Shown here: positions 1 through 64,000 of the stretch, piece by piece
Position numbering within the stretch: the stretch's first letter is position 1
How the letters are laid out: each line of letters opens with the position of its first letter
NCBI RefSeq assembly: GCF_002261265.1
Contig: NZ_NEVK01000001.1
Location: forward strand, 186,001-250,000
Source of the DNA: Bordetella genomosp. 7
GTDB lineage: Bacteria; Pseudomonadota; Gammaproteobacteria; Burkholderiales; Burkholderiaceae_B
Length of the DNA stretch: 64,000 nt
Direction: 5' to 3'
Notes under the pieces: model-generated
What the model was told of the DNA's origin: nothing
The model's database searches: none
What the model saw: only the letters and a program-made list of their open reading frames with translations
Position numbers and translations under genes: made by a program

Positions 1-8
1 TTTGCAAA

Positions 9-298
9 GGTGTCTGACTCCCGCAGGGTGTCTGACACCTTCGGAGTCAGACACCGGCTTGCGGCATGGTGGGGCTGGGCATTTGCAAAGGTGCCTGACT
101 CCCGCAGGGTGTCTGACACCTTCGGAGTCAGACACCGGCTTGTGGCACGGTGGGGCTTGGCATCTGCAAAGGTGTCTGACTCCCGCAGGGTGTCTGACAC
201 CTTCGGAGTCAGACACCGGCTTGTGGCATGGTGGGGCTTGGCATTTGCAAAGGTGTCTGACTCCCGCAGGGTGTCTGACACCTTCGGAGTCAGACACC
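9..298. repeat. Tandem array R1: four 47-bp nested palindromes, 81-bp period
   Basis: Four near-identical 47-bp units lie at 9-55, 90-136, 171-217 and 252-298, spaced exactly 81 bp. Each has outer arms GGTGTCTGACTCC and GGAGTCAGACACC (the first C of copy 2's arm region carries one change) and an inner near-palindrome GGTGTCTGACACC. The 34-bp spacers are also nearly identical, so the whole 81-bp block was duplicated in tandem. The period is a multiple of three and leaves an open frame running into metX. The units are the reverse complement of those at 4424-4596. Conserved spacers and internal palindromes argue against CRISPR. A REP-like role is inferred. Confidence 0.93.
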
Positions 299-424
299 GC
301 ACCCCGTCGCACCGGCTTCGCCGCCCTCGTGTTGCCGGCAGTGCTAAACTTCCGAACTTCAACCGGCGCCGATTTGCCTGATCCGCTTGCGGGCGCCTCT
401 ATAAATCCAGCTAAAGAGGTCCGT
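299..424 (+). promoter_or_regulatory. metX upstream region
   Basis: About 125 bp separate the repeat array from metX. An AGAGG Shine-Dalgarno-like sequence sits at about 415-420, five bases before the ATG. A TATAAAT stretch at about 400 could be part of a -10 element, but no convincing -35 pairs with it. No SAM riboswitch fold was recognised. Confidence 0.35.
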
Positions 425-1669
425 ATGACCGCTCCTGCCCTATCTCCGGCCGGGGGGCTAACCCCCGGCGCTGCGCCTGCCGACCCTGGTTCGGTGGGTA
501 TCGTGACTCCCCAGCTCATCCGATTCGACGAGCCGCTGCAATTGGCCAGCGGCCAGTCGCTGCAATCGTACGAACTTGCCGTCGAGACCTACGGCGTCCT
601 GAACGCCGAACGCACCAACGCCGTGCTGATCTGTCATGCGCTGAATGCGTCGCATCATGTGGCCGGCGTAGCGGCCGACGACCCCAACGACATCGGCTGG
701 TGGGACAATATGGTCGGGCCGGGCAAGCCGGTGGACACCAACCGGTTTTTCGTCATCGGCGTCAACAACCTGGGGTCGTGCTTCGGGTCCACCGGCCCGG
801 CCAGCATCAACCCCGCCACCGGTCGGCCATGGGGCGCGGCCTTTCCCGTGCTGACCGTCGAAGACTGGGTGCACGCCCAGGCGCGCCTGGCCGACTACTT
901 CGGCATCGGGAAGTTTGCCGCGGTCATGGGCGGATCGCTGGGCGGCATGCAGGCCCTGAGCTGGGCCATTACCTGCCCGGAGCGCGTGGCGCACTGCATC
1001 GTCATCGCCAGCACGCCCCGCCTGTCGGCGCAGAACATCGGGTTCAACGAAGTGGCGCGGCGCGCCATCATCACGGACCCCGACTTCCACGGCGGCGACT
1101 ACTACGCCCACAACACGGTGCCGCGCCGCGGCCTGTCGGTGGCGCGCATGATCGGCCACATCACCTACTTGTCGGACGACGACATGGCCGAGAAATTCGG
1201 CCGTACCCAGCGCGAGCCCGCCGAAGGCGGCGCCTATCGCTACGGCTACGACGTGGAATTCGAGGTGGAGTCGTACCTGCGCTACCAGGGCGAAAAGTTT
1301 TCGCGCTACTTCGATGCCAATACGTATCTGCTGATCACGCGCGCGCTGGATTACTTCGATCCCGCACGCCGTACCGGCGGCGACCTGGCCCAGGCGCTGG
1401 AGCCCGCACGCGCCGATTTTCTGCTGGTGTCGTTCACGACCGACTGGCGCTTTCCGCCAGAGCGCTCGCGCGAAATCGTGCGGGCGCTGCTGAAAAACGG
1501 CAGCCCGGTGACATACGCCGAGATCGATGCGCCGCACGGCCATGATGCGTTCCTGCTCGACGACTCGCGCTACCACGCGGTAATGCGCGGGTATTACGAG
1601 CGCATCGCGCACAAGCTGGGCCTGGCCGTGACGGCCAGCGAACCTGCCGACGAAGGATGCCCAGCATGA
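425..1669 (+). CDS. metX: Homoserine O-acyltransferase MetX (probably succinyltransferase type)
   Basis: Acylates homoserine in the first committed step of methionine synthesis; cytoplasmic alpha/beta-hydrolase fold, 414 residues. The nucleophile elbow GGSLGG places Ser171. Asp340 (FTTDWRF) and His373 (HGHDAF) complete the expected triad. The ATG at 425 follows an AGAGG ribosome site and matches the usual short N-terminus of the family. The same frame stays open through the upstream repeat array, but that extension is repeat-derived. Many betaproteobacterial MetX enzymes use succinyl-CoA, so the acyl donor is inferred, not seen. The gene overlaps metW by ATGA. Confidence 0.96.
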
Positions 1670-2283
1670 GCCCCGCCAGCTTTCCGCCTGTGCGCAAGCA
1701 AGACGTGCGTCCGGACCTGATCCGCATTGCCAGCTGGATCGAGCCCGGCAGCCGCGTGCTGGACCTGGGGTGCGGCGACGGCGCCCTGCTTGCTTATTTG
1801 CGCGATGAGCGCCAGGTCAGCGGCGCGGGCGTGGAAATCGACGACAGCCACGTCATTACCTGCGTACAACGCGGTGTCGAGGTCATTCAGCAGAACCTGG
1901 AAGACGGCCTGGCCTTGTTCGACAACAAGCAGTTTGACACGGTCGTGCTGTCGCAGACACTGCAGTCCATGCATCGCACCGAACACATTCTGCGCGAGAT
2001 GGCGCGAGTGGCGCGGTTCGGCATCGTGTCGTTTCCCAACTTCGGTTACTGGCCGCATGGCTGGTCCATTCTGCGCGGCCGCATGCCGGTGACGGGCCAG
2101 ATGCCGTACCAGTGGTACAACACGCCCAACATTCACCTGTGCACCCTGGACGATTTCGAGCGGCTGGCGCGGGATCTGGGCCTGCGCATTCTTGAGCGCG
2201 CCACGTTCCACGAGGGGCGCGAGATCACCCTGCTGCCCGGCTGGCGCAGCACCCTGGCGGTGTACCGCTACGCAGCCGACTGA
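1666..2283 (+). CDS. metW: Methionine biosynthesis protein MetW
   Basis: A 205-residue class I SAM-dependent methyltransferase-like protein. The glycine-rich motif I is visible as [15 protein letters not shown] near residues 27-41. MetW is paired with MetX in many proteobacteria and supports or regulates homoserine acylation; its exact chemistry is unsettled. The start at 1666 gives the ATGA overlap with metX, consistent with translational coupling. An alternative ATG nine bases upstream (1657) would add three residues. Confidence 0.93.
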
Positions 2284-2379
2284 CGGCCCCGTGACGCGCG
2301 GGGCGGGCCCTGCACCGCGCGCGGCGGATGCGGCCATTGGTTAATATGCCGTGTCCGGCGCGCATCGCGCCGGCTGTCG

Positions 2380-3636
2380 TTGCAGGAGCCGTCTATTTCC
2401 GCCGCCTCTCATGTCTATTTCAGCCGCCGCGTCGCCCCCTTGCTGGTGCTGGGGTTTGCCAGTGGCTTGCCGCTGGCCTTGACGGGCGGCACGCTGCAGG
2501 CCTGGGCCACGGTCGATGGCGTGTCGCTGGAGGAAATCGGCTTTCTTACCCTGGTGGGGTCGGCTTACACGCTGAAGTTCCTGTGGGCGCCGCTGGTCGA
2601 CCGCTATGTGCCGCCCCTGTTGGGCCGCCGGCGAGGCTGGATGCTGGTGACGCAGCTGCTGCTGGCCGCGGCCATCATGGCCATGGGGTTGCTCAACCCC
2701 GGTTCGGCGCTGTTGCCGCTGGCTATGCTGGCGGTCGCGGTGGCGTTTCTGTCGGCCACCCAGGATATCGCCTTTGACGCTTATTGCACCGACGTGCTGC
2801 GGCGCGAAGAGCGCGGGGCCGGCGCTGCCGTGAAAGTGCTGGGATACCGGCTGGCCATGGTGGTGTCGGGCGGGCTCGCGCTCATCCTGGCCGACCAATG
2901 GCTGGGCTGGGGGGCCACCTATGTGCTGATGGGGGCGCTGATGCTGGCGTGCGCGCTGGCTACCATCTGGGCGCCCGAGCCCGAACAGCCCGCGCGCGCG
3001 CCGCGCAGCCTGGCGCTGGCGGTGGTGGAGCCCCTGCGCGAGTTCTTCAGCCGGCGCGGCGCCTATACCGTCCTGATCCTTATCGTGCTGTACAAGCTGG
3101 GCGATGCCTTCGCCGGGGCATTGTCCACCACCTTTCTGATACGCGGCGCGGGTTTCGACCCCACCGAAGTGGGTACCATCAACAAGGTGCTGGGGCTGAC
3201 GGCCACCATCATCGGCGCATTGGCCGGCGGCTCGCTGATGGCGCGCTGGGGGCTGTATCGTTCGCTGATGGCATTCGGCCTGCTGCAGGCCGTATCGAAC
3301 CTGGGCTATTGGGTGCTGGCGGTCAGCCCCAAGAGCCTGTGGCTGATGGGCGCCGCGGTGGGCGTCGAGAATCTGTGCGGCGGGCTGGGCACGGCGTCGT
3401 TCGTGGCCCTGCTGATGGCGCTGTGCCAGCAGCGTTTCTCGGCTACGCAGTTCGCGCTATTGTCGGCGCTGTCGGCGGTGGGGCGCATTTATCTGGCGGG
3501 TCCGCTGACGCCGCCGCTGGTGCACTGGCTGGGCTGGCCCGGGTTTTTCATGTTGACCGTGGCAATCGCCATTCCGGGGCTGGTGTTGCTATGGGCCCAG
3601 CGCCGCACCATCGATGCCCTGGAGCCCGCCAACTGA
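2380..3636 (+). CDS. ampG: AmpG-like muropeptide MFS transporter
   Basis: A 418-residue major-facilitator protein with about 12 hydrophobic segments. The N-terminal FASGLPLALTGGTLQAW resembles AmpG permeases, which import anhydro-muropeptides for peptidoglycan recycling and beta-lactamase signalling. The loop DRYVPPLLGRRRGW after TM2 is the MFS inter-helix loop. The start appears to be TTG at 2380, preceded by weak context; the nearby ATG at 2411 is out of frame. It is somewhat shorter than E. coli AmpG (about 490 residues). Substrate is inferred from family resemblance. Confidence 0.82.
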   Translation: MQEPSISAASHVYFSRRVAPLLVLGFASGLPLALTGGTLQAWATVDGVSLEEIGFLTLVGSAYTLKFLWAPLVDRYVPPLLGRRRGWMLVTQLLLAAAIMAMGLLNPGSALLPLAMLAVAVAFLSATQDIAFDAYCTDVLRREERGAGAAVKVLGYRLAMVVSGGLALILADQWLGWGATYVLMGALMLACALATIWAPEPEQPARAPRSLALAVVEPLREFFSRRGAYTVLILIVLYKLGDAFAGALSTTFLIRGAGFDPTEVGTINKVLGLTATIIGALAGGSLMARWGLYRSLMAFGLLQAVSNLGYWVLAVSPKSLWLMGAAVGVENLCGGLGTASFVALLMALCQQRFSATQFALLSALSAVGRIYLAGPLTPPLVHWLGWPGFFMLTVAIAIPGLVLLWAQRRTIDALEPAN

Positions 3637-3660
3637 GGGCATGTTGCCGTCGAGGTCGTC

Positions 3661-4299
3661 ATGCACGTGGAAACGTCTACGCTATTGCTGCACACCCTGT
3701 ACCTGATCGCCATCGTGGCCGAAGCCATGACGGCCGCGCTGGCGGCCGGGCGGCGCGACATGGACTGGATGGGTGTGTGCATCATTGCCTGCGTCACCGC
3801 CCTGGGCGGCGGTTCGCTGCGCGACGTGCTGCTGGGCCACTATCCGCTGACGTGGGTGAGGCATCCCGAATACCTGGGCATGACGGCGGGGGCGGCGCTG
3901 CTGACCGCGCTGGCCGCGCCCCTGATGCGGCGCCTGCGCAGGCTGTTCCTGTTGCTGGATGCCGTGGGGCTGGTGGCGTTCACCATCATTGGCTGCAAGG
4001 TCGCGCAGGCCATGCAGCTGCCGGTCAGCATCGTGCTGATCAGCGGCATGATCACCGGCTGCGCCGGCGGCGTGCTGCGCGACGTGCTGTGCAACGATGT
4101 GCCACTGCTGTTTCGCAAAGAACTGTACGCCAGCGTGTCGCTGGTGACCGGCGGGCTGTACCTGCTGCTGCTTGAAGCCGGGCTGACCGCCAACGCCGCG
4201 GTGCCACTGGCGCTCGTGGTGGGCCTGGCGTTCCGCTTGCTTGCGCTGCGGTTCAATTGGCAGATGCCCCGATTCGTGTACCGCGACGACTGGCACTGA
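3661..4299 (+). CDS. Trimeric intracellular cation (TRIC) channel family protein, YadS/UPF0126-like
   Basis: A 212-residue, roughly seven-helix inner-membrane protein. It shows the two-fold repeated family signature: GGGSLRDVLLG near residue 48 and GCAGGVLRDVLCND near residue 136. These Gly-rich/Arg-Asp motifs are typical of bacterial TRIC homologues, which form cation channels. It begins 24 bp after the ampG-like stop and may be co-transcribed with it. Physiological role in bacteria is unclear. Confidence 0.85.
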   Translation: MHVETSTLLLHTLYLIAIVAEAMTAALAAGRRDMDWMGVCIIACVTALGGGSLRDVLLGHYPLTWVRHPEYLGMTAGAALLTALAAPLMRRLRRLFLLLDAVGLVAFTIIGCKVAQAMQLPVSIVLISGMITGCAGGVLRDVLCNDVPLLFRKELYASVSLVTGGLYLLLLEAGLTANAAVPLALVVGLAFRLLALRFNWQMPRFVYRDDWH

Positions 4300-4351
4300 C
4301 CGCAGCCCCCCGTGCCGCGATACGGCGTGTCGGACACCCGACGAAAGGCGG

Positions 4352-4596
4352 GCGCTTTTGCCGGATGCGGGATGGTATGGCGCCGCCGGTGTCTGATTCT
4401 GACGGTGATGGATAGGTGCCGCCGGTGTCTGACTCCGAAGGTGTCAGACACCCTGCGGGAGTCAGACACCTGATGCGCGTTTTTGCCGGATGCGGGATGG
4501 TGTGGCGCCGCCGGTGTCTGATTCTGAAGGTGATGGGTATGGTGCCGCTGGTGTCTGACTCCGAAGGTGTCAGACACCCTGCGGGAGTCAGACACC
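4352..4596. repeat. Array R2a: two ~126-bp tandem units each ending in the 47-bp palindrome
   Basis: Two ~126-bp blocks begin with a shared GCCGGATGCGGGATGGT segment. Each contains a decayed half-site (GGTGTCTGATTCTGA...) and ends in an intact 47-bp nested palindrome at 4424-4470 and 4550-4596. The intact units are identical to each other and are the reverse complement of the array upstream of metX. Spacer sequence is unlike that of the other arrays, indicating in-place duplication after the palindrome arrived. Confidence 0.9.
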
Positions 4597-4698
4597 GGCG
4601 ACCTCTACGGGGTCAGACACCGGCGGCCTTTGCGGGGTCAGGCACCGGCGACTTCTGCGGGAGTCAGGCACCGGCGACTTCTGCGGGAGTCAGGCACC
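4597..4698. repeat. Array R2b: four degenerate 25/26-bp half-units
   Basis: Directly after the intact palindromes are four head-to-tail units at 4597-4621, 4622-4646, 4647-4672 and 4673-4698. Each has the pattern GGCGRCYTYTRCGGG followed by (A)GTCAGRCACC. They look like repeats of only the right arm of the 47-bp unit. The last two carry the GTCAGGCACC variant. They end 34 bp before the gdhA stop codon. Confidence 0.85.
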
Positions 4699-4732
4699 GG
4701 GTCCAGGTGCCTACCCCCTGGGTGAACCAAGA

Positions 4733-6076
4733 TCAGTACAGACCTTGTTGCCGCATTGCGTCGGCCACTTTGACGAAGCCGGCGATGTTGGCGCCGTCGA
4801 GATAGTTCACGGCGGTGCCGCGGCCCTGGCCGTGGCGCACGCAGTTGTCGTGGATGTCGCGCATGATGGCATGCAGGCGATGGTCGACTTCTTCGCGGCT
4901 CCAGCTCAGGCGGATGGCGTTCTGGCTCATTTCCAGGCCAGACACGGCCACGCCGCCGGCATTGCTGGCCTTGCCGGGGGCATACAGCACGCCGGCGTCG
5001 ATGAAGGCCTTGGCGGCTTCCAGCGTGGACGGCATGTTGGCGCCTTCGGCCACGCACTTCACGCCATTGGCGATCAGGGTGCGGGCATCGTCGATTTCCA
5101 GTTCGTTCTGCGTCGCGCAGGGCAGGGCGACGTCGACCGGCACGTGCCACGGGCGCTTGCCGGCCACGTAGGCGAGCTTGAACTGGCCCGCATACTCTGC
5201 CAGGCGGCCGCGTGCGTTGTTCTTCAGGTGCATCAGCGCGGCGAGCTTTTCATGCGTGAAACCGGCCTCGTCGACCACCGTGCCGTCGGAATCCGACACC
5301 GTCACCACGCGGGCGCCCAGCGTCATGGCCTTCTCGATGGCATATTGCGCCACATTGCCCGAACCCGACACCGACACGCGCAGACCGTCGAACGACATGC
5401 CTTCGCGCTTGAGCATTTCTTCGGCGAAATACACCGTGCCATAGCCCGTGGCTTCGGGACGGATCAGGCTGCCGCCGAACGACAGGCCCTTGCCGGTGAA
5501 CACGCTGGACGCCGTGTTGGACAGCTTTTTCATCATGCCGGCCATGTAGCCGACTTCGCGCGCGCCCACGCCCATGTCGCCGGCCGGCACGTCGGTGTCC
5601 GGGCCAAGATGGCGATGCAGTTCGAGCATCAGCGCCTGGCAGAAGCGCATGACTTCGGCGTCGGACTTGCCCTTGGGGTCGAAGTCGGAGCCGCCCTTGC
5701 CGCCGCCCATGGGCAGCGTGGTCAGGGCGTTCTTGAGCGTCTGCTCGAAGGCCAGGAACTTCAGCACCGACAGGTTGACCGACGGGTGAAAGCGCATGCC
5801 GCCCTTGTACGGGCCGATGGCCGAGCTGTGCTGGACGCGGAAGGCTCGGTTGACGCGCGGGCGACCGCTGTCGTCGGTCCAGCAGACGCGGAACTGGATC
5901 ACGCGCTCGGGTTCCACCAGCCGCTCGAGCAGGGCGTGCTCGGCATAGTGGGGGTGCTGCTCAAGAAAAGGCCACAGGCTGGCCATGACTTCGTGCACGG
6001 CCTGCATGAATTCGGGTTGCTGCGGGTCGCGCGCAGCGACCTGGCGCAGAAAGTCGTCAAGACTCTGCAGTTTCAC
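4733..6076 (-). CDS. gdhA: Glutamate dehydrogenase (NADP-type, hexameric)
   Basis: Catalyses reversible reductive amination of 2-oxoglutarate to glutamate in ammonium assimilation; 447 residues, the usual size of the NADP-linked GdhA. Motifs seen: KGGMRFHPSVN, the catalytic-lysine region PMGGGKGGSDFDPKGKSD, and a Rossmann SGSGNVAQYAIEKA. The start is GTG at 6076, supported by AGGAG eight bases upstream. The family assignment is secure; cofactor preference is inferred from length and similarity. It is followed on its own strand by repeat array R2. Confidence 0.96.
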   Translation of the reverse strand: MKLQSLDDFLRQVAARDPQQPEFMQAVHEVMASLWPFLEQHPHYAEHALLERLVEPERVIQFRVCWTDDSGRPRVNRAFRVQHSSAIGPYKGGMRFHPSVNLSVLKFLAFEQTLKNALTTLPMGGGKGGSDFDPKGKSDAEVMRFCQALMLELHRHLGPDTDVPAGDMGVGAREVGYMAGMMKKLSNTASSVFTGKGLSFGGSLIRPEATGYGTVYFAEEMLKREGMSFDGLRVSVSGSGNVAQYAIEKAMTLGARVVTVSDSDGTVVDEAGFTHEKLAALMHLKNNARGRLAEYAGQFKLAYVAGKRPWHVPVDVALPCATQNELEIDDARTLIANGVKCVAEGANMPSTLEAAKAFIDAGVLYAPGKASNAGGVAVSGLEMSQNAIRLSWSREEVDHRLHAIMRDIHDNCVRHGQGRGTAVNYLDGANIAGFVKVADAMRQQGLY

Positions 6077-6542
6077 TCGGGTCTCCTGGGGGGCGCTGCA
6101 AACCGGTGCAGAAATGCCCGGCTGTGGTGCGCTAGAGGGGCCAATTCAATGCGTAATTGCACTGACTCGGTGCGCAATTGTACGAGCAACGAATGGCCCG
6201 CGCAAAACGCCCGTTGCCCGGAAACCCGCATGAACATTGGCTTTGCGGCAGGTCGTATATGGGGACGCATCTTGGAGGAGGCGTCCCGGCAAGGCTCGAA
6301 AAACGCCCCGAGAACTCCCAGGCACGCGTTTTTACGGGGTATTTAAATATGTCCCCATATAAACCCGCCACACGGCGCCCGGCGATGTCGATGCCAACGA
6401 GGTGCGCAAGGCCGGTTTGCGGTAAGGATGGAGGGCTGGGGCCGGGTCGGGTCAGCCCTTTGCGTCCCCGTTTTAATTTAATGCGTCCCCGTATATTTTT
6501 CGGCCGTTGAGCGCCCCGCGAAGTACTGCGTACCGCCGCGAA
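6077..6542. other. Intergenic region with AT-rich patch and inverted GGGGACGCAT motifs
   Basis: 466 bp between the divergently oriented start of gdhA and the stop of xthA, with no convincing gene. Near the gdhA start, an imperfect inverted pair AATTGCAC / GTGCGCAATT (about 6156-6180) could be an operator. Further on, GTATATGGGGACGCAT (6255-6270) is inverted against ATGCGTCCCCGTATAT (6481-6496). Related TGTCCCCATAT and TGCGTCCCCG sites lie between. Base composition here is more AT-rich than in neighbouring genes. Confidence 0.6.
6255..6496. repeat. Possible inverted-end element bounded by GGGGACGCAT
   Basis: The 242-bp segment is bounded by near-perfect inverted 16-mers and contains two further GTCCCC sites, at about 6349 and 6462. 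It contains no complete gene. A short in-frame string ending at TAA about 6423 looks like a coding scrap, but is too small to assign. It could be a decayed miniature element or a cluster of REP-like sites; no flanking target duplication was found. Confidence 0.4.
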
Positions 6543-7331
6543 CTACAGTGCAGCGTCGTAATCGATGGTCAGCGGCGCATGGTCGCTGAACCGCTCGTCT
6601 TTGTAGATGGCGGCCGCCCGCGCCCGCGCGGCGATTCCCGGCGTGGCGATCTGGTAGTCGATACGCCACCCCACGTTCTTGGCCCAGGCCTGCCCGCGAT
6701 TGCTCCACCAGGTGTACTGCTCGGGGCGGTCGTCCAGCGTGCGGAACACGTCAACGAAGCCGCGCCGGTCGAACACGTCGCTGAGCCAGGCGCGCTCTTC
6801 GGGCAGAAAGCCCGAGTTCTTCTGGTTGCTCTTCCAGTTTTTCAGGTCGATTTCTTTGTGGGCGATGTTCCAGTCGCCGCAGATGATGAACTCGCGGCCG
6901 GTCTTGCGGTGTTCCTGCATCAATTCGTCGAGCCAGGGGCCGAACACATCCAGGAAGCGGTATTTGGCCTGCTGGCGCTCGTCGCCGCTGGAGCCCGACG
7001 GCAGGTAGGCGCTGATGACCGAGAGATTATTCCAGTCGGCGCGGATGATGCGGCCTTCGGCGTCGAACTCTTCGCATTCAAGACCGGTTTGGACGCGTTC
7101 GGCGGCGTTGCGCAGATAAATGCCCACGCCGCTGTAGCCCTTCTTGATGGCATGGCAGAAATGGCCGGTGTAGCCCGGCGGATGCCGCAGGTCGTCGGTC
7201 AGGTCGTCGTGCGAGCATTTGATTTCCTGCAGGCAAAGCACATCGGCGCCATGCGTCTGCATCCAGTTCTGCAGCCCCTTGCGAAAGGCCGAACGGATGC
7301 CGTTGAGGTTGATCGAGGTAATGCGCAGCAC
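6543..7331 (-). CDS. xthA: Exodeoxyribonuclease III (Xth/ExoA family AP endonuclease)
   Basis: A 262-residue DNA repair nuclease that cleaves at abasic sites and degrades 3' ends. Family motifs are present in order: ITSINLNGIRSA, LCLQEIK, the GVGIY segment, CGDWNIAH and the C-terminal SDHAPLTIDY with the catalytic Asp-His. The GTG at 7331 is chosen because AGGAG lies just upstream and the protein then begins at the usual LRITSINLNG. An upstream ATG at 7370 would add 13 unconserved residues. It is divergent from pyrE. Confidence 0.95.
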   Translation of the reverse strand: MLRITSINLNGIRSAFRKGLQNWMQTHGADVLCLQEIKCSHDDLTDDLRHPPGYTGHFCHAIKKGYSGVGIYLRNAAERVQTGLECEEFDAEGRIIRADWNNLSVISAYLPSGSSGDERQQAKYRFLDVFGPWLDELMQEHRKTGREFIICGDWNIAHKEIDLKNWKSNQKNSGFLPEERAWLSDVFDRRGFVDVFRTLDDRPEQYTWWSNRGQAWAKNVGWRIDYQIATPGIAARARAAAIYKDERFSDHAPLTIDYDAAL

Positions 7332-7505
7332 GACGGAACTCCTGTAAACGCCCGGCCAAGCCCGGCTCAATAGGCGACTTTAACCGACGCTTGCGGCCGG
7401 CGCGCAAGCGCTGCGACGCGCGGCCGCCTGGCGCCGCACGCCCGGGCCGCTCCCGGAAGGCAGCTAAAATGCCGCCTGTCATCCATATTCACGGAATTCC
7501 GCCGC

Positions 7506-8192
7506 ATGGCCGCCGCTACCGCCACTTCCGCCGACTTTGTCCGTTTTGCCCTCGACGAGGGCGTGCTGCGCTTCGGCAGTTTCAAGGTGAAGTCCGGCCG
7601 CACCAGCCCCTACTTCTTCAATGCGGGCCTTTTCAATGGCGGCGCATCGGTCGGCCGGCTGGCGCAGTTCTATGCCCAGGCGCTGCTGGATTCGGGCGTG
7701 GCGTTCGACATGCTGTTCGGCCCCGCCTACAAGGGTATTCCGCTGGCCACCGCCACCGCCGTGGCATTGGCCGGCCACCCGGCCATGCAGGGACGCGACG
7801 TGCCCTTTGCCTTCAACCGCAAAGAAGCCAAGGATCACGGTGAAGGCGGCACGCTGGTGGGCGCGCCGCTGGCCGGCAAGGTGGTGATCATCGACGATGT
7901 GATTACCGCAGGCACGTCGGTGCGCGAATCGGTAGACATCATCCGCGCCGCGGGCGCGGAGCCCGCCGCCGTACTGATCGCACTGGATCGCCAGGAACGC
8001 GCCGGCCCAGACGGCGCCCTGTCGCCGCATTCGGCCGTGCAGGACGTGGCGCAAACCTACGGCATACCGGTGGTCAGCATTGCCACGCTGGGCGATATCC
8101 TGGCGCTGCTGCAGGACGACGCGGCGTTCGCCAGCCACCGCGACGCCGTGCTGGCGTATCGCAGCCAGTACGGCATTCAGTCGCTCAATTGA
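7506..8192 (+). CDS. pyrE: Orotate phosphoribosyltransferase
   Basis: Converts orotate and PRPP to orotidine monophosphate in pyrimidine synthesis; 228 residues. The PRPP-binding loop is visible as [16 protein letters not shown] (about 121-136), and the catalytic flexible loop region contains [13 protein letters not shown]. Start is ATG at 7506. Its last eight bases overlap the convergent stop of the downstream Bug receptor gene, so the two genes share their 3' ends and no separate terminator fits between them. Confidence 0.96.
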
Positions 8193-9165
8193 CGTTCATG
8201 CCCTCGGCCTTGAGCACGGGGGTCCATTTGTCGATTTCGGATTTCACCCATTTTTGCAGCGATTCGGGCGTCTGGCGGTCTTCGGACACGATCTCGGCGC
8301 CCAGGTCGGCCATCTTGCCGGTGAACGCCGGCGACTTCAGTGCGGTTTTCAGCGCACTGTTGAAACGGCTTACCGCTGCGGGGGGCGTGCCCGCCGGCGC
8401 GTAGATGCCGTGCCACACTTTCACCTCGAAGCCCTTGAGGCCCTGTTCTTCTAGCGTGGGGGCGTCCGGCAGCTTTGATATGCGCTCTTGCGTGGTGACG
8501 CCGTAGAACTTCACATTGCCCGCCGCTATGTGCGGGATGGTCTGGGTGGTCTGGTCGCACAGCACGTCCACCTGTTCGCCCAGCAAGGCCGCCATGGCGG
8601 GGCCGGTGCCCTGGTACGGGATGGTGGTGAACTTCACGCCCAGCGCCTGCTGCAGCAGCGAGCCGCACAGCTGCGACACGGCGCCCGGCCCGGCATTGGC
8701 CAGGTTGATCTTGTCGGCATTGGCCCGGGCATATTCGATGAATTCGGCCATGTTGGCGGGCGGCAGGTTCTTGCGGCCCAGCAGGGTCATGGGCACGTCC
8801 ACGACTTCGCCCACATAGGCATAGCTCTTGAGCGGATCGAACTTCAGGTTCGAATACAGCGCGGTGGCGGTGGCCATGCCGTTGTGGTGGATCAGATAGG
8901 TGTACCCGTCGGGCTCGGCATTGGCGACGTAGGCGGCCGCCAGGGTGCCGCCCGCACCCGTGCGATTCTCGACCACAATGGGCTGGCCCAGTTCTTTGCT
9001 GAGCTCGGCGCCCAGCGTGCGCGCCACCACGTCGGTGGGCCCGCCAGCGGCAAACGGCACAATCAGGGTGATCGGACGCGAAGGGTAGTCGGCGGCCTGG
9101 GCGGCCGGGGCCAGCGTAAGCACGATGGCCGACAGGGCGGTGGCAAAGGGTAGGCGCAAGGTCAT
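8185..9165 (-). CDS. Bug-family tripartite tricarboxylate transporter substrate-binding protein
   Basis: A 326-residue periplasmic solute receptor of the TctC/Bug family, which is expanded in Bordetella and relatives. An N-terminal Sec signal ([13 protein letters not shown] ... AAQA) is followed by the family opening [16 protein letters not shown] and the conserved PTDVVART and [10 protein letters not shown] segments. The start at 9165 is supported by a TCTGGAG ribosome site. No TctA/TctB membrane genes adjoin it, which is common for this family. The ligand cannot be read from sequence. Confidence 0.92.
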
Positions 9166-9389
9166 TCGTGTCTCCAGATTTACGCGGACAATACCGGCCG
9201 CGCCGAACGCCGACGCGGCCTGCAAGTGTGCGTCAATTCTGGCCTGCCGGCGAGACGTGCGCATTCAGCTTTGTAGAAGCCGGGATTTGCGTGGCCGAAA
9301 GCAGGGTAAACCCGAGTGCGGCGCCAGGCGCCTGCGCGGGGCTGGCGGCGCCCGCAGGCCTTGCCGGCGGGCGCCTGCCGCGTTGCGGG

Positions 9390-10844
9390 TTACGCCAGCT
9401 TTTGCTTGAGCAGCTCGTTGACCTGCTGGGGGTTGGCCTTGCCCTTGGCGGCTTTCATGATCTGGCCCACCAGCGAGTTGAACGCCTTCTGCTTGCCGGC
9501 GCGGTATTCGGCCACGATGGCGGGGTTGGCCGCCAGCACTTCGTCGATCATGGCGCCGATGGCGCCGCTGTCGCTGATCTGCTTCAGGCCGCGCGCCTCG
9601 ATGATGGCGTCGGGGTCGCCGCCATGCTCGCCGGCCCACATCGCCGCGAAGACGTCGCGGGCGATTTTGTTGGATATGGTGCCGTCGATGATGCGGCCGA
9701 TCAGGGCCGCCAGCGCGGGCGCCTTCACGGGCGCGTCGGCGATGTCTTTTTCATCGCGGTTCAGCGCCGCGGACAGCTCGCCCATGATCCAGTTGGCGGC
9801 CTGCTTGGCCTGGCCCGCGGGCAGGGCGCCGGCCACGTCTTCGAAATAGGCCGCCAGGCCGCGGCTGGCCGACAATTGCGCGGCATCGTAAGCCGACAGG
9901 CCGTAGTCGCGCTCGAAACGCGACCGCAGCGCCGCCGGCAGCTCGGGCATCTGCGCCCGGACGGCTTCGATCCATTCGGACGAAATGACCAGCGGCGGCA
10001 GGTCGGGGTCGGGAAAGTAGCGGTAGTCGTGCGCGTCTTCCTTGCTGCGCATGCTGCGCGTTTCGTCGCGATCGGCGTCGTACAGACGAGTTTCCTGCAC
10101 GACCGTGCCGCCGTCTTCCAGCAGTTCGATCTGGCGGCGCGCTTCGTAGACGATGGCCCTTTCAAGAAAGCGGAACGAGTTGACGTTCTTGATCTCGGTG
10201 CGCGTGCCGAACTCTTTCTGCCCCACGGGGCGTACCGACACGTTCGCGTCGCACCGGAAAGAGCCTTCTTGCATGTTGCCGTCGCAGATGCCCAGCCACA
10301 CCACCAGGCTGTGCAGCGCGCGGGCGTACGCCACGGCTTCGGCGGCCGAGCGCATTTCGGGTTCTGTGACGATTTCGAGCAGCGGCGTGCCGGCGCGGTT
10401 GAGGTCGATGCCGCTGGCCGCATTGCCGTTGGCGAGGGTGAAGTCGTCGTGCAGCGACTTGCCGGCGTCTTCTTCCAGGTGGGCCCGCGTCAGGTTGACG
10501 GTTTTTTCTTCTTCGCCCACGAAGAACGAGATCGAGCCGCCCGTGACGACCGGAAGTTCGTACTGGCTGATCTGGTAGCCCTTGGGCAGGTCGGGGTAGA
10601 AGTAATTCTTGCGCGCGAACACCGAGCGAGGCGCGACGGCGCCGCCCACGGCCAGGCCGAAACGAATGGCCAGCTCGGCCGCGCCCCGGTTCATCACGGG
10701 CAGGCTGCCGGGCAGGGCCAGGTCGACCACGTTGGCCTGGGTGTTGGGCGCGGCGCCGAAGCGGGTGCTGCTGCCTGAAAAGATCTTGGCGCTGGTGGAA
10801 AGCTGGGTATGGGTTTCCAGGCCGATGACGATTTCCCAGTTCAT
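9390..10844 (-). CDS. gatB: Asp-tRNA(Asn)/Glu-tRNA(Gln) amidotransferase subunit B
   Basis: 484 residues; with GatA and GatC it converts misacylated Glu-tRNA(Gln) or Asp-tRNA(Asn) to the correct amide form. It starts [15 protein letters not shown] and shows the GatB signature region around [16 protein letters not shown], then the tail/YqeY-like domain ending in [12 protein letters not shown]. The ATG at 10844 overlaps the gatA stop by four bases, so the long upstream reading frame is not part of the protein. Confidence 0.97.
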
Positions 10845-12379
10845 TGCTTGGTGCCTTGCTGGCCGGGCACGCGGCGGTGCCAGTCGGTGACTTGTTGATA
10901 ACGGTCGGCGATGGCCAGCAGGCGGCCTTCGTCGAAGTAGTTGCCGATGATCTGCAGGCCCACGGGGCGCTGGTGCTGGCCGAAGCCGCACGGCACGGAC
11001 ATGGCGGGCAGGCCGGCCAGGCTGACGCCCAGGGTGTAGACGTCGGCCAGCCAGTCGGCGGTGGGGTCGTCGCGGTTGTCGCCCAGGTTCTTGGCCACGG
11101 TGGGCGCCACCGGCCCCATGATGACGTCGCACTGGTCGGCGAAGGCGCGCTGGAAGTCCTGGGCGATCAGGCGGCGCACGCGCTGGGCCTGCAGGTAGTA
11201 GGCGTCGTAGTAGCCGTGAGACAGCACGTAGGTGCCGATCAGGATGCGCCGCTTGACCTCGTCGCCAAAGCCTTCGGCGCGCGAGCGGGCGATCATCTGG
11301 TTGAGGTCGGCGTATTCGGCGGCGCGATGCCCGTAGCGCACCCCGTCGTAGCGGGCCAGGTTGCTGGACGCTTCGGCGGGCGCAATGACGTAGTACGCGG
11401 GGATGGCCAGCTCGGTGCGCGGCAGCGAAATCTGCACGCGCTCGGCGCCCAGCGCCTCGAATTGCGCCAGCGCGGCCTCGACGGCCGCGGCCACGTCGGG
11501 GGCCAGGCCTGCGCCCAGGTATTCTTGCGGCACGCCGATGCGCAGGCCTTTCAGGGTCAGGCTGCCGGCCGCGTCGCAGGCGGCCTGGGCGGCCTCGTAA
11601 GCGGCGCGGATGCGGCCAGGCTCGTTGGGCGCGCCGTCGCAGGTTTCCAGGCTGGTGGCGTCATGGGGGTCGAAGCCGCTCATGGGGTCGAGCAGTTCGA
11701 GCAGGTCGCGGCTGCTGGGAGCGAGCGGCCCCGCCTGGTCGAGGCTGGAGCCGAAGGCCACCATGCCGAAGCGCGACACGGTGCCATAGGTGGGCTTGAT
11801 GCCGCTGACGCCGCACAGCGCGGCCGGCTGGCGTACCGAGCCCCCGGTGTCCGTGCCGGTGGTGGCGGCCACCAGGCGCGCGGCCACCGCGGCCGCAGAA
11901 CCGCCCGACGAACCGCCGGGCACGGCCGCGGGGTCCCAGGGGTTGCGCACGGGCCCGTAGGCCGAGTTTTCATTGGCCGAGCCCATGGCGAATTCGTCGC
12001 AGTTGAGCTTGCCGACCGATACGGCGCCGGCGGCCTGCAGGCGCTGCACCACGGTGGCGTCGAAGGGGCTTGCGTAGCCCTTGAGCATCTTGCTGCCCGC
12101 GGTGGTGTGCCAGCCGCGCGTAACGAACGCGTCTTTGTGGGCGATGGGCACGCCGGCCAGCGGGCCGGCGCTGCCGGCCGCCAGGGCGGCGTCGGCGGCG
12201 TCGGCCTGGGCCAGTGTCAGGGCGTCGTCGATATGCAGGAAGGCGTTCAGGTCGCCGGCCGCGCGGGCGGCTTCGAGCGCGCTGACGGCGAGTTCCCGGG
12301 CGCTGACCTGGCGCCGGGCCAGCGCGGCGCGCAATTCGGCAATGCCCCCGAATTGGGTGTGCAGGGCGGTAGTCGTCAT
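10841..12379 (-). CDS. gatA: Asp-tRNA(Asn)/Glu-tRNA(Gln) amidotransferase subunit A
   Basis: 512-residue amidase-signature subunit that releases ammonia from glutamine for the GatB reaction. The Ser-cisSer-Lys triad is visible as Lys82 (AHKDAF), Ser157 (GGSSGGS) and Ser181 (GTDTGGS), with the spacing expected for GatA. It lies between gatC (three-base gap) and gatB (ATGA overlap) in one minus-strand operon. Confidence 0.97.
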
Positions 12380-12382
12380 GGC

Positions 12383-12691
12383 TTACTCGATGACCTTGGG
12401 AACCAGGAACAGGCCGTCGCGGGCATCCGGCGCGTTGGCCAGCAACTCGGCACGGCGCGCTTCGGACGGCGTCTCGGTGACGGCGTCGGGGCGCAGGCGC
12501 AGGGCGATGTCCTGGTGGGCCGACAGGGGGTGGGCCATGGGCTCGACCCCCTGCGTGTCGGCCGCCTGCAGCCGTTCGATAAGGTGAAGGATGCCGTTGA
12601 GTTCGTCCTGGGCGCGAGAGCGCTGGTCGGGAGTCAGTTCAATTCTGGCCAGCCGGGCGATGCGGGCCACGTCTTGTTCGTTGAGCGCCAT
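12383..12691 (-). CDS. gatC: Asp-tRNA(Asn)/Glu-tRNA(Gln) amidotransferase subunit C
   Basis: 102-residue stabilising subunit of GatCAB. The N-terminal LNEQDVARIARLARIELT and C-terminal hydrophobic LFLVPKVIE are typical of GatC. The ATG at 12691 gives the canonical length; an in-frame ATG at 12730 would add 13 residues. First gene of the gatCAB operon, divergent from mreB. Confidence 0.95.
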   Translation of the reverse strand: MALNEQDVARIARLARIELTPDQRSRAQDELNGILHLIERLQAADTQGVEPMAHPLSAHQDIALRLRPDAVTETPSEARRAELLANAPDARDGLFLVPKVIE

Positions 12692-13961
<1,270 letters not shown>

Positions 13962-14034
13962 GTCCGTCCCGCCGGGCGCCGCCTCGCCTGTGGCGCGCGG
14001 TACAGCGGTTGCGGGCTGACGCCCCTCGGTATTC

Positions 14035-14919
14035 ATGCAACGACAAGGGACTCCACCGCTGTTCAGGCGCGGCCCGGCCGCAGAGCTGCGGCTGGCCGTC
14101 ATGGTCGTCCTGTCGCTGGTTCTGCTGGTTCTCGATTCGCAATTCCACGTGCTCGAACCCTTGCGGCGCGTCGTCGCCCTGGGGCTGTATCCGTTCCAGC
14201 GCACCGTCATGGCGCCGCGCGACCTGGTTCAACAGGTCAATGAATGGGTCAACGCGGCCAACCGCATCCGCACTGAAAACGAAGCCCTGCAGCGCCAGCG
14301 CATCGAGCTGTCGCAGGTGGCGACCCACGCCGCCCAGCTGGCGGCGGAAAATGCGCAACTGCGCCGCCTGCTCGGAGTTACCGACACGGTAGAACAGGCC
14401 GCGGTGGTGGTCGAGGTGCTGTACGAGCCGGCCAACAGTTTCCAGGAGCGGCTGGTCTTCAACAAGGGCAGCCAGGCAGGGCTGGCCCCGGGCATGCCCG
14501 TCATCGACGAAGGCGGCGTGGTGGGCCAGATCGTGCGCGTGACGCCGATGGCTGCCGAAGCCGCGCTGGTTACCGACGAGCGCGTGTCCATCCCGGTGCA
14601 GGTGCTGCGCAACGGGCTGCGCCTGATCGCCTTCGGCTCCAATACGCCCGGCCGCATCGAGGTGCGCTACCTGGCCGCCAACGCCGATATCAAAGAAGGC
14701 GATGTTATCGTTACCAGCGGCGTGGGCGGGCTCTTTCCGGCTGGCCTGCCGGTGGCCAAGGTGCAGGCCGTCGAACGGGACACGGCGTCCGGGTTCGCGC
14801 GGGCCCTGTGCGAGCCGCTGGCCCACCCCGAACGCTATCGCCACTTCCTGGTGCTGCAAGTCGACGTAGCCCGGGCGCAATCCGATCTTCAAGAGGCCGA
14901 CAGCGGTGGACCGCAATAA
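14035..14919 (+). CDS. mreC: Rod shape-determining protein MreC
   Basis: 294-residue bitopic protein. A single N-terminal membrane helix (about 20-38) is followed by a coiled coil rich in Gln/Glu/Leu (about 75-105) and then the periplasmic beta-domains (GQIVRVTPMAAEAALVTD region). MreC links MreB to PBP2 and RodA. Start is ATG 73 bp after mreB. Its end overlaps the GTG start of mreD by 14 bases. Confidence 0.95.
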   Translation: MQRQGTPPLFRRGPAAELRLAVMVVLSLVLLVLDSQFHVLEPLRRVVALGLYPFQRTVMAPRDLVQQVNEWVNAANRIRTENEALQRQRIELSQVATHAAQLAAENAQLRRLLGVTDTVEQAAVVVEVLYEPANSFQERLVFNKGSQAGLAPGMPVIDEGGVVGQIVRVTPMAAEAALVTDERVSIPVQVLRNGLRLIAFGSNTPGRIEVRYLAANADIKEGDVIVTSGVGGLFPAGLPVAKVQAVERDTASGFARALCEPLAHPERYRHFLVLQVDVARAQSDLQEADSGGPQ

Positions 14920-15472
14920 CCCGACGGTACGGCAAACGGCGCGCCGGCTGGGCACGCCCAGCAACGTGCATCCCGAGCGCCTGACGCGCCCGGCGCATGG
15001 CGCGTTCGTGTGGGGCACGCTGCTGGCGGCCTGGCTGTTGTCGCTGCTGCCCTGGCGCGCCTGGCCGGGCGCGCCCGACGTCCTGGCGCTGGTGCTGGCG
15101 TTCTGGTGCGTGCACGAGCCGCGGCGCGTGGGCATGGTGGCGGCGTTCTGCTTCGGCCTGCTCATGGATGTGCACGACGCCAGCGCGCTGGGCGGCACCG
15201 CGCTCGAATACACCTTGATCGCCTACGGAGCGGTGGTGTTGCATCGACGGCTGCAGCGCTTCGATCTCTGGAGCCAGGCGCTGCACATGCTGCCTGTGTT
15301 TTTTGTCGCGCGGCTCGTGCAGCAGATGTTGCTGGCCTGGCTGGCGGGGCGCTGGCCAGGCTGGGACTGGGCCCTGGGCGTGTTGCTGACCGTCGCCCTT
15401 TGGCCGGTGGTGGGCTGGGCGCTGCACCTGCCGCAGCGCGGCGCCGACGACGCCGAATCCTCGTCCGTCTGA
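14906..15472 (+). CDS. mreD: Rod shape-determining protein MreD
   Basis: 188-residue inner-membrane protein with about five hydrophobic segments. The conserved FGLLMDVHDASALG segment is near residues 86-99. The GTG start at 14906 lies inside the mreC coding end, consistent with translational coupling. It is slightly longer at the N-terminus than E. coli MreD because of a polar leader. Part of the elongasome operon. Confidence 0.92.
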   Translation: MDRNNPTVRQTARRLGTPSNVHPERLTRPAHGAFVWGTLLAAWLLSLLPWRAWPGAPDVLALVLAFWCVHEPRRVGMVAAFCFGLLMDVHDASALGGTALEYTLIAYGAVVLHRRLQRFDLWSQALHMLPVFFVARLVQQMLLAWLAGRWPGWDWALGVLLTVALWPVVGWALHLPQRGADDAESSSV

Positions 15473-15493
15473 GGCCGGCATTTCCGCGTGCCC

Positions 15494-17599
15494 ATGTTCG
15501 AGTTCAAGAAAACCGGCCAGCAGCAGAAGCAGCGCTTCAAGCTGCGCGCGTGGGTGGGCGGCCTGTTCGCGCTGGCCTGCTTTGGCGTGCTGGTGGGGCG
15601 TTTCTGGTATTTGCAGGTCGACCGCTACGAGGGCCTGTCCGAACGCGCCGACCGCAATCGCATCGCCGTCGTGCCCATTGCGCCGCGCCGCGGCGAGATC
15701 CTCGACCGTAATGGCCAGGTGCTGGCGCGCAATTACCGCACCTATACCCTTGAGGTGGTGCCGGCCCAGGCCGGAAACATCGATAAGCTGCTCGATCGTC
15801 TGACGCCCATTGTGTATGTCAGCCCCGGCGACCTGCGCCGCTTCAAGCGCCGCGTGGGAGAGTCCAGCCGCTATGCCAGCCTGGTGCTGCGTAACAACCT
15901 CAACGAAACCGAGGCCGCCTGGTTCGCCGCGCACGCCTATGAGTTTCCCGGCGTCGAGTTGCGCGCGCGCTGGGTGCGCGAATACCCCCAGGGCGCCACG
16001 GCCGCGCATGTGGTGGGCTATATAGGCCGTATCGCCGACAACGATCTCGAACAGCTCGAAGAAACCGGCCAACTGGGCAATTATCGGGGCACCGATGTCA
16101 TCGGCAAGAAGGGCATCGAAAAAAGCTGGGAACGCCAGCTGCACGGCCAGACCGGGGTGGAAGAAGTCGAAGTCACCGCCACGGGACGCCCGGTGCGCAC
16201 GCTGCGGCGCACCGACCCCGTGCCGGGCTCGGACATCATGCTGTCCATCGACCTGGACTTGCAACGCATCGCCGAAGAAGCCTTCGGCGACCAGCGGGGC
16301 GCCCTGGTGGCCCTGGACCCCAAGACCGGCGAAGTCCTGGCGTTTGTGTCGCAGCCGTCGTTCGACCCCAACCTGTTCATTGACGGCATTGACGTCGACA
16401 ACTGGCGCATGCTGAACGAATCGCCCGACCATCCGCTGATCAACCGTCCGCTGTACGGCACGTATCCCATCGGCTCGACATACAAGCCGTTCGTGGCCCT
16501 GGCGGCCTTGCAGCTGGGCGTGCGCAGCGCCACCGAGCGCATCTCGGACCCGGGCTACTACGAATTCGGCGGCCAGCGCTTTCGCAATGCGGGGGGCGCG
16601 GCCTATGGCATGACCGACATGCATCGCGCGATCGTCGTGTCGTCGGATACCTACTTCTATTCGCTGGGGCCCGAAATTGGCGTGAATGCCCTGCACGATT
16701 TCTCGAAGCAATTCGGGTTCGGCCAGATCACGGGCATCGACCTCGATGGCGAGCGCGCCGGCGTGCTGCCTTCTACCGAATGGAAGCGCAAGGCCTACAA
16801 GGGCCGTGAACGCCAGCGCTGGTACGCCGGCGAGACGATTTCGGTAGCGGTGGGGCAGGGCTACAACTCGTTCACGTTGCTGCAGCTGGCGCAGGCCACT
16901 TCGACGCTGGCGGACAATGGCGCGTACCGCCGGCCCCACCTGGTGCATGCGGTGCGCGATACCCGCACGGGCGAGATCAAGGTCACACCGTCGGACCCGG
17001 AATATCGCATTCCGCTCGAACAGCGCAACGTCGATATCATCAAGGCCGCCATGGCCGACGTGGTGCGTGCGGGCACCGCGCGGCGCGCTTTTGCCGGCGC
17101 TTCGTACCAATCGGCCGGCAAGACGGGCACGGCGCAGGTGTTCAGCCTGCGCGGCGCGCAATACCGGGCCAGCGAGCTGGACGAGCGCTTGCGCGACCAT
17201 GCACTGTTCATGGGGTTTGCGCCGCTGGAAAACCCGCGCATCGCCGTGGCGCTGCTGGTAGAAAATGCGGGCTGGGGCGCCAGTGTCGCCGCGCCCATTG
17301 CCCGCAAGGTGTTCGATTACTGGCTGGCCAAGACGGCGCCCGCCGCGCCCACGTTGCCCGCGCAGGCGCCGACGGCCGCTGGCGCGGTTGCCGACTCGGC
17401 CTCCGACGCCAGCGCCGAGCCGGCGCCGCGTGCCGAGCCGCGTCCGCCCGCTCCTCCCGCTCCGCGTCCGCGCCCCACGCCTCGCGCACTGGCGCCGGCC
17501 ACGCCGCCGCCCGCGCCGGCTCGCCGCGTTCCGTCAACTGCGCCAGCGTTGTCCGACCTGAGCGAGCTTTTTGAGTCTTCCACGGGAGCCAAGCCATGA
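15494..17599 (+). CDS. mrdA: Penicillin-binding protein 2 (elongation transpeptidase) with Pro/Ala-rich tail
   Basis: 701-residue class B PBP that crosslinks lateral-wall peptidoglycan with RodA. It has an N-terminal membrane anchor (about 22-40), a dimerisation domain starting RGEILDRNGQVLARN, and a transpeptidase domain with Ser328-x-x-Lys331 (GSTYKP), an SSD motif and Lys543-Thr-Gly (GKTGTAQ). ATG at 15494 is preferred over the in-frame GTG at 15488. From about residue 615 an ~86-residue Pro/Ala/Arg-rich tail, absent from E. coli PBP2, precedes the stop. It overlaps rodA by ATGA. Confidence 0.95.
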   Translation: MFEFKKTGQQQKQRFKLRAWVGGLFALACFGVLVGRFWYLQVDRYEGLSERADRNRIAVVPIAPRRGEILDRNGQVLARNYRTYTLEVVPAQAGNIDKLLDRLTPIVYVSPGDLRRFKRRVGESSRYASLVLRNNLNETEAAWFAAHAYEFPGVELRARWVREYPQGATAAHVVGYIGRIADNDLEQLEETGQLGNYRGTDVIGKKGIEKSWERQLHGQTGVEEVEVTATGRPVRTLRRTDPVPGSDIMLSIDLDLQRIAEEAFGDQRGALVALDPKTGEVLAFVSQPSFDPNLFIDGIDVDNWRMLNESPDHPLINRPLYGTYPIGSTYKPFVALAALQLGVRSATERISDPGYYEFGGQRFRNAGGAAYGMTDMHRAIVVSSDTYFYSLGPEIGVNALHDFSKQFGFGQITGIDLDGERAGVLPSTEWKRKAYKGRERQRWYAGETISVAVGQGYNSFTLLQLAQATSTLADNGAYRRPHLVHAVRDTRTGEIKVTPSDPEYRIPLEQRNVDIIKAAMADVVRAGTARRAFAGASYQSAGKTGTAQVFSLRGAQYRASELDERLRDHALFMGFAPLENPRIAVALLVENAGWGASVAAPIARKVFDYWLAKTAPAAPTLPAQAPTAAGAVADSASDASAEPAPRAEPRPPAPPAPRPRPTPRALAPATPPPAPARRVPSTAPALSDLSELFESSTGAKP

Positions 17600-18732
17600 A
17601 ACGCCTGGGCGCGCTGCTGGCTCGGATTTTCCTTGCCTTCGACTGGCCATTGCTGGTCATCCTGGCCCTGTTCGCCGCGCTGGGCCTTACCGTCATGCAT
17701 TCGGCCGTGGGCAGCACCGACTGGCGCTTTGCCGAGCAGTCGCGCAACTTTGCGATTGCCTTTGCGGCGATGTGGGTCGTGGCCCTGGTGCCGCCCAGGC
17801 GCCTGATGCAGCTGGCGCTGCCGTTTTATGTGGTGGGCGTGGTGCTGTTGCTGGGGGTGGAATTTTTCGGCGAAACCAGCAAGGGCGCGACGCGCTGGCT
17901 GGACCTGGGCGTTACGCGCATCCAGCCATCCGAAATGATGAAAATCGCCGTGCCGATGATGCTGGCCTGGTATTTCCAGCGCCACGAAGGCGACGTGCGC
18001 ATCCGCGATTTCCTGGCGGCCGCCGCCATGCTCGCGGCGCCATTCGGCTTGATCGTGTTGCAGCCCGACCTGGGCACGGCATTGTTGGTGTTCGGCGCCG
18101 GGTTCTTCGTGATCTATTTCGCGGGCCTGTCGTTCAAGCTGTTGGTGCCCCTGACGGTGATCGGGGTGGCGGGCATAGGCACGCTGATCTATTACGAAAA
18201 TTCGCTGTGCCAGGCCGGCGTTGACTGGGTGGTATTGCACGAATACCAGAAGCAGCGGGTATGCACGCTGCTCAATCCCAGCTCGGACCCCCTGGGCAAG
18301 GGGTTCCATACCATCCAGTCGATGATCGCGGTGGGGTCGGGCGGTCTGTATGGCAAGGGTTATATGCAGGGCACGCAGACGCACCTGGACTTTATCCCCG
18401 AGCGCACGACCGACTTCATTTTCGCGGTGTACGCGGAAGAGTTCGGGTTGTACGGCGGGGTGGCGATGCTGGTGCTGTACGGGCTGCTGATCGCTCGGGG
18501 CCTGACCATCGCCATGCGCGCTTCGTCCCAGTTCGGCCGCCTGCTGGCCGGGGCGCTGACGATGATGGTGTTCATCTACGTGTTCGTGAATGTGGGCATG
18601 GTAACCGGCATCCTGCCGGTAGTGGGCGTGCCGTTGCCATTCATGAGCTACGGCGGGACGGCGCTGTTCACCATGGGGATTGCCTGCGGGATATTGATGA
18701 GCGTCTCCAGGCATCGGGGGGAGCAGGCGTGA
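17596..18732 (+). CDS. rodA: Peptidoglycan glycosyltransferase RodA (SEDS family)
   Basis: 378-residue polytopic SEDS polymerase that works with PBP2 to extend glycan strands. Visible features: ATRWLDLGVTRIQPSE, the catalytic-region LQPDLGTALL with its conserved Asp, DFIFAVYAEEFG and the C-terminal LPFMSYGGTAL signature. The start overlaps the mrdA stop by ATGA. It is the last gene of the operon; the downstream gap holds large palindromes instead of an obvious simple terminator. Confidence 0.96.
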   Translation: MKRLGALLARIFLAFDWPLLVILALFAALGLTVMHSAVGSTDWRFAEQSRNFAIAFAAMWVVALVPPRRLMQLALPFYVVGVVLLLGVEFFGETSKGATRWLDLGVTRIQPSEMMKIAVPMMLAWYFQRHEGDVRIRDFLAAAAMLAAPFGLIVLQPDLGTALLVFGAGFFVIYFAGLSFKLLVPLTVIGVAGIGTLIYYENSLCQAGVDWVVLHEYQKQRVCTLLNPSSDPLGKGFHTIQSMIAVGSGGLYGKGYMQGTQTHLDFIPERTTDFIFAVYAEEFGLYGGVAMLVLYGLLIARGLTIAMRASSQFGRLLAGALTMMVFIYVFVNVGMVTGILPVVGVPLPFMSYGGTALFTMGIACGILMSVSRHRGEQA

Positions 18733-18768
18733 CGGTTGGGGTGTTTGGGTATGACTGAGTACTGAAGC

Positions 18769-18927
18769 GCCGGCGGGCGGGGACAGGCGGGGGAGCGGCT
18801 TCACGTGGCCGGTCGGCCGCCCCGCGCGGCCGACACCGCTTCGTCAACCTCGTCAGCCTGCGGCTTCCTTCGGTTTCCCTCGCTCGGCCCCGAGGCGCCG
18901 CCCCCCCGCCTGTCCCCGCCCGCCGGC
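18769..18927 (+). repeat. Large palindromic element A (25-bp perfect outer stem)
   Basis: Outer arms 18769-18793 and 18903-18927 are perfect inverted 25-mers (left begins GCCGGCGGGCGGGGACAGG). Inside, a conserved core begins GGCTTCACGTGGCC. It continues with a perfect 8-bp hairpin, GTCGGCCG / CGGCCGAC (18812-18834), closed over the heptamer CCCCGCG. About 60 bp shared with element B then follow, ending GAGGCGCC. The core recurs in reverse orientation in elements B and C, but the outer-arm sequence does not. Function unknown. Confidence 0.85.
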
Positions 18928-19017
18928 TCGCGGTGTCGGTTTGCCACGGTTATTGGCGCCGCCGGTGTGCTTGGCGGTGTTCAGGTCGTCAAGGGGACGG
19001 GAGATGGTAGTGGGCCG

Positions 19018-19050
19018 CCAGGGCAGGCCGCCCTGCGCGGCCTGCCCTGG
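19018..19050 (+). repeat. Small hairpin H1, perfect 13-bp stem, CCCTGCG loop
   Basis: Arms CCAGGGCAGGCCG (19018-19030) and CGGCCTGCCCTGG (19038-19050) pair perfectly around CCCTGCG. The sequence CATTCGGG follows immediately. Three other hairpins in the window share the loop and a similar flank but have different stems (H2 52002, H3 52311, H4 19200). Confidence 0.85.
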
Positions 19051-19199
19051 CATTCGGGGTGGGCTGGCGGGGGGCTTGTTCCGTTGGCGGGTGGCCGGGG
19101 GTAGGGTGGCTGTGCGTAAGCTAGGCCGGATTGGTCTCACCGCGTCTATTGACAGTGCCACCTTACGTACCGCCAATCCTCGCATTCCATCACCCGAAC

Positions 19200-19234
19200 G
19201 CGTCAGGCGTCCGCGCAGGGCGGGCGCTTGACGC
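19200..19234 (-). repeat. Small hairpin H4, 14-bp stem, CCCTGCG loop (minus orientation)
   Basis: Arms 19200-19213 and 19221-19234 pair at 12 of 14 positions plus two G-T pairs, around CGCAGGG (CCCTGCG on the minus strand). On the minus strand GTTCGGG follows the stem, matching the flank of H1 and H2. Its stem sequence is unlike the other hairpins. Confidence 0.75.
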
Positions 19235-19320
19235 GGCCCTGCACTTCTCCCACCCCTCTTGAGCATCAGCCCCGCACGACACGGTTTTTTTTCAGCAACC
19301 TGACCACATTCACCGATGCA

Positions 19321-19481
19321 GCCGGGCGCCGGGGGCGTAGCGGGAGGCGGGCGCCTCGGGGGCGAGCGAGGGAAACCGAAGGAAGCCGCAGGCTGACGAG
19401 GTTGACGACGCGGTGTCGGCCGCGGGGGGCGGCCGACCGGCCCCGTGAAGCCCGCCTCCCGCTACGCCCCCGGCGCCCGGC
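19321..19481 (-). repeat. Large palindromic element B (32-bp perfect outer stem)
   Basis: Outer arms 19321-19352 and 19450-19481 are perfect inverted 32-mers. On the minus strand the interior reads TTCACGGGGCC, then hairpin GTCGGCCG / CGGCCGAC (19415-19437) over CCCCCCG, then a segment almost identical to element A through GAGGCGCC. The outer arms differ from those of elements A and C, so self-complementarity is kept while sequence is not. Confidence 0.85.
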
Positions 19482-19521
19482 GTCAACAGAAAGGACAACC
19501 AGCCTTCCCCCGAAAAACCCC

Positions 19522-20094
19522 TCAGAGCAACACCCTCAGATGCTCATCCAGATGCACGGTAGGCGCCACGCGCCATCCGCTTTGGGCGTACCGCAGCCAG
19601 CGTCCCAGCACCAGGTGGGTCAACAGGCTGGCGTGGGCGGTGATGTTGGCATCGGCGGGCAGGTCGCCGTCGCTGACTGCCACGCGCAGAGATTGCTTCA
19701 GCGTGGCCTCGATGCGGTCGTTGATGTGGTTGATGCGTTCCTGCAGCCGGTTGTCTTCCGTGACCAGCGCGTCGCCGGTCAGCACCCGCGTCATGCCCTT
19801 GTTGCGCTCCGAGAATGCCAGCAGCATCGACACCGTCTTGCGCGCCTGGGCCAGGCCCAGCGGTTCGGCCGCGGCAATCTGGTTGATAAGGGTGAACAGG
19901 CTTACCTCGATAAACTCGATCAAGCCTTCGAACATCTGCGCCTTGCTGGCGAAATGCCGGTACAGAGCCGCTTCCGAAACCTGCATGCGGGCGGCCAGCG
20001 CCGCGGTGGTAATGCGTGCCGCATGTGGCTGCTCCAGCATTTCAGCCAAAGTTTGCAGGATCTGGTTTTTGCGTTCGCCGGGTTTGCTCGCCAT
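19522..20094 (-). CDS. slmA: Nucleoid occlusion factor SlmA (TetR family)
   Basis: 190-residue TetR-type DNA-binding protein. The N-terminal helix-turn-helix (ITTAALAARMQVSEAALYRHFASKAQMFEGLIEFIE, split here across residues 28-63) closely follows E. coli SlmA, as does the RVLTGDAL region. SlmA binds chromosomal sites and blocks FtsZ assembly over the nucleoid. Start ATG at 20094. It is downstream of the HAD phosphatase and argB on the same strand, with a 36-bp gap. Confidence 0.9.
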   Translation of the reverse strand: MASKPGERKNQILQTLAEMLEQPHAARITTAALAARMQVSEAALYRHFASKAQMFEGLIEFIEVSLFTLINQIAAAEPLGLAQARKTVSMLLAFSERNKGMTRVLTGDALVTEDNRLQERINHINDRIEATLKQSLRVAVSDGDLPADANITAHASLLTHLVLGRWLRYAQSGWRVAPTVHLDEHLRVLL

Positions 20095-20130
20095 GGGCCG
20101 ACAATCGGTGGATGGGAAGATGGGCCGCCG

Positions 20131-20876
20131 CTAGCGCCGCAACGGACGGCGGCGCAGCAGCAGGTCGCTTACCGAGTTTACCCGCAAGTCGACATAGCCC
20201 GGCCGGTGGCAGGATGCGCGCGCAAAAGGCGTGCCGGGATGGTACACGTGGACGGTGCCGACCCCTACGCGGCGGGCGCCGCGCAGGTTGGGCAGCGTAT
20301 CTTCGACGAGCACCGCGCGCGCCGCGGGCACGCCTTCGCGCGCCAGCACGTAGCGCAGCAGGGCCGGCGAGGGCTTGGGCCGGAACTCGCCATGCAGGCG
20401 CATGTGCTCGATGGCCCAGATGCTGTCGAACTGGCGCAGTATGCCCAGCCGCCTGAGCACCGCGCGCGCGTAGTCGAAAGGCGCGTTGGTCAACAGCACC
20501 TTGCGGCCCGGCAGCCGGCGCAGCTTGTCGGCCAACGCCGATTCGGCGCGCACCAGCGGATTGACGTCGAAATCATGGCTGCGGCGCAGGAAGGCATGGG
20601 CGTCCACGCCATGGTGGCGCACCATACCGATCACGGTGGCGCCGTAGCGATGCCAATACTTGGCGCGCAACTCGTTGGCCGTGTCGATGTCCACGTCCAG
20701 CGCTTCGGCCACTGCCGCCGTCATGCCCTGGTCGATGCGGGGAAAGATCGCGTGCGAGGTGTCGTGCAGGGTATTGTCGAGGTCGAACAGCCACAGCCGT
20801 TCAGCCACGGCCGTGGCCGCGCGGCGCGAGCGGCGCAGGCGCGCCGCCGGCCGCAGCAGATGGCGGCGAACCTGCA

Positions 20877-20877
<1 letters not shown>
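20131..20877 (-). CDS. HAD-superfamily pyrimidine 5'-nucleotidase-like hydrolase
   Basis: 248-residue HAD phosphatase. Motif I FDLDNTLHD gives Asp32 and Asp34; motif II is LLTNA; motif III Lys lies in FRPKPSP; motif IV is VEDTLPN. The cap with NxLHDTSHAIFPRID resembles SDT1/pyrimidine 5'-nucleotidases, so nucleotide dephosphorylation is the best guess. An Arg-rich N-terminal leader precedes the domain. ATG at 20877 shares its A with the argB stop (TGATG), implying coupled translation. Confidence 0.85.
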
Positions 20878-22014
<1,137 letters not shown>

Positions 22015-22800
22015 ATGCGTTTTCTCTTTGCCCGGACGGCCCTGCTGGCGTCCGCCTTCTTCCTGGCCGGTGCGGCCCAAGCCGACAAACTGGTCGTGGG
22101 CGCCACGCAAGTGCCGCACGCCGAAATCCTGGAAGTGGTCAAGCCCGTGCTCGCCAAAGACGGCGTAGAGCTCGACATCAAGGTGTTCAGCGACTACGTG
22201 CAGCCTAACCTGCAGCTGGCCGACAAAGAGCTGGACGCGAACTTCTTCCAGCACCAGCCCTACCTGGACACCTTCAACAAAGACCGCGGCACCAAGCTGG
22301 TGTCGGTTGGCCTGGTCCACGTCGAGCCGTTCGGCGGCTACTCGCGCAAGGTGAAGTCGGTGGCCGAGCTGCCCCAGGGCGCCACGATAGCCATCCCGAA
22401 CGACCCGTCCAACAGCGGCCGTGCCTTGCTGCTGCTGCAGAAGCAGGGCCTGATCAAGCTGAAAGACCCCTCCAACATCGTCGCCACGCCGCTGGACGTG
22501 GTGGAAAATCCCAAGCAGCTGAAATTCCGCGAGCTCGAGGCCGCCATGTTGCCGCGCGCGCTCGATGACGTGGCGCTGGCGCTCATCAACACCAACTACG
22601 CCCTCGAGGCCGGCCTGGTGCCCACCAAAGACGCCCTGTTCATCGAGGGCGCGGATTCGCCCTACGCGAACCTGGTGGCCGCGCGCCCCGACAACAAGGA
22701 CGCGCCCGCCATCAAGAAGCTGGTCGACGCCCTGCACACGCCCGAGGTGAAAGCGTTCATCCAGGACAAGTACAAGGGCGCTGTCGTACCGGCGTTCTGA
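22015..22800 (+). CDS. MetQ/NlpA-family substrate-binding protein (orphan)
   Basis: 261-residue periplasmic receptor of the methionine-type ABC importers. Family features: KLVVGATQVPHAEILEVV, DYVQPNLQLADKELDANFFQH, AIPNDPSNSGRALLLLQ and NTNYALEAGL. The leader ends LAGAAQA before Asp-Lys, a signal peptidase I-type site; there is no lipobox cysteine, unlike most MetQ/NlpA proteins. No ABC ATPase or permease gene lies beside it. Ligand probably methionine or a related amino acid (inferred). Confidence 0.9.
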   Translation: MRFLFARTALLASAFFLAGAAQADKLVVGATQVPHAEILEVVKPVLAKDGVELDIKVFSDYVQPNLQLADKELDANFFQHQPYLDTFNKDRGTKLVSVGLVHVEPFGGYSRKVKSVAELPQGATIAIPNDPSNSGRALLLLQKQGLIKLKDPSNIVATPLDVVENPKQLKFRELEAAMLPRALDDVALALINTNYALEAGLVPTKDALFIEGADSPYANLVAARPDNKDAPAIKKLVDALHTPEVKAFIQDKYKGAVVPAF

Positions 22801-22812
22801 GCCTCGTCTCGT

Positions 22813-22847
22813 ACAGGCGGCGGCCCCATGCGGGGCGGCCGCCGCGG
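22813..22847. terminator. GC-rich hairpin between convergent genes
   Basis: An inverted repeat GGCGGCGGCCCC / GGGGCGGCCGCC around ATGC lies between the metQ stop and the convergent dioxygenase stop. It could end transcription from either side, but has no T tract on either strand. Confidence 0.4.
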
Positions 22848-23672
22848 TCAGGCGGGGCGTTCGCCCTTGAGGGTGATGCGATGCATCACCCGCCGGAAAC
22901 CGTGGTAGTCATTTACCGGGTTGTGCTGCGTACAGCGGTTATCCCAGAACGCGATGGTGTCGGGTGTCCAGGTAAAGCGGCAGGTGAATTCGGGCTTGAC
23001 CTGGTGGTCGAACAGAAACCGCAGCAGCGGCGCCGATTCTTCGGGGCGCATGCCCTTGATGCCCACCGTATGGGCCACGTTCACATACAGCGCCTTGCGG
23101 CCCGTTTCGGGGTGGGTGCGCACCACGGGGTGCTCGGCCACGTAGTCCTTCGGCGCCGCGCCAGGCCCATCGGTGCGCATGCGGTCTTCGCGCGTCTTGG
23201 ATACGTCGGCCTGGGCTGAACTGTTGATGCCCACCAGCCCGTCAAGCAGCCCGCGCATCGTCTCCGACAGCGCTTCGTAGGCCAGATACTGGTTGGCGAA
23301 CATGGTGTCGCCGCCGTATGGCGGAATTTCGCGCGAGAGCAGCATCGAACCCATGGGCGGCTCTTGCAGATAGGTGGTGTCCGAATGCCAGATGCCGCCG
23401 AAGTTCAGCGTCTCGTGTTCCAGTTTCTTGACTTCGATGATCGTGGGATAGCCTTGCAGCCCACGCACGAAAGGGTATTCGATCGGCTTGCCCATCGCCT
23501 GGCCAAAGGCCAGGTATTGCGCGGCAGTGAGCTTCTGGTCTTTGATGAATATGACCTGGTGGTCGAGCAGGGCCCGGCGCACGTCGGCAGCCTGTTCGTC
23601 GGTCAGTCCGGCAGCCAGGTCCAGGCCGGACAATTCGGCGCCCAGGGCGCCAGCGATCTTGCGGATTTTCAT
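22848..23672 (-). CDS. TauD/TfdA-family Fe(II)/2-oxoglutarate dioxygenase
   Basis: 274-residue non-haem iron oxygenase. The metal triad is His96-x-Asp98 (IWHSDTTY) and His250 (CTQHNPVNDYHG), and Arg260/261 sits where 2-oxoglutarate binds. Family members hydroxylate taurine, phenoxyacids, alkylsulfates or related compounds; the substrate here is not readable. A LysR regulator is encoded 121 bp upstream on the same strand, and the AT-rich spacer looks like a regulated promoter. Confidence 0.88.
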   Translation of the reverse strand: MKIRKIAGALGAELSGLDLAAGLTDEQAADVRRALLDHQVIFIKDQKLTAAQYLAFGQAMGKPIEYPFVRGLQGYPTIIEVKKLEHETLNFGGIWHSDTTYLQEPPMGSMLLSREIPPYGGDTMFANQYLAYEALSETMRGLLDGLVGINSSAQADVSKTREDRMRTDGPGAAPKDYVAEHPVVRTHPETGRKALYVNVAHTVGIKGMRPEESAPLLRFLFDHQVKPEFTCRFTWTPDTIAFWDNRCTQHNPVNDYHGFRRVMHRITLKGERPA

Positions 23673-23754
23673 GTCGATCGGGATTCCACGCAGGCAGACC
23701 GTGCCCGCAACGGCTACATGGTATGCCGGCGTGGACCTGGGAACAAATCAAATA

Positions 23755-23782
23755 ATATTAGGGTTTGTTCAGGAAAATTTAA
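23755..23782 (-). promoter_or_regulatory. Candidate promoter of the dioxygenase gene
   Basis: On the minus strand TTAAAT (23782-23777), a 16-bp spacer and TAATAT (23760-23755) form a plausible sigma-70 promoter. They lie in a strongly AT-rich stretch unlike its surroundings, just downstream of the LysR gene. Confidence 0.35.
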
Positions 23783-23793
23783 TAATGGCGCGG

Positions 23794-24684
23794 CTAGGCG
23801 GCGTCGCCGGAACCCAGCATTTCCACCAGTCGGGCGCCGGCCGGCGATAGCGTGTACCCGCGGATGGTGACCACCGCAATCGTACGGTGCAGGGCGGGCC
23901 GCGTGATGCGCACGGCAGTCAGCGTCGTGCCGCGCGGAATGGCGATGCGCGGCAGGATGCCTGCGCCCAGGCCGGCTTCGACCATGGCGATCAGCGTGCT
24001 GGCATGCGTGAACTCGTAGCCCAGGTCGGCCTTGATGCCGCTGGCCTGAAGCGCCGCTTCCAGATGGTTGCGAAACATCGAGTTGGGTGCCAGCGTCAGC
24101 AGCCGCAGGCGCGTGACTTCGCGCAAGGTGATGGCCTGCCGGCCGTTGTGACGGTAGCCGTGCGGCAGCAGCGCGCAGTATTCGTCGTTGAATAGCGGGT
24201 GGAATTCAAGATCGGGACGCTTGTCTTCCACCGGCCCGATGCCGAAATCGACTTCGCGCCGGCGTACGGCTTCGAGCAGGTCGTGGTGGGTGAGTTCGCG
24301 TACCCGCACCGCAATGCCGGGATAGTGGCGGGCATAGGCCGTCAGCACGGCGGGCAGCCGCGTGCCCGCCACGGTGGGCACACAGGCAAAGGCCAGGTTG
24401 CCTTGCTGCGCATTGGCGGCCTGCTGGATGCGGGCCAGCCCGCTGTCGAGTTCGGCCAGGGCCTTGCGCGCGCTGATCAGCAGCTCTTCGCCTTCGGGCG
24501 TGAGTTCGACCCGGCGGGTGGTGCGGTGGAACAGCGCCACGCCCAGCTGGGACTCGAGCTGCTTGACCTGCATGCTGATGGCAGGCAGCGACACGAACGA
24601 TTGTTCGGCGGCCTTGCGAAAGCTGCCATGCTCGGCAACCGATACAAAGGCTGACAGCAGTTTGAAATTGAACGTCGCGGACAT
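23794..24684 (-). CDS. LysR-family transcriptional regulator
   Basis: 296 residues. The N-terminal winged helix-turn-helix (FKLLSAFVSVAEHGSFRKAAE ... ISMQVKQLESQLG) is followed by a periplasmic-binding-like effector domain. It is oriented with the downstream dioxygenase gene, which is its likely target. Effector unknown. It follows the TlpA-like gene by 20 bp and could be transcribed with it. Confidence 0.9.
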   Translation of the reverse strand: MSATFNFKLLSAFVSVAEHGSFRKAAEQSFVSLPAISMQVKQLESQLGVALFHRTTRRVELTPEGEELLISARKALAELDSGLARIQQAANAQQGNLAFACVPTVAGTRLPAVLTAYARHYPGIAVRVRELTHHDLLEAVRRREVDFGIGPVEDKRPDLEFHPLFNDEYCALLPHGYRHNGRQAITLREVTRLRLLTLAPNSMFRNHLEAALQASGIKADLGYEFTHASTLIAMVEAGLGAGILPRIAIPRGTTLTAVRITRPALHRTIAVVTIRGYTLSPAGARLVEMLGSGDAA

Positions 24685-24704
24685 GCGCGCGGCCGCGTGG
24701 ATGA

Positions 24705-25199
24705 TCAGCCGGCCGCCAGTGCTTTTTCGATGGCGGCGTGGAATTCGGCCTTGTCGTAGTCGCCCAGGTAGCGCTTGATGATGCGCCCCTGCTTGTCGAC
24801 CAGGAAGGCGCTGGGCGTGAGCTTGACGTCGCCGAAGGCGCGTGCGATTTCACCGCTGACGTCCAGGGCCACCGGGAAGGGCAGCTTGCGCGTTTCGGCG
24901 AAATTGAGCACGTAGTTGGGCGGGTCGTAGCTCATGGCCACGGCCACGGTTTCGTAGCCCTTGGGCGCGTACGCGTTGTAGGTGTCGATGTTGTCGGGCA
25001 TCTGCTTGACGCAGGTGACGCAGCTCGTGGCCCAGAACTTCACCAGCACGACCTTGCCCCGCAGGTCGTGCATGCTGAACTTCCTGCCGTCGATGGTGGT
25101 AAAGGCCACATCGGGGGCGGGGGCGGCGGGGCGCCATATGAACCAGGCCCCGATGCCGGCCGCCACCAGGACGGCCAGGGAAAGAATGAGTTTTTTCAT
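24705..25199 (-). CDS. TlpA-like thioredoxin-fold protein
   Basis: 164 residues. One N-terminal membrane anchor (about 3-22) exports the thioredoxin fold to the periplasm. The redox site is Cys60-Val-Thr-Cys63 in FWATSCVTCVKQMP, and the cis-proline follows as LTPSAF. Family members reduce or transfer disulfides, for example during cytochrome maturation. It starts one base after the stop of the BON-domain gene upstream on the same strand. Confidence 0.9.
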   Translation of the reverse strand: MKKLILSLAVLVAAGIGAWFIWRPAAPAPDVAFTTIDGRKFSMHDLRGKVVLVKFWATSCVTCVKQMPDNIDTYNAYAPKGYETVAVAMSYDPPNYVLNFAETRKLPFPVALDVSGEIARAFGDVKLTPSAFLVDKQGRIIKRYLGDYDKAEFHAAIEKALAAG

Positions 25200-25937
25200 T
25201 TACTTGATAGGCATGACTTCGACGCCGCCGACCTGACCGCCGGTGCCGGTTTCGATGGGCGCCGCGTGGGACTGCGACGAGCCGCCCGCCGGTTGCGGCG
25301 TGCTGGCGCTGGCCGGGCCCGACAGCCGCACGGCTTCTTCGCGGCTGATGATCTGGAACAGCTTGACAACCTTGGCCACGCCGCCGACTTGGGATGCGGC
25401 CGTGGCCGCATAGTTGCCTTCGGCTTCGGTGACCATGCCCAGCAGGTAGACGACGCTGCGGTCGGTCGTGACGACGATGGTGGCCGAGGGCACGTACTTG
25501 GTGTTGAGCAGCGCGGTCTTGACCTTGGACGTCAGCCACGTGTCGTTGGAGCGGGTGCCGAACGAGGCCGCAGGGCCGACGTTCATCTGGTTGACCACCG
25601 ACTTGACGTGCTGGATGCCTCGCGCGATTTCGGTGGCCTGCGCCTTGGCGGCCTCGGAAGGGGCGTCGCCGGTGAGCAGCACCAGGCCGTTATACGACAC
25701 AGCACTGATGCGGGCGGCATCGCCGAGCTTCTGGCTGATCTGGTATTCGGCCTTGAACGCGATGTTCTGGTCTTCGAGCTGCGCGCCCGACGTACGACGA
25801 TCGGTGATGACCACTGCCGTGGTGGCCGCCGCGCCGCCCACCACCAGCGGCGCGCATGCCGACAGCGACAGGGCGGCGGTGCCGAGCATGGCGGCCAGCA
25901 GCAGCGGTCGGGCAACTGTCTTGGCGTCGGGCATCAT
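25200..25937 (-). CDS. BON-domain outer-membrane lipoprotein (DolP/YraP-like)
   Basis: 245 residues. A lipoprotein signal with lipobox LSAC (Cys about 28) precedes two BON domains (about 50-115 and 130-200). The ends of the domains read LLTGDAPSEAAKAQ and YLLGMVTEAEGNYA. DolP proteins support outer-membrane integrity. The C-terminal 40 residues are Gly/Ser/Pro-rich and not conserved. It overlaps gmhA by ATGA in a yraN-gmhA-dolP order like that of E. coli yraN-diaA-yraP. Confidence 0.88.
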   Translation of the reverse strand: MMPDAKTVARPLLLAAMLGTAALSLSACAPLVVGGAAATTAVVITDRRTSGAQLEDQNIAFKAEYQISQKLGDAARISAVSYNGLVLLTGDAPSEAAKAQATEIARGIQHVKSVVNQMNVGPAASFGTRSNDTWLTSKVKTALLNTKYVPSATIVVTTDRSVVYLLGMVTEAEGNYAATAASQVGGVAKVVKLFQIISREEAVRLSGPASASTPQPAGGSSQSHAAPIETGTGGQVGGVEVMPIK

Positions 25938-26527
25938 TCGGTGTCTCCTAGAAGTAGGGCGTCAATACCGTCGCACATGGCATGCAGCATCAGGGCGTGG
26001 ATTTCCTGGATGCGCATGGTGCGGTCGTTGGGTACACATAAATGGACGTCGTGCGCGGTCAAGAGTTCACTTATTACCCCGCCGCCCTTGCCGGTAAGCG
26101 CAATGACCGACATTTCGCGGTCGTGGGCAGCCTGTACGGCGCGCACCACGTTCGCGGAATTGCCGCTGGTGGAAATGGCCACCAGCAGGTCGCCTGGCTG
26201 GCCCAGGGCGCCCACCTGGCGTTCGTAGATTTCTTCGAAGCCGTAGTCGTTGCCGACCGCGGTCAGGATGGCGGTGTCGGTGTTCAGGGCGATGCCCGCC
26301 AGGGGCAGGCGTTCGCGCTCGAACCGGCCGACCAGTTCGGCGATGAAATGCTGGGCGTCGGCGGCCGAACCGCCGTTGCCGCATGCCAGAATCTTGCCAT
26401 TGTTGGCCAGGGCGGCGAACAGCATGTCGACCGCGCTGGCCAGCGGGGCCGACAGGGCTTGCATGCTTGCTTCGCAGGCGGCCATGGCATCGCGAAAGTG
26501 CGACGTCATGCGAGAGGTCATATCCAT
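25934..26527 (-). CDS. gmhA: Phosphoheptose isomerase (GmhA-type SIS protein)
   Basis: 197-residue SIS-domain protein. It would convert sedoheptulose 7-phosphate to the heptose precursor of LPS core. All four metal ligands expected of GmhA are present: His60, Glu64, Gln174 and His182. The paralogue DiaA, which occupies this locus in E. coli, lacks the glutamate. The start ATG at 26527 is preferred; another in-frame ATG lies at 26536. It overlaps the BON-domain gene downstream. Confidence 0.85.
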   Translation of the reverse strand: MDMTSRMTSHFRDAMAACEASMQALSAPLASAVDMLFAALANNGKILACGNGGSAADAQHFIAELVGRFERERLPLAGIALNTDTAILTAVGNDYGFEEIYERQVGALGQPGDLLVAISTSGNSANVVRAVQAAHDREMSVIALTGKGGGVISELLTAHDVHLCVPNDRTMRIQEIHALMLHAMCDGIDALLLGDTE

Positions 26528-26557
26528 GGCCCGCATTATCTCATGGCGGCAGGCGGG

Positions 26558-27046
26558 CTAAGGGGTGAACGCGGCCGCCAGCCAGCACGCCCTGCCGCCG
26601 TCGAAGGCCACGACATCAAAGCGCACCGGGGGTGTGCGGCCACCCCAGTGGCGCAGCGCCAGTGCGGGCAGCAGCAGGGCGGCGCACCGTGCCAGCCGGG
26701 CCTGCTTGGCCCGCCCCACGCTGGCGGCCGCCCCGCCGTAGCGGTGGCCGGTGCGGGCGCGCACCTCTACGAACACCAGGGTATCGCCGTCGCGCATGAC
26801 CAGGTCGATCTCGCCTGCCCGGCAATGCAGGTTGCGCGCCAGCGGCGCCAGGCCGGCGGCCGTCAGCAGGGCAAGCGCCCGGGTTTCATGCGTATGGCCG
26901 GCGCGTTGCGTGGGCGACCGGCGGGGCGCTTCGGCGCGCGCCGGCGGACGGGCCGTGCGCCCGGCGGCGGCGCGGCGCCGCTTCAGCAGCCGCTGTTGCG
27001 CCTGCCGGGCGCGCGCGTAGGCAATTTCCAGGAAAGGGTCGGACAT
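26558..27046 (-). CDS. YraN/UPF0102 family nuclease-like protein
   Basis: 162 residues. The C-terminal ~110 residues carry the family core ([21 protein letters not shown]) with the Glu-Asp-Glu arrangement of restriction-endonuclease-like folds. A basic, low-complexity N-terminal extension of about 50 residues precedes it. Role not established; possibly DNA processing. Divergent from rsmI, as in E. coli where yraN sits near yraL (rsmI), but the lpoA gene usually found between them is absent here. Confidence 0.85.
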
Positions 27047-27111
27047 GGGCGTGATCCGGGCCGATGGGAGGGCTACACTGGCACAATTTGCCGCCTGGCC
27101 GCCATCCGACT

Positions 27112-28056
27112 ATGAACCTGAATGTCCCGCCTGCGATCGCCGGCGATGCCTGGAGCCGCATGGCCGAGCGTGTCGCCGGCCAGCACTGGCCCGAGGCCAC
27201 GCTTTACGTTGTGGCGACTCCCATTGGCAACCTGGGCGATCTGGGGTTGCGTGCGTGGCAGGCGCTGTCGCGGGCCGACGTGATCGCCGCCGAAGACACC
27301 CGCGCCAGCCGCAGCCTGCTCGACGCCTGGGGAATTTCCACGCCCCTGATGGCCGCACACCGGCACAACGAGGCTGCCGCCGCGCAGGGCATCTGCGAAC
27401 GCCTGGCGCAAGGCCAGCGTGTGGCGCTGGTGTCAGACGCGGGCGCGCCCGCCGTCAGCGACCCCGGCGCGCGCGTGGTGCGGGCCGTGCGCGCGGCCGG
27501 CTACGCCGTCGTGCCGGTGCCCGGCCCCAGCGCGGTGATCGCCGCGCTGATGGGCAGCGGCGCCACCTCGGACGAAAACCCGGCTTATGCATTTGCGGGC
27601 TTCGCCCCGGCCAAGTCCGCTGCGCGCCAGCGTTGGCTGCGCTCGTGGTGCGCGCTGCCGGCCCCGGTGGTGATGTTCGAGTCGCCGCATCGCCTGGGCG
27701 CCTGCCTGGCGGACTTGCTCGATGTGTGCGGCCCCGGGCGCCTGCTGACCATCGCCCGCGAACTGACCAAGCGATTCGAGCAAATCGTCACTTTGCCCCT
27801 GTCGGAAGCGGCCGGCTGGCTGGCAGCCGACCCGCATCGCGCGCAGGGCGAGTTCGTGCTGATCGTGCACGCCGCAGAAGCCGCCCCGGCCGATTCCGCA
27901 AACCCGGAAGATCCGGCCACCGGCGTGCTGCTCGATGCGCTGCTGGAAACCCTGTCGGTGCGCGACGCAGCGCGCGTGGCCGCCAAAGTGACAGGCCAGC
28001 CGCGCGACGCCCTGTACGCCGCGGCGCTGGCCAGGAAGGCGCGCGCAGGCTCATGA
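27112..28056 (+). CDS. rsmI: 16S rRNA (cytidine-1402 2'-O) methyltransferase RsmI
   Basis: 314-residue SAM-dependent tetrapyrrole-methylase-fold enzyme that modifies 16S rRNA C1402. Motifs: LYVVATPIGNLGDLGLRA, AAEDTRASRSLL, VALVSDAGAPAVSDPGAR (within 20) and PVPGPSAVIAAL. ATG at 27112 gives a normal length; an in-frame ATG 48 bases upstream is less likely. It overlaps ogt by ATGA. Confidence 0.95.
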   Translation: MNLNVPPAIAGDAWSRMAERVAGQHWPEATLYVVATPIGNLGDLGLRAWQALSRADVIAAEDTRASRSLLDAWGISTPLMAAHRHNEAAAAQGICERLAQGQRVALVSDAGAPAVSDPGARVVRAVRAAGYAVVPVPGPSAVIAALMGSGATSDENPAYAFAGFAPAKSAARQRWLRSWCALPAPVVMFESPHRLGACLADLLDVCGPGRLLTIARELTKRFEQIVTLPLSEAAGWLAADPHRAQGEFVLIVHAAEAAPADSANPEDPATGVLLDALLETLSVRDAARVAAKVTGQPRDALYAAALARKARAGS

Positions 28057-28616
28057 CGCGGGCCGATATCCGGGCCCCGGTGGCCTACCTGGACGCCGAT
28101 ACCCCGCTGGGCGGCCTGCGCCTGGCCGCCAGCGACGCGGCGCTGCAGGGGGCGTGGTTCCTGGACCAGTGGGACCTGCCGCCGCCGTCGGCCGCGTGGC
28201 GGCTGGCGCCCGAACATGCCGTGCTGGTGCAGGCCCGCGGGCAACTGGCCGAATGGTTCGCGGGCAAACGGCGCGAATTCCGGGTGCCGCTCGACCCCCG
28301 CGGCACGCCGTTCCAGCAGGCCGTGTGGCAGGCGCTGCTGGCCCTGCCGTTCGGCGCAACATGCAGTTATGGCGAACTGGCGCAGGCCATAGGCAAGCCC
28401 AAGGCCGTGCGCGCGGCGGCGCAGGCGATCGGCCGCAACCCCATTTCGATCTTCATCCCGTGTCACCGTGTGGTGGGCCGCGACACGTCGCTGACGGGTT
28501 TCGGCGGCGGGCTGGCGCGCAAGCACGCGCTGCTGGCGCACGAAGGGCACCGCTATCCCGGGCAGAACGCGCGGGCGCGACGCATTACCGACGGGCAGGC
28601 GGAGCTGCCCTGGTAA
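28053..28616 (+). CDS. ogt: Methylated-DNA-protein cysteine methyltransferase
   Basis: 187-residue suicide repair protein that removes O6-alkyl groups from guanine. The acceptor Cys137 lies in IPCHRVVGRD, preceded by the helix-turn-helix region YGELAQAIGKPKAVRAA. It overlaps the rsmI stop by ATGA, so the two are translationally coupled. Single-domain Ogt/AGT type without an Ada regulatory domain. Confidence 0.94.
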   Translation: MTRADIRAPVAYLDADTPLGGLRLAASDAALQGAWFLDQWDLPPPSAAWRLAPEHAVLVQARGQLAEWFAGKRREFRVPLDPRGTPFQQAVWQALLALPFGATCSYGELAQAIGKPKAVRAAAQAIGRNPISIFIPCHRVVGRDTSLTGFGGGLARKHALLAHEGHRYPGQNARARRITDGQAELPW

Positions 28617-28646
28617 ACGGCCAGGCCGCGCCAGCCCGCGTCAGTG

Positions 28647-29576
28647 TCAGTAAGTGGCCAGGCTGGGCAGGATGCCGGTGCGATCGGCCACCTGCCGCGC
28701 GGCGCCCAGCGCCGTCGCGCGGTCGGTGTACGGGCCGATGCGCACCCGGTACAGGCCGCCTGCCTGCTGCACCCTGGCCGGCGGCGTTTCGGCGGCGGCG
28801 TCCAGTTGCGCGTTGACCTGTTGCATCAGGGTCTGCGCATTGGCCGGCTGGCTGAAAGCGCCCACCTGCAGGTAGACGCCGCTGGCCGCGTCCGCGCCCG
28901 AGCCTGGCGAGGCCGGCGCCAGCTCGGCGACGACAACTTCCGTGGCGGCCAGAGGGGGGGCGTCAGCCACGGTTTGCGCCGAAGCCGCACTGGCGACGCC
29001 CGCGCTGCGTTCCTGCGCCAGCCGGATTTCGCCCGGCAGGATGCGTTCGACCACCACTTCGCCGCTGCCGGGCTCGATGATGCCCAGTTTGTGCGCCGCT
29101 GCATACGACAGGTCGATGATGCGGCCGCCGTGGAACGGCCCGCGGTCGTTGATCCGCACCACCACGGTGCGGCCGTTGATGCTGCTGGTGACGCGCGCAT
29201 AGCTGGGCAGCGGCAGCGTGGGGTGGGCAGCCGTCATGGCGTACATGTCGTAGACCTCGCCGATGGAGGTGCGCCTGCCATGGAATTTCTTGCCGTACCA
29301 CGAGGCGATGCCGCGTTGCTTATAGGCGTGGTCCTGGTCGGCCACGGGCACGTAGCGTTTTCCGAACACCGAATATGGCCGGTTGGCGCCGCCGGCCAGG
29401 GGTTCGAGGCGCGGAATCGCGTCGGGAATGTTGTCCAGGTCGGACGGCGGATGGGCGCCCGGGCCGTCGTCCTGGTAATAGCCGCCGGCCTTGCGGGTGC
29501 CGGGCGACGAGCAGCCGGCGATCAGCACCGCCAGGCCAAGCAGCACGGGAGCGAGAATCAGGCGGCTACGGTTCAT
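28647..29576 (-). CDS. rlpA: RlpA-like septal lipoprotein, DPBB and SPOR domains
   Basis: 309 residues. A lipoprotein signal with LIAGC (Cys22) leads to a double-psi beta-barrel (GIASWYGKKFHGRRTSIGE and RINDRGPFHGGRIIDLS, about 88-170) and a C-terminal SPOR domain (about 230-305). SPOR domains bind denuded glycan at the septum, and RlpA can be a lytic transglycosylase. The start overlaps the rapZ stop by four bases. Confidence 0.92.
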   Translation of the reverse strand: MNRSRLILAPVLLGLAVLIAGCSSPGTRKAGGYYQDDGPGAHPPSDLDNIPDAIPRLEPLAGGANRPYSVFGKRYVPVADQDHAYKQRGIASWYGKKFHGRRTSIGEVYDMYAMTAAHPTLPLPSYARVTSSINGRTVVVRINDRGPFHGGRIIDLSYAAAHKLGIIEPGSGEVVVERILPGEIRLAQERSAGVASAASAQTVADAPPLAATEVVVAELAPASPGSGADAASGVYLQVGAFSQPANAQTLMQQVNAQLDAAAETPPARVQQAGGLYRVRIGPYTDRATALGAARQVADRTGILPSLATY

Positions 29577-30445
29577 TGGGGCTCATCCGGCAGTTGCGTG
29601 CGATGCCGCACCAGCAGGGGGTCGTGGTCGGAGAAGCGCTTGGCCAGTTGTTCCACCACATATACCGAGCGATGCTGGCCGCCCGTGCAGCCGATGCCCA
29701 CCGTGAGATAGTTGCGCGTGTCCTGCGTGTATTGCGGAAGCCAGCGCCGCAGGTAATCGGTAATATCGTCGATCATGCGGCCCACGATATCGAAGCTCGC
29801 CAGCCATGTGGCGACGGGTTCGTCGCGCCCCGTCAGCGGACGCAACGTCCGGTCGTAATAGGGGTTGGGCAGGCAGCGCACGTCGAACACCAGGTCGGCA
29901 TCGCTGGGCACGCCGCGCTTGTAGGCAAACGACTCGAAAGTCAGCACCAGCGGCGGCCGGTCGGCCTGCACCAGGTCGCGGATCCAGGCGCGCAACTGGC
30001 CGGGGGTCAGGTCGGACGTGTCAATGACGTGCTCTTGTTCGCGCAGCGGAGCCAGCAGGTCGCGTTCGAGCGAAATGCAGTCCAGCAGCGAAGGAGCCTG
30101 CCCGCCACGCGACAGGCGGTCGGTCAGCGGATGGCGGCGGCGCGATTCGGAATAGCGCTGCGCCAGCGTGTTGGTGTTGGCGTCCAGGAATATGACGCGC
30201 AACGACGTTCCCATGGCGCGCATGGCGGTCAGCACGCCCGGCAATTCGGCCAGCTCGCCGGGCGAGCGCACGTCGATGGCAATGGCGACGCGTTCGAGGC
30301 CATCGTCGCGCGCGCCGGCCACGAATTCGCTCAGAAACCTTACCGGCAGGTTATCGATACACGTGTAGCTGGCATCTTCCAGCATGCGCAGCGCGACCGA
30401 TTTGCCGGACCCGGATATTCCAGTGATAAGGACAACACTTAGCAT
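29573..30445 (-). CDS. rapZ: RNase adapter protein RapZ (YvcJ family)
   Basis: 290-residue nucleotide-binding protein. Walker A is GISGSGKS (about 8-15). The C-terminal domain carries VGIGCTGGQHRSVYVVE, its signature. In E. coli RapZ delivers sRNA to RNase E to control GlmS; the basic C-terminal tail used there is shorter here. It is usually next to hprK in betaproteobacteria; here ~3.7 kb with two cytochrome genes and a MocR gene separate them. Confidence 0.94.
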   Translation of the reverse strand: MLSVVLITGISGSGKSVALRMLEDASYTCIDNLPVRFLSEFVAGARDDGLERVAIAIDVRSPGELAELPGVLTAMRAMGTSLRVIFLDANTNTLAQRYSESRRRHPLTDRLSRGGQAPSLLDCISLERDLLAPLREQEHVIDTSDLTPGQLRAWIRDLVQADRPPLVLTFESFAYKRGVPSDADLVFDVRCLPNPYYDRTLRPLTGRDEPVATWLASFDIVGRMIDDITDYLRRWLPQYTQDTRNYLTVGIGCTGGQHRSVYVVEQLAKRFSDHDPLLVRHRTQLPDEPQ

Positions 30446-30607
30446 GGTTTTGATTGTTGCATGAATTTGCCGCAGGGTTGGCCGCCGGTTCGCATCTGAT
30501 ATGGCCTTAAACTGTAAGACTGATCCTATACCCGAGTGCCGCGGCGGCGTAATCTAAGGTTGCCAGCGCGTCTGGCCTGCTTATTTGCCTACCCCTCTGC
30601 CTACTTG
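30446..30607. promoter_or_regulatory. rapZ-cytochrome divergent intergenic region
   Basis: About 160 bp between divergent rapZ and the cytochrome gene. An AT-richer stretch at about 30500-30530 contains TTAAAC and CCTATA, but their spacing does not give a good promoter. No clear Shine-Dalgarno precedes the cytochrome start. Confidence 0.25.
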
Positions 30608-31348
30608 ATGCCAGTATTTTCCCTTTTTTCCCGCACCGGTCGCCTGCGGCGCCAGCTGGCTGTGCTGGCTGCCGCCGTGGCCTTGTCGCATGCTGCCGCC
30701 GCGCAGGAAGGCGCGGTGCTGCAGCCCGATACCATGCAGGCGCGAGTGGCCGCCTGTACGGCCTGCCACGGTGAGCAGGGCAAGGCCGGCGCCGACGGCT
30801 ACTATCCCCGCCTGGCCGGCAAACCCGCGGACTATCTTTACCACCAGTTGCTGAACTTTCGCGACGGGCTGAGGCAGTATCGCCCCATGACTCACCTCCT
30901 GGTGGGGCTGCCCGACGACTACTTGCGGGAAATGGCCGCCTATTTCGCCGAACAGCACGTGCCGTACCCCCGGCCGGCGCGGCCGGCGGCCTCGGCCGAC
31001 ATGCTCGAACATGGCCGCACGCTGGCCCTGCAGGGCGACGCGTCGCGCGGGCTGCCCGCCTGCGTGGCCTGTCACGGCGCCGCGCTCAGCGGCCAGGCGC
31101 CGGCGATACCCGGTTTGCTGGGGCTGCCGCGCGACTACATCGGCGCGCAGATCGGCAGTTGGCAGAACGGGCTGCGCCGCGCCGCCGAGCCGGACTGCAT
31201 GGCCGATGTCGCCAGTAAGCTGACGCCCGAGGATATCGGCGCGCTTTCGGCGTGGCTGTCATCGCAGCCTGTCGTCGAGCCCTATGTGCCAGACCCGGCC
31301 GGCACGGCGGCCTTGTCCGCCGAATGCGGCAGCCAGAATCAACAGTAG
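30608..31348 (+). CDS. Diheme cytochrome c (c4-like)
   Basis: 246 residues from the ATG at 30608; an in-frame ATG at 30536 would add 24. A Sec signal (Arg-rich start, then LAVLAAAVALSHAAAA) precedes two haem-binding CxxCH motifs, CTACH and CVACH, each in a ~90-residue domain with a following Met-containing loop. It is a periplasmic electron carrier. The triheme cytochrome starts ten bases after its stop, so the two probably form one electron-transfer unit. Confidence 0.88.
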   Translation: MPVFSLFSRTGRLRRQLAVLAAAVALSHAAAAQEGAVLQPDTMQARVAACTACHGEQGKAGADGYYPRLAGKPADYLYHQLLNFRDGLRQYRPMTHLLVGLPDDYLREMAAYFAEQHVPYPRPARPAASADMLEHGRTLALQGDASRGLPACVACHGAALSGQAPAIPGLLGLPRDYIGAQIGSWQNGLRRAAEPDCMADVASKLTPEDIGALSAWLSSQPVVEPYVPDPAGTAALSAECGSQNQQ

Positions 31349-31358
31349 AAGGGCCGGC

Positions 31359-32645
31359 ATGAAACGCATCATCAAGATATCTGTGCTTGCGCTGCTGCTC
31401 GCGTGCGTGGCCGCGATTGCGGCCCTGTACTGGATGGGCACGCGCGACGACACCTCGACGGGCCGTCCCGCAGACCCCGCCGAGGCCGGACGCCAGGTCG
31501 AGCAGGGGCGGTATCTGGCGCGCCTGGGCAATTGCATGGCGTGCCATACCACGCAAGGCGGCAAAGCCTACGCCGGCGGCACCGCCATCCCCACGCGCTT
31601 TGGCACCCTTTATGGGCCTAACATCACGCCGGACCCGCGCACGGGCATCGGCCAATGGAGCGCCGACGATTTCTGGCAGGCCCTGCACAATGGCAAATCG
31701 AAGGACGGCAGCCTGTTGTACCCCGCCTTTCCGTACACGGAGTACACGCGCATGTCGCGCGCGGACTCGGACGCGCTGTACGCATACCTGCGCACGGTCG
31801 AGCCGGTGGAGCAGCCCAGCCGCGCCCATGAGCTGGATTTTCCGTACAACCAGCGCGGGCTGCTGGCCTTCTGGCGGGCCTTGTATTTCAGCCCCGGCGT
31901 GCTCGAGCCCGATCCGGGCGAGCCGGTGCCCTGGAACCGGGGGCGCTACCTGGTCGAAGGGCTGGGGCATTGCGCCGCCTGCCACGCGCCCCGCAACAGC
32001 CTGGGCGCCACGCGCGCGCAAGACGGTCTGTCGGGCGGCTTTATCGACGGCCTGGACTGGTATGCGCCGCCGCTGGACAACGCCCCGGGCACCGGGCTGG
32101 GCCACTGGAACGCGCAGGACATCGCCCAGTTGCTGCAAACCGGCATGGCCAGGCAATCCACGGCCAGCGGGCCGATGGCCGAAGTCGTGCTGGGCAGCTC
32201 CCAGTTTCTTACCGACGAAGACGCTCTGGCCATCGGGACGTATCTGAAGTCCCTGCCGGCGCCGGCCATTGCGGCGCCGGCCCAGGCGCGCGCCGCCGCT
32301 CCGGCGTTGCTGGAACATGGCGGCCGCCTGTACCAGCAGCATTGCGCGGCCTGCCACCAGGACCAGGGGCAGGGCATCGGCACGGCGTGGCCGGCGCTGG
32401 CCGGCAACCCCACCGTGACGGCGCCGCTGGCGGTCAATGCGATACGCATGGTGCTCAATGGCGGCTACGCCCCTGCCACGGCGGCCAATCCGCGTCCGCA
32501 CGGCATGCCGCCGTTCGGGCCGATGCTGAGCGACTCCGATATCGCGGCCGTGGTGTCGTATATCCGGTCCAGCTGGGGTAACCAGGCCGGCGCCGTGACC
32601 GCCTTCGACGTCAGGCGCGTGCGCGACGCATCTACGCGCAATTAG
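31359..32645 (+). CDS. Triheme cytochrome c, alcohol/sugar-dehydrogenase cytochrome subunit type
   Basis: 428 residues with an N-terminal membrane/signal segment (about 5-26) and three CxxCH sites: CMACH, CAACH and CAACH. The arrangement, including YLARLGNCMACHTTQGG and YGPNITPDPRTGIG, matches cytochrome subunits that accept electrons from membrane flavin or quinoprotein dehydrogenases. No dehydrogenase gene is adjacent, so the partner is unknown. AAGGG supplies the ribosome site. Its stop overlaps the convergent MocR gene by four bases. Confidence 0.9.
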   Translation: MKRIIKISVLALLLACVAAIAALYWMGTRDDTSTGRPADPAEAGRQVEQGRYLARLGNCMACHTTQGGKAYAGGTAIPTRFGTLYGPNITPDPRTGIGQWSADDFWQALHNGKSKDGSLLYPAFPYTEYTRMSRADSDALYAYLRTVEPVEQPSRAHELDFPYNQRGLLAFWRALYFSPGVLEPDPGEPVPWNRGRYLVEGLGHCAACHAPRNSLGATRAQDGLSGGFIDGLDWYAPPLDNAPGTGLGHWNAQDIAQLLQTGMARQSTASGPMAEVVLGSSQFLTDEDALAIGTYLKSLPAPAIAAPAQARAAAPALLEHGGRLYQQHCAACHQDQGQGIGTAWPALAGNPTVTAPLAVNAIRMVLNGGYAPATAANPRPHGMPPFGPMLSDSDIAAVVSYIRSSWGNQAGAVTAFDVRRVRDASTRN

Positions 32646-34090
32646 CCGGATGCGCCGGCGCGTGGGGCGGCGCCGCGGCGCCGCCCGGCCAGCGCGCCCA
32701 GTTCGCGCATGGCGTCTTCCATGCGGTCGTCCCAGGGGTGGCCGTAGTTCAGGCGCAACGCATGGGCAAATTGCCCGCCGGCCGAGAAAATCGGCCCCGG
32801 CGCGACGCTGATGCCGCGCGCCAGGGCGCGGCGGTGCAGGTCCAGCGCGTCGGCGGGCGCCGGCATTTCCAGCCACACGAAAAAACCGCCCTGGGGGCGC
32901 GTGACACGGGTGCCGGGCGGAAAGTAGCGCGCCACTGCGTCCAGCATGCGTTCTTGCTGCGCGGCCAGGGTGGCGCGCAGCCGGCGCAAGTGGCGGTCGT
33001 AGCCGCCCCGTTCCAGGTATCCCGCCAGCGACCCTTGCGCCGGCACCGAGGCCGACAGCGTGGTGGCCAGCTTCAGGCGCTGCACGGCCCGCGCGTAGCG
33101 GCCCGCCACCGCCCAGCCGATGCGAAACCCCGGCGCAAGGCATTTGGAGAACGACGCACAATGCAGCACCAGGCCGTCGGTGTCGTAGGCTTTGGCCGGC
33201 AGGGGCCGGGAATCGCCGAAATACAGTTCGCCATAGACGTCGTCTTCAATCAGCGGGATCTGGTGGCGCCGCAGCAGCGCCACCAGGTCGCGCTTGCCGG
33301 TTTGCGACATCAGGCTGCCCAACGGGTTCTGGAACTGGGTCATCAGCCAGCACGCCTTGGGAGAATGCCGCCGGATGGCGGCTTCCAGGGCTTGCAGGTC
33401 AATACCCTGGCGCGGGTGGGTGGGCACTTCCACAGCCTTCAGCCCGCGCTGTTCGAGCGCCTGGAGCGCGCCGTAGAACGTGGGCGACTCTACGATCACT
33501 GCATCGCCCGGCCGGGTGGTGACGTGCAGGCACAGGTTCAGCGCCTCGAGGGCGCCGGTGGTGATGACCACGTCGTCGGGCGTAACCGGCACGCCCGCCG
33601 CCCGGTAGCGCAGGGCGATCTGCCTGCGCAGGCGCGGGTAGCCGGGTGACAGGCTTTCGACGGTGTCGTGCGGGTCCAGGTGGCGCAGGTAGCCGGCCAT
33701 GGCCTGCCCCAGCTGCTCCAGCGGGAACAGCGATGCCGACGGAAAGGCCGAGCCCAGCGGCACGACTTTGCGGTCGCGCACGGATCCCAGAATATCGAAA
33801 ATGCGTTCGCTGATGGCCAGCGGCCTGGAATCGCCGCGCGGTTGCGACGTATCGGGCTCGGGCGGCAGGCTGGCCGGCAGGGCCCGCACGTAATAGCCCG
33901 AACGCGGCCGCGCCTGCACCAGGCCGCGCGCCTCGAGCAGGTAATAGGCCTGGAAGACGGTAGAAGGGCTGACGCCGCGCGTGGCGCAGGTGTCGCGCAC
34001 GGAGGGCAGCTTGTCGCCTGCCTGCAGCAGGCCTTCGCGTATGGCGCGCGCGATATCGTCGGCCAGCGCCTGGTAGCGGGTGACAGCCAT
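32642..34090 (-). CDS. MocR-type GntR regulator with PLP-dependent aminotransferase domain
   Basis: 482 residues. An N-terminal GntR winged helix (KLPSVRDTCATRGVSPSTVFQAYY split, residues 28-51) is joined to a fold-type I aminotransferase domain with the PLP lysine in SFSKCLAPGFRIG. MocR proteins usually control vitamin B6 or amino-acid genes; the target here is not evident. It starts 16 bp after the hprK stop on the same strand and may be read through from it. Confidence 0.92.
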   Translation of the reverse strand: MAVTRYQALADDIARAIREGLLQAGDKLPSVRDTCATRGVSPSTVFQAYYLLEARGLVQARPRSGYYVRALPASLPPEPDTSQPRGDSRPLAISERIFDILGSVRDRKVVPLGSAFPSASLFPLEQLGQAMAGYLRHLDPHDTVESLSPGYPRLRRQIALRYRAAGVPVTPDDVVITTGALEALNLCLHVTTRPGDAVIVESPTFYGALQALEQRGLKAVEVPTHPRQGIDLQALEAAIRRHSPKACWLMTQFQNPLGSLMSQTGKRDLVALLRRHQIPLIEDDVYGELYFGDSRPLPAKAYDTDGLVLHCASFSKCLAPGFRIGWAVAGRYARAVQRLKLATTLSASVPAQGSLAGYLERGGYDRHLRRLRATLAAQQERMLDAVARYFPPGTRVTRPQGGFFVWLEMPAPADALDLHRRALARGISVAPGPIFSAGGQFAHALRLNYGHPWDDRMEDAMRELGALAGRRRGAAPRAGASG

Positions 34091-34106
34091 GGGCCGGTGG
34101 CGTGGC

Positions 34107-35033
34107 CTATTTGCTGCTTTGCAAGATCGCCATGGCCTGGCGTTCCATGAATTCGCCCAGCGTATCGATGCCGCGCAGTTTCAGGATGGTGTTGCGCACC
34201 GCGGCTTCGACCAGCACGGCCAGGTTGCGGCCGGCGGCCACCTGCAGCATGACTTTGCGCACGGGCATGCCCAGCATGTCCTGGGTGATGTCTTGCAGGG
34301 GCAGGCGTTCGAACTTGTCTTGCGCGGTAGAGCGCACCAGGTGCACGATGAGCTTGAGCCGCATTTTGCGCCGCACGGACGTTTCGCCGAAGATGGTGCG
34401 GATGTCGAGCAGGCCCAGGCCACGCACTTCAAGCATATTCTGCAGGAGCGGGGGGCAGTGGCCTTCGATCATGCCGGGGGCGATACGCGAGAATTCGACC
34501 GCGTCGTCGGCTACCAGGCCGTGGCCGCGCGAAATCAGTTCGAGCGCAAGTTCGCTCTTGCCCAGGCCCGATTCGCCGGTGATCAGCACGCCCACGCCCA
34601 GCACGTCCATGAAGACGCCGTGCACCGTGGTGGTGGGCGCGAGCTTCTTGCCCAGGTAGATGCGCAGCAGGTCGATGAGTTGCGCGGCCGCCACGGGCGT
34701 GGACAGCAGCGGCACCTGGTGCTGGTCGCATTGGTCGATGAGATCCTGCGGCGGCGTCAGGCCGTCGGCCAGCAGGATGGCCGGCACGCCGCCGATCAGC
34801 AGTTCGTCCATGTGGTGCGTTCGGCGGCGCAGGTCGAAGCGGCTGTAGTAGGCCAGTTCTTCCTGGCCGAACACCTGTATGCGCGAGGGGTGAATGAGGT
34901 TCAGGTGGCCGATCAGGTCGGCGGCCGACATGCCGTCGTCGCGGATGGCGCGCTCTGCGGCGCCTTGTCCGGCGATCCAGGTGAAGGGGATGTTGTCGGC
35001 GTTGTCGTCGACCAGTTCCTGCACAGTCAGCAT
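34107..35033 (-). CDS. hprK: HPr kinase/phosphorylase
   Basis: 308 residues. The P-loop is Gly153-Ser160 (GESGLGKS), with the conserved HGV before it and the family signature [19 protein letters not shown] after it. HprK phosphorylates HPr of the PTS on serine. In betaproteobacteria without sugar PTS uptake it acts in a regulatory PTS with PtsN, encoded just upstream here (25-bp gap). Confidence 0.95.
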
Positions 35034-35058
35034 GGCAGCGCCTCGGCGATCGGCGGGG

Positions 35059-35514
35059 TCAGCGTTGCCCCGTGGTGAGCATCCGGTGAACTTCGGCCGG
35101 GTCGGTTTCGGTGCCCAGGGCTTCGCGCAGCGCCTTGTTGGACATCAACTGGGCCAGTTCGGCCAGGATATCCAGGTGCTGCTGGGTAGCGGTTTCGGGC
35201 ACCAGCAGGCACATCAGCATGGTAACCGGCTGGCCATCGGGGGCGTCGAACGGCACCGGCTGCGCCAGGCGGAAGAACGCGGCCATGGGTTCGGACAACC
35301 CCTTGACGCGCCCGTGCGGCACCGCCACGCCCTGGCCCAGGGCCGTGGAGCCCAGGCGTTCGCGTGCAAACAGGCTGTCGAACACGACAGTCCGGGCCAG
35401 CCCGTGATGGTTTTCGAAGAGCAGCCCGGCCTGCTCGAATGCGCGTTTCTTGCTGGTGGCGGGCAAGTCGAGAACGACGTTGCCGGCGGGAAGGATGCGC
35501 GACAAATGATTCAT
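35059..35514 (-). CDS. ptsN: PTS IIA-like nitrogen-regulatory protein PtsN
   Basis: 151 residues from the ATG at 35514; an alternative ATG nine bases upstream (35523) overlaps a TATAAT sequence. The phosphorylated histidine is His67 in [14 protein letters not shown]-Ntr regulates potassium transport and other functions according to its phosphorylation state. It is followed by hprK. Confidence 0.92.
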
Positions 35515-35522
35515 GCGGTTCA

Positions 35523-35528
35523 TTATAG
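35523..35528 (-). promoter_or_regulatory. TATAAT -10-like element before ptsN
   Basis: A perfect TATAAT lies on the minus strand 9 bases before the preferred ptsN start. A possible -35 (TTTGCA, spacer 16) is upstream. If used, the transcript would be almost leaderless, so the element may be fortuitous. Confidence 0.3.
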
Positions 35529-35743
35529 GGTGTTATGCGGCAGTGCAAAATCCGCCGCGGCCGCTACCTGGTACGAACCGGCAAGCATAGTCGCATCGGC
35601 AAGGCATTGGGAAGGGGGGACTTGCCGATGCCCCGGCGGGAAAGCTGCATCTCGCGGGACATCGGGATCAGGCAGATCCGCTAGCGGGATCTAGGGTTCA
35701 AGCTCGGGTACGTGACCGGCTCGAGTCGGGGTGAGGCGCGGGA
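35529..35743. other. hpf-ptsN intergenic region
   Basis: About 215 bp on the minus strand between hpf and ptsN. It contains several short GC-rich inverted stretches (for example GCGGGA / TCCCGC around 35640-35690). No small gene was recognised. Confidence 0.4.
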
Positions 35744-36079
35744 CTACGGGGTTTGCTGCATGGCAGCGGCTTGTCGCTTCACGGACTCTGCCGAGTGGCT
35801 TTGTACCTTGTCTTTGTGCTTGAGGACCTGGCGGTCGACTTTGTCGGCCAGGAGGTCGATGGCTGCGTAAAGGTTTTCATCCACGGCTTCGCAATGGATG
35901 TCCTTGCCGCGCAGTCGCATGGTGATTTCGGCTTTATGCCGCAGGGGCTCAACCGAGAGCATGACCTGGGTATCGATCACGTGATCGAAATGCCGCAGCA
36001 CTCGCGCCAGTTTGTTCATGACATATTCCCGGATGGCCGGGGTGACGTCGAGATGACGACCGCAGATGCTCAGGTTCAT
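35744..36079 (-). CDS. hpf: Short-form ribosome hibernation promoting factor HPF
   Basis: 111 residues, the length of short HPF/YhbH, which binds the 30S subunit and promotes 100S dimers when growth stops. Family features: MNLSICGRHLDVTPAIREYV and VDENLYAAIDLLADKVDRQV. A GGAGAG ribosome site precedes the start. In many proteobacteria rpoN lies just upstream between lptB and hpf; here there is only a 218-bp gap. Confidence 0.95.
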   Translation of the reverse strand: MNLSICGRHLDVTPAIREYVMNKLARVLRHFDHVIDTQVMLSVEPLRHKAEITMRLRGKDIHCEAVDENLYAAIDLLADKVDRQVLKHKDKVQSHSAESVKRQAAAMQQTP

Positions 36080-36297
36080 AGTGCGCTCTCCTACAAAAAA
36101 GAGAAATGGGTGCGCGTATAGCGCGGGGATCGGCTGAATAGGTCTCCTGTGAAAAGGGGTTGGATGGATGGGGCGCGGCGCGCGAAACGCCGGCCTTCAG
36201 TACTAGTGTATAGACTCTGTGGGCTAAAACAAGTTGCGTCCGGGCAAGCGGGCGCGCGGCCCCGCAGGGGCCGTACAGGGGTTGCCCCCAGGTTTTG
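36080..36297. other. lptB-hpf gap; rpoN absent from its usual place
   Basis: 218 bp, no gene. Two tight hairpins lie next to the lptB stop: CGGCCCC / GGGGCCG (36257-36273) and GGGG / CCCC (36278-36288). A stretch about 36200-36230 (CTAGTGTATAGACT) may hold the hpf promoter. No fragment of sigma-54 was recognised. Confidence 0.5.
36257..36288 (-). terminator. Paired GC hairpins downstream of lptB
   Basis: Minus-strand transcription from lptB meets two perfect short stems (4 bp, then 7 bp with a three-base loop). No U tract follows, so this is only a possible terminator or mRNA-stabilising structure. Confidence 0.35.
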
Positions 36298-37086
36298 TTA
36301 CATACGGAAGTGTTCGCCCAGGTAGACGCGGCGCACGGCCGGATCGCCGACGATTTCGTCGGGCTGCCCGTCGGTAAGCACCTTGCCTTCGCTGATGATG
36401 TAGGCGCGATCGCAGATGCCCAGGGTTTCGCGCACATTGTGGTCGGTGATCAGCACACCGATGCCGCGGCCCTTCAGAAAACGCACGATGCGCTGGATTT
36501 CGATGACGGCGATGGGATCGACGCCCGCGAAGGGCTCGTCGAGCAGGATGAAGCGCGGCCGCGTGGCCAGCGCGCGAGCGATTTCGACGCGGCGCCGCTC
36601 GCCGCCCGACAGCGAGATGGCGGCGTTGCCGCGGATGTGGCCGATCTGCAATTCGTCGAGCAGGTTTTCGAGCTGCTCTTTGATCTGCCCGTCGGTAAGG
36701 CCGCGGCCGTCGGCGCCGACTTGCAATTCGAGCACGGCGCGGATGTTCTGTTCGACGCTCAGGCGCCGGAACACGGACGCGTCCTGCGGCAGGTACGACA
36801 AGCCCATGCGCGCGCGCTTGTGGATGGGCATCGCAGTGATGGGCGCATCGTCGATTTCGATGCGGCCGGCATCGGCGGGCACCAGGCCGACAATCATGTA
36901 GAAGCTGGTGGTCTTGCCCGCGCCGTTGGGGCCGAGCAGGCCGACGACTTCACCGCTGTTGACCGACAGCGAGACGTCCTGCACCACGGTGCGGCCGTTG
37001 TAGATCTTGCGCAGGCCCGTTGCGCGCAGGCTGCCCTGCTTGACGCCGGAGGCTGATGACAAGTTGGGCGGGGGAGTCTGGGTCAT
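36298..37086 (-). CDS. lptB: LPS export ABC transporter ATPase LptB
   Basis: 262 residues; ATPase of the LptB2FGC machine that extracts LPS from the inner membrane. Walker [11 protein letters not shown]-loop LPQDASVF, signature LSGGERRR, Walker [14 protein letters not shown] and H-loop ITDHNVRET are present. Start ATG at 37086, 32 bp after lptA; the protein has a ~20-residue leader before the usual LRATGLRK. Confidence 0.96.
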
Positions 37087-37118
37087 GAGTATGCGAAGAA
37101 GAACGGCGGGTGGGCCTT

Positions 37119-37736
37119 TCAGCCCTGCTTGGCGGCCGAGCCGCGCTTTGCGCGGCATTCGGCGATGGCGGCGTCGGCCTTGGCGCGCGGGGGAGCCAGC
37201 GAGCGCACGCGGCCGCCCGGCGCCGATGAGTTTGGCCCGCCCTGGGCCTGGTACACCCCGGTTTTTTCGTTGTAGCGGACACGTTCGCCGCGGATGGTGT
37301 CAAACGGCTTGCCGCAGATGAAGCGCGTGACGATGGCCTGGCCGATGAGGTCGAATTCGCCCTTGGTGCTGTTGTACTCGGCGCGCAGGCCCGTGCCCTC
37401 GATGACTTCGAAGCTTTCGGGCCGTTCCTGCCGGATGGTCACGATATTGCCTTTGTTGGCGGTGGCGGTGCCGAACTGGTTGCCCGCCGCGTCTTCGTGG
37501 GCTTCGAGCCGGTCGGCCGTAAGCTTCATCAGCCCGCGGGTGAGCACGACATTGCCGGTGAAAATGCTCTGGCGCTTGATGTCGTCGTAGTGCAGCGTAT
37601 CGGACAGGATCAGCGTGCTGGGTTCTTCGGCCGGCGCCGCCTGCTGCGCATGCGCGGCCGCCGCGCCCAGCAACAGGCAAGCGGACAAGGCCCTGGCGGC
37701 GAAGGAACGCATCGGGGAAATCAGTGAGTGCATCAT
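37119..37736 (-). CDS. lptA: LPS periplasmic bridge protein LptA
   Basis: 205 residues. A Sec signal ending AAAHAQ precedes an OstA/LptA beta-jellyroll domain ([21 protein letters not shown] in parts, [27 protein letters not shown]). LptA polymers carry LPS across the periplasm. The ATG at 37736 overlaps the lptC stop by ATGA. A Pro/Arg/Lys-rich tail extends past the domain. Confidence 0.93.
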
Positions 37737-38350
37737 GGCGAGGCCTGGGTTGATTCGCCCGAGGGGCGCGTGCGGGTATCGGAGCCGGCGATCTCGACGT
37801 CGGTGGAAGCCGACACCTGGAGCTGCCGGGTAGCGTTGTTGTACCGCATGCCGGTGCCGCTCATGCGGGAATTTCCCTTGACCACGACGGCCGGCAGGTC
37901 GGTATAGATGACGTCTTCGTCGGGCAGGATGATGAGCTGCTTGCTGCGCACGTCGAGCGCGTCGTTGTTGGCGTCGGCCCGGCGATGCACATGGGCGTTG
38001 CCGTTCATGACGATGCGCACGCCGCCGCGCTCCATGATGGCGGTATCGGACGTGGCCACCGTAATGGGGTTGTTTTCTTGCTGGCCGACGGCGCGGGGGG
38101 CCGTGACGTGATAGGAATCGTCGTCGGGGAAGTGTTCGGCATAGGTGCCTTCCAGCCGGTTGACGGGCTTGCCGGTGGCGTCGGTGCGCAGCATGACGAA
38201 ATCGCGCGCCCATGAGTCCATTTCGTGGGTCAGCCTGCGCGGCGGATCGATAGGAATGGCGCGCTGGGCGTAGTCGGCCGCCCACCACGTGCCGACCACG
38301 ATGGCGATCAGCAGTACCAGGGCGATCAGGGCCGGGAAGCGTTCTTTCAT
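37733..38350 (-). CDS. lptC: LPS export protein LptC
   Basis: 205 residues. One N-terminal membrane helix (about 8-25) anchors a periplasmic LptC jellyroll domain. Typical segments are YAEHFPDDDSYHVTAPRA and LDVRSKQLIILPDEDVIYTD. LptC passes LPS from LptB2FG to LptA. It lies ten bases after kdsC and overlaps lptA. Confidence 0.93.
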   Translation of the reverse strand: MKERFPALIALVLLIAIVVGTWWAADYAQRAIPIDPPRRLTHEMDSWARDFVMLRTDATGKPVNRLEGTYAEHFPDDDSYHVTAPRAVGQQENNPITVATSDTAIMERGGVRIVMNGNAHVHRRADANNDALDVRSKQLIILPDEDVIYTDLPAVVVKGNSRMSGTGMRYNNATRQLQVSASTDVEIAGSDTRTRPSGESTQASP

Positions 38351-38360
38351 GCCTGAGGCG

Positions 38361-38972
38361 TTATTGGATGGCGCCGGGGCCGAGCAGGCCGGGCGCCGTC
38401 ATGAAGGCGCCCAGGCGGCCTTGCGAGGCCAGCAGCAGGTCGCAGCATTCGCGCACGGCGCCGCTGCCGCCAGGCTGCGAGGCCACCCAGTGGGCTGCCT
38501 GCGCAATATAGCCCGGCGCATTGGCCACGCTGGCGGCGAATCCGGCGCGTTGCAGGGCCGGCAGGTCGATGATGTCATCGCCCATGAAGCCGGTCTGGTT
38601 CAGTTCGACCCCATGGCGCTGGGCAAGTTCCGCCAGCGCTGCGCCCTTGTCGCGCACCCCCTGCAGGACCTCGGCAATGCCCAGTTCGGCGGCACGGCGG
38701 TCGACGATGGGGCCCGACCGGCCCGTGACCAGGGCGACTTTCAGCCCGCCCTCGAGCAGCAGGCGCAGCCCATGGCCGTCGTGCGCATGGAAACGCTTGA
38801 ACAGTTCGCCGCTTTCGCCGTAATACAGGCTGCCGTCGGTGAGCACGCCATCGACGTCGAACACCATCAGGCGAACGGCGGCGGCGCGCTCGCGCACGGC
38901 CGGCGAAATGCGGGCCAGGACCAGCGCTTCGGCCGGGTGGGGAGAGAGATTGTGAGGTGGTGTCATGGTCAT
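38361..38972 (-). CDS. kdsC: 3-deoxy-D-manno-octulosonate 8-phosphate phosphatase KdsC
   Basis: 203-residue HAD phosphatase of Kdo synthesis. The nucleophile motif is Asp39-Val-Asp41 (FDVDGVLTDGSLYY). ALVTGRS and GDDIIDLP are motifs II and IV. The ATG at 38972 overlaps the kdsD stop by ATGA; another ATG is two codons downstream. Confidence 0.95.
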   Translation of the reverse strand: MTMTPPHNLSPHPAEALVLARISPAVRERAAAVRLMVFDVDGVLTDGSLYYGESGELFKRFHAHDGHGLRLLLEGGLKVALVTGRSGPIVDRRAAELGIAEVLQGVRDKGAALAELAQRHGVELNQTGFMGDDIIDLPALQRAGFAASVANAPGYIAQAAHWVASQPGGSGAVRECCDLLLASQGRLGAFMTAPGLLGPGAIQ

Positions 38973-39958
38973 ACTACTTTAGCGGCCATCAGGTCGTGCA
39001 TGTGCAGGGCGCCCAGCAGGGCGCCGTCGGTATCCAGCACCAGCATCTGGTTCAGGCGCTGTTCGTCCATCTGGCGGGCGGCATCCACCGCCAGCGCGTC
39101 GGGACCTATGCTGCGGGGCATGCGGGTCATGCCTTGCGCCACCGTAAGGTTGCGAATATCGCCATGGCGTTCGATCAGGCGGCGCAGGTCGCCGTCGGTG
39201 AAGATGCCGGTGGGCTTGCCGGCCGCGTCGAGCACGATGGTCATGCCCATGCCCTTGGCGGACATTTCTTCAAGCGCCGTGAACAGCGCCGCGGATTCGG
39301 CCACCGTGGGCAGCGCGGCCCCCTGGCGCATGACGTCGCGCACGTGAGTGAGCAGGCGGCGGCCCAGGGTTCCGCCCGGATGCGAACGGGCGAAGTCTTC
39401 GGGGCCGAAGCCGCGCGCTTCCAGGCAGGCCACCGCCAGCGCGTCGCCGAGGGCCATCGCGGTGGTGGTGCTGGCGGTGGGCGCCAGGTTCAGCGGGCAG
39501 GCTTCCTGCGCCACGCTGGTGTCCAGGTGCAGGTCGGCCAGGCGCGCCAGCTCGGACGCCGGGTTGCCGGTGATGGCGACCAGGCCGGCCCCCATTCTGC
39601 GGGCCACGGGCAGGATGGTCAGCAGTTCCTGGCCCGAGCCGGAATGCGACACCGCGATGAGGACATCGTCGCGGGTGATCATGCCCAGGTCGCCATGGAT
39701 GGCTTCGGCGGCATGCACGAAGAAAGCCGGCGTGCCGGTCGAGGCAAAGGTGGCGGCGATCTTGCGGGCGATGTGGCCCGTCTTGCCGATGCCGCTGACA
39801 ACGACCCGGCCTCGACAGGCCAGCAGCATGTCGACCACGCGCGTGAAGTTGTCGTCCAGCCGCGCGGAAAGATCGGCGATGGCCTGGGCTTCGATGCGCA
39901 GCGTGCGGCGCGCGGAATCGATCGCCGTGCCGCCAGAGGGGGTGGGATGGTCGGTCAT
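38969..39958 (-). CDS. kdsD: Arabinose-5-phosphate isomerase KdsD
   Basis: 329 residues. An N-terminal SIS domain (SGIGKTGHIARKIAATFASTG in two parts, SHSGSGQELL) and two C-terminal CBS domains match KdsD/KpsF. It makes D-arabinose 5-phosphate for Kdo. First gene of kdsD-kdsC-lptC-lptA-lptB, joining synthesis and export of LPS. Confidence 0.95.
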   Translation of the reverse strand: MTDHPTPSGGTAIDSARRTLRIEAQAIADLSARLDDNFTRVVDMLLACRGRVVVSGIGKTGHIARKIAATFASTGTPAFFVHAAEAIHGDLGMITRDDVLIAVSHSGSGQELLTILPVARRMGAGLVAITGNPASELARLADLHLDTSVAQEACPLNLAPTASTTTAMALGDALAVACLEARGFGPEDFARSHPGGTLGRRLLTHVRDVMRQGAALPTVAESAALFTALEEMSAKGMGMTIVLDAAGKPTGIFTDGDLRRLIERHGDIRNLTVAQGMTRMPRSIGPDALAVDAARQMDEQRLNQMLVLDTDGALLGALHMHDLMAAKVV

Positions 39959-40058
39959 GGGCGGATTTTAATCTCAGTATGGCTGGTTGCCGCCTTACTG
40001 GGTGTGTGGCATGCTGGCGCCGCAATTTTCCGTTTCAACTCTCTACCAGGCTCGCGTC

Positions 40059-41273
40059 ATGTCTTCCATTCCCGCGCCCGTGCTGGGCACGCCCCTGTCC
40101 GGCTCCGCCGTTCGCGTCATGTTGCTGGGAGCCGGCGAGCTTGGCAAGGAAGTCACCATCGCCCTGCAGCGGCTCGGCGTCGAAGTGGTGGCGGTCGACC
40201 GCTATGCCGACGCGCCGGCCCACCAGGTTGCGCACAGGGCCCATGTCGTGTCCATGACCGACCCGGACGCCCTGCGGCGCGTCATCGAGCAAGAGCGCCC
40301 CCACGTAATCGTGCCCGAGATCGAGGCCATCGCCACCCAGGTGCTGGCCGAGATCGAAGCCGCCGGAACCGCCCGTGTCACGCCCACGGCCCGCGCCGCG
40401 CACTTGACCATGAACCGCGAAGGCATCCGCCGGCTGGCCGCCGAAACCCTGGGCCTGCCGGTGTCGCCTTATCGGTTCGTGGACGCCGAGTCCGAGCTGC
40501 GCCGCGCCATCGACGAAGGCATCGGCTACCCTTGCGTGGTAAAGCCCGTCATGTCGTCGTCGGGCAAGGGCCAGTCGGTCATCCATGGCCCCGACGACAT
40601 CGCCGCGGCCTGGCAGTATTCGCAAGAGGGCGGCCGCGTGGGGGCGGGGCGCGTCATCGTCGAGGGCTTCATCCGGTTCGATTACGAAATCACCCTGCTC
40701 ACGGTGCGGGCGCGCGCGGCCGACGGCAGCATCCAGACGCATTTCTGCGAACCCATCGGCCATCTGCAGGCCGATGGCGACTACATCGAAAGCTGGCAGC
40801 CGCACCCCATGAGCCCCGTGGCGTTGCAGCGCGCGCAGGAAATTGCCCGCGCGGTCACGGGTGAACTGGGCGGCATGGGCGTGTTCGGCGTGGAGCTGTT
40901 CGTCGCCGGCGACCAGGTGTGGTTTTCGGAAGTAAGCCCGCGCCCGCACGACACCGGCATGGTCACCATGATCACCCAGGCCCAGAGCGAGTTCGAGCTG
41001 CATGCCCGCGCCTTGCTGGGCCTGCCGGTCGATACCTCGCTGCGCCAGCCCGGCGCCAGCAGCGTCATCTACGGCGGCCTGGAGGCTCGCGGCGTATCGT
41101 TTCACCACGTGGCCGACGCCCTGGCCGAACAGGGTACCGATATCCGGCTGTTCGGCAAGCCCGAATCGTTCGCCAAGCGCCGCATGGGCGTGGCCCTGGC
41201 CACCGACACCGACGCCCAGGCCGCCCGCGCCAAGGCCAAGCGCGTATCCGGCAAGGTGGCCGTCAAGGCCTGA
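40059..41273 (+). CDS. purT: Formate-dependent phosphoribosylglycinamide formyltransferase PurT
   Basis: 404-residue ATP-grasp enzyme that formylates GAR with formate and ATP in purine synthesis. Motifs: [45 protein letters not shown] and [17 protein letters not shown] at 40059 gives the usual N-terminus; no strong Shine-Dalgarno is visible. Divergent from kdsD. A palindrome array and a terminator-like hairpin follow it. Confidence 0.96.
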
Positions 41274-41347
41274 CAGATCACCTGCGGGCGCGCCTGCAGG
41301 CAGTGGCGCGCGGCCCCGGCTGCGTTGCTTCTTGCCGTCGATGCGAA

Positions 41348-41609
41348 GGTGTCTGACACCCTTCGGGAGTCAGACACCGAGCCGTCCAGCGCCGGTCTGG
41401 TCTGCGCCAGGCCGTCGACGCCAGGGTGTCTGACTCCCGAAGGGTGTCAGACACCGCACCGTTCAGCGCCGATCTGGTCTGCGTCAGGCCGTCGACGCCA
41501 GGGTGTCTGACTCCCGAAGGGTGTCAGACACCGCACCGTCCAGCGCCGATCTGGTCTGCGCCAGGCCGTCCGCGCCCGGGTGTCTGACTCCCGAAGGGTG
41601 TCAGACACC
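41348..41609. repeat. Array R3: four 31-bp palindromes, 77-bp period
   Basis: Units at 41348-41378, 41425-41455, 41502-41532 and 41579-41609, each 77 bp apart. Three read GGTGTCTGACTCCCGAAGGG then TGTCAGACACC. The first is the same unit in the opposite orientation. This 31-bp form lacks the CTGCG arm of the 47-bp units. The 46-bp spacers are nearly identical to one another and unlike those of the other arrays. Confidence 0.92.
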
Positions 41610-41641
41610 GCACCGCTGACTCTTATCCTGGTGTAGATATC

Positions 41642-41663
41642 GCCGCCTTCCAGGCGGCATTTT
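41642..41663 (+). terminator. Intrinsic terminator-like hairpin after purT
   Basis: Stem GCCGCCT / AGGCGGC with loop TCC, followed by ATTTTTG. A perfect 7-bp GC-rich stem plus T tract on the plus strand fits a Rho-independent terminator for purT, read through the repeat array. Confidence 0.7.
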
Positions 41664-41669
41664 TGTGGC

Positions 41670-41698
41670 TTGCTTTTGACTTTGGTTAATACGATAAT
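41670..41698 (+). promoter_or_regulatory. Candidate sigma-70 promoter of the GbsR-type gene
   Basis: TTGCTT (41670-41675), 17-bp spacer and GATAAT (41693-41698). The -10 element overlaps the first bases of the 22-bp palindrome, so a protein bound there would block RNA polymerase. Confidence 0.5.
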
Positions 41699-41717
41699 TT
41701 CAGAAATTTCTGAAATT
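41696..41717. promoter_or_regulatory. 22-bp perfect palindrome, likely operator
   Basis: AATTTCAGAAATTTCTGAAATT is exactly self-complementary. It overlaps the candidate -10 and ends 13 bp before the regulator start. Autoregulation by the adjacent winged-helix protein is the simplest reading (inferred). Confidence 0.6.
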
Positions 41718-41730
41718 CGCGTAACAAAAC

Positions 41731-42276
41731 ATGCCACTCACGCCTCGGACCGAACGTTTCGTGCTGCATTTCGGCGAAATGGGCAGCCGGTGGGGCGTCA
41801 ATCGCACGGTGGGGCAGATGTACGCCTTGCTGTTCCTGGCGCCGCAGCCGCTCAATGCCGACGATATCGCCGAAGCCCTGGGGTTTTCGCGTTCGAACGT
41901 CAGCATGGGGCTCAAAGAGCTGCAGTCATGGCGCCTGGTGAAGCTGGTGCATCAGGTAGGCGACCGCCGCGATTACTTCGAGACCCCGCAAGACGTCTGG
42001 GAGATCTTCCGCATCCTGATGGAAGAAAAGCGCAAACGCGAAGTCGACCCCACACTGACACTATTGCGCGACACGCTGCTGGACCCGCCGCGCGGCGAAT
42101 CCGAGGCGTATGCTCATCAGCGCATGCGCGAGATGCTCGAGTTGATCGAGTTATGCACCGGCTGGTTCGACGAGGTGCATGACCTTCCCCCCGAAACGCT
42201 ACAAAGCCTGATGAAAATGGGCACCAAGGTGCAGAAGGTTCTGGGGTTTGCCGGCAAGCTGCGAGGCCGGGACTGA
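41731..42276 (+). CDS. GbsR/MarR-family winged-helix regulator upstream of cyd operon
   Basis: 181 residues. The winged helix contains PLNADDIAEALGFSRSNVSMG followed by LKELQSWRLVKLVHQVGDRR. The C-terminal half is helical and probably dimerises, as in GbsR-type MarR relatives. It lies 140 bp upstream of cydA in the same direction and may control the bd oxidase. There is no obvious Shine-Dalgarno. Effector unknown. Confidence 0.85.
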   Translation: MPLTPRTERFVLHFGEMGSRWGVNRTVGQMYALLFLAPQPLNADDIAEALGFSRSNVSMGLKELQSWRLVKLVHQVGDRRDYFETPQDVWEIFRILMEEKRKREVDPTLTLLRDTLLDPPRGESEAYAHQRMREMLELIELCTGWFDEVHDLPPETLQSLMKMGTKVQKVLGFAGKLRGRD

Positions 42277-42416
42277 CATCGCGGCATCACGAAGGATGTG
42301 TCGTATGGGTCTGTCGGAAGCGCGCCTGGCGCGCATATGGTTGTACCGGGCCGCCCGCCGCCCCATCGGCGCCAGGGCGATATCGCGGCTTGCCGCGGCT
42401 TGCTAGGAAGGCGATT

Positions 42417-43991
42417 ATGTTCGATATCGACGTCGTCAACCTGTCGCGCCTGCAGTTCGCCGCGACAGCGATGTATCACTTCATCTTCGTTCCGCTGACG
42501 CTGGGGCTGTCGTTCATCCTGGCCATCATGGAAAGCGTGTATGTCATGACCGGACGCGACATCTGGCGCCGCATGACAATGTTCTGGGGCACGCTGTTCG
42601 GCATCAACTTCGCGCTGGGCGTGGCCACCGGTGTGGTCATGGAGTTCCAGTTCGGCATGAACTGGTCGTACTACAGCCACTATGTGGGCGACGTGTTCGG
42701 CGCGCCGCTGGCGCTCGAAGGCCTGATGGCGTTCTTCCTGGAAGCGACCTTCGTCGGGCTGTTTTTCTTCGGCTGGGACCGCCTGTCCAGGGTGGGCCAC
42801 CTGGTGGTGACCTGGCTGGTTGCCTTCGGCACCAACTTCTCGGCCTTGTGGATCCTGATTGCCAACGGCTGGATGCAGAACCCGGTGGGCGCGGTATTCA
42901 ACCCCGACACCATGCGCATGGAAATGACCGACTTTGTCGCGGTGCTGCTGAACCCCGTGGCCCAGGCCAAGTTCGTGCATACCGTCAGTGCGGGTTATGT
43001 CGCGGGCGCGATGTTCGTGATGTCGATCAGCGCGTGGTATCTGCTGCGGCGTCGCCATGTCGACCTGGCCAAGCGTTCGATGGCCGTGGCCGCCAGCTTC
43101 GGCCTGGCGTCCGCGCTGTCGGTCGTGGTGCTGGGCGACGAAAGCGGCTACCTGACCACCGAGCACCAGAAAATGAAGATCGCCGCGATCGAGGCCATGT
43201 GGCACACGGAGCCCGCGCCGGCCAGCTTCAACCTGTTTGCCATTCCCAACCAGGCAGAGCGCAAGAACGACTACGCCATCGAGATTCCCTGGGTGATGGG
43301 CATCATCGGCACGCGGTCGCTGACCACGCCGATGCTGGGCATCGACGACCTGGTGCGGCGCGCCGAGGTACGCATCCGCGAAGGCCTGGTGGCCTACGAG
43401 GCCATGCAGCGCATACGCGCCAACCCCGACGATACCGAGGCGCGGATGACGCTGGACCGCACCTGGCCCGAGCTGGGCTATGCGTTGCTGGTCAAGCGCC
43501 ACCAGCCCGACCTGAGCAAGGTCACCGACGCAGACATTGCACGGGCCGCGCAGGATACGGTTCCGCATGTGGCGCCGCTGTTCTGGGCGTTCCGCATCAT
43601 GGTGGCGGTGGGCATGTACCTGATCCTGTTCTTCGCGGTGGCGTTCTGGCTGGCGTCGCGCGGGCAACTGGACCGCCGCCCTGGCCTGCTGAAAGTGGCC
43701 CTGTGGAGCCTGCCGCTGCCCTGGGTGGCCATTGAAGCCGGCTGGTTCGTGGCCGAGTACGGACGCCAGCCGTGGGTGATCGAAGGCGTGCTGCCCACTT
43801 ACTACGCCGCTTCGGGCCTGACGGTAAGCGACCTGGTGATCAGCCTGAGCATCTTCGTGTCGCTGTACACCGTGCTGCTGGTGATCGGCGTGAAGGTGAT
43901 GCTGCATGCCATCAAGGCCGGGCCCAAGTCGGATCAGCCGCCGCGTCCGGCGCAGGCCGATCCGGTTTCCGCCGCTGTCGACGCATATTGA
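42417..43991 (+). CDS. cydA: Cytochrome bd ubiquinol oxidase subunit I
   Basis: 524-residue polytopic subunit with quinol oxidation site and haems b558, b595 and d. LSRLQFAATAMYHFIFVPLT places the b595 ligand at His21. The GRQPW motif near residue 444 follows the Q-loop. Bd oxidase reduces oxygen to water at high affinity without pumping protons. AGGAAGG precedes the ATG at 42417. First structural gene of cydA-B-X-D-C. Confidence 0.96.
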   Translation: MFDIDVVNLSRLQFAATAMYHFIFVPLTLGLSFILAIMESVYVMTGRDIWRRMTMFWGTLFGINFALGVATGVVMEFQFGMNWSYYSHYVGDVFGAPLALEGLMAFFLEATFVGLFFFGWDRLSRVGHLVVTWLVAFGTNFSALWILIANGWMQNPVGAVFNPDTMRMEMTDFVAVLLNPVAQAKFVHTVSAGYVAGAMFVMSISAWYLLRRRHVDLAKRSMAVAASFGLASALSVVVLGDESGYLTTEHQKMKIAAIEAMWHTEPAPASFNLFAIPNQAERKNDYAIEIPWVMGIIGTRSLTTPMLGIDDLVRRAEVRIREGLVAYEAMQRIRANPDDTEARMTLDRTWPELGYALLVKRHQPDLSKVTDADIARAAQDTVPHVAPLFWAFRIMVAVGMYLILFFAVAFWLASRGQLDRRPGLLKVALWSLPLPWVAIEAGWFVAEYGRQPWVIEGVLPTYYAASGLTVSDLVISLSIFVSLYTVLLVIGVKVMLHAIKAGPKSDQPPRPAQADPVSAAVDAY

Positions 43992-44006
43992 TAACGGAGC
44001 GCGCAA

Positions 44007-45161
44007 ATGGAAAGTCTGATTCCTTTTGACTATGCCGCCTTGAGAGTGATCTGGTGGGCGCTGCTGGGCGTGCTGCTGATCGGGTTTGCGGTGATGGACG
44101 GCTTCGACCTGGGCATCGCCGCATTGCTGCCGGTGGTGGCCCGTACCGACATAGAGCGGCGCGTGGTCATCAACGTCGTGGGGCCGGTGTGGGAAGGCAA
44201 CCAGGTCTGGCTGATCACCGGGGGCGGGGCCATTTTCGCGGCGTGGCCGCTGCTGTATGCCTCGTCGTTTTCGGGCTTTTACATGGCCATGATGCTGGTG
44301 CTGGTTGCCCTGATCGTGCGGCCGGTGGGCTTCAAGTACCGCAGCAAGATGGAGGGCACCCGCTGGCGCAGCACATGGGACCGCGTGCTGTGCGCGTCGG
44401 GTGTGCTGACGTCGCTGGTGTTCGGGGTGGCCATGGGCAACCTGATCGTGGGCGTGCCTTTCGGCTTTGACGCGAACATGCTGCGCCCACAGTATTACGG
44501 CCATTTCTACCAGCTGTTCAGCCCCTTTGCCCTGCTGGCGGGGGTGTTGAGCGTGGCCATGCTGGTCATGCACGGCGCGGTGCAGCTCGTATGGCGCACC
44601 GACGGCGTGGTTGCGCAACGCGCGCGACGCGCCGGCCGCCTGGCGGCGCTGGCGACGGCGGCGCTGTTCGTCGCGGGGGGCTTCTGGGTGGCATACGGCA
44701 TTGACGGGCACATCATTACCAGCATCCCCAATACGCTGGCGCCGTCCGACCCGGCGAGCAAGACCGTGGCGCTGCAGCCCGGCGGCTGGCTGGCCAACTT
44801 CGGCAAGTGGCCGCTGGCCTGGGTGGCGCCCGCTCTGGGCGTGGGCGGCGCTCTGCTGGTGGCGGCGCTGCTGGGGCGCTGCCGCGACGGCCTGATGTTC
44901 ATCATTTCGTCATTGGCGGTCAGTGGCGTGATCCTGACAGTGGGGCTGGCGCTGTTTCCGTTCCTGATGCCTTCGTCGGCCGACCCGCGCTTCGGGCTTA
45001 CGGTGTGGGACGCATCGTCCAGCCGCCTGACGCTATGGATCATGTTGCTGGCCACGGCGTTTTTCATGCCCATCATCACGATGTACACCGCCTGGGTATA
45101 TCGCGTGATGCGCGGCAAGGTCAGCGCCGAGTCGGTCGACGGCACGCCCAATTCTTACTAG
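44007..45161 (+). CDS. cydB: Cytochrome bd ubiquinol oxidase subunit II
   Basis: 384 residues, about nine membrane helices. Typical N-terminal WWALLGVLLIGFAVMDGFDL and EGNQVWLITGGGAIFAAWP. It stabilises the haem subunit. GGAG eight bases before the ATG; 15 bp after cydA. Followed by cydX with an AGGAG site overlapping its own stop region. Confidence 0.96.
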   Translation: MESLIPFDYAALRVIWWALLGVLLIGFAVMDGFDLGIAALLPVVARTDIERRVVINVVGPVWEGNQVWLITGGGAIFAAWPLLYASSFSGFYMAMMLVLVALIVRPVGFKYRSKMEGTRWRSTWDRVLCASGVLTSLVFGVAMGNLIVGVPFGFDANMLRPQYYGHFYQLFSPFALLAGVLSVAMLVMHGAVQLVWRTDGVVAQRARRAGRLAALATAALFVAGGFWVAYGIDGHIITSIPNTLAPSDPASKTVALQPGGWLANFGKWPLAWVAPALGVGGALLVAALLGRCRDGLMFIISSLAVSGVILTVGLALFPFLMPSSADPRFGLTVWDASSSRLTLWIMLLATAFFMPIITMYTAWVYRVMRGKVSAESVDGTPNSY

Positions 45162-45173
45162 GAGCCCGCACGC

Positions 45174-45296
45174 ATGTGGTATTTCTCGTGGATACTCGGT
45201 TTGAGCCTGGCGTGCGCCTTTGCCATTCTTAATGCCATGTGGTTTGAATTGCGCGAAGGCGGCGAGCACGATCCTGCCAGGCCGCCCGGCAAGTGA
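45174..45296 (+). CDS. cydX: Cytochrome bd small subunit CydX
   Basis: 40-residue single-helix protein beginning MWYFSWILGLSLACAFAILN. The conserved MWYFSWILG start, the NAMWFE segment and the charged tail are the family hallmarks. CydX is needed for stable, active bd oxidase. AGGAG precedes the ATG. The stop TGA overlaps the GTG start of cydD (GTGA), coupling the oxidase and its assembly exporter. Confidence 0.93.
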   Translation: MWYFSWILGLSLACAFAILNAMWFELREGGEHDPARPPGK

Positions 45297-47632
45297 GCCG
45301 CCCGCCCGGCCATGTGCCGGACCCCGCCGTGCCGGCCGGCCAGGCCACGCGTGAACAGGGGCGTTGGCTGGCCGCGCAGGCGCGCCGGGTGCGCGCGCCC
45401 CTGGCCGTGGCGGCCGGATCGCCGCTGTTGGGGGGCATTTTGCTGGTGGCGCAGGCCTGGTTGCTGGCGCGGGTGCTGGACGCGGCCATCGCACAAGGCG
45501 CGCTGCGCGCCCAACTGGCGCCCGCCATCGGCGCGATCGCGGCGTTGATTCTGGCGCGCGCGGCGCTGGCATGGCTGGGCGAGCGCGCCGGGGCACGGGC
45601 CGCCGAGGCAATCAAGCAGCGGGTGCGGCTGGCGTTATTCGACAGGCTGGTGGCGCATGGGCCGCAATGGTCGCGCGCGCGGGTGTCGGGCGAGCTGGCC
45701 AGCGCCATCGTCGACCAGGTCGAGGCGCTGGACGGATTTTTCTCGCGCTATTTGCCGTCGGCTGTGGCCGCGGCCGTGCTGCCGGTGGCGTTTGCCGTGG
45801 TGCTGCTGCCGCTGGATATCGTGGCGGGCCTGCTGTTGCTGGTGACGGCGCCCTTGATTCCCCTTTTCATGGCGCTGGTGGGGTGGGGGGCCGAGGCTGC
45901 CAGCCGTCGCCACCTGCAGGCCTTCGCGCGCCTGTCCGGCTTTTTTGCCGACAGGCTGCGCGGCCTGTCGACCTTGAAACTATATGGCCGCGCCGAAGCC
46001 GAGGCGCGCTCGGTCGCCGCCGCAAGCGATGCCGTACGGCGGCGCACGATGGCGGTGCTGCGCATTGCATTCCTGTCGTCTGCCGTGCTGGAGTTCTTCG
46101 CGGCGCTGGGCGTGGCCGGCATGGCGGTGTACTTCGGGCTGACCTACCTGGGCTTTCTGGACGTGCGCGGTTCGCCGCTGACATTGCACGTGGGCTTCTT
46201 CTGCCTGCTGATGGCCCCGGAAGCGTATGCGCCGCTGCGGCAGTTCGCCGCGCATTACCACGACCGCGCCGCCGCCCGCGCGGCCGTGTCCCAGATCGCC
46301 GCGGCATTTGACGGCTTGCCCGACCCGGCCGACGGCGACCCGGAAGACAGCCACCCGGCGGCGTCCCCGCGTGGCCACGGGCGCCAGACCCCAGATCGCG
46401 CGTCGAGGTGTCAGACACCCCATGCGGCCGTTGTTGGGTGTCAGACACCCCCTGCCGCGGCGGCGCTCGAGGCAGGGCATTCGCAGGGGTGTCTGACACC
46501 GTCGCAGGAGCATGCGACAGCGGGTACCGATGCACTGGCCGTTGTTGGGTGTCAGACACCCCCTGCCGCAGCGGCGCTCGAGGCAGGGCGTTCGCAGGGG
46601 TGTCTGACACCGTTGCAGGAGCGTGCGGCACCGGATACCGATGCGGCCGTTGTTGGGTGTCAGACACCCCCTGCCGCAGCGGCGCTCGAGGCAGGGCGTT
46701 CGCAGGGGTGTCTGACACCGTTGCAGGAGCGTGCGGCACCGGATACCGATGCGCTGGCCGTTGTTGGGTGTCAGACACCCTCTGCCGCAGCGGCGCTCGA
46801 GGCAGGGCATTCGCAGGGGTGTCTGACACCGTTGCAGGAGCGTGCGACAGCGGATACCGATGCGGCCGTTGTTGGGTGTCAGACACCCCCTGCCGCAGCG
46901 GCGCTCGAGGCAGGGCATTCGCAGGGGTGTCTGACACCGTCACCGGAGCGTCGGACACCTGCCCCCGCCACGGGGGCGGCGGTGTGTGCCGACGCGTTGA
47001 CGATTTATGCCCCGGGCCGCGCGGGGGCGATCATAGACGGGGCGCGGCTGGCCTTGGAGCCCGGCGCCCACGTCGCGCTGATGGGGCCCAGCGGGGCGGG
47101 CAAGACGACGCTGCTCGAGACCCTGTGCCGCCTGCGCGCAGGGGCGGGCCAGGTCATTCTCGACGGCGTTCCGCTGGCAGCGTGGAACGAACCCGCCTTG
47201 CGCGAACGCGTGGCGTTGGTGGGCCAGCGGCCATACCTGTACGCGGGCAGCATCGCCGACAACATCCGGCTGGGCCGGGCCGATGCCACCGATGCGCAAG
47301 TGCGTGAAGCCGCCCGGCGTGCGTGTGTGCTGGAATTTGCCGATGCGATGCCCCTGGGGCTGGATACTCCCCTGGGAAGCCGTGGGCATGGCCTGTCGGG
47401 CGGGCAGGCGCAGCGCGTGGCGCTGGCGCGCCTGTTTCTTCGCGACCCCGGCCTGGTTCTGCTGGACGAGCCCACCTCGCATCTGGACGAGGCCGCGCAG
47501 GCGCGCGTCATGGATGAAGTCCTGGCCTTTGCGCAGGGGCGCACCCTTGTGCTGGCCACGCACGCGCCGGCGGTGGCCCGCCGGCTGCCCCGAATGCTGC
47601 GCCTGGCGCACGGCAGGCTGGAGCCGGCATGA
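45293..47632 (+). CDS. cydD: CydD subunit of thiol-exporting ABC transporter, with in-frame repeat-array insertion
   Basis: 779 residues versus about 560-590 in the family. Residues 1-340 form the six-helix ABC exporter membrane domain. The ATPase domain from about 560 has Walker A GPSGAGKTT, signature LSGGQAQR and Walker B LVLLDEPTSHLDE. Between them residues about 380-550 are five 36/37-residue repeats, each with GCQTP and GCLTP, encoded by the palindrome array R4. With CydC it exports cysteine/glutathione for bd-oxidase assembly. The frame is intact and cydC overlaps by ATGA, so the gene is probably functional. Confidence 0.92.
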   Translation: MSRPPGHVPDPAVPAGQATREQGRWLAAQARRVRAPLAVAAGSPLLGGILLVAQAWLLARVLDAAIAQGALRAQLAPAIGAIAALILARAALAWLGERAGARAAEAIKQRVRLALFDRLVAHGPQWSRARVSGELASAIVDQVEALDGFFSRYLPSAVAAAVLPVAFAVVLLPLDIVAGLLLLVTAPLIPLFMALVGWGAEAASRRHLQAFARLSGFFADRLRGLSTLKLYGRAEAEARSVAAASDAVRRRTMAVLRIAFLSSAVLEFFAALGVAGMAVYFGLTYLGFLDVRGSPLTLHVGFFCLLMAPEAYAPLRQFAAHYHDRAAARAAVSQIAAAFDGLPDPADGDPEDSHPAASPRGHGRQTPDRASRCQTPHAAVVGCQTPPAAAALEAGHSQGCLTPSQEHATAGTDALAVVGCQTPPAAAALEAGRSQGCLTPLQERAAPDTDAAVVGCQTPPAAAALEAGRSQGCLTPLQERAAPDTDALAVVGCQTPSAAAALEAGHSQGCLTPLQERATADTDAAVVGCQTPPAAAALEAGHSQGCLTPSPERRTPAPATGAAVCADALTIYAPGRAGAIIDGARLALEPGAHVALMGPSGAGKTTLLETLCRLRAGAGQVILDGVPLAAWNEPALRERVALVGQRPYLYAGSIADNIRLGRADATDAQVREAARRACVLEFADAMPLGLDTPLGSRGHGLSGGQAQRVALARLFLRDPGLVLLDEPTSHLDEAAQARVMDEVLAFAQGRTLVLATHAPAVARRLPRMLRLAHGRLEPA
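46407..46938. repeat. Array R4 inside cydD: five 108/111-bp units
   Basis: Units begin at 46430, 46541, 46649, 46760 and 46868, alternating 111 and 108 bp. Each carries GGTGTCAGACACC and, about 55 bp later, GGTGTCTGACACC; the flanking CCCCTGC / GCAGGGG extends these into an ~18-bp inverted pair. A solitary half-site is at 46407. Every period is a multiple of three, so cydD is not interrupted. Spacers are unlike those of the intergenic arrays. Confidence 0.95.
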
Positions 47633-49311
47633 AAACACTATGGCTGCTGCTGCCCCTGTATCGCCGGCGCGTCGTCGGCCTGGCCGCGGCGCTGGTGTTG
47701 GCGCTGGTGACGATCGCGGCAGGCGTGGGCTTGCTGGGCGTGTCCGGGTGGTTCCTGAGCGCCGCGGCCCTGGCCGGCGCCGGCACCGTTTTCAACCTGT
47801 TCGTGCCGTCGGCGCTGGTGCGGCTGCTGTCGTTCGTGCGGATCGCATCGCGCTATGCCGAGCGGCTGGTGGGGCACGCCGCCACGCTGCGCCTGCTGAC
47901 CGACCTGCGCGCCAGCGTGTTCGACGCGTTGGTCGCACTTACGCCGCGGCAACTGAGCCGCTATCGGGGCGGCGATCTGGTGGCGCGCCTGACGGGCGAC
48001 GTCGACGCCCTGGATACTGTGTTCCTGAACGTGCTGGCGCCGTTGACGACGGCGGCGCTGGCGGCCGCCCTGCTTGCGGCGGTGGTGGGGCGCTGGACCC
48101 CTGAAGGCGCGTGGATCCTGGCCGCTGCCATGCTTGCCGCCTGCCTGGCGGTGCCGGCCTGGCAGGCGTGGGCGGGCCGGCAGGCCGGGCGCGACATCCA
48201 GGAGCGTCATGCGCAGTTGCGCGCCGCGACGCTGGACGTGGTGGAAGGCCATGCCGACGTGGTCGCATGGCATGCCGCGGCTCAGGTGCGCGGCGCTTAT
48301 GCGCGGCACTGCGAGCAAGCAGCCGGCGCGCGCTGGGCGCAGGTGCGGGTGGCCGCGGGCGGCCTGTGGGCGCTGCAAGTGCTGTCGGGCGCCGGGATGC
48401 TGGCCGTGCTGTGGTTCGGCCTGGCGGCCCAGGCCGAGCAAAGGCTGGCCGGCCCCGTGCTGGCCGGGCTGGTGCTGGCCGCCATCGGGCTGTTCGAAGT
48501 GCTTGGTCCGCTGATGCGGGGGGCTGCCCGGTTGGGCGGATCCGTGGCCGCCGCGCAGCGCATTCATGCGATTACCGCACAGCGGCCCGCGCGGGAAGAT
48601 CCGCAGGAACCGCAGGCCCTGCCCGATCGGGGCGCCATCGAGTTCGACGCCGTGCGCTATGCCTATCCGGGCCCGGCGGGGCTGCCCGGACTGCCCGTGC
48701 TCGACGGTGTGAGTCTGCGTATCGAGCCCGGCGAGCGCGTGGCCATTGTCGGGCCCAGCGGCGGCGGCAAATCCACGTTGCTGCATGTGCTGCTGCGCCT
48801 GGAAGATCCGCAGGCGGGCAGCGTGCGCTACGGCGGCGTAGACCTGCGCCGGGCGGCCCAGGCCGACTGGCATCGCCGCGTGGCCTGGCTGGCGCAGGAT
48901 GCGCCGGTGTTCCTGGGCACTGTGCGCACCAATCTGCTGATCGGCGCGCCCGACGCGAGCGATGCCGCGCTCTGGGCAGCGCTGGACGCCGCCGGCCTGG
49001 CGAACTTTGTGCGGGCCCTGCCCGGCGGGCTGGACAGCTGGGTCGGGGAAACGGGCGCCACCCTGTCGGCGGGCCAGGCGCGCCGCCTGTGCCTGGCGCG
49101 CGCGCTGCTGGCCCCCGCGCCTGTGCTGGTGCTGGATGAACCCACCGCCGGCCTGGACGCCACCGCGCAGGAGGCATTCTTCCGCGATCTGGGTCGCGCC
49201 GCGCAGGGGCGTACCGTGCTGCTCGTGACCCACGCGGCGCTGCCGCCGGGTACGGTGCACCGATGCCTGGCGTTGCGTGGCGGCCGCCTGGCGGCCGTCG
49301 CGCTGGCCTAA
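47629..49311 (+). CDS. cydC: CydC subunit of thiol-exporting ABC transporter
   Basis: 560 residues, normal length, with no repeat insertion. An exporter-type membrane domain (about 1-320) is followed by an ATPase with Walker [10 protein letters not shown], signature LSAGQARR and Walker [13 protein letters not shown]. It pairs with CydD to export reductant to the periplasm. ATG at 47629 overlaps the cydD stop. Its linker is short, in contrast to its partner. Confidence 0.94.
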
Positions 49312-49363
49312 GCCCGGCGGCACGGTTATAGTTCGCCTTGCTTCACTTTTCCGGGGCGTTCCC

Positions 49364-49912
49364 ATGCAGACTGATACTGCCGAACTCATCCGGCGCACTA
49401 TCCGCAGCGTTCCCGACTGGCCCCGCCCCGGGGTCGTGTTCCGCGATATCACGCCACTGCTACAAGACCCGCGCACCTTCCGCGTGCTTATCGACCTGTT
49501 CGTCTACCGTTATATGCGGCAAAGGCTGGACCTGGTGGCTGGCGTGGACGCGCGCGGCTTTATCGTGGGCAGTGTGCTGGCCTACGAGCTGAACCTGGGT
49601 TTCGTGCCGGTGCGCAAAGAGGGCAAGCTGCCTTATCGCACGGTGGCCGAGTCCTATAGCCTTGAATACGGCAATTCCACGGTCGAGATGCATACCGACG
49701 CGGTGCGCACCGGCCAGCGCGTCTTGCTGGTCGACGACCTGATCGCCACTGGCGGCACCATGCTGGCGGCCATCAAGCTGTTGCAGCGCCTGGGGGCCAA
49801 TGTGGTCGAGGCCGCCGCCATTATCGACCTGCCCGAGCTGGGCGGTTCGGGCAAGGTTGCCGCCACCGGCACGCCGCTGTTCACGGTGTGCAGCTTCGAT
49901 GGCGCCGCCTGA
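49364..49912 (+). CDS. apt: Adenine phosphoribosyltransferase
   Basis: 182-residue purine salvage enzyme: adenine + PRPP to [21 protein letters not shown] is the PRPP loop and [14 protein letters not shown] the base-site region. ATG at 49364 fits the family length. It follows cydC by 52 bp. Confidence 0.96.
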
Positions 49913-49977
49913 CGACCGGCGCCGCCGTACAGGCCGGATGCGCCCGCAACCGTTACGCAAGCCTCTTTGCTGACGCT

Positions 49978-50307
49978 ATGTCCGAAGAAATTCCTCGTAA
50001 AACGCGCGCCCAGGTGCGCGACGAACTGGCCGCGGCCAAGCGGGCCGGTGAGGTCTCGTTTGGCGAGCTGGATTATCCGCCGCCCGTCGCGCCGGCCGGT
50101 TCGCACAAGACCCGTTCTGAGGTGCGCGCCGAACTTGCGCAGGCGCGGGCCTCGGGCGAGCTGTCTTTCGGCGAGCTGGACTATCCCCCCGAGCCGCCCG
50201 TAGCCGCGGGCAAGACGCGCGCCCAGGTGCGCGCCGAGCTTGCCGCCGCCAAAGAGGCCGGCGAAGTCGGCTTCGGCGAACTGGATTATCCGCCCGACGG
50301 CCGCTAG
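49978..50307 (+). CDS. DUF4148-like protein made of three ~35-residue repeats
   Basis: 109 residues in three tandem repeats, each beginning KTRAQVRAELA or KTRSEVRAELA and ending FGELDYPP. The unit resembles DUF4148, common in Burkholderiales as single-copy exported proteins. Here no signal peptide is visible from the ATG at 49978; an in-frame upstream start at 49888 (TTG) does not supply one either. Function unknown. It lies 65 bp after apt and is convergent with ilvA. Confidence 0.75.
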   Translation: MSEEIPRKTRAQVRDELAAAKRAGEVSFGELDYPPPVAPAGSHKTRSEVRAELAQARASGELSFGELDYPPEPPVAAGKTRAQVRAELAAAKEAGEVGFGELDYPPDGR

Positions 50308-50342
50308 TTGGTCTTGTTCGCCGCCATTGGCCGGCGTCGCCG

Positions 50343-51851
50343 CTACAAGAACAGCCGGTAGGCCGGATTGTCGGTTTCGTTCCAGTGCGGGTAGCCCAGC
50401 TCGGCCACGAAGCTCTTGAATTGCTTCTTGTCGGAGGGCGGCACCTGGATGCCGATCAGGATCTGGCCGTAGTCGGCGCCCTGATTACGGTAATGGAACA
50501 GGCTGATGTTCCAGTCGGGGTTCATGGCGCTTAGAAAGCGCATCAGTGCGCCCGGGCGTTCGGGAAATTCGAAGCGATACAGCAGCTCGTTGCTGGCGAG
50601 CGAGGACCGGCCGCCCACCATATGGCGCAAGTGAGTCTTGGCCATTTCATCGTGGGTGAGGTCCAGCGTGTCGAAGCCGTGGCGACGGAAGTTTGCGGCG
50701 ATCTTGTCCGACTCGGATGGCGAGGCAACCTGCAGGCCCACGAATACGTGGGCGCGCGCGGGGTCGGAAATGCGGTAGTTGAACTCCGTCACGCTGCGGT
50801 GCCCCACCAGTTCGCAGAAGCGCCGGAAGCTGCCTCGCTGTTCGGGCATGCTGACTGCGAAAACCGCTTCGCGCATTTCGCCCACTTCGGCGCGTTCGGC
50901 CACGAAGCGCAGGCGGTCGAAGTTCATGTTGGCGCCGCAGGCGATGGCAACAAGAGTGGCGCCCTTGAGCTTGTGCGTGGCGGCATATTGCTTGGCGGCG
51001 GCCACCGCCATGGCGCCGGCGGGCTCGAGCACGCTGCGGGTATCCTGGAATACGTCTTTGATGGCCGCGCAGATGGCGTCGGTGTCGACCACCACGAAAT
51101 CGTCGACATACTGGCGGGTCAGGCGGAACGTTTCGGCGCCGACCATCTTCACGGCGGTGCCATCGGAGAACAGGCCCACATCGTTGAGCTGCACGCGGCG
51201 CCCCGCGCGCACGCTGCGCAGCATGGCGTCGGAGTCATCGGTCTGCACGCCGATGATCTTGATCTCGGGGCGCAGCTGCTTGACGTAGGCGGCGATACCC
51301 GACACCAGCCCGCCGCCGCCGATGGCCACGAAAATGGCATCGATGGGGCCGGGATGCTGGCGCAGGATCTCCATGCCCACCGTACCCTGCCCGGCGATGA
51401 CGTCAGGGTCGTCGAAAGGGTGCACGAAGGTAAGCTTTTCTTTCTTCTCGAGCGTCTGGGCGTGCTCGTAGGCATCCGTGAAGCTCTCGCCGGCCAGCAC
51501 GACTTCGCCGCCCAGGCGCCGCACCGCGTCTATCTTGACTTGCGGGCTGGTGGTGGGCATGACGATGACGGCCCGGCAGCCCAGCCGCGATGCAGCCAGC
51601 GCGACCCCCTGCGCATGGTTACCCGCCGAGGCGGCGATGACGCCCCGGTTGCGCGCCGCGGGTGGCAGGTTGGCCATTTTGTTGTACGCCCCGCGCAGCT
51701 TGAAGCTGAAAACCGCCTGGGTATCTTCACGCTTGAGCAGCACCGTGTTCGAAATTCGCTGGGACAGCAGGGGAGCGGGGTCTAGCGGGGATTCGACGGC
51801 GACGTCATAGACCTTCGAGGTCAGGATGCGTTTTAGATAATCGGCGGACAT
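50343..51851 (-). CDS. ilvA: Threonine ammonia-lyase, biosynthetic
   Basis: 502 residues; deaminates threonine to 2-oxobutyrate for isoleucine synthesis. PLP lysine is Lys51 (SFKLRGAYN). SAGNHAQGVA and GGGGLVSGIA bind the cofactor. Two C-terminal ACT-like regulatory domains (about 325-500) are present as in the long, isoleucine-inhibited form. Start ATG at 51851. Confidence 0.96.
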   Translation of the reverse strand: MSADYLKRILTSKVYDVAVESPLDPAPLLSQRISNTVLLKREDTQAVFSFKLRGAYNKMANLPPAARNRGVIAASAGNHAQGVALAASRLGCRAVIVMPTTSPQVKIDAVRRLGGEVVLAGESFTDAYEHAQTLEKKEKLTFVHPFDDPDVIAGQGTVGMEILRQHPGPIDAIFVAIGGGGLVSGIAAYVKQLRPEIKIIGVQTDDSDAMLRSVRAGRRVQLNDVGLFSDGTAVKMVGAETFRLTRQYVDDFVVVDTDAICAAIKDVFQDTRSVLEPAGAMAVAAAKQYAATHKLKGATLVAIACGANMNFDRLRFVAERAEVGEMREAVFAVSMPEQRGSFRRFCELVGHRSVTEFNYRISDPARAHVFVGLQVASPSESDKIAANFRRHGFDTLDLTHDEMAKTHLRHMVGGRSSLASNELLYRFEFPERPGALMRFLSAMNPDWNISLFHYRNQGADYGQILIGIQVPPSDKKQFKSFVAELGYPHWNETDNPAYRLFL

Positions 51852-51949
51852 AGTGGCTTTGGGGCCGCGTGTAGGAAGGTTGAAGCGGTGGGGGGATTAT
51901 TGCATGCGGCATTTGGGGAGGAGGTGTTCCTTCTGATGACGTCGCGGGG

Positions 51950-52001
51950 GGAGGGGGCGCGAAGCCCGGCTTCACGGTGCCGTCGGGCGCCCTGTGCGCC
52001 C
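51950..52001 (+). repeat. Truncated palindrome core D
   Basis: GGCTTCACGGTGCC (51969-51982) and a 7-bp hairpin TCGGGCG / CGCCCGG-like over CCCTGTG match the start of the large-element core. The GAGGCGCC end and a complementary right arm are missing. It runs directly into hairpin H2, as if its right half had been replaced. Confidence 0.6.
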
Positions 52002-52038
52002 GGCCCGCCCGCGCCGCCCTGCGCGGCGCGGGCGGGCC
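52002..52038 (+). repeat. Small hairpin H2, perfect 15-bp stem, CCCTGCG loop
   Basis: Arms GGCCCGCCCGCGCCG (52002-52016) and CGGCGCGGGCGGGCC (52024-52038) pair completely around CCCTGCG, followed by ATTCGGG. Same apex and flank as H1, with an unrelated stem. Confidence 0.85.
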
Positions 52039-52079
52039 ATTCGGGCAAGGATTGTGTCGGGGATTTGTATATGCGGGGT

Positions 52080-52237
52080 GGTGTCAGACACCGAGGGCAT
52101 GGGTTGATGCCTGACCCGAGAAAATTGGTCGGTGTCTGACACCTGGAGTGCGATAGGCGCTTGCTTGATGCGAGGTGTCAGACACCGAGGGCATTGGTGG
52201 ATGTCTGAGCCGAGAAAATTCGTCGGTGTCAGACACC
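52080..52237. repeat. Array R5: two 64-bp palindromic units
   Basis: Units at 52080-52143 and 52174-52237 (94-bp period). Each starts GGTGTCAGACACCGAGGGCA and ends in GGTGTCTGACACC or GGTGTCAGACACC after a CCGAGAAAATT segment. This is the fifth array of the GGTGTCAGACACC family in the window and has its own spacer type. Confidence 0.9.
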
Positions 52238-52310
52238 GGGAGCGCATCGGCATATCCATCGATCGGCGCCAGCCACCGGCCCACACGCCATCCCCATCCC
52301 CTATGCGAAT

Positions 52311-52347
52311 GCATTTTCCAGGCCGCGCAGGGCGGCCCGGAAAATGC
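52311..52347 (-). repeat. Small hairpin H3, 15-bp stem, CCCTGCG loop (minus orientation)
   Basis: Arms 52311-52325 and 52333-52347 pair except at one position, around CGCAGGG. Read on the minus strand, the loop is CCCTGCG, the single odd pair is G-T, and CATTCG follows. Its AT-rich outer stem (GCATTTTCC / GGAAAATGC) is quite unlike the GC-only stems of H1 and H2. Confidence 0.8.
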
Positions 52348-52441
52348 GGCCCTGTGCGATTTTCCCTTCCACGCCAATGCGGCGTTCAACATGCAAGAAT
52401 CCGATCCGCCCCGGCGATGCATCATCGGTATTCCACTGCGA

Positions 52442-52546
52442 GTCGTGGGCGGGAGGCGTGGGGCCGCGGCGCCTCGGGGGCGGATCGGGCGCGCGGGGCG
52501 CCCGACGGCCCCGTGAAGCCAAGGCCCCACGCCTCCCGCCCACGAC
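52442..52546 (-). repeat. Large palindromic element C (24-bp perfect outer stem)
   Basis: Arms 52442-52465 and 52523-52546 are perfect inverted 24-mers. On the minus strand the interior reads TTGGCTTCACGGGGCCG, then hairpin TCGGGCG / CGCCCGA (52485-52505) over CCCCGCG, then CCCCCGAGGCGCC. It lacks the ~45-bp insert between apex hairpin and GAGGCGCC found in A and B. Arm sequence differs from A and B. Confidence 0.85.
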
Positions 52547-52609
52547 GCCAACAGAACCCCAACACCCCCCCAAAAACGCCACCCCAAACCAGCTAAACTG
52601 CCGCCCATC

Positions 52610-53164
52610 ATGGAAGAAAGCCTGCTGAACGCCGTACATTGGATGCTGGCGCTGGTGGCGTTGCCCGTGGTCGGATTGCCGGCCATTTTCGTGGTCAGCG
52701 TCATTTCGGCGACCCTCTTGCCGCTGGGCTCCGAGCCGGCGGTTTTCGGCTTTGTGAAGCTGGCGCCCGACATGTTCTGGCCGGCCGTACTGGTCGCCAC
52801 CGCCGGCAACACCATCGGCGGAGCCATTAGTTACGCCATGGGCCTGGGCGTCCACCGCGCCCTGGAACGATGGCGGGAAAAACACCCCCACCCGCATCCC
52901 GACGGGCACCCTGGCCACCCCGGCGGGCCCGCCGACCGCATGCGCGGGCGCTGGCACCTGCATGCCCACGACTGGCTGCACCGGATCGGCCCGCCGGCCC
53001 TGCTGCTGTCGTGGCTGCCGGCCGTGGGCGACCCGCTGTGCGCCGTGGCGGGCTGGCTGCGCCTGGCGTTCTGGCCGTGCGTGCTGTACATGGCCATCGG
53101 CAAGTTTGCCCGGTACACCATCATGACGGCCGGCCTGCTGTGGTTCTTTCCGCAGCCCGTGTAG
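52610..53164 (+). CDS. YqaA/DedA-like membrane protein with His-rich loop
   Basis: 184 residues, about four membrane segments. SATLLPLGSEPAVFGFV near the N-terminus and AVGDPLCAVAGWLRL near the C-terminus resemble YqaA-type relatives of the DedA family. The central loop (about 85-128) is rich in His, Pro and Gly (HPHPHPDGHPGHPGG, then HLHAHDWLHR), suggesting metal binding. Function of YqaA is unknown. ATG at 52610. Confidence 0.82.
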   Translation: MEESLLNAVHWMLALVALPVVGLPAIFVVSVISATLLPLGSEPAVFGFVKLAPDMFWPAVLVATAGNTIGGAISYAMGLGVHRALERWREKHPHPHPDGHPGHPGGPADRMRGRWHLHAHDWLHRIGPPALLLSWLPAVGDPLCAVAGWLRLAFWPCVLYMAIGKFARYTIMTAGLLWFFPQPV

Positions 53165-53280
53165 GCCTCTCGCACGCGGCGCCGCGACGGCGCTGCCGGC
53201 GTCCGGTCCGGCGGGCCCGGGCGGCCGCCGCGCACAATGTCATAAAATGATTCTTTAAGGGCCTTTCCCTACCGTTGTCC
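53165..53280 (+). promoter_or_regulatory. Upstream region of the large oxidoreductase gene
   Basis: 116 bp. An AT-richer stretch CATAAAATGATTCTTTAAGG (about 53240-53260) is the likeliest promoter region. No strong ribosome site is visible before the ATG. Confidence 0.3.
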
Positions 53281-56200
53281 ATGAACGCCCCCCTCGCCAG
53301 CCAAATCCTGTCCGCGGCGATCCCGCCCGCGGCCACATCTCGCCTACGCGAAATCCCGTACAACTACACGTCGTTCTCCGACCGTGAGATCGTCGGCCGC
53401 CTGCTGGGCGACGATGCCTGGCAGTGGCTGACCGACCTGCGCGGCGAGCGCCGCACCGGCCGCTCGGCGCGCATGCTGTACGAAGTGCTGGGCGACATCT
53501 GGGTCGTCAGCCGCAACCCCTACCTGCAGGACGACCTGCTCGACAACCCCAAGCGCCGCAGGCTGCTCATCGAGGCCCTGCATCATCGCCTGGCCGAGAT
53601 CGAGAAGCGCCGCGAACCCGACGTGCCGGCCCTGGAAGGCCATGATCCGCACCGCGACGCCAAGGTGGGCGAGCTGCTGGCGCGGGCGCGTTCGGCCGTG
53701 GCGGCTTTCGAAAGCCAGTTCGACCAGACGGCGCACCTGCGCAAGCAGGCCGTGAAAGTGCTGGGCCGGTTCACTGCGCGCGGCAACATCAAGTTCGATG
53801 GCCTGTCACGCGTGTCGCACGTCACCGACGCGACCGACTGGCGGGTGGAATATCCATTCGTCGTGCTCACGCCCGACAACGAAGAAGAAATCGCTGCCCT
53901 GGTGCGCGCCTGCATCGAGCTGGGCCTGACCATCGTGCCGCGCGGCGGCGGCACCGGTTATACCGGCGGGGCCATTCCGCTGACCTGGAAGTCTGCGGTC
54001 ATCAACACCGAAAAGTTCGACGCCCTGGGGCCGGTCGAGTCCTGTATTCTGCCCGGGCTGACCGAGCCGGTGGCGGTCATTCATGCCGGGGCTGGCGTGG
54101 TGACCAAGCGCGTCGCCGAAGCCGCCGAACAGGCCGGCCATGTGTTCGCCGTAGACCCCACCTCGGCCGAAGCCTCGTGCGTGGGCGGCAACATCGCGAT
54201 GAACGCCGGCGGGAAAAAGGCCGTGCTGTGGGGCACTGCGCTGGACAACCTGGCCTGGTGGCGCATGGTCGATCCCGACGGCAACTGGCTCGAAGTCACT
54301 CGCCTGGACCACAACCTGGGCAAGATCCACGACGTGGACGTCGCGCGCTTCGAGCTCAAGTGGTTCGACGGCGCCGGCAAGCCGGGCGAAAAGCTCATCA
54401 AGACCGAACAGCTTGAAATCGCCGGCCGCGCATTCCGCAAAGAAGGCCTGGGCAAGGATGTCACCGACAAGTTCCTGGCCGGCCTGCCGGGCGTGCAGAA
54501 AGAAGGCTGCGATGGCCTGATCACGTCCGCCCGCTGGATTCTGCATCGCATGCCGCGCCACACCCGCACGGTGTGCATGGAGTTCTTCGGCCAGGCGCGC
54601 GACGCCATTCCGTCCATCGTCGAGGTCAAGGCCTATCTCGATGGCGAAGGCCGCGCACGCGGCGCCATTCTTGCCGGCCTGGAGCATCTCGACGAACGCT
54701 ATCTGCGCGCGGTGGGCTATGCCACCAAGAGCAAGCGCGGCACGCTGCCCAAGATGGTGCTGATCGGCGACATCGTGGGCGATGACGAAGACGCCGTGGC
54801 CACTGCTGCCAGCGAGGTCGTGCGGCTGGCCAATACCCGCCATGGCGAAGGTTTCGTGGCCGTCAGCGCCGAGGCCCGCAAGAAATTCTGGCTCGACCGC
54901 TCGCGCACGGCGGCCATCGCCCGGCATACCAACGCCTTCAAGATCAACGAAGACGTGGTCATCCCGCTGTCGCGCATGGGCGAATACACCGACCATATCG
55001 AGCGCATCAACATCGAGCTGTCCACGCGCAACAAGCTCAGGCTGCTCGAAGCGCTGGACGCTTTCCTGGCGGCGCCGCTGCCCATCGGCAAGATCGAAGA
55101 CGCGGAAGACGGCCCGGCCCGGGCCGAACAGCTGGCCGAGCGCACCCGCCAGGCCATTGACGTGCTGGCGCAGGTGCGGCGTCGCTGGCAGTGGCTGCTG
55201 GACAACCTGGATATGCCGCTGCACCAGGCGCTGCCCGACCTGCCGGGCCTGGGCCTGGCGCCGCTGCAGGGCGCCTTGGCCGACCGGGTGGCCGCGCAGC
55301 CCGACGTCACGCTGTTCAGCGTGCTGCAGGACCGCACGGTGCGCGTGTCCTGGAAAACCGAAGTGCTGGCGCCGCTGCAAGGCATTTTCTCGGGCAACAT
55401 GGGCAAGCACGTGGTCGACGAACTCAAGGCGATCCACGCCCGCGTGCTCAAGAGCCGTGTATTCGTCGCCCTGCACATGCACGCCGGCGACGGCAACGTG
55501 CACACCAACATTCCCGTCAACTCCGACGACTACGAAATGCTGACCGAGGCGCACCAGGCGGTGGCCCGCATCATGCAGATCGCGCGCGACCTGGACGGGG
55601 TGATATCGGGCGAGCACGGCATCGGCCTGACCAAGTACGAATTCCTTACCGAAGCCGAACTGGCGCCGTTCCAGGAATACAAGCGGCGCGTCGATCCGCG
55701 CGGCCACTTCAACGCGGGCAAGCTGATGCCCGGCGCTGACCTGCGCCATGCCTGGACCCCCAGCTTCAACCTGATGGGCCACGAATCGCTGATCATGCAG
55801 CAAAGCGATATCGGCGCCATTTCCGAATCCATCAAAGACTGTCTGCGTTGCGGCAAATGCAAGCCGGTTTGCGCGACCCACGTGCCGCGCGCCAACCTGC
55901 TGTATTCGCCTCGCAACAAGATCCTGGCGACCTCGCTGCTGGTCGAGGCTTTCCTGTACGAAGAGCAGACCCGCCGCGGCGTCAGCCTGAAGCACTGGGA
56001 AGAATTCGAAGACGTCGCCGACCACTGCACGGTCTGCCACAAGTGCTACAACCCTTGCCCGGTGGACATCGACTTCGGCGACGTATCCATGAACATGCGC
56101 GCGCTGCTGCGCCGCATGGGTCGCAAGTCGTTCAACCCGGGCACCGCGGCGGCAATGTTCTTCCTGAATGCCAAGGACCCGGCCACCATCAACGCCACGC

Positions 56201-57240
56201 GCAAGGCCATGGTGGGCGTGGGCTACAAGGCGCAGCGCCTGGCACACGACCTGCTGTCGGGCATTGCGCGCAAGCAGACGGCGCATCCGCCGGCCACGGT
56301 GGGCAAGCCGCCGTTGCGCGAGCAGGTGGTCCACTTCGTCAACAAGAAGATGCCGGGCGGCCTGCCCAAGCAAAGCGCGCGCAAGCTGCTGGACATCGAA
56401 GACGCCAATTACGTACCCATCATCCGCGACCCCAAGGCCACCACTGCGGATACCGAGGCGGTGTTCTATTTTCCGGGCTGCGGATCGGAGCGGCTGTTCT
56501 CGCAAGTGGGGCTGGCCACGCAGGCCATGCTCTGGCATGCGGGGGTGCAAACCGTGCTGCCGCCGGGCTACCTGTGCTGCGGGTATCCCCAGCGCGGCAA
56601 CGGCATGAACGACAAGGCCGAACAGATCATCACCGACAACCGCGTGTTGTTCCACCGCGTGGCCAATACGCTGAACTACCTGGACATCAAGACCGTGGTG
56701 GTCAGCTGCGGCACATGCTATGACCAGTTGGCGGGCTACGAATTCGACAAGATCTTCCCGGGTTGCCGCCTGATAGACATCCACGAATACCTGCTTGAAA
56801 AAGGCATCAAGCTCGACGGGGTGCAGGGCGTGCGCTACGTGTACCACGACCCCTGCCATACCCCCATGAAGCTGCAGGAGCCCATGAAAACGGTGCGTGC
56901 GCTGGTGGGCGATGGCGCGATCAAGACCGACCGGTGCTGCGGCGAATCCGGCACGCTGGCGGTGACGCGCCCCGATGTGTCTACCCAGGTGCGCTTTCGC
57001 AAGCAGGAAGAACTGAACAAGAACCAGGCCGCCGTGCGCCAGGATGGCTACGCGGGCGAGGTCAAGATGCTGACGTCATGTCCGTCGTGCCTGCAGGGCC
57101 TGTCGCGCTATCAGCAGGATACGTCCATGCAGGCCGACTACATCGTGGTCGAAATGGCTCGCCACATCCTGGGCGAGCAATGGATGGAAGACTACGTCCG
57201 GCGCGCCAATGCCGGCGGCATCGAACGCGTGCTGGTGTAA
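53281..57240 (+). CDS. Large FAD-linked oxidase/Fe-S oxidoreductase (DUF3683-type fusion)
   Basis: 1319 residues joining several modules: an N-terminal ~150-residue region resembling DUF3683; an FAD-binding type 4 domain ([17 protein letters not shown], about 220-400); an FAD-oxidase C-terminal domain ([25 protein letters not shown]); two 4Fe-4S sites ([24 protein letters not shown]); and two CCG domains ([32 protein letters not shown]). The plan resembles D-lactate/glycolate/2-hydroxyglutarate dehydrogenases, so a 2-hydroxyacid substrate is inferred. ATG at 53281 preferred over TTG six bases earlier. Confidence 0.88.
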
Positions 57241-57249
57241 GCCGCTGCC

Positions 57250-58494
57250 GTGCGCGTAGCCATAATCGGGGGCGGCCCGGCGGGCCTGATGGCGGCCGAG
57301 GTCCTGGCGCGCCGGGGCATACAGGCCGACGTATACGACAGCATGCCGTCGGTGGGCCGCAAGTTCCTGCTGGCGGGGCGCGGCGGGCTCAACCTGACGC
57401 ATAGCGAACCTGCGGGGCGCTTCAGCCAGCGATACGGCGCGCGCAGCGCCGCCGTGGCCGGCTGGCTGCGGCACTTTGATGCCGACGCGATGCGCGAATG
57501 GGCGCATGGGCTGGGCATAGATACGTTCGTCGGCTCGTCCGGCCGGGTGTTCCCGCGCGAAATGAAGGCGGCCCCGCTGTTGCGAGCCTGGCTGTCGCGG
57601 CTGCGCGCGGCCGGCGTGCGCCTGCACATGCGGCACCGCTGGACGGGCTGGCCCGACGCCGCCGCGGCCGCGGCGCACACGCTGCACTTCGATACTCCGC
57701 AGGGCGCCGTGGTGGCGCAGGCCGACGCCGTCGTCCTGGCGCTGGGCGGAGCAAGCTGGGCGCGCCTGGGCTCGGACGGCGCCTGGGTGCCCGGCCTGCG
57801 GGCGTGCAGGGTGGACGTCGCGTCATTGCGGCCCGCCAATTGCGGCTTCGATGTCGACTGGAGCGCTCATCTGCGCGAACGCTGCGCCGGCATGCCCGTG
57901 AAATCCGTGGCCATGGCGCCCGACGACCATGGCGCGCCGGGCACATGGCGGCGCGGCGAGTTCGTGTTGACCGCCACCGGGGTCGAGGGCAGCCTGGTCT
58001 ATGCCTTGTCCGCGCCGCTGCGCGACGCCATCGATGCGCGGGGCGCGACAGTGGCGTGGCTGGATTTGCTGCCCGATCTGTCTGCCGACCGCGTGGCCGC
58101 CCAGGTGGCGCATCCGCGCGGTGCGCGTTCAATGGCCAGCCATCTGCAGAGCCGGCTCGGGCTCAAGGGAGTCAAGGCGGCTTTGCTGCGGGAATGCGCC
58201 GAGCCCCAGGCCTGGAGCGATATGGCGCTGCTGGCCCGCTGCATCAAGGCGCTGCCGGTGCGCCTGCTGCGTGCCCGCCCGATCGACGAGGCCATCAGCA
58301 GCGCGGGCGGTGTGACCCTGGAAGCCCTTGATTCCGGCCTGATGCTCAAGGCGCTGCCCGGCGTCTTTTGCGCCGGCGAAATGCTGGACTGGGAAGCGCC
58401 CACGGGCGGCTATCTGCTGACCGCCTGCATGGCCAGCGCCGTGGTGGCCGCCGAAGCGGTACACGCCTATCTGGACGCGCCCCTGGCCGCCTGA
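57250..58494 (+). CDS. BaiN/YhiN (HI0933)-family flavoprotein
   Basis: 414-residue NAD(P)/FAD-dependent oxidoreductase-like protein. The dinucleotide motif is VAIIGGGPAGLMAAEVLARR at residues 3-22. GRKFLLAGRGGLNLTHSE and the C-terminal FCAGEMLDWEAPTGGYLL are family signatures. The GTG start is nine bases after the large oxidoreductase stop, so the two are probably co-transcribed. Reaction unknown in most bacteria. Confidence 0.9.
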   Translation: MRVAIIGGGPAGLMAAEVLARRGIQADVYDSMPSVGRKFLLAGRGGLNLTHSEPAGRFSQRYGARSAAVAGWLRHFDADAMREWAHGLGIDTFVGSSGRVFPREMKAAPLLRAWLSRLRAAGVRLHMRHRWTGWPDAAAAAAHTLHFDTPQGAVVAQADAVVLALGGASWARLGSDGAWVPGLRACRVDVASLRPANCGFDVDWSAHLRERCAGMPVKSVAMAPDDHGAPGTWRRGEFVLTATGVEGSLVYALSAPLRDAIDARGATVAWLDLLPDLSADRVAAQVAHPRGARSMASHLQSRLGLKGVKAALLRECAEPQAWSDMALLARCIKALPVRLLRARPIDEAISSAGGVTLEALDSGLMLKALPGVFCAGEMLDWEAPTGGYLLTACMASAVVAAEAVHAYLDAPLAA

Positions 58495-58510
58495 CGGCGT
58501 ACCAGGGGTG

Positions 58511-59278
58511 TCAGGCTTGCGGCACGGTGCGCACCGCGATGCCGGCTTTTGACAAGGCATCGCGCAGCGCCTGCGCGAACACCCTGGCGTTGGGCTGGTC
58601 GCCGTGGATGCACAGGGTATCCGCGCGCACCGGCACGTCGCGGCCGCTGACCGAGCGCACCACGCCGTCTTGCACCATGCGCAGCACCTGCGCCAGCGAC
58701 GCGCCCACCTCTTCGATCATTGCGCCCGGCTGGCTGCGCGGCGTCAGCGAGCCGTCGTCCTGATACGAGCGGTCGGCGAACACTTCATGGGCGGCCCGCA
58801 GGCCCAGTGTTTCGGCCTCGCTGACCAGGTGGCTGCCGGCCAGGCCGTACAGCACCAGGCTGGCGTCGACATCGCGCACCGCGCGGCAGATGGCCTGCGC
58901 CAGCGCCGCGTCCTTGGCTGCCATGTTGTACAGCGCCCCGTGCGGCTTGACGTGGTGCAGGCGCGTGCCCTGGCTGGCGGCCACGCCGGCCAGCGCGCCC
59001 ACCTGGTAAACCACCATGTCGTAGGCTTCTTGGGGCGTGATCTGCATGGTGCGGCGGCCGAAGCCGGCCAGGTCGGGCAGGCTCGGATGGGCGCCTACCG
59101 CCACGTTGCGGTCCCGCGCCGCGGTCACTGTCTTGCGCATGGTGGACGGGTCGCCGCCATGGAAGCCGCACGCGACGTTGGCCGACGTGACGAAATCCAG
59201 GACGGCCTCATCGTTGCCCATGGTCCAGGCGCCGTAGCTTTCGCCCATGTCGCAGTTAAGGTCGATGGCGGAACTCAT
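58511..59278 (-). CDS. pxpA: 5-oxoprolinase subunit PxpA (LamB/YcsF family)
   Basis: 255 residues. DLNCDMGESYGAW, NVACGFHGGDP, GAHPSLPDLAGFGRR and CIHGD are family motifs. With PxpB and PxpC it hydrolyses 5-oxoproline to glutamate using ATP. Start ATG at 59278 after a GAGG site; 10 bp after pxpC. Last gene of the cluster. Confidence 0.94.
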   Translation of the reverse strand: MSSAIDLNCDMGESYGAWTMGNDEAVLDFVTSANVACGFHGGDPSTMRKTVTAARDRNVAVGAHPSLPDLAGFGRRTMQITPQEAYDMVVYQVGALAGVAASQGTRLHHVKPHGALYNMAAKDAALAQAICRAVRDVDASLVLYGLAGSHLVSEAETLGLRAAHEVFADRSYQDDGSLTPRSQPGAMIEEVGASLAQVLRMVQDGVVRSVSGRDVPVRADTLCIHGDQPNARVFAQALRDALSKAGIAVRTVPQA

Positions 59279-59288
59279 GTGGGTGTCC

Positions 59289-60290
59289 TCAAGCGTGAAG
59301 CAGGACGCGCAGCGGCGACAGGGCATCCTGCAATTGGGCAAAAGCGTCTTCGCGATCGCTGTCGAGTTGTTGGGCCTCGTCCAGGTTGACGCGCGCAAAG
59401 CGCACCGCCTGACCGGGGCCCATCTGCGCCAGTGCCGGCAAATCGGCCGTGATCACCTGCGCGATCTTGGGGTAGCCGCCGGTGGTCTGGCGATCGGCCA
59501 TCAGCACAATGGCTTGGCCGCCCGCGGGCACTTGTACGGTGCCATAGTTGATCGCCTCGGACAAGATCTGACGCGGGGCCGCCATGGCCAGCGGCGGGCC
59601 GTCCAGGCGGTAGCCCATGCGGTCGGATTGCGGGCTGATGCGGAATTCCGCGTGCAGCAGCTGATGGCGCGCGTCATCGGTGAACTCGTCCCAATGCGCG
59701 CCCGGCAGCACGCGGATATGACGGCGTGGCTGCACGGCCAGGGGGGAAGGCAGGTAGATGCGCAGTTGCCAGAGGCCCTGCGCGAGCTGGTCGAGTGCCT
59801 CGGGTTGCGTGGGCAGGGAGGCACGCAGGCCGATGGTGTCGCCCTTGGCCAGGGCGCGCCCCGCATGCCCGCCGAAGCCGCCGCGCAAGTAGGTGCTGCA
59901 ACTGCCCAGAACGGGTTCCAGCGCGTAACCGCCATGCACCGCCAGGTAGGCGCGTATGCCGCCGTCGGGACGGGCCGTGCGAAAGGCCAGCACATCGCCG
60001 GCGCGCGCCACCAGCGGGCGATGGCAGGGCACCGGGTCGCCGTTGAGCGTGGCCTGCAGGTCGGCCCCGCCGATGGCAAAGCAGGCGGGGGCATCGAACT
60101 GCAGCGTCGGGCCGGCCAGCGTGATCTCGAGCGTGGCCAGGTCGGCCTCATTGCCCGCCAGCAGGTTGGCCAGTCGATGCGAACGGGCGTCCATGACGCC
60201 GCCCACGGGCACCCCCAGGTGCTGGCTGCCGGTGCGGCCCATGTCCTGGAAGCTGGTGAGCAGCCCGGGCTTGAGAACGGTAATGCTCAT
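59289..60290 (-). CDS. pxpC: 5-oxoprolinase subunit PxpC (biotin-dependent carboxyltransferase-like)
   Basis: 333 residues. ITVLKPGLLTSFQDMGRTG, the central GGYALEPVLGSCSTYLRGG and DRQTTGGYPKIAQV are typical of the AHS2/PxpC family. It forms a complex with PxpB. Its ATG overlaps the pxpB stop by ATGA. Confidence 0.94.
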   Translation of the reverse strand: MSITVLKPGLLTSFQDMGRTGSQHLGVPVGGVMDARSHRLANLLAGNEADLATLEITLAGPTLQFDAPACFAIGGADLQATLNGDPVPCHRPLVARAGDVLAFRTARPDGGIRAYLAVHGGYALEPVLGSCSTYLRGGFGGHAGRALAKGDTIGLRASLPTQPEALDQLAQGLWQLRIYLPSPLAVQPRRHIRVLPGAHWDEFTDDARHQLLHAEFRISPQSDRMGYRLDGPPLAMAAPRQILSEAINYGTVQVPAGGQAIVLMADRQTTGGYPKIAQVITADLPALAQMGPGQAVRFARVNLDEAQQLDSDREDAFAQLQDALSPLRVLLHA

Positions 60291-61009
60291 CGCGCGGCCT
60301 CGCGCAGGCGGCGGAACTCCGCGGGGCCGATAGGCACGAAACGCACGCGGTCGCCGGGTTGCAGCAGGGTGGGCGCGTCGCTTGCCGGGTCGAAGAGCAC
60401 GGCGGGCGTGGCGCCGATGATGTTCCAGCCGCCCGGCGACTGGCTGGGGTACAGCACGGTCTGCCGGTTGGCGACAGCCACCGAGCCGGCGGGCACGGCG
60501 GTGCGCGGCGACGCCCGGCGCGGGATGTCGAGGCGGGCGTCGTGCACGCCCATATACGGGGCGCCCGGGGCGAACCCCAGCATGAAAACCAGGCTCTCGG
60601 CGCCGCTGTGCAATTCGATGACGGCTTCGGGCGACAGGCCGGCATGGCGCGCCACGTCGGGCAGGTCGGGGCCGTATTGGCCGCCATAGCAGACGGGAAG
60701 CTCCACGTGCCGGCCGGTCTGTGTGTCGGCCGCCACCCCCTGGGCAAGCAGCGGCTCTATCCGGGCGGCCAGTTCTTCGTAGCGCGGGCGCTGCCCGCCA
60801 CCCGGCCGGTAATGCACCGCCACCGTGACGAACGACGGCACCACGTCGGTTACGCCCGGCAGCTGCGCCAGGCGCAGCGCCTGCGCGGCGGCCAGGCACA
60901 GCCGGCCGACCTCGACATCAATGCTGTCGCCAAAGCGGATCAGCAGGCAGCGATCGCCTTGCGGCTCGATACGCCATGGCGGCGCGGGGGCGGGTGGGGG
61001 CGTGGTCAA
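60287..61009 (-). CDS. pxpB: 5-oxoprolinase subunit PxpB (AHS1 family)
   Basis: About 240 residues. PVCYGGQYGPDLPDVA, FMLGFAPGAPYMG and SPGGWNIIGATP identify the family. No ATG or GTG fits the start; TTG at 61009, 22 bp after the VOC gene stop, is the best in-frame choice, so the exact N-terminus is uncertain. Order is VOC-pxpB-pxpC-pxpA on the minus strand. Confidence 0.88.
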   Translation of the reverse strand: MTTPPPAPAPPWRIEPQGDRCLLIRFGDSIDVEVGRLCLAAAQALRLAQLPGVTDVVPSFVTVAVHYRPGGGQRPRYEELAARIEPLLAQGVAADTQTGRHVELPVCYGGQYGPDLPDVARHAGLSPEAVIELHSGAESLVFMLGFAPGAPYMGVHDARLDIPRRASPRTAVPAGSVAVANRQTVLYPSQSPGGWNIIGATPAVLFDPASDAPTLLQPGDRVRFVPIGPAEFRRLREAAR

Positions 61010-61031
61010 CAGCTTGGCGGCCCGTAGTCGG

Positions 61032-61463
61032 TTACTTGGCGAAGAGGGAATCCATGTTCTTGAACGACTTGAATTCCAGCGCGTTGCCCGACGGATCGAG
61101 GAAGAACATGGTGGCCTGCTCACCCACTTCGCCCTTGAAGCGGATGTAGGGCTCGATGACGAACTTGGTGCCCGCGTCGGTCAGCTTCTTGGCCAGGGCT
61201 TCCCAGTCTTGCATCGGCAGCACGGCGCCGAAGTGGCGTACCGGCACGTCGTGCGAATCGACCGAGCTGGTGGACTTGTGGCCGCATTCGTCCGGCGACA
61301 GGTGCGCGACGATCTGGTGACCATAGAAGTTGAAGTCCACCCATTCGTCGGAGCTGCGCCCTTCGGGACAGCCCAGCAGCTCGCCATAGAAGGCGCGGGC
61401 CTCGGCAAGGTCGCGTACGGGGAACGCCAGGTGGAAGGGGGGCAGGGTTGCAGGTGTGCTCAT
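61032..61463 (-). CDS. VOC-family (glyoxalase/dioxygenase-like) protein
   Basis: 143 residues, one vicinal-oxygen-chelate unit ([20 protein letters not shown], then [15 protein letters not shown]). Likely metal ligands are the His near residue 11 and the Glu in LEFK. It is encoded at the head of the pxp cluster, divergent from a LysR gene. Substrate unknown; linkage to 5-oxoproline metabolism is only positional. Confidence 0.85.
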
Positions 61464-61621
61464 ACGGGCTCCGGATTGCGGCAAGAGTAAATCAAAATCA
61501 AGCGTCGGGGCGGGCCGCCCGGCAACGGGCACGGCCGGCTCGCGCAGGCCTATCAGTTTAGAGATTGTTTTTTTGATCCAAAAGCGATATTTTTTTGCCC
61601 TGAGCATCAAAAAAATCGATA
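61464..61621. promoter_or_regulatory. VOC-LysR divergent promoter with T7GAT / ATCA7 inverted pair
   Basis: 158 bp between divergent genes. TTTTTTTGAT (61568-61577) and ATCAAAAAAA (61606-61615) are perfect inverted 10-mers, 28 bp apart, next to the LysR start. They may form a LysR binding region or simply promoter-proximal A/T tracts. Confidence 0.4.
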
Positions 61622-62497
61622 GTGATACGCGAATTCAAAACCTTCATGGCGGTGGCGCGCGCCGGTACGTTTACGGCGGCTGGCCGCCAGCTGGGGCTGA
61701 CCCAGTCTGCCGTCAGCGCGCAGATGCGCCGGCTCGAAGACTATCTGGGCGTGACGCTGTTCGAGCGCACCGCCAAATCGGCGGTACTCAGCGCGTCAGG
61801 CCGCGAGATGCTGCCACAGGCCGAAGAAATCGTGGCGCTGGCCGAACGCATCGCCGGCGCGGCAAGGGCGGGCCACATCAGCGGGCTGCTGCGCGTGGGC
61901 GCCATTGCCTCGGCCCAGCAAAGCCTGCTGGTGGACGCCCTGGTGCAGTTTCGCGATGCGTTTCCCGATGTGCGCGTGCGTATCGTGCCGGGCGTGTCGC
62001 TGTCTTTGCTGGGACAGGTCGACGCCGCGGAAATCGACATGGCCGTCCTGATACGCCCGCCGTTTGCGCTGCCGCCCGAGCTGGCCTGGCGGCCGCTGCT
62101 GCGCGAACCCATGGCGCTGGCGGTTCCCGCCGGTTTGCCTGCCCGGCCATGGCGCGAGCTGCTGGCCAGCCAGCCATTCATCCGCTACGACCGCACGTCG
62201 TTCGGCGGCCGCCTGGTGGATATGTTCCTGAAGAAGCACCGCATTGCGGTGCGCGAGGCGATCGAACTGGACGAAATGGAGGCCATCGCCAACCTGGTCA
62301 GGCGCGGCCTGGGCGTGGCGCTGTTGCCGCGCACGCGCCGCTTTGATGACCGGGGCCTGGACCTGTACGACCTGGGCGAAGCCGGCTTTACCCGCGATAT
62401 CGGCCTGATCGTGCGCCTGCCGCACGACCCGGCCTCGTTGGCAGGGCACCTGGCCGAATGTCTGCTGAACGCCGCGGGCATGTCCTGCGGCGGCTAA
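61622..62497 (+). CDS. LysR-family transcriptional regulator
   Basis: 291 residues. The helix-turn-helix spans [20 protein letters not shown] to [14 protein letters not shown], followed by the substrate-binding-like effector domain. GTG start at 61622. It is divergent from the VOC-pxp operon, which it probably regulates. Inducer not known. Confidence 0.9.
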
Positions 62498-62525
62498 GGC
62501 CGGCGGGCGCCAGTTTGCCCGCCGC

Positions 62526-63734
62526 TCAGGGCGTGCGGATCACGTCGCAGCGCACGGTGATGGGGTGGCTGCACAGCGCGGTCATGACGGCGTCGCTGAC
62601 TTCGCCATCCACATCGGTGATCACGTAGCCGATCTGGCCGCGCGTCTGCAGGTTCTGGCTGAGGATGTTCAGCCCCTGATCGGCGAGCAGGCTGTCCAGG
62701 GCGCCCAGCGCGCCGGGGGCATTGCGGTGCACGTGCAGGATGCGCGCGGCGCCGGCCGGCTCCAGATAGGGCAGTTCAGGGAAATTGACGGCGCTCTTGG
62801 TTGTGCCCGATTGCAGGAAGCGCACCAGTTTCTCGGCCACTTCGCGGCCGATGTTTTCCTGGGATTCCTGGGTGCTGCCGCCGATGTGCGGGGTAAGCAG
62901 CACGTTGGGCAAGCCGATCAAGGGGCTGTCAAGGGGTTCGTCCACGCCCTTGGGTTCGACCGGAAATACATCGAGCGCCGCGCCGGCCAGATGGCCCGAT
63001 GTCAGGGCGGCGTGCAGCGCGGCAATGTCCACGACGGTGCCGCGCGATGCATTGATAAGAATAGCGCCACGCTTCATGCGGGCCAGCGCATCGGCGTCGA
63101 TAATGTTCTGTGTGCTCTTGCCGCCGGGCACATGCAGCGTCACGACGTCGGCTTGCTGCAGCAATTCATCGAGCGACCCTGCGGGGCGGGCGTTGCCCAG
63201 CGGCAGCTTGGCTTCCACGTCGTGATACACCACGCGCATGCCCATCGCTTCGGCCAGCGTGCCGACCTGGGAGCCGATGTTGCCATAGCCCACGATACCC
63301 AGCGTCTTGCCGCGGGTCTCGAACGCGCCGGCGGCCGACTTGTCCCAGTGGCCCAGGTGTACGCGCGCGTTCTTCTCGGGGATGCGGCGCAGCAGCAGGA
63401 TGGCCTCGCCCAGCACCAGTTCGGCTACCGAGCGGGTGTTGGAAAACGGCGCATTGAACACCGGCACGCCGCGCTGCATGGCGGTGTTCAGGTCGACCTG
63501 GTTGGTGCCGATGCAGAAGCACCCCACCACGCGCAGATCGGGCGCGGCCGCCAGCGCTTCGGCGTCAAGGTGCGTGCGTGAGCGGATGCCCGCCACCTGC
63601 GCATCGCGCAGGGCCGCATGCAGTTCGGCGGGCGGCAGCGCGCTGGCGTGCGTGACGATATCGGTGTAGCCCGCGGCGGTGAAGACGTCGCGCGCGCGGG
63701 GGTGGATATTTTCAAACAGGACGATCTGGGCCAT
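62526..63734 (-). CDS. serA: D-3-phosphoglycerate dehydrogenase
   Basis: 402 residues; first step of serine synthesis. NAD motif GIVGYGNIGSQVGTLAEAMG (about 150-169), catalytic Arg in INASRGTVVD and His in LLTPHIGGSTQE. A C-terminal ACT domain (about 330-402) marks the serine-regulated type. ATG at 63734 is chosen over the longer frame because it gives the usual MAQIVLFENIH-like start. Confidence 0.95.
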   Translation of the reverse strand: MAQIVLFENIHPRARDVFTAAGYTDIVTHASALPPAELHAALRDAQVAGIRSRTHLDAEALAAAPDLRVVGCFCIGTNQVDLNTAMQRGVPVFNAPFSNTRSVAELVLGEAILLLRRIPEKNARVHLGHWDKSAAGAFETRGKTLGIVGYGNIGSQVGTLAEAMGMRVVYHDVEAKLPLGNARPAGSLDELLQQADVVTLHVPGGKSTQNIIDADALARMKRGAILINASRGTVVDIAALHAALTSGHLAGAALDVFPVEPKGVDEPLDSPLIGLPNVLLTPHIGGSTQESQENIGREVAEKLVRFLQSGTTKSAVNFPELPYLEPAGAARILHVHRNAPGALGALDSLLADQGLNILSQNLQTRGQIGYVITDVDGEVSDAVMTALCSHPITVRCDVIRTP

Positions 63735-63824
63735 AGAAGCTTGGTGCAAGAATGGAAGGTGATGCCCGTATTGTGGCGCAGTTCGCGCGCGCAACGCACA
63801 GAGGCCATTTGGCCGGTGTGGCGA
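63735..63824. other. Short gap upstream of serA
   Basis: 90 bp between the stop of the kinase gene and serA, both on the minus strand. It should contain the serA promoter; none is clear. Confidence 0.3.
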
Positions 63825-64000
63825 TCAGGCCGCCACGATCCGTTCCGCGGGGAAATGCAGGGCAAACGTGCTGCCCTTGCCGACTTCGCTGGTGATCAGC
63901 AGTTCGGCATCGTGCCGGATGGCGATGTGTTTGGTGATGGCCAGGCCCAGCCCTGTGCCGCCGGCGGCGCGCGAGCGGCCGCGGTCGACCCGGTAGAAGC
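63825..64000 (-). CDS. Sensor histidine kinase, C-terminal fragment (runs off the window)
   Basis: The last 58 codons of a minus-strand gene cut by the window edge. They encode FYRVDRGRSRAAGGTGLGLA, the F/G2-box of an HATPase_c domain, then KHIAIRHDAELLITSEVGKG and FPAERIVAA before the stop. The FYRVDRGRSR-G-GTGLGLAI form is common in PhoR-like phosphate sensors, but the fragment is too short to name the gene. Confidence 0.85.
   Translation of the reverse strand, partial: FYRVDRGRSRAAGGTGLGLAITKHIAIRHDAELLITSEVGKGSTFALHFPAERIVAA

Follow-up and report, generated by a model that had tools for sequence, protein, structure and literature searches.

How can repeats in one genome share a centre, differ in their outer arms and yet keep those arms perfectly paired? 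The question is raised by three large palindromic elements, A, B and C, found in a stretch of 64,000 nucleotides of Bordetella genomosp. 7 (contig NZ_NEVK01000001.1, positions 186,001 to 250,000), referred to below as the window. A preliminary description of this DNA proposed that stem pairing is maintained or recreated separately at each site, either by selection for a fold or by template-switch correction of quasi-palindromes. In this study we compare the elements with their relatives in Bordetella and in other genera of the family, and we ask what keeps the arms paired.

Results

The palindromes form part of a longer unit

The arms of element A (25 bp, 18769-18793/18903-18927), element B (32 bp, 19321-19352/19450-19481) and element C (24 bp, 52442-52465/52523-52546) are perfect inverted repeats, with the same arm lengths as in the preliminary description. 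When the window was scanned for perfect arms of at least 20 bp with a spacer of at most 220, four clusters passed, namely A, B, C and a GGTGTC...GACACC array at 41348-41599, and none was obtained in 20 local shuffles used as controls. The common core that had been described is borne out as well: the core pattern GGCTTCACGKGGCC has three occurrences in the 4.13 Mb genome, the cores of A and B being longer by an extra segment of about 48 nt and that of C representing the short form. The arms had also been said not to match between copies. This is correct for A and B (match of 20 against a shuffled mean of 19.4, with 143 of 300 shuffles as high) and for B and C (19 against 17.8, 90 of 300), which are at the shuffled level, but not for A and C, whose arms match better than shuffled ones (19 against 14.9, 1 of 300). 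RNA folding z-scores are -7.9 and -7.2 for the two strands of A, and -9.4 for one strand of C.

Each of A, B and C is the outer portion of a longer unit, in which the stem described above (stem 1) is accompanied by flanking boxes and by another variable stem that is likewise paired (stem 2). Its order is a box TTCTTCTGGCGTCG, the variable stem 1 with its conserved core, CGACTCGCA, an inter-stem box ending in TGCAGGGCCG, stem 2, and CATTCGG; stem 2 is made of variable arms enclosing the loop GCCCTGCGC. The unit is about 290 bp long, and its stem 1, of roughly 23-32 bp, has a mostly copy-specific sequence. A, on the plus strand, and B, on the minus strand, are the two ends of a single tail-to-tail composite located between a rodA-type and a TetR-type gene. 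The features of the window are as follows.

17596..18732, plus strand: rodA/ftsW-type gene (PF01098, E 2.6e-105); unit A starts just past its stop codon
18769..18793, plus strand: unit A stem 1, 5' arm, 25 bp, perfect
18797..18899, plus strand: unit A conserved core and inner hairpins (GGCTTCACGTGGCC ... GAGGCGCC)
18903..18927, plus strand: unit A stem 1, 3' arm
18928..19011, plus strand: unit A inter-stem segment, its box degenerate here (R1 match 18965-19061, 66.5 bits)
19012..19056, plus strand: unit A stem 2 (GGGCCG-arm-GCCCTGCGC-arm'-CATTCG)
19057..19194, no strand: spacer of the A-B composite, between both stem-2 matches
19195..19239, minus strand: unit B stem 2 (R1 match 19190-19288, 64.3 bits)
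19321..19481, minus strand: unit B stem 1 and core (arms 19450-19481 and 19321-19352, 32 bp, perfect)
19522..20094, minus strand: TetR-family gene (PF22276, PF00440), convergent with the rodA-type gene and followed, past its stop codon, by unit B
52000..52048, plus strand: apparent partner-unit fragment of C, stem 2 part only (partial R1 match, positions 54-100, 37 bits, E 4.9e-8)
52306..52352, minus strand: unit C stem 2 (R1 match 52301-52402, 80.3 bits)
52442..52546, minus strand: unit C stem 1 (24 bp arms) and short core

R1 denotes a model covering stem 2 and its upstream box. Unit C separates two divergent genes, one for a threonine dehydratase and one with a VTT domain. In the segment at 19012-19056 and its relatives, the box that precedes stem 2, GCAGGGC in many units, can by eye pair with the loop of that stem (GCCCTGC), so that the two could form a pseudoknot or another hairpin.

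Against Rfam, the only match in the window is a SAM_alpha riboswitch at 356-435 (39.3 bits, cut-off 36), away from the elements, and the three element loci gave only one sub-threshold miRNA match. Palindromes of the GGTGTCTGACACC type are repeated at 27-298, 4424-4627 and 41348-41609 of the window, and are probably the published Bor or BRE repeats.

The unit belongs to a dispersed family

Relatives were compared via the core, and the sequence outside the arms is also conserved. The idea that the arms are an earlier target palindrome split by an insertion was rejected, since the boxes outside the arms are conserved too. At E of at most 1, R1 has matches in all nine Bordetella genomes, 10 to 79 per genome, with 79 in G002 and 49 in G004. 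On the G002 contigs C1, C3, C4, C10, C11, C15 and C21, R1 matches lie within a few hundred bases of the contig starts, so that contigs seem to be broken in the element and copies may be undercounted. Among the R1 matches listed, many are neighbours in plus-then-minus order, with gaps of 12 bp to a few hundred. Four G002 copies are 90-94% identical across about 670-930 bp while their upstream flanks are unrelated, and each shows a unit, a spacer and a reversed second unit wherever the contig extends far enough.

Within the bacterial family, R1 at E of at most 1e-6 was found in 48 of 268 genomes and 5 of 43 genera. The 13 loci inspected in other genera (of 21 fetched) follow the plan of the Bordetella units with different core sequences, although in two of them, L208 and L225, little of stem 1 is left. 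A scan of the whole collection gave 32 rows, 7 of them from Bordetella, and the remaining 25 are taken as chance. Exact-core matches outside the genus (five genomes) lack the end box, as do three exact-core matches inside it. Individual copies show other rearrangements: stem 1 or the core is cleanly removed in L172 (930-1000), L085 and L208, L172 being left as a bare palindrome, and at L248 (950-2260, from G003) the composite spacer is present about four times in tandem with part of stem 2 in each copy.

Both stems covary

Covariation of stem 2 was measured on 29 units from 42 places (30 distinct ones were inspected, and one from G007, a shorter match, was omitted), which had been collected with a search pattern that fixed the loop and the outer boxes and left the arms free. 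In this set 97.5% of 408 cells are paired and 12 of 15 pairs vary on both sides. The covariation score is 0.747, against 0.154 for shuffled and a maximum of 0.155 for slid alignments, and 127 cells are changed on both sides against 35.7 when shuffled. For stem 1 we used 28 of the 33 short-core units (L003, the plus unit of L004, L067, L145 and L193 were omitted for arm length or register) and counted covariation jointly with the core and apex pairs. Here 94.8% of cells are paired, 22 of 28 pairs of the outer helix vary on both sides, the score is 0.355 against 0.087 shuffled and at most 0.062 slid, and cells changed on both sides number 162 against 42.6. Thus both stems are strongly covarying, above the shuffled and the slid controls, as is expected of a structured RNA.

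These results uphold the proposal that each site keeps or regains its own pairing: the arms of relatives mostly differ and yet pair. Two outcomes had been named that would speak against it, and neither is seen. Complementarity exceeds the shuffled level in both stems, and most copies do not have identical arms, for which reason a simple repeat family sharing its arms was rejected. One genome, G002, does contain groups of copies with near-identical arms, at several sites, as expected from recent spread.

Leftover mismatches favour one strand

The pairs that escape Watson-Crick pairing were counted in stem 1 of 65 units, obtained from 81 rows after removal of sub-hits and repeats (32 with the long core, 33 with the short core). 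Stem 1 is perfect in 22 of them. Read on the unit strand, the 65 stems contain 1612 Watson-Crick pairs, 40 C.A, 12 A.C, 3 T.G, 3 G.T, 17 other combinations and 2 indels. A C.A or A.C on the unit strand is a G-U on the other strand, so that the leftovers of stem 1 amount to 52 G-U against 6 A-C on the strand that lies antisense to the adjacent gene (the antisense strand). Counted by units the ratio is 34 to 3 (p 1.2e-7), with all 37 units from outside G002. For stem 2, 150 of 156 matches could be aligned, which left 131 distinct rows; these have 57 G-U against 8 on the antisense strand, or 52 against 7 by units (p 1.4e-9). Separated by origin, stem 2 gives 21 against 4 in the 67 rows from Bordetella without G002 (18 against 3 by units, p 0.0015) and 32 against 0 in the 41 rows of G002 (30 against 0 by units); the bias is absent from the 23 rows of other genera (4 against 4). 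All these p-values overstate the significance because related copies are not independent, those of G002 least of all. As R1 was trained on the unit strand, it should favour the opposite of the observed bias.

Folding of the RNA points in the same direction: of the 65 units, 61 have the better fold on the antisense strand and 3 on the unit strand, and with the arms alone the counts are 42 and 13, with 10 ties. Against an antisense-strand fold, 26 of 28 units have T.G on the unit strand as the basal pair of their apex hairpin.

Two other explanations were considered and rejected. The first, that the stems lack wobble pairs and hence act as DNA, fails because wobble is present on the other strand. 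The second is a mutational strand bias as the source of the G-U excess. In the unpaired segments of G002 copies the same classes of change are unbiased, with 9:12, 7:15 and 13:12 at three clustering cut-offs, although this control comes from G002 only and the stem-1 bias from other genomes; the inter-stem segments of 11 G002 copies, with 16:11, show no comparable bias either. In addition, the 40:12 ratio of C.A to A.C in stem 1 opposes what deamination of C would produce from its C:G content of 423:965. Since the leftovers are strand-biased towards G-U and unpaired G002 DNA is unbiased, the best reading suggested by these sequences is selection on an RNA fold of the antisense strand, with template-switch copying as a possible help. 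The two routes named at the outset are thus partly separable, the G-U bias pointing to fold selection, which template switching may assist.

Position, gain and loss of the units

The sense of the flanks was judged by a simple codon-position score and an open-frame scan, with no gene finder. By this measure the upstream flank codes in the sense of the unit in 48 of 65 units (42 against 14 among clear calls), and stop codons are commonly found about 20 to 60 nt before stem 1. In a hand count of 19 composites, weak calls included, 10 are convergent, 8 co-oriented and 1 divergent.

Downstream of rodA, G000, G003, G004 and G008 carry units, G005 retains a remnant and G002 has a variant whose core is different; the inspected stretches of G006, G007 and G001 contain no unit. 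Between the rodA arms of G003 and those of G004, the differences are two transversions, both compensated, and one T.G left uncompensated. Two G002 sites were also traced into the eight other genomes. At the first, the downstream gene was within reach in four of the eight, and in G003 and G000 the two genes are separated by a short gap that lacks the element. The second site is a convergent junction, where the downstream gene was again within reach in four of the eight (a short stray match in G008 being excluded); the gap is short and clean in G007, and GGTGTC-type repeats take the place of the element in G003, G005 and G006. As gene pairs are seen without the element at both sites, it has been gained or lost between species.

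Discussion

The account that we favour, and hold with somewhat better than even confidence, is that the units form a dispersed extragenic family, REP/BIME-like, whose antisense RNA must fold, acting presumably as a barrier to read-through or as protection of a 3' end, with template switching as a helper. In Bordetella the leftovers are mostly G-U in the RNA antisense to the adjacent gene, and this RNA would therefore be the molecule that must fold. Boxes and loops would be read by sequence and the stems only by pairing, leaving the stems free to drift. The antisense RNA of a unit would arise mostly when transcription of the far gene continues past its end, and would run through stem 2, the inter-stem stretch and then the very stable stem 1 before entering the neighbouring gene in antisense. 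The fold could stop the transcript, or mark and protect its 3' end, ahead of that gene, and copying of one arm from the other would speed the paired changes.

A barrier or a protected 3' end would explain the position of the units, their pairing and the strand concerned. As to an intrinsic terminator, in which a T-run directly follows the hairpin, the antisense strand of Bordetella units has by eye a T-rich stretch that begins about 10-15 nt after stem 2, and the other genera inspected do not show it. Against a barrier stand unit C, which lies in a divergent gap, the 17 of 65 flanks that have the opposite sense, and the single divergent composite among the 19.

In a bolder version, which is possible but which we regard as doubtful, the composite would be a mobile bidirectional RNA insulator: the inverted units would each act on transcripts from the far gene, the fold would be selected on one strand, and the private stems would be renewed from arm to arm. 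Private stems might then prevent the two ends from annealing to each other as a single long hairpin, a structure that would be destroyed in the cell.

It is rather unlikely that the element is instead a DNA signal, a hairpin or cruciform read by a protein (transposase, recombinase or nucleoid protein) for which the boxes and a paired stem of whatever sequence would be required. Such a signal would agree with the dispersed G002 copies in unrelated flanks, with tail-to-tail pairs that resemble terminal inverted repeats, and with the rarity of G-U on the unit strand (3 of 408 cells in stem 2). However, an orientation-dependent bias is not expected from it unless only one of the strands folds. Also against it, a Y1 transposase (PF01797) was found in six of the nine genomes but not in G002 or G004, the two with the highest numbers of R1 matches, so a RAYT as the mover was rejected for now and a Y1 transposase is not likely to be one. 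No obvious target-site duplication was detected by eye in two copies. Plasmids gave no match to one G002 element. One composite, L205, contains at 1062-2045 an IS110-family transposase (PF01548, PF02371) within a GGTGTC...GACACC palindrome of its spacer; as this gene is inside the spacer repeat, and was seen in one composite only, it was dropped as the element's own transposase. The palindrome is possibly a target preference of that IS110 element.

Mutation alone, in which template switching in quasi-palindromes copies arm to arm with no function and no selection on the fold, appears to us quite unlikely as the whole explanation, though it has its own evidence. Close G002 copies differ by adjacent, fully compensated bases. 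Between nearest neighbours, changes on both sides are at least as often transversions as transitions, with ratios of 33:30 (at most 2 differing pairs) and 92:51 (at most 3) in stem 2, and 8:2 (at most 3) and 20:10 (at most 5) in stem 1, whereas one-sided changes are mostly transitions; in a study of rRNA, 61% of instantaneous compensations are described as of the transition type (PMC8794818). The transversion excess weakly suggests that some paired changes occur in one step, as stem-2 neighbours may include chance likeness. In addition, the base composition of the 5' arm of stem 1 is skewed towards G and T (965 G, 423 C, 214 T, 85 A), an asymmetry that the same work derives from intrastrand switching (PMC8794818), but stem 2 has no such asymmetry. 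Against mutation alone, arm copying by itself does not predict G-U leftovers of 52:6 and 57:8 next to unbiased unpaired DNA in G002, and it leaves the conservation of boxes and loops unexplained.

Dead repeats, that is a decaying MITE-like family with inverted ends alike from recent amplification, would fit the truncated or stem-1-less copies (L085, L079, the minus unit of L067, L084 and the G005 site), but this very improbable explanation is already disfavoured by arms that differ while pairing is kept, even at one locus, rodA, in four species.

Whichever the process, such long, near-perfect and site-specific stems offer a natural test of how paired bases evolve, in which many copies per genome, orthologous sites and an internal unpaired control make RNA selection and template switching separable. 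If folding of the antisense RNA does act as a barrier, the units would represent a widespread, apparently unannotated device at gene ends in Bordetella and several related genera, of relevance for transcript boundaries and antisense transcription.

Relation to known systems

In the open-licence literature we found no description of the present family. The repeat families of Bordetella reported there are the short Bor repeats, BRE, Bor-1 and Bor-2 (PMC1590033, PMC3110155, PMC2267715). The short Bor repeats are likewise intergenic, with a length of 26-30 bp (PMC1590033), and BRE, also intergenic, is described as about 90 bp long, often in tandem and of conserved sequence (PMC3110155), whereas the present units are tail-to-tail and about 290 bp; variable paired stems are not among the features described for either in these reports. 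Bor-2 of B. bronchiseptica is also intergenic and folded and has few copies, 17 of which 6 are full length, at 167 bp (PMC2267715). Bor-2 may be part of the present family.

Template-switch maintenance of RNA hairpins (PMC8794818) likewise concerns perfect stems and changes of both sides in one event. As described, it is a mutation mechanism in RNA genes and not a repeat family, and alone it leaves the strand bias unexplained.

The nearest relatives in habit are REP/BIME elements and tagged REP dimers, palindromes that lie outside genes, in the gaps of co-oriented and convergent gene pairs, and are frequently arranged as inverted pairs (PMC3733652); their pairs are described as often heterodimeric (PMC3733652). 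The present family is likewise dispersed, extragenic and palindromic, located at gene 3' ends and often in inverted pairs. Published REP stems have 5-13 bp in units of 20-40 bp (PMC3733652), in contrast to a unit here of about 290 bp with a variable stem 1 and a second variable stem, so that neither the short unit nor the common stem sequence is found. REPs of the CGTC type have a stem of 8-9 bp and an unpaired tag (PMC3733652), while here CGTC is mostly within the stem. We therefore regard the family as REP/BIME-like in its place and its pairing, but built on long private stems and not on their short common one.

Follow-up and report, generated by a model that had tools for sequence, protein, structure and literature searches.

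How can long palindromic stems stay paired while their sequence changes from copy to copy? The keeping of long stems without broken intermediates is an open question in RNA and palindrome evolution, and it is raised by three large palindromes (A, B and C) in a 64,000-nt stretch of Bordetella genomosp. 7 DNA, called the window below. According to a sequence-only reading of this window, the three share a core while their outer arms, paired exactly within each copy, do not match between copies. The explanation preferred here combines a family of intergenic units, a fold that is kept, joint rewriting of both arms and a role at gene borders; as a whole, including the proposed mechanism and role, it is given a probability of about two in three.

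All three inverted repeats are present. That of A extends over 18769-18811 and 18885-18927 (43 nt, 88% including the core), that of B over 19321-19364 and 19438-19481 (44 nt, 91%), and that of C over 52442-52482 and 52506-52546 (41 nt, 85%). The arm lengths claimed earlier hold for A (longest exact arm of 25 nt) and for C (24 nt exact), but the 32 bp given for B should be corrected, its longest exact run being 29 nt. The common core, GGCTTCACGKGGCC ... GAGGCGCC, is confirmed, and the 4.13-Mb genome contains three exact copies of the core word GGCTTCACGNGGCC, all inside the window. RNA fold z-scores relative to dinucleotide shuffles are -7.2 for A and -8.1 for C, none of 200 shuffles being as good in either case. 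Three features go beyond the earlier claims: the minus-strand orientation of B and C, the fact that A and B form the inverted ends of a single unit, and an inner pair of hairpins with variable arms. The features of the two loci are:

17596..18732, plus strand: rodA, left neighbour of unit 1 (NCBIfam TIGR02210 above cut-off; stop at 18732)
18757..19495, no strand: unit 1, made up of two inverted half-units and placed between the convergent genes rodA and slmA (from inverted element pairs in relatives and ortholog comparison)
18769..18927, plus strand: element A, outer hairpin of the left half-unit of unit 1, 37 nt past the rodA stop; long core class (103 nt)
19017..19051, plus strand: inner hairpin of the left half-unit of unit 1, 10-bp arms around GCCGCCCTGCGCGGC
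19200..19234, minus strand: inner hairpin of the right half-unit of unit 1, 10-nt arms with 9 of 10 paired, core two bases off consensus (found when two core mismatches were allowed, outside the one-mismatch inner-hairpin list)
19321..19481, minus strand: element B, outer hairpin of the right half-unit of unit 1, about 40 nt past the slmA stop; long core class (103 nt)
19522..20094, minus strand: slmA, right neighbour of unit 1 (NCBIfam NF007015 above cut-off; stop at 19522)
50343..51851, minus strand: ilvA (threonine ammonia-lyase), on the left of unit 2 and divergent to the gene that follows it
51941..52002, plus strand: truncated left outer hairpin of unit 2, in which the left arm, GGCTTCACGGTGCC and the apical hairpin are present and the right arm and linker absent (extent by eye)
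52003..52037, plus strand: inner hairpin of the left half of unit 2 (inner-hairpin search)
52311..52347, minus strand: inner hairpin, with GCATTTTCC arms, in the right half of unit 2
52442..52546, minus strand: element C, a short-class outer hairpin (core of 53 nt) in the right half of unit 2
52610..53164, plus strand: VTT-domain membrane protein gene, on the right of unit 2 (its protein scores 34 bits with Pfam PF09335, cut-off 33.9, and has no match in NCBIfam)

A and B are assigned to the two ends of one unit because many matches to B in related genomes come as inverted pairs, about 450-750 bp apart. Because such pairs were found by BLAST and by a covariance model, a reading of A and B as two independent palindromes was rejected. 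A second unit, truncated at its left end, has C at its right end. A with B (about 740 bp, intergenic) and C probably represent two copies of a dispersed intergenic unit of about 0.65-0.9 kb in the Bordetella petrii clade.

Each half-unit consists, in order, of an end motif (GTTCTTYTGGC), a foot (GTCG/CGAC), a sequence-free stem of 23-24 bp, an internal loop, an apical hairpin, a linker and an inner hairpin. The outer arms are 27 or 28 nt long, mostly with GTCG at the start and CGAC at the end (by eye); the sequence next to them is approximately GTTCTTYTGGC on the outer side and TCGCA on the inner side. In the 45 long copies the four foot pairs are formed 43, 45, 43 and 45 times. Between the arms lies a core of either a short class (53-56 nt) or a long class (98-110 nt). 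Both contain the conserved internal loop, GGCTTCACG / CGAGGCGCC, and the apical hairpin covaries in the long class. The linker is about 104 nt long (102-106 nt from CGAC to the inner core, 5th-95th percentile, measured in the 87 half-units, out of 144, whose inner core could be recognised). The consensus of the inner hairpin is GGGGCC-N10-GCCGCCCNGCGCGGC-N10'-ATTCG, with arms of exactly 10 nt in 62 of the 74 found. Only short, overlapping open reading frames are present in the units, the longest being 137 aa long in unit 1 and, in a unit of Bordetella genomosp. 4 (genome G002), 129 aa; three of those in unit 1 are without a Pfam match.

The family is found in the genomes of the genus. As a BLAST query against 61 genomes (own, genus, family and order), B gives matches below 1e-11 only in eight of nine same-genus genomes; the ninth, G005, has weak matches only, and one family genome (G011) is matched over 48 nt at 5e-10. 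The long-class outer hairpin, used as a covariance model with up to 150 candidates scored per genome, matches in all nine genus genomes, from at least 5 times in G000 to at least 102 in G002. The short-class model also matches in all nine, some palindromes being hit in both orientations. Among 151 evenly drawn family genomes nine matched, seven of them in the genus Bordetella. The matches of the other two, G025 and G155, are weak, and that of G155 retains the order GTTCTT, GTCG, arm, GGCTTCACG, AGGCGCC, arm, CGAC. One pattern and one G002 unit, searched against plasmids, phages and viruses, gave no match. From the fetched loci 144 outer hairpins were retained out of 159 candidates. The 15 dropped for core mismatch include at least one true G002 copy, and the 144 retained include at least one misread from the opposite strand (G008:C33:236834), which was lost at the next step. 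Arm statistics refer to the 134 of 144 elements in register (at least 20 of 27 positions paired), with 96 distinct arm pairs.

In these 96 pairs, 2121 of 2208 positions (96%) are Watson-Crick, and the mean number paired per arm pair is 22.1 of 23, compared with 9.7 for shuffled right arms. Two copies have a left-arm identity of 0.514 on average, the value expected from position-specific composition being 0.519, and pairing a left arm with the right arm of a different copy gives 0.515; the outer arms are indeed as unlike between copies as was claimed. In the 45 long-class copies 96.2% of cells are paired and 427 are double-change cells; neither value is reached by any of 500 shuffles, and sliding the partner by 1-3 columns lowers pairing to 39-43% (43.1% at most). 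Two of the checks that the sequence-only reading had proposed, on arm complementarity and on covariation, thus gave positive results, and covariation beyond shuffled and slid controls is a feature shared with structured RNA families. Since the first finder itself required pairing, the search was repeated with the core motifs only. Of the 154 places obtained, 12 have fewer than 17 of 27 positions paired; by their ends seven of these do not belong to the family, and the five family-like ones comprise three truncated or rearranged copies and two with diverged arms (by eye). The stems hold their length and near-perfect pairing while their sequence varies freely.

The same gene ends in different species were identified by flanking genes, with register shifts allowed. 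At these sites ortholog arms change together and pairing is kept, which bears out the earlier proposal that pairing is maintained or re-made at each site. A differs from its orthologs in G008 and G004 by 8 and 11 double changes, respectively, and B from its ortholog in G003 by 12, with no single change in any of the three comparisons. Over 48 ortholog pairs (1098 positions), which have loci in common and do not count as independent, 309 changes are double, 47 single and 20 of other kinds. In 19 close pairs (flank identity of at least 90%, similar core length) the linker differs by 20.7%, the arms by 17.2% and the core by 7.7%; the difference between core and linker implies that the hairpin is constrained. 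Orthologous ends often differ in core class (55 in G003 vs 108 in G006), so whole hairpins are replaced too.

Transitions account for 89 of the 309 double changes and transversions for 220. Steps through G-U, which give transitions, are therefore not the main route, and copying between arms or exchange between copies is likelier. For unrelated arms of the same composition 23% transitions would be expected, so that whole-arm exchange or saturation explains much of the transversion excess. Shared in-register runs of at least 10 reach 10.8% for copies within a genome in the long class, against 1.7% between genomes and 0.5% with columns shuffled; in the short class these values are 6.6%, 4.0% and 2.4%. 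The excess of long runs within genomes fits exchange or duplication inside genomes.

The remaining mispairs may indicate which strand matters. Read on the gene-sense strand, those of the 96 distinct arm pairs are A-C/C-A in 61 cases, G-T/T-G in 11 and other in 15, and the 61 are G-U wobbles on the other, outward-reading strand of the unit. Because mispairs are mainly G-U there, the fold of the outward strand is probably what is kept, as RNA or single-stranded DNA. The bias is seen on both genomic strands (21:4 and 40:7), hence replication strand is not its cause. Linker changes in three G002 arm groups have a mild bias of their own (38 G>A vs 23 C>T); with related arms collapsed the mispairs are 31:10 (P=0.0015 against 1:1, P=0.038 against the G002 linker bias). 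The RNA fold of the outward strand is more stable in 132 of 144 elements, in part because of the same A-C mispairs. Against a kept outward fold stand the weakening of the bias upon collapsing, its absence in inner hairpins (21:14, P=0.31) and the conserved U-G wobbles on the gene-sense strand. These are the core pair 46/148, found without exception in the 45 long copies (likewise, as 46/92, in the 11 short ones), and the apical pair 57/79 in 8 of 11 short copies, each a wobble only on that strand.

A same-strand gene end lies upstream of 108 of 142 callable elements, at a median of 43 nt (crude ORF calls; the 144 collected minus one without a call and one too near the sequence end). The other 34 include real exceptions such as C, and a pure 3'-UTR element was rejected on this ground; a pure 3'-end role also fails since unit 2 lies between divergent genes (ilvA and the VTT-domain gene). 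A scan of unit 1 found no promoter-like or terminator-like sites, and a terminator scan of a related locus (L091) gave two weak sites against 0.8 expected. The T run of an intrinsic terminator is absent, the outer hairpins being followed by the consensus GCCAGAAGAAC (outward) or TCGCA (gene sense). In many relatives a T-rich stretch of the outward strand lies beside the inner hairpin (by eye); a terminator composed of inner hairpin and T run was rejected, as the scanner found none in unit 1. With the whole window searched, no Rfam family reaches its gathering score at the elements, and sub-threshold matches in four relative loci are mostly microRNA hairpins. The sole Rfam match in the window is a SAM_alpha riboswitch above the gathering score at 356-435.

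According to the preferred explanation, the outward-strand fold, as RNA or single-stranded DNA, would be the conserved property. The arms could be rewritten together by copying within the hairpin (template switching) and by exchange of hairpins between copies, and selection would remove most mispairs other than G-U on the outward strand. The likeliest role would be that of a structural barrier in transcripts or DNA at gene borders (transcript end, insulator or stabiliser), and the barrier sequence could also spread as a non-autonomous repeat. Such a structural role would be favoured because old copies stay paired; should the fold indeed act at gene borders, the whole Bordetella petrii group would share this feature. 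Fold selection and template-switch correction, the two processes named earlier, both leave traces and are incompletely separated. The 144 collected copies, many at orthologous sites, carry an unpaired linker as an internal clock, and therefore fold selection, template switching and inter-copy exchange can be weighed directly. The Bordetella unit is thus a natural test of how long hairpins stay intact in evolution.

Bordetella genomosp. 4 provides evidence for mobility. Arm groups of 23, 11 and 9 members occur among its 55 elements, each with a common first 16 nt of the left arm; the members have differing surroundings and often both arms identical. Several matches are less than about 700 bp away from the end of a contig, as is the case with assembly-breaking repeats. 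At site L121, which carries a G002 unit, both flanking genes are adjacent without the unit in G001, G004, G005 and G006. Gain in G002 would be the simplest reading, and loss in the other genomes could be the alternative. Comparison with the unit-free relatives by eye revealed no target duplication at this one site. The shared arms in G002, together with the one site that lacks the unit in four relatives, suggest that the unit spreads. Identical arms in other copies, by which the reading would recognise a simple repeat family, thus do occur in this species. Its contrast with ordinary mobile-repeat copies is not supported in the form given, the unit being also a repeat family that appears to spread. 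Like MITE-like elements, the unit is short, has no recognised gene, bears inverted ends and is present in many copies.

Candidate mobilising enzymes were considered. The RAYT/Y1 transposase (PF01797), the only partner family searched, is found in six of nine genus genomes and was not detected in G002, G004 and G007; a part as mobiliser is not supported, since G002 and G004 are the richest in copies. An enzyme carried within a longer unit was also rejected, the IS110-family transposase at L159 being read as an insertion in the middle of the unit, and the 2.1-kb L110 pair contains short ORFs only. The IS110-family gene (L159 1762-2745, G004) lies beside GTGCCTGACACC-type repeats.

A spreading element recognised by hairpin shape alone, with stem length, foot and loop fixed and stem sequence rewritten in both arms, is a tentative possibility. 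If it is true, every resident copy bears its own perfectly paired 'barcode' stems. A rival explanation, which we consider doubtful, is that of transposon hairpin ends recognised by shape as single-stranded DNA and kept only while mobile. The ends of IS200/IS605-type elements and integron attC sites are recognised in this manner. The inverted ends, recent identical G002 copies and unit-free sites in four relatives agree with it, and the folded strand is the outward strand. However, no transposase gene is recognised in the unit, which has short ORFs only, PF01797 was not found in G002, G004 and G007, no target duplication was visible at the one site inspected, and old common copies are still paired.

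An ordinary structured RNA with stepwise compensatory mutation (riboswitch-like or terminator-like, with many paralogs) could account for the massive covariation and the strand bias. It is nevertheless unlikely: double changes are mostly transversions, Rfam yields no family at gathering score at the elements and, in four relative loci, mostly microRNA hairpins below it, and the two units of the window lie in one convergent and one divergent intergenic region.

Purely mutational upkeep, in which template switching perfects functionless quasi-palindromes and the family is a selfish repeat, is improbable, although it has a precedent in template switching as a hairpin-maintaining process, described in the available part of PMC8794818. 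It would agree with the 220 of 309 double changes that are transversions and not the transitions of G-U steps. In nine of the ten closest pairs (flank at least 92%), 3 of 14 doubles are transitions, compared with 56% (121 of 217) among G002 linker changes (P=0.013; one outlying pair was omitted after the fact, and with it the count is 4 of 22). Adjacent doubles in 18 pairs, which are not independent, number 28 against 20.3 expected (P=0.019). A blind process, however, would not give fixed stem lengths, a conserved loop and a strand-specific mispair bias, the hairpin is constrained (core 7.7%, linker 20.7%), and the transition share is also lower than the copying of ordinary point mutations predicts. 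Insertion of the core into pre-existing palindromes such as terminators, with arms of host sequence, as reported for some REP elements and dimers in the available part of PMC3733652, can practically be dismissed, because the arms mostly have a conserved GTCG foot and a fixed length and the unit-free L121 site of four relatives has no palindrome bearing these arms (by eye).

Several known systems resemble the unit. ERIC, NEMIS/Correia, YPAL and similar MITE-like palindromes are non-coding, have inverted ends and spread between genes; their copies share stem sequence, and we know of no sequence-free stems of fixed length in this class. Integron attC sites have a stem of variable sequence, a fold that counts on one strand and a position just after genes, in all of which the Bordetella unit is similar. 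REP/BIME elements (GTAG- or CGTC-tagged) are likewise intergenic palindromes, mostly 3' of genes and often in inverted pairs, with proposed roles in termination, mRNA stability and supercoiling (available part of PMC3733652). REPs are described there as 20-40 bp palindromes in sequence families with an unpaired tag, whereas the outer hairpins of the unit are about 105-164 nt, with a paired foot and sequence-free stems. A 20-40 bp size with family sequence, an unpaired GTAG/CGTC tag and a RAYT partner were not found for the unit.

The beta-proteobacterial repeat element (BRE) is also dispersed in Bordetella, usually intergenic, and present in the bprJ1/bprJ2 sRNA region; by its description in the available part of PMC3110155 it is set apart from the unit, being 75-91 bp, often tandem and sequence-aligned. 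At the L121-equivalent site of G008 (L228), partly tandem GTGTCTGACACC-type repeats stand in place of the unit and may be the published BRE. The Bor repeats of Bordetellae are palindromic and lie near genes, but are 26-30 bp long as described in PMC1590033, which would distinguish them from the unit. Sequence-free fixed-length stems are not described in the available parts of PMC3733652, PMC1590033, PMC2267715, PMC3110155 and PMC8794818, and no description was found in the open-licence literature searched. The unit is a variant of bacterial interspersed palindromic repeats, distinguished by its sequence-free, fixed-length paired stems.

Some loci depart from the common layout. At the rodA-slmA site, G005 has an apparent decayed remnant and G006 has no unit. 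In G002, a palindrome of about 30 bp followed by TCGCAG, with a different core (by eye), lies 3' of rodA (L147) and possibly belongs to a further class of the family. A G003 unit (L173 1423-2784) contains about four tandem 327-bp copies with inner hairpins. In G004, rodA and slmA are found on separate contigs (L085 / L082, C1 and the end of C4), each with one unit end and with 334 identical bases in common, which corresponds either to a rearrangement at the unit or to an assembly break.
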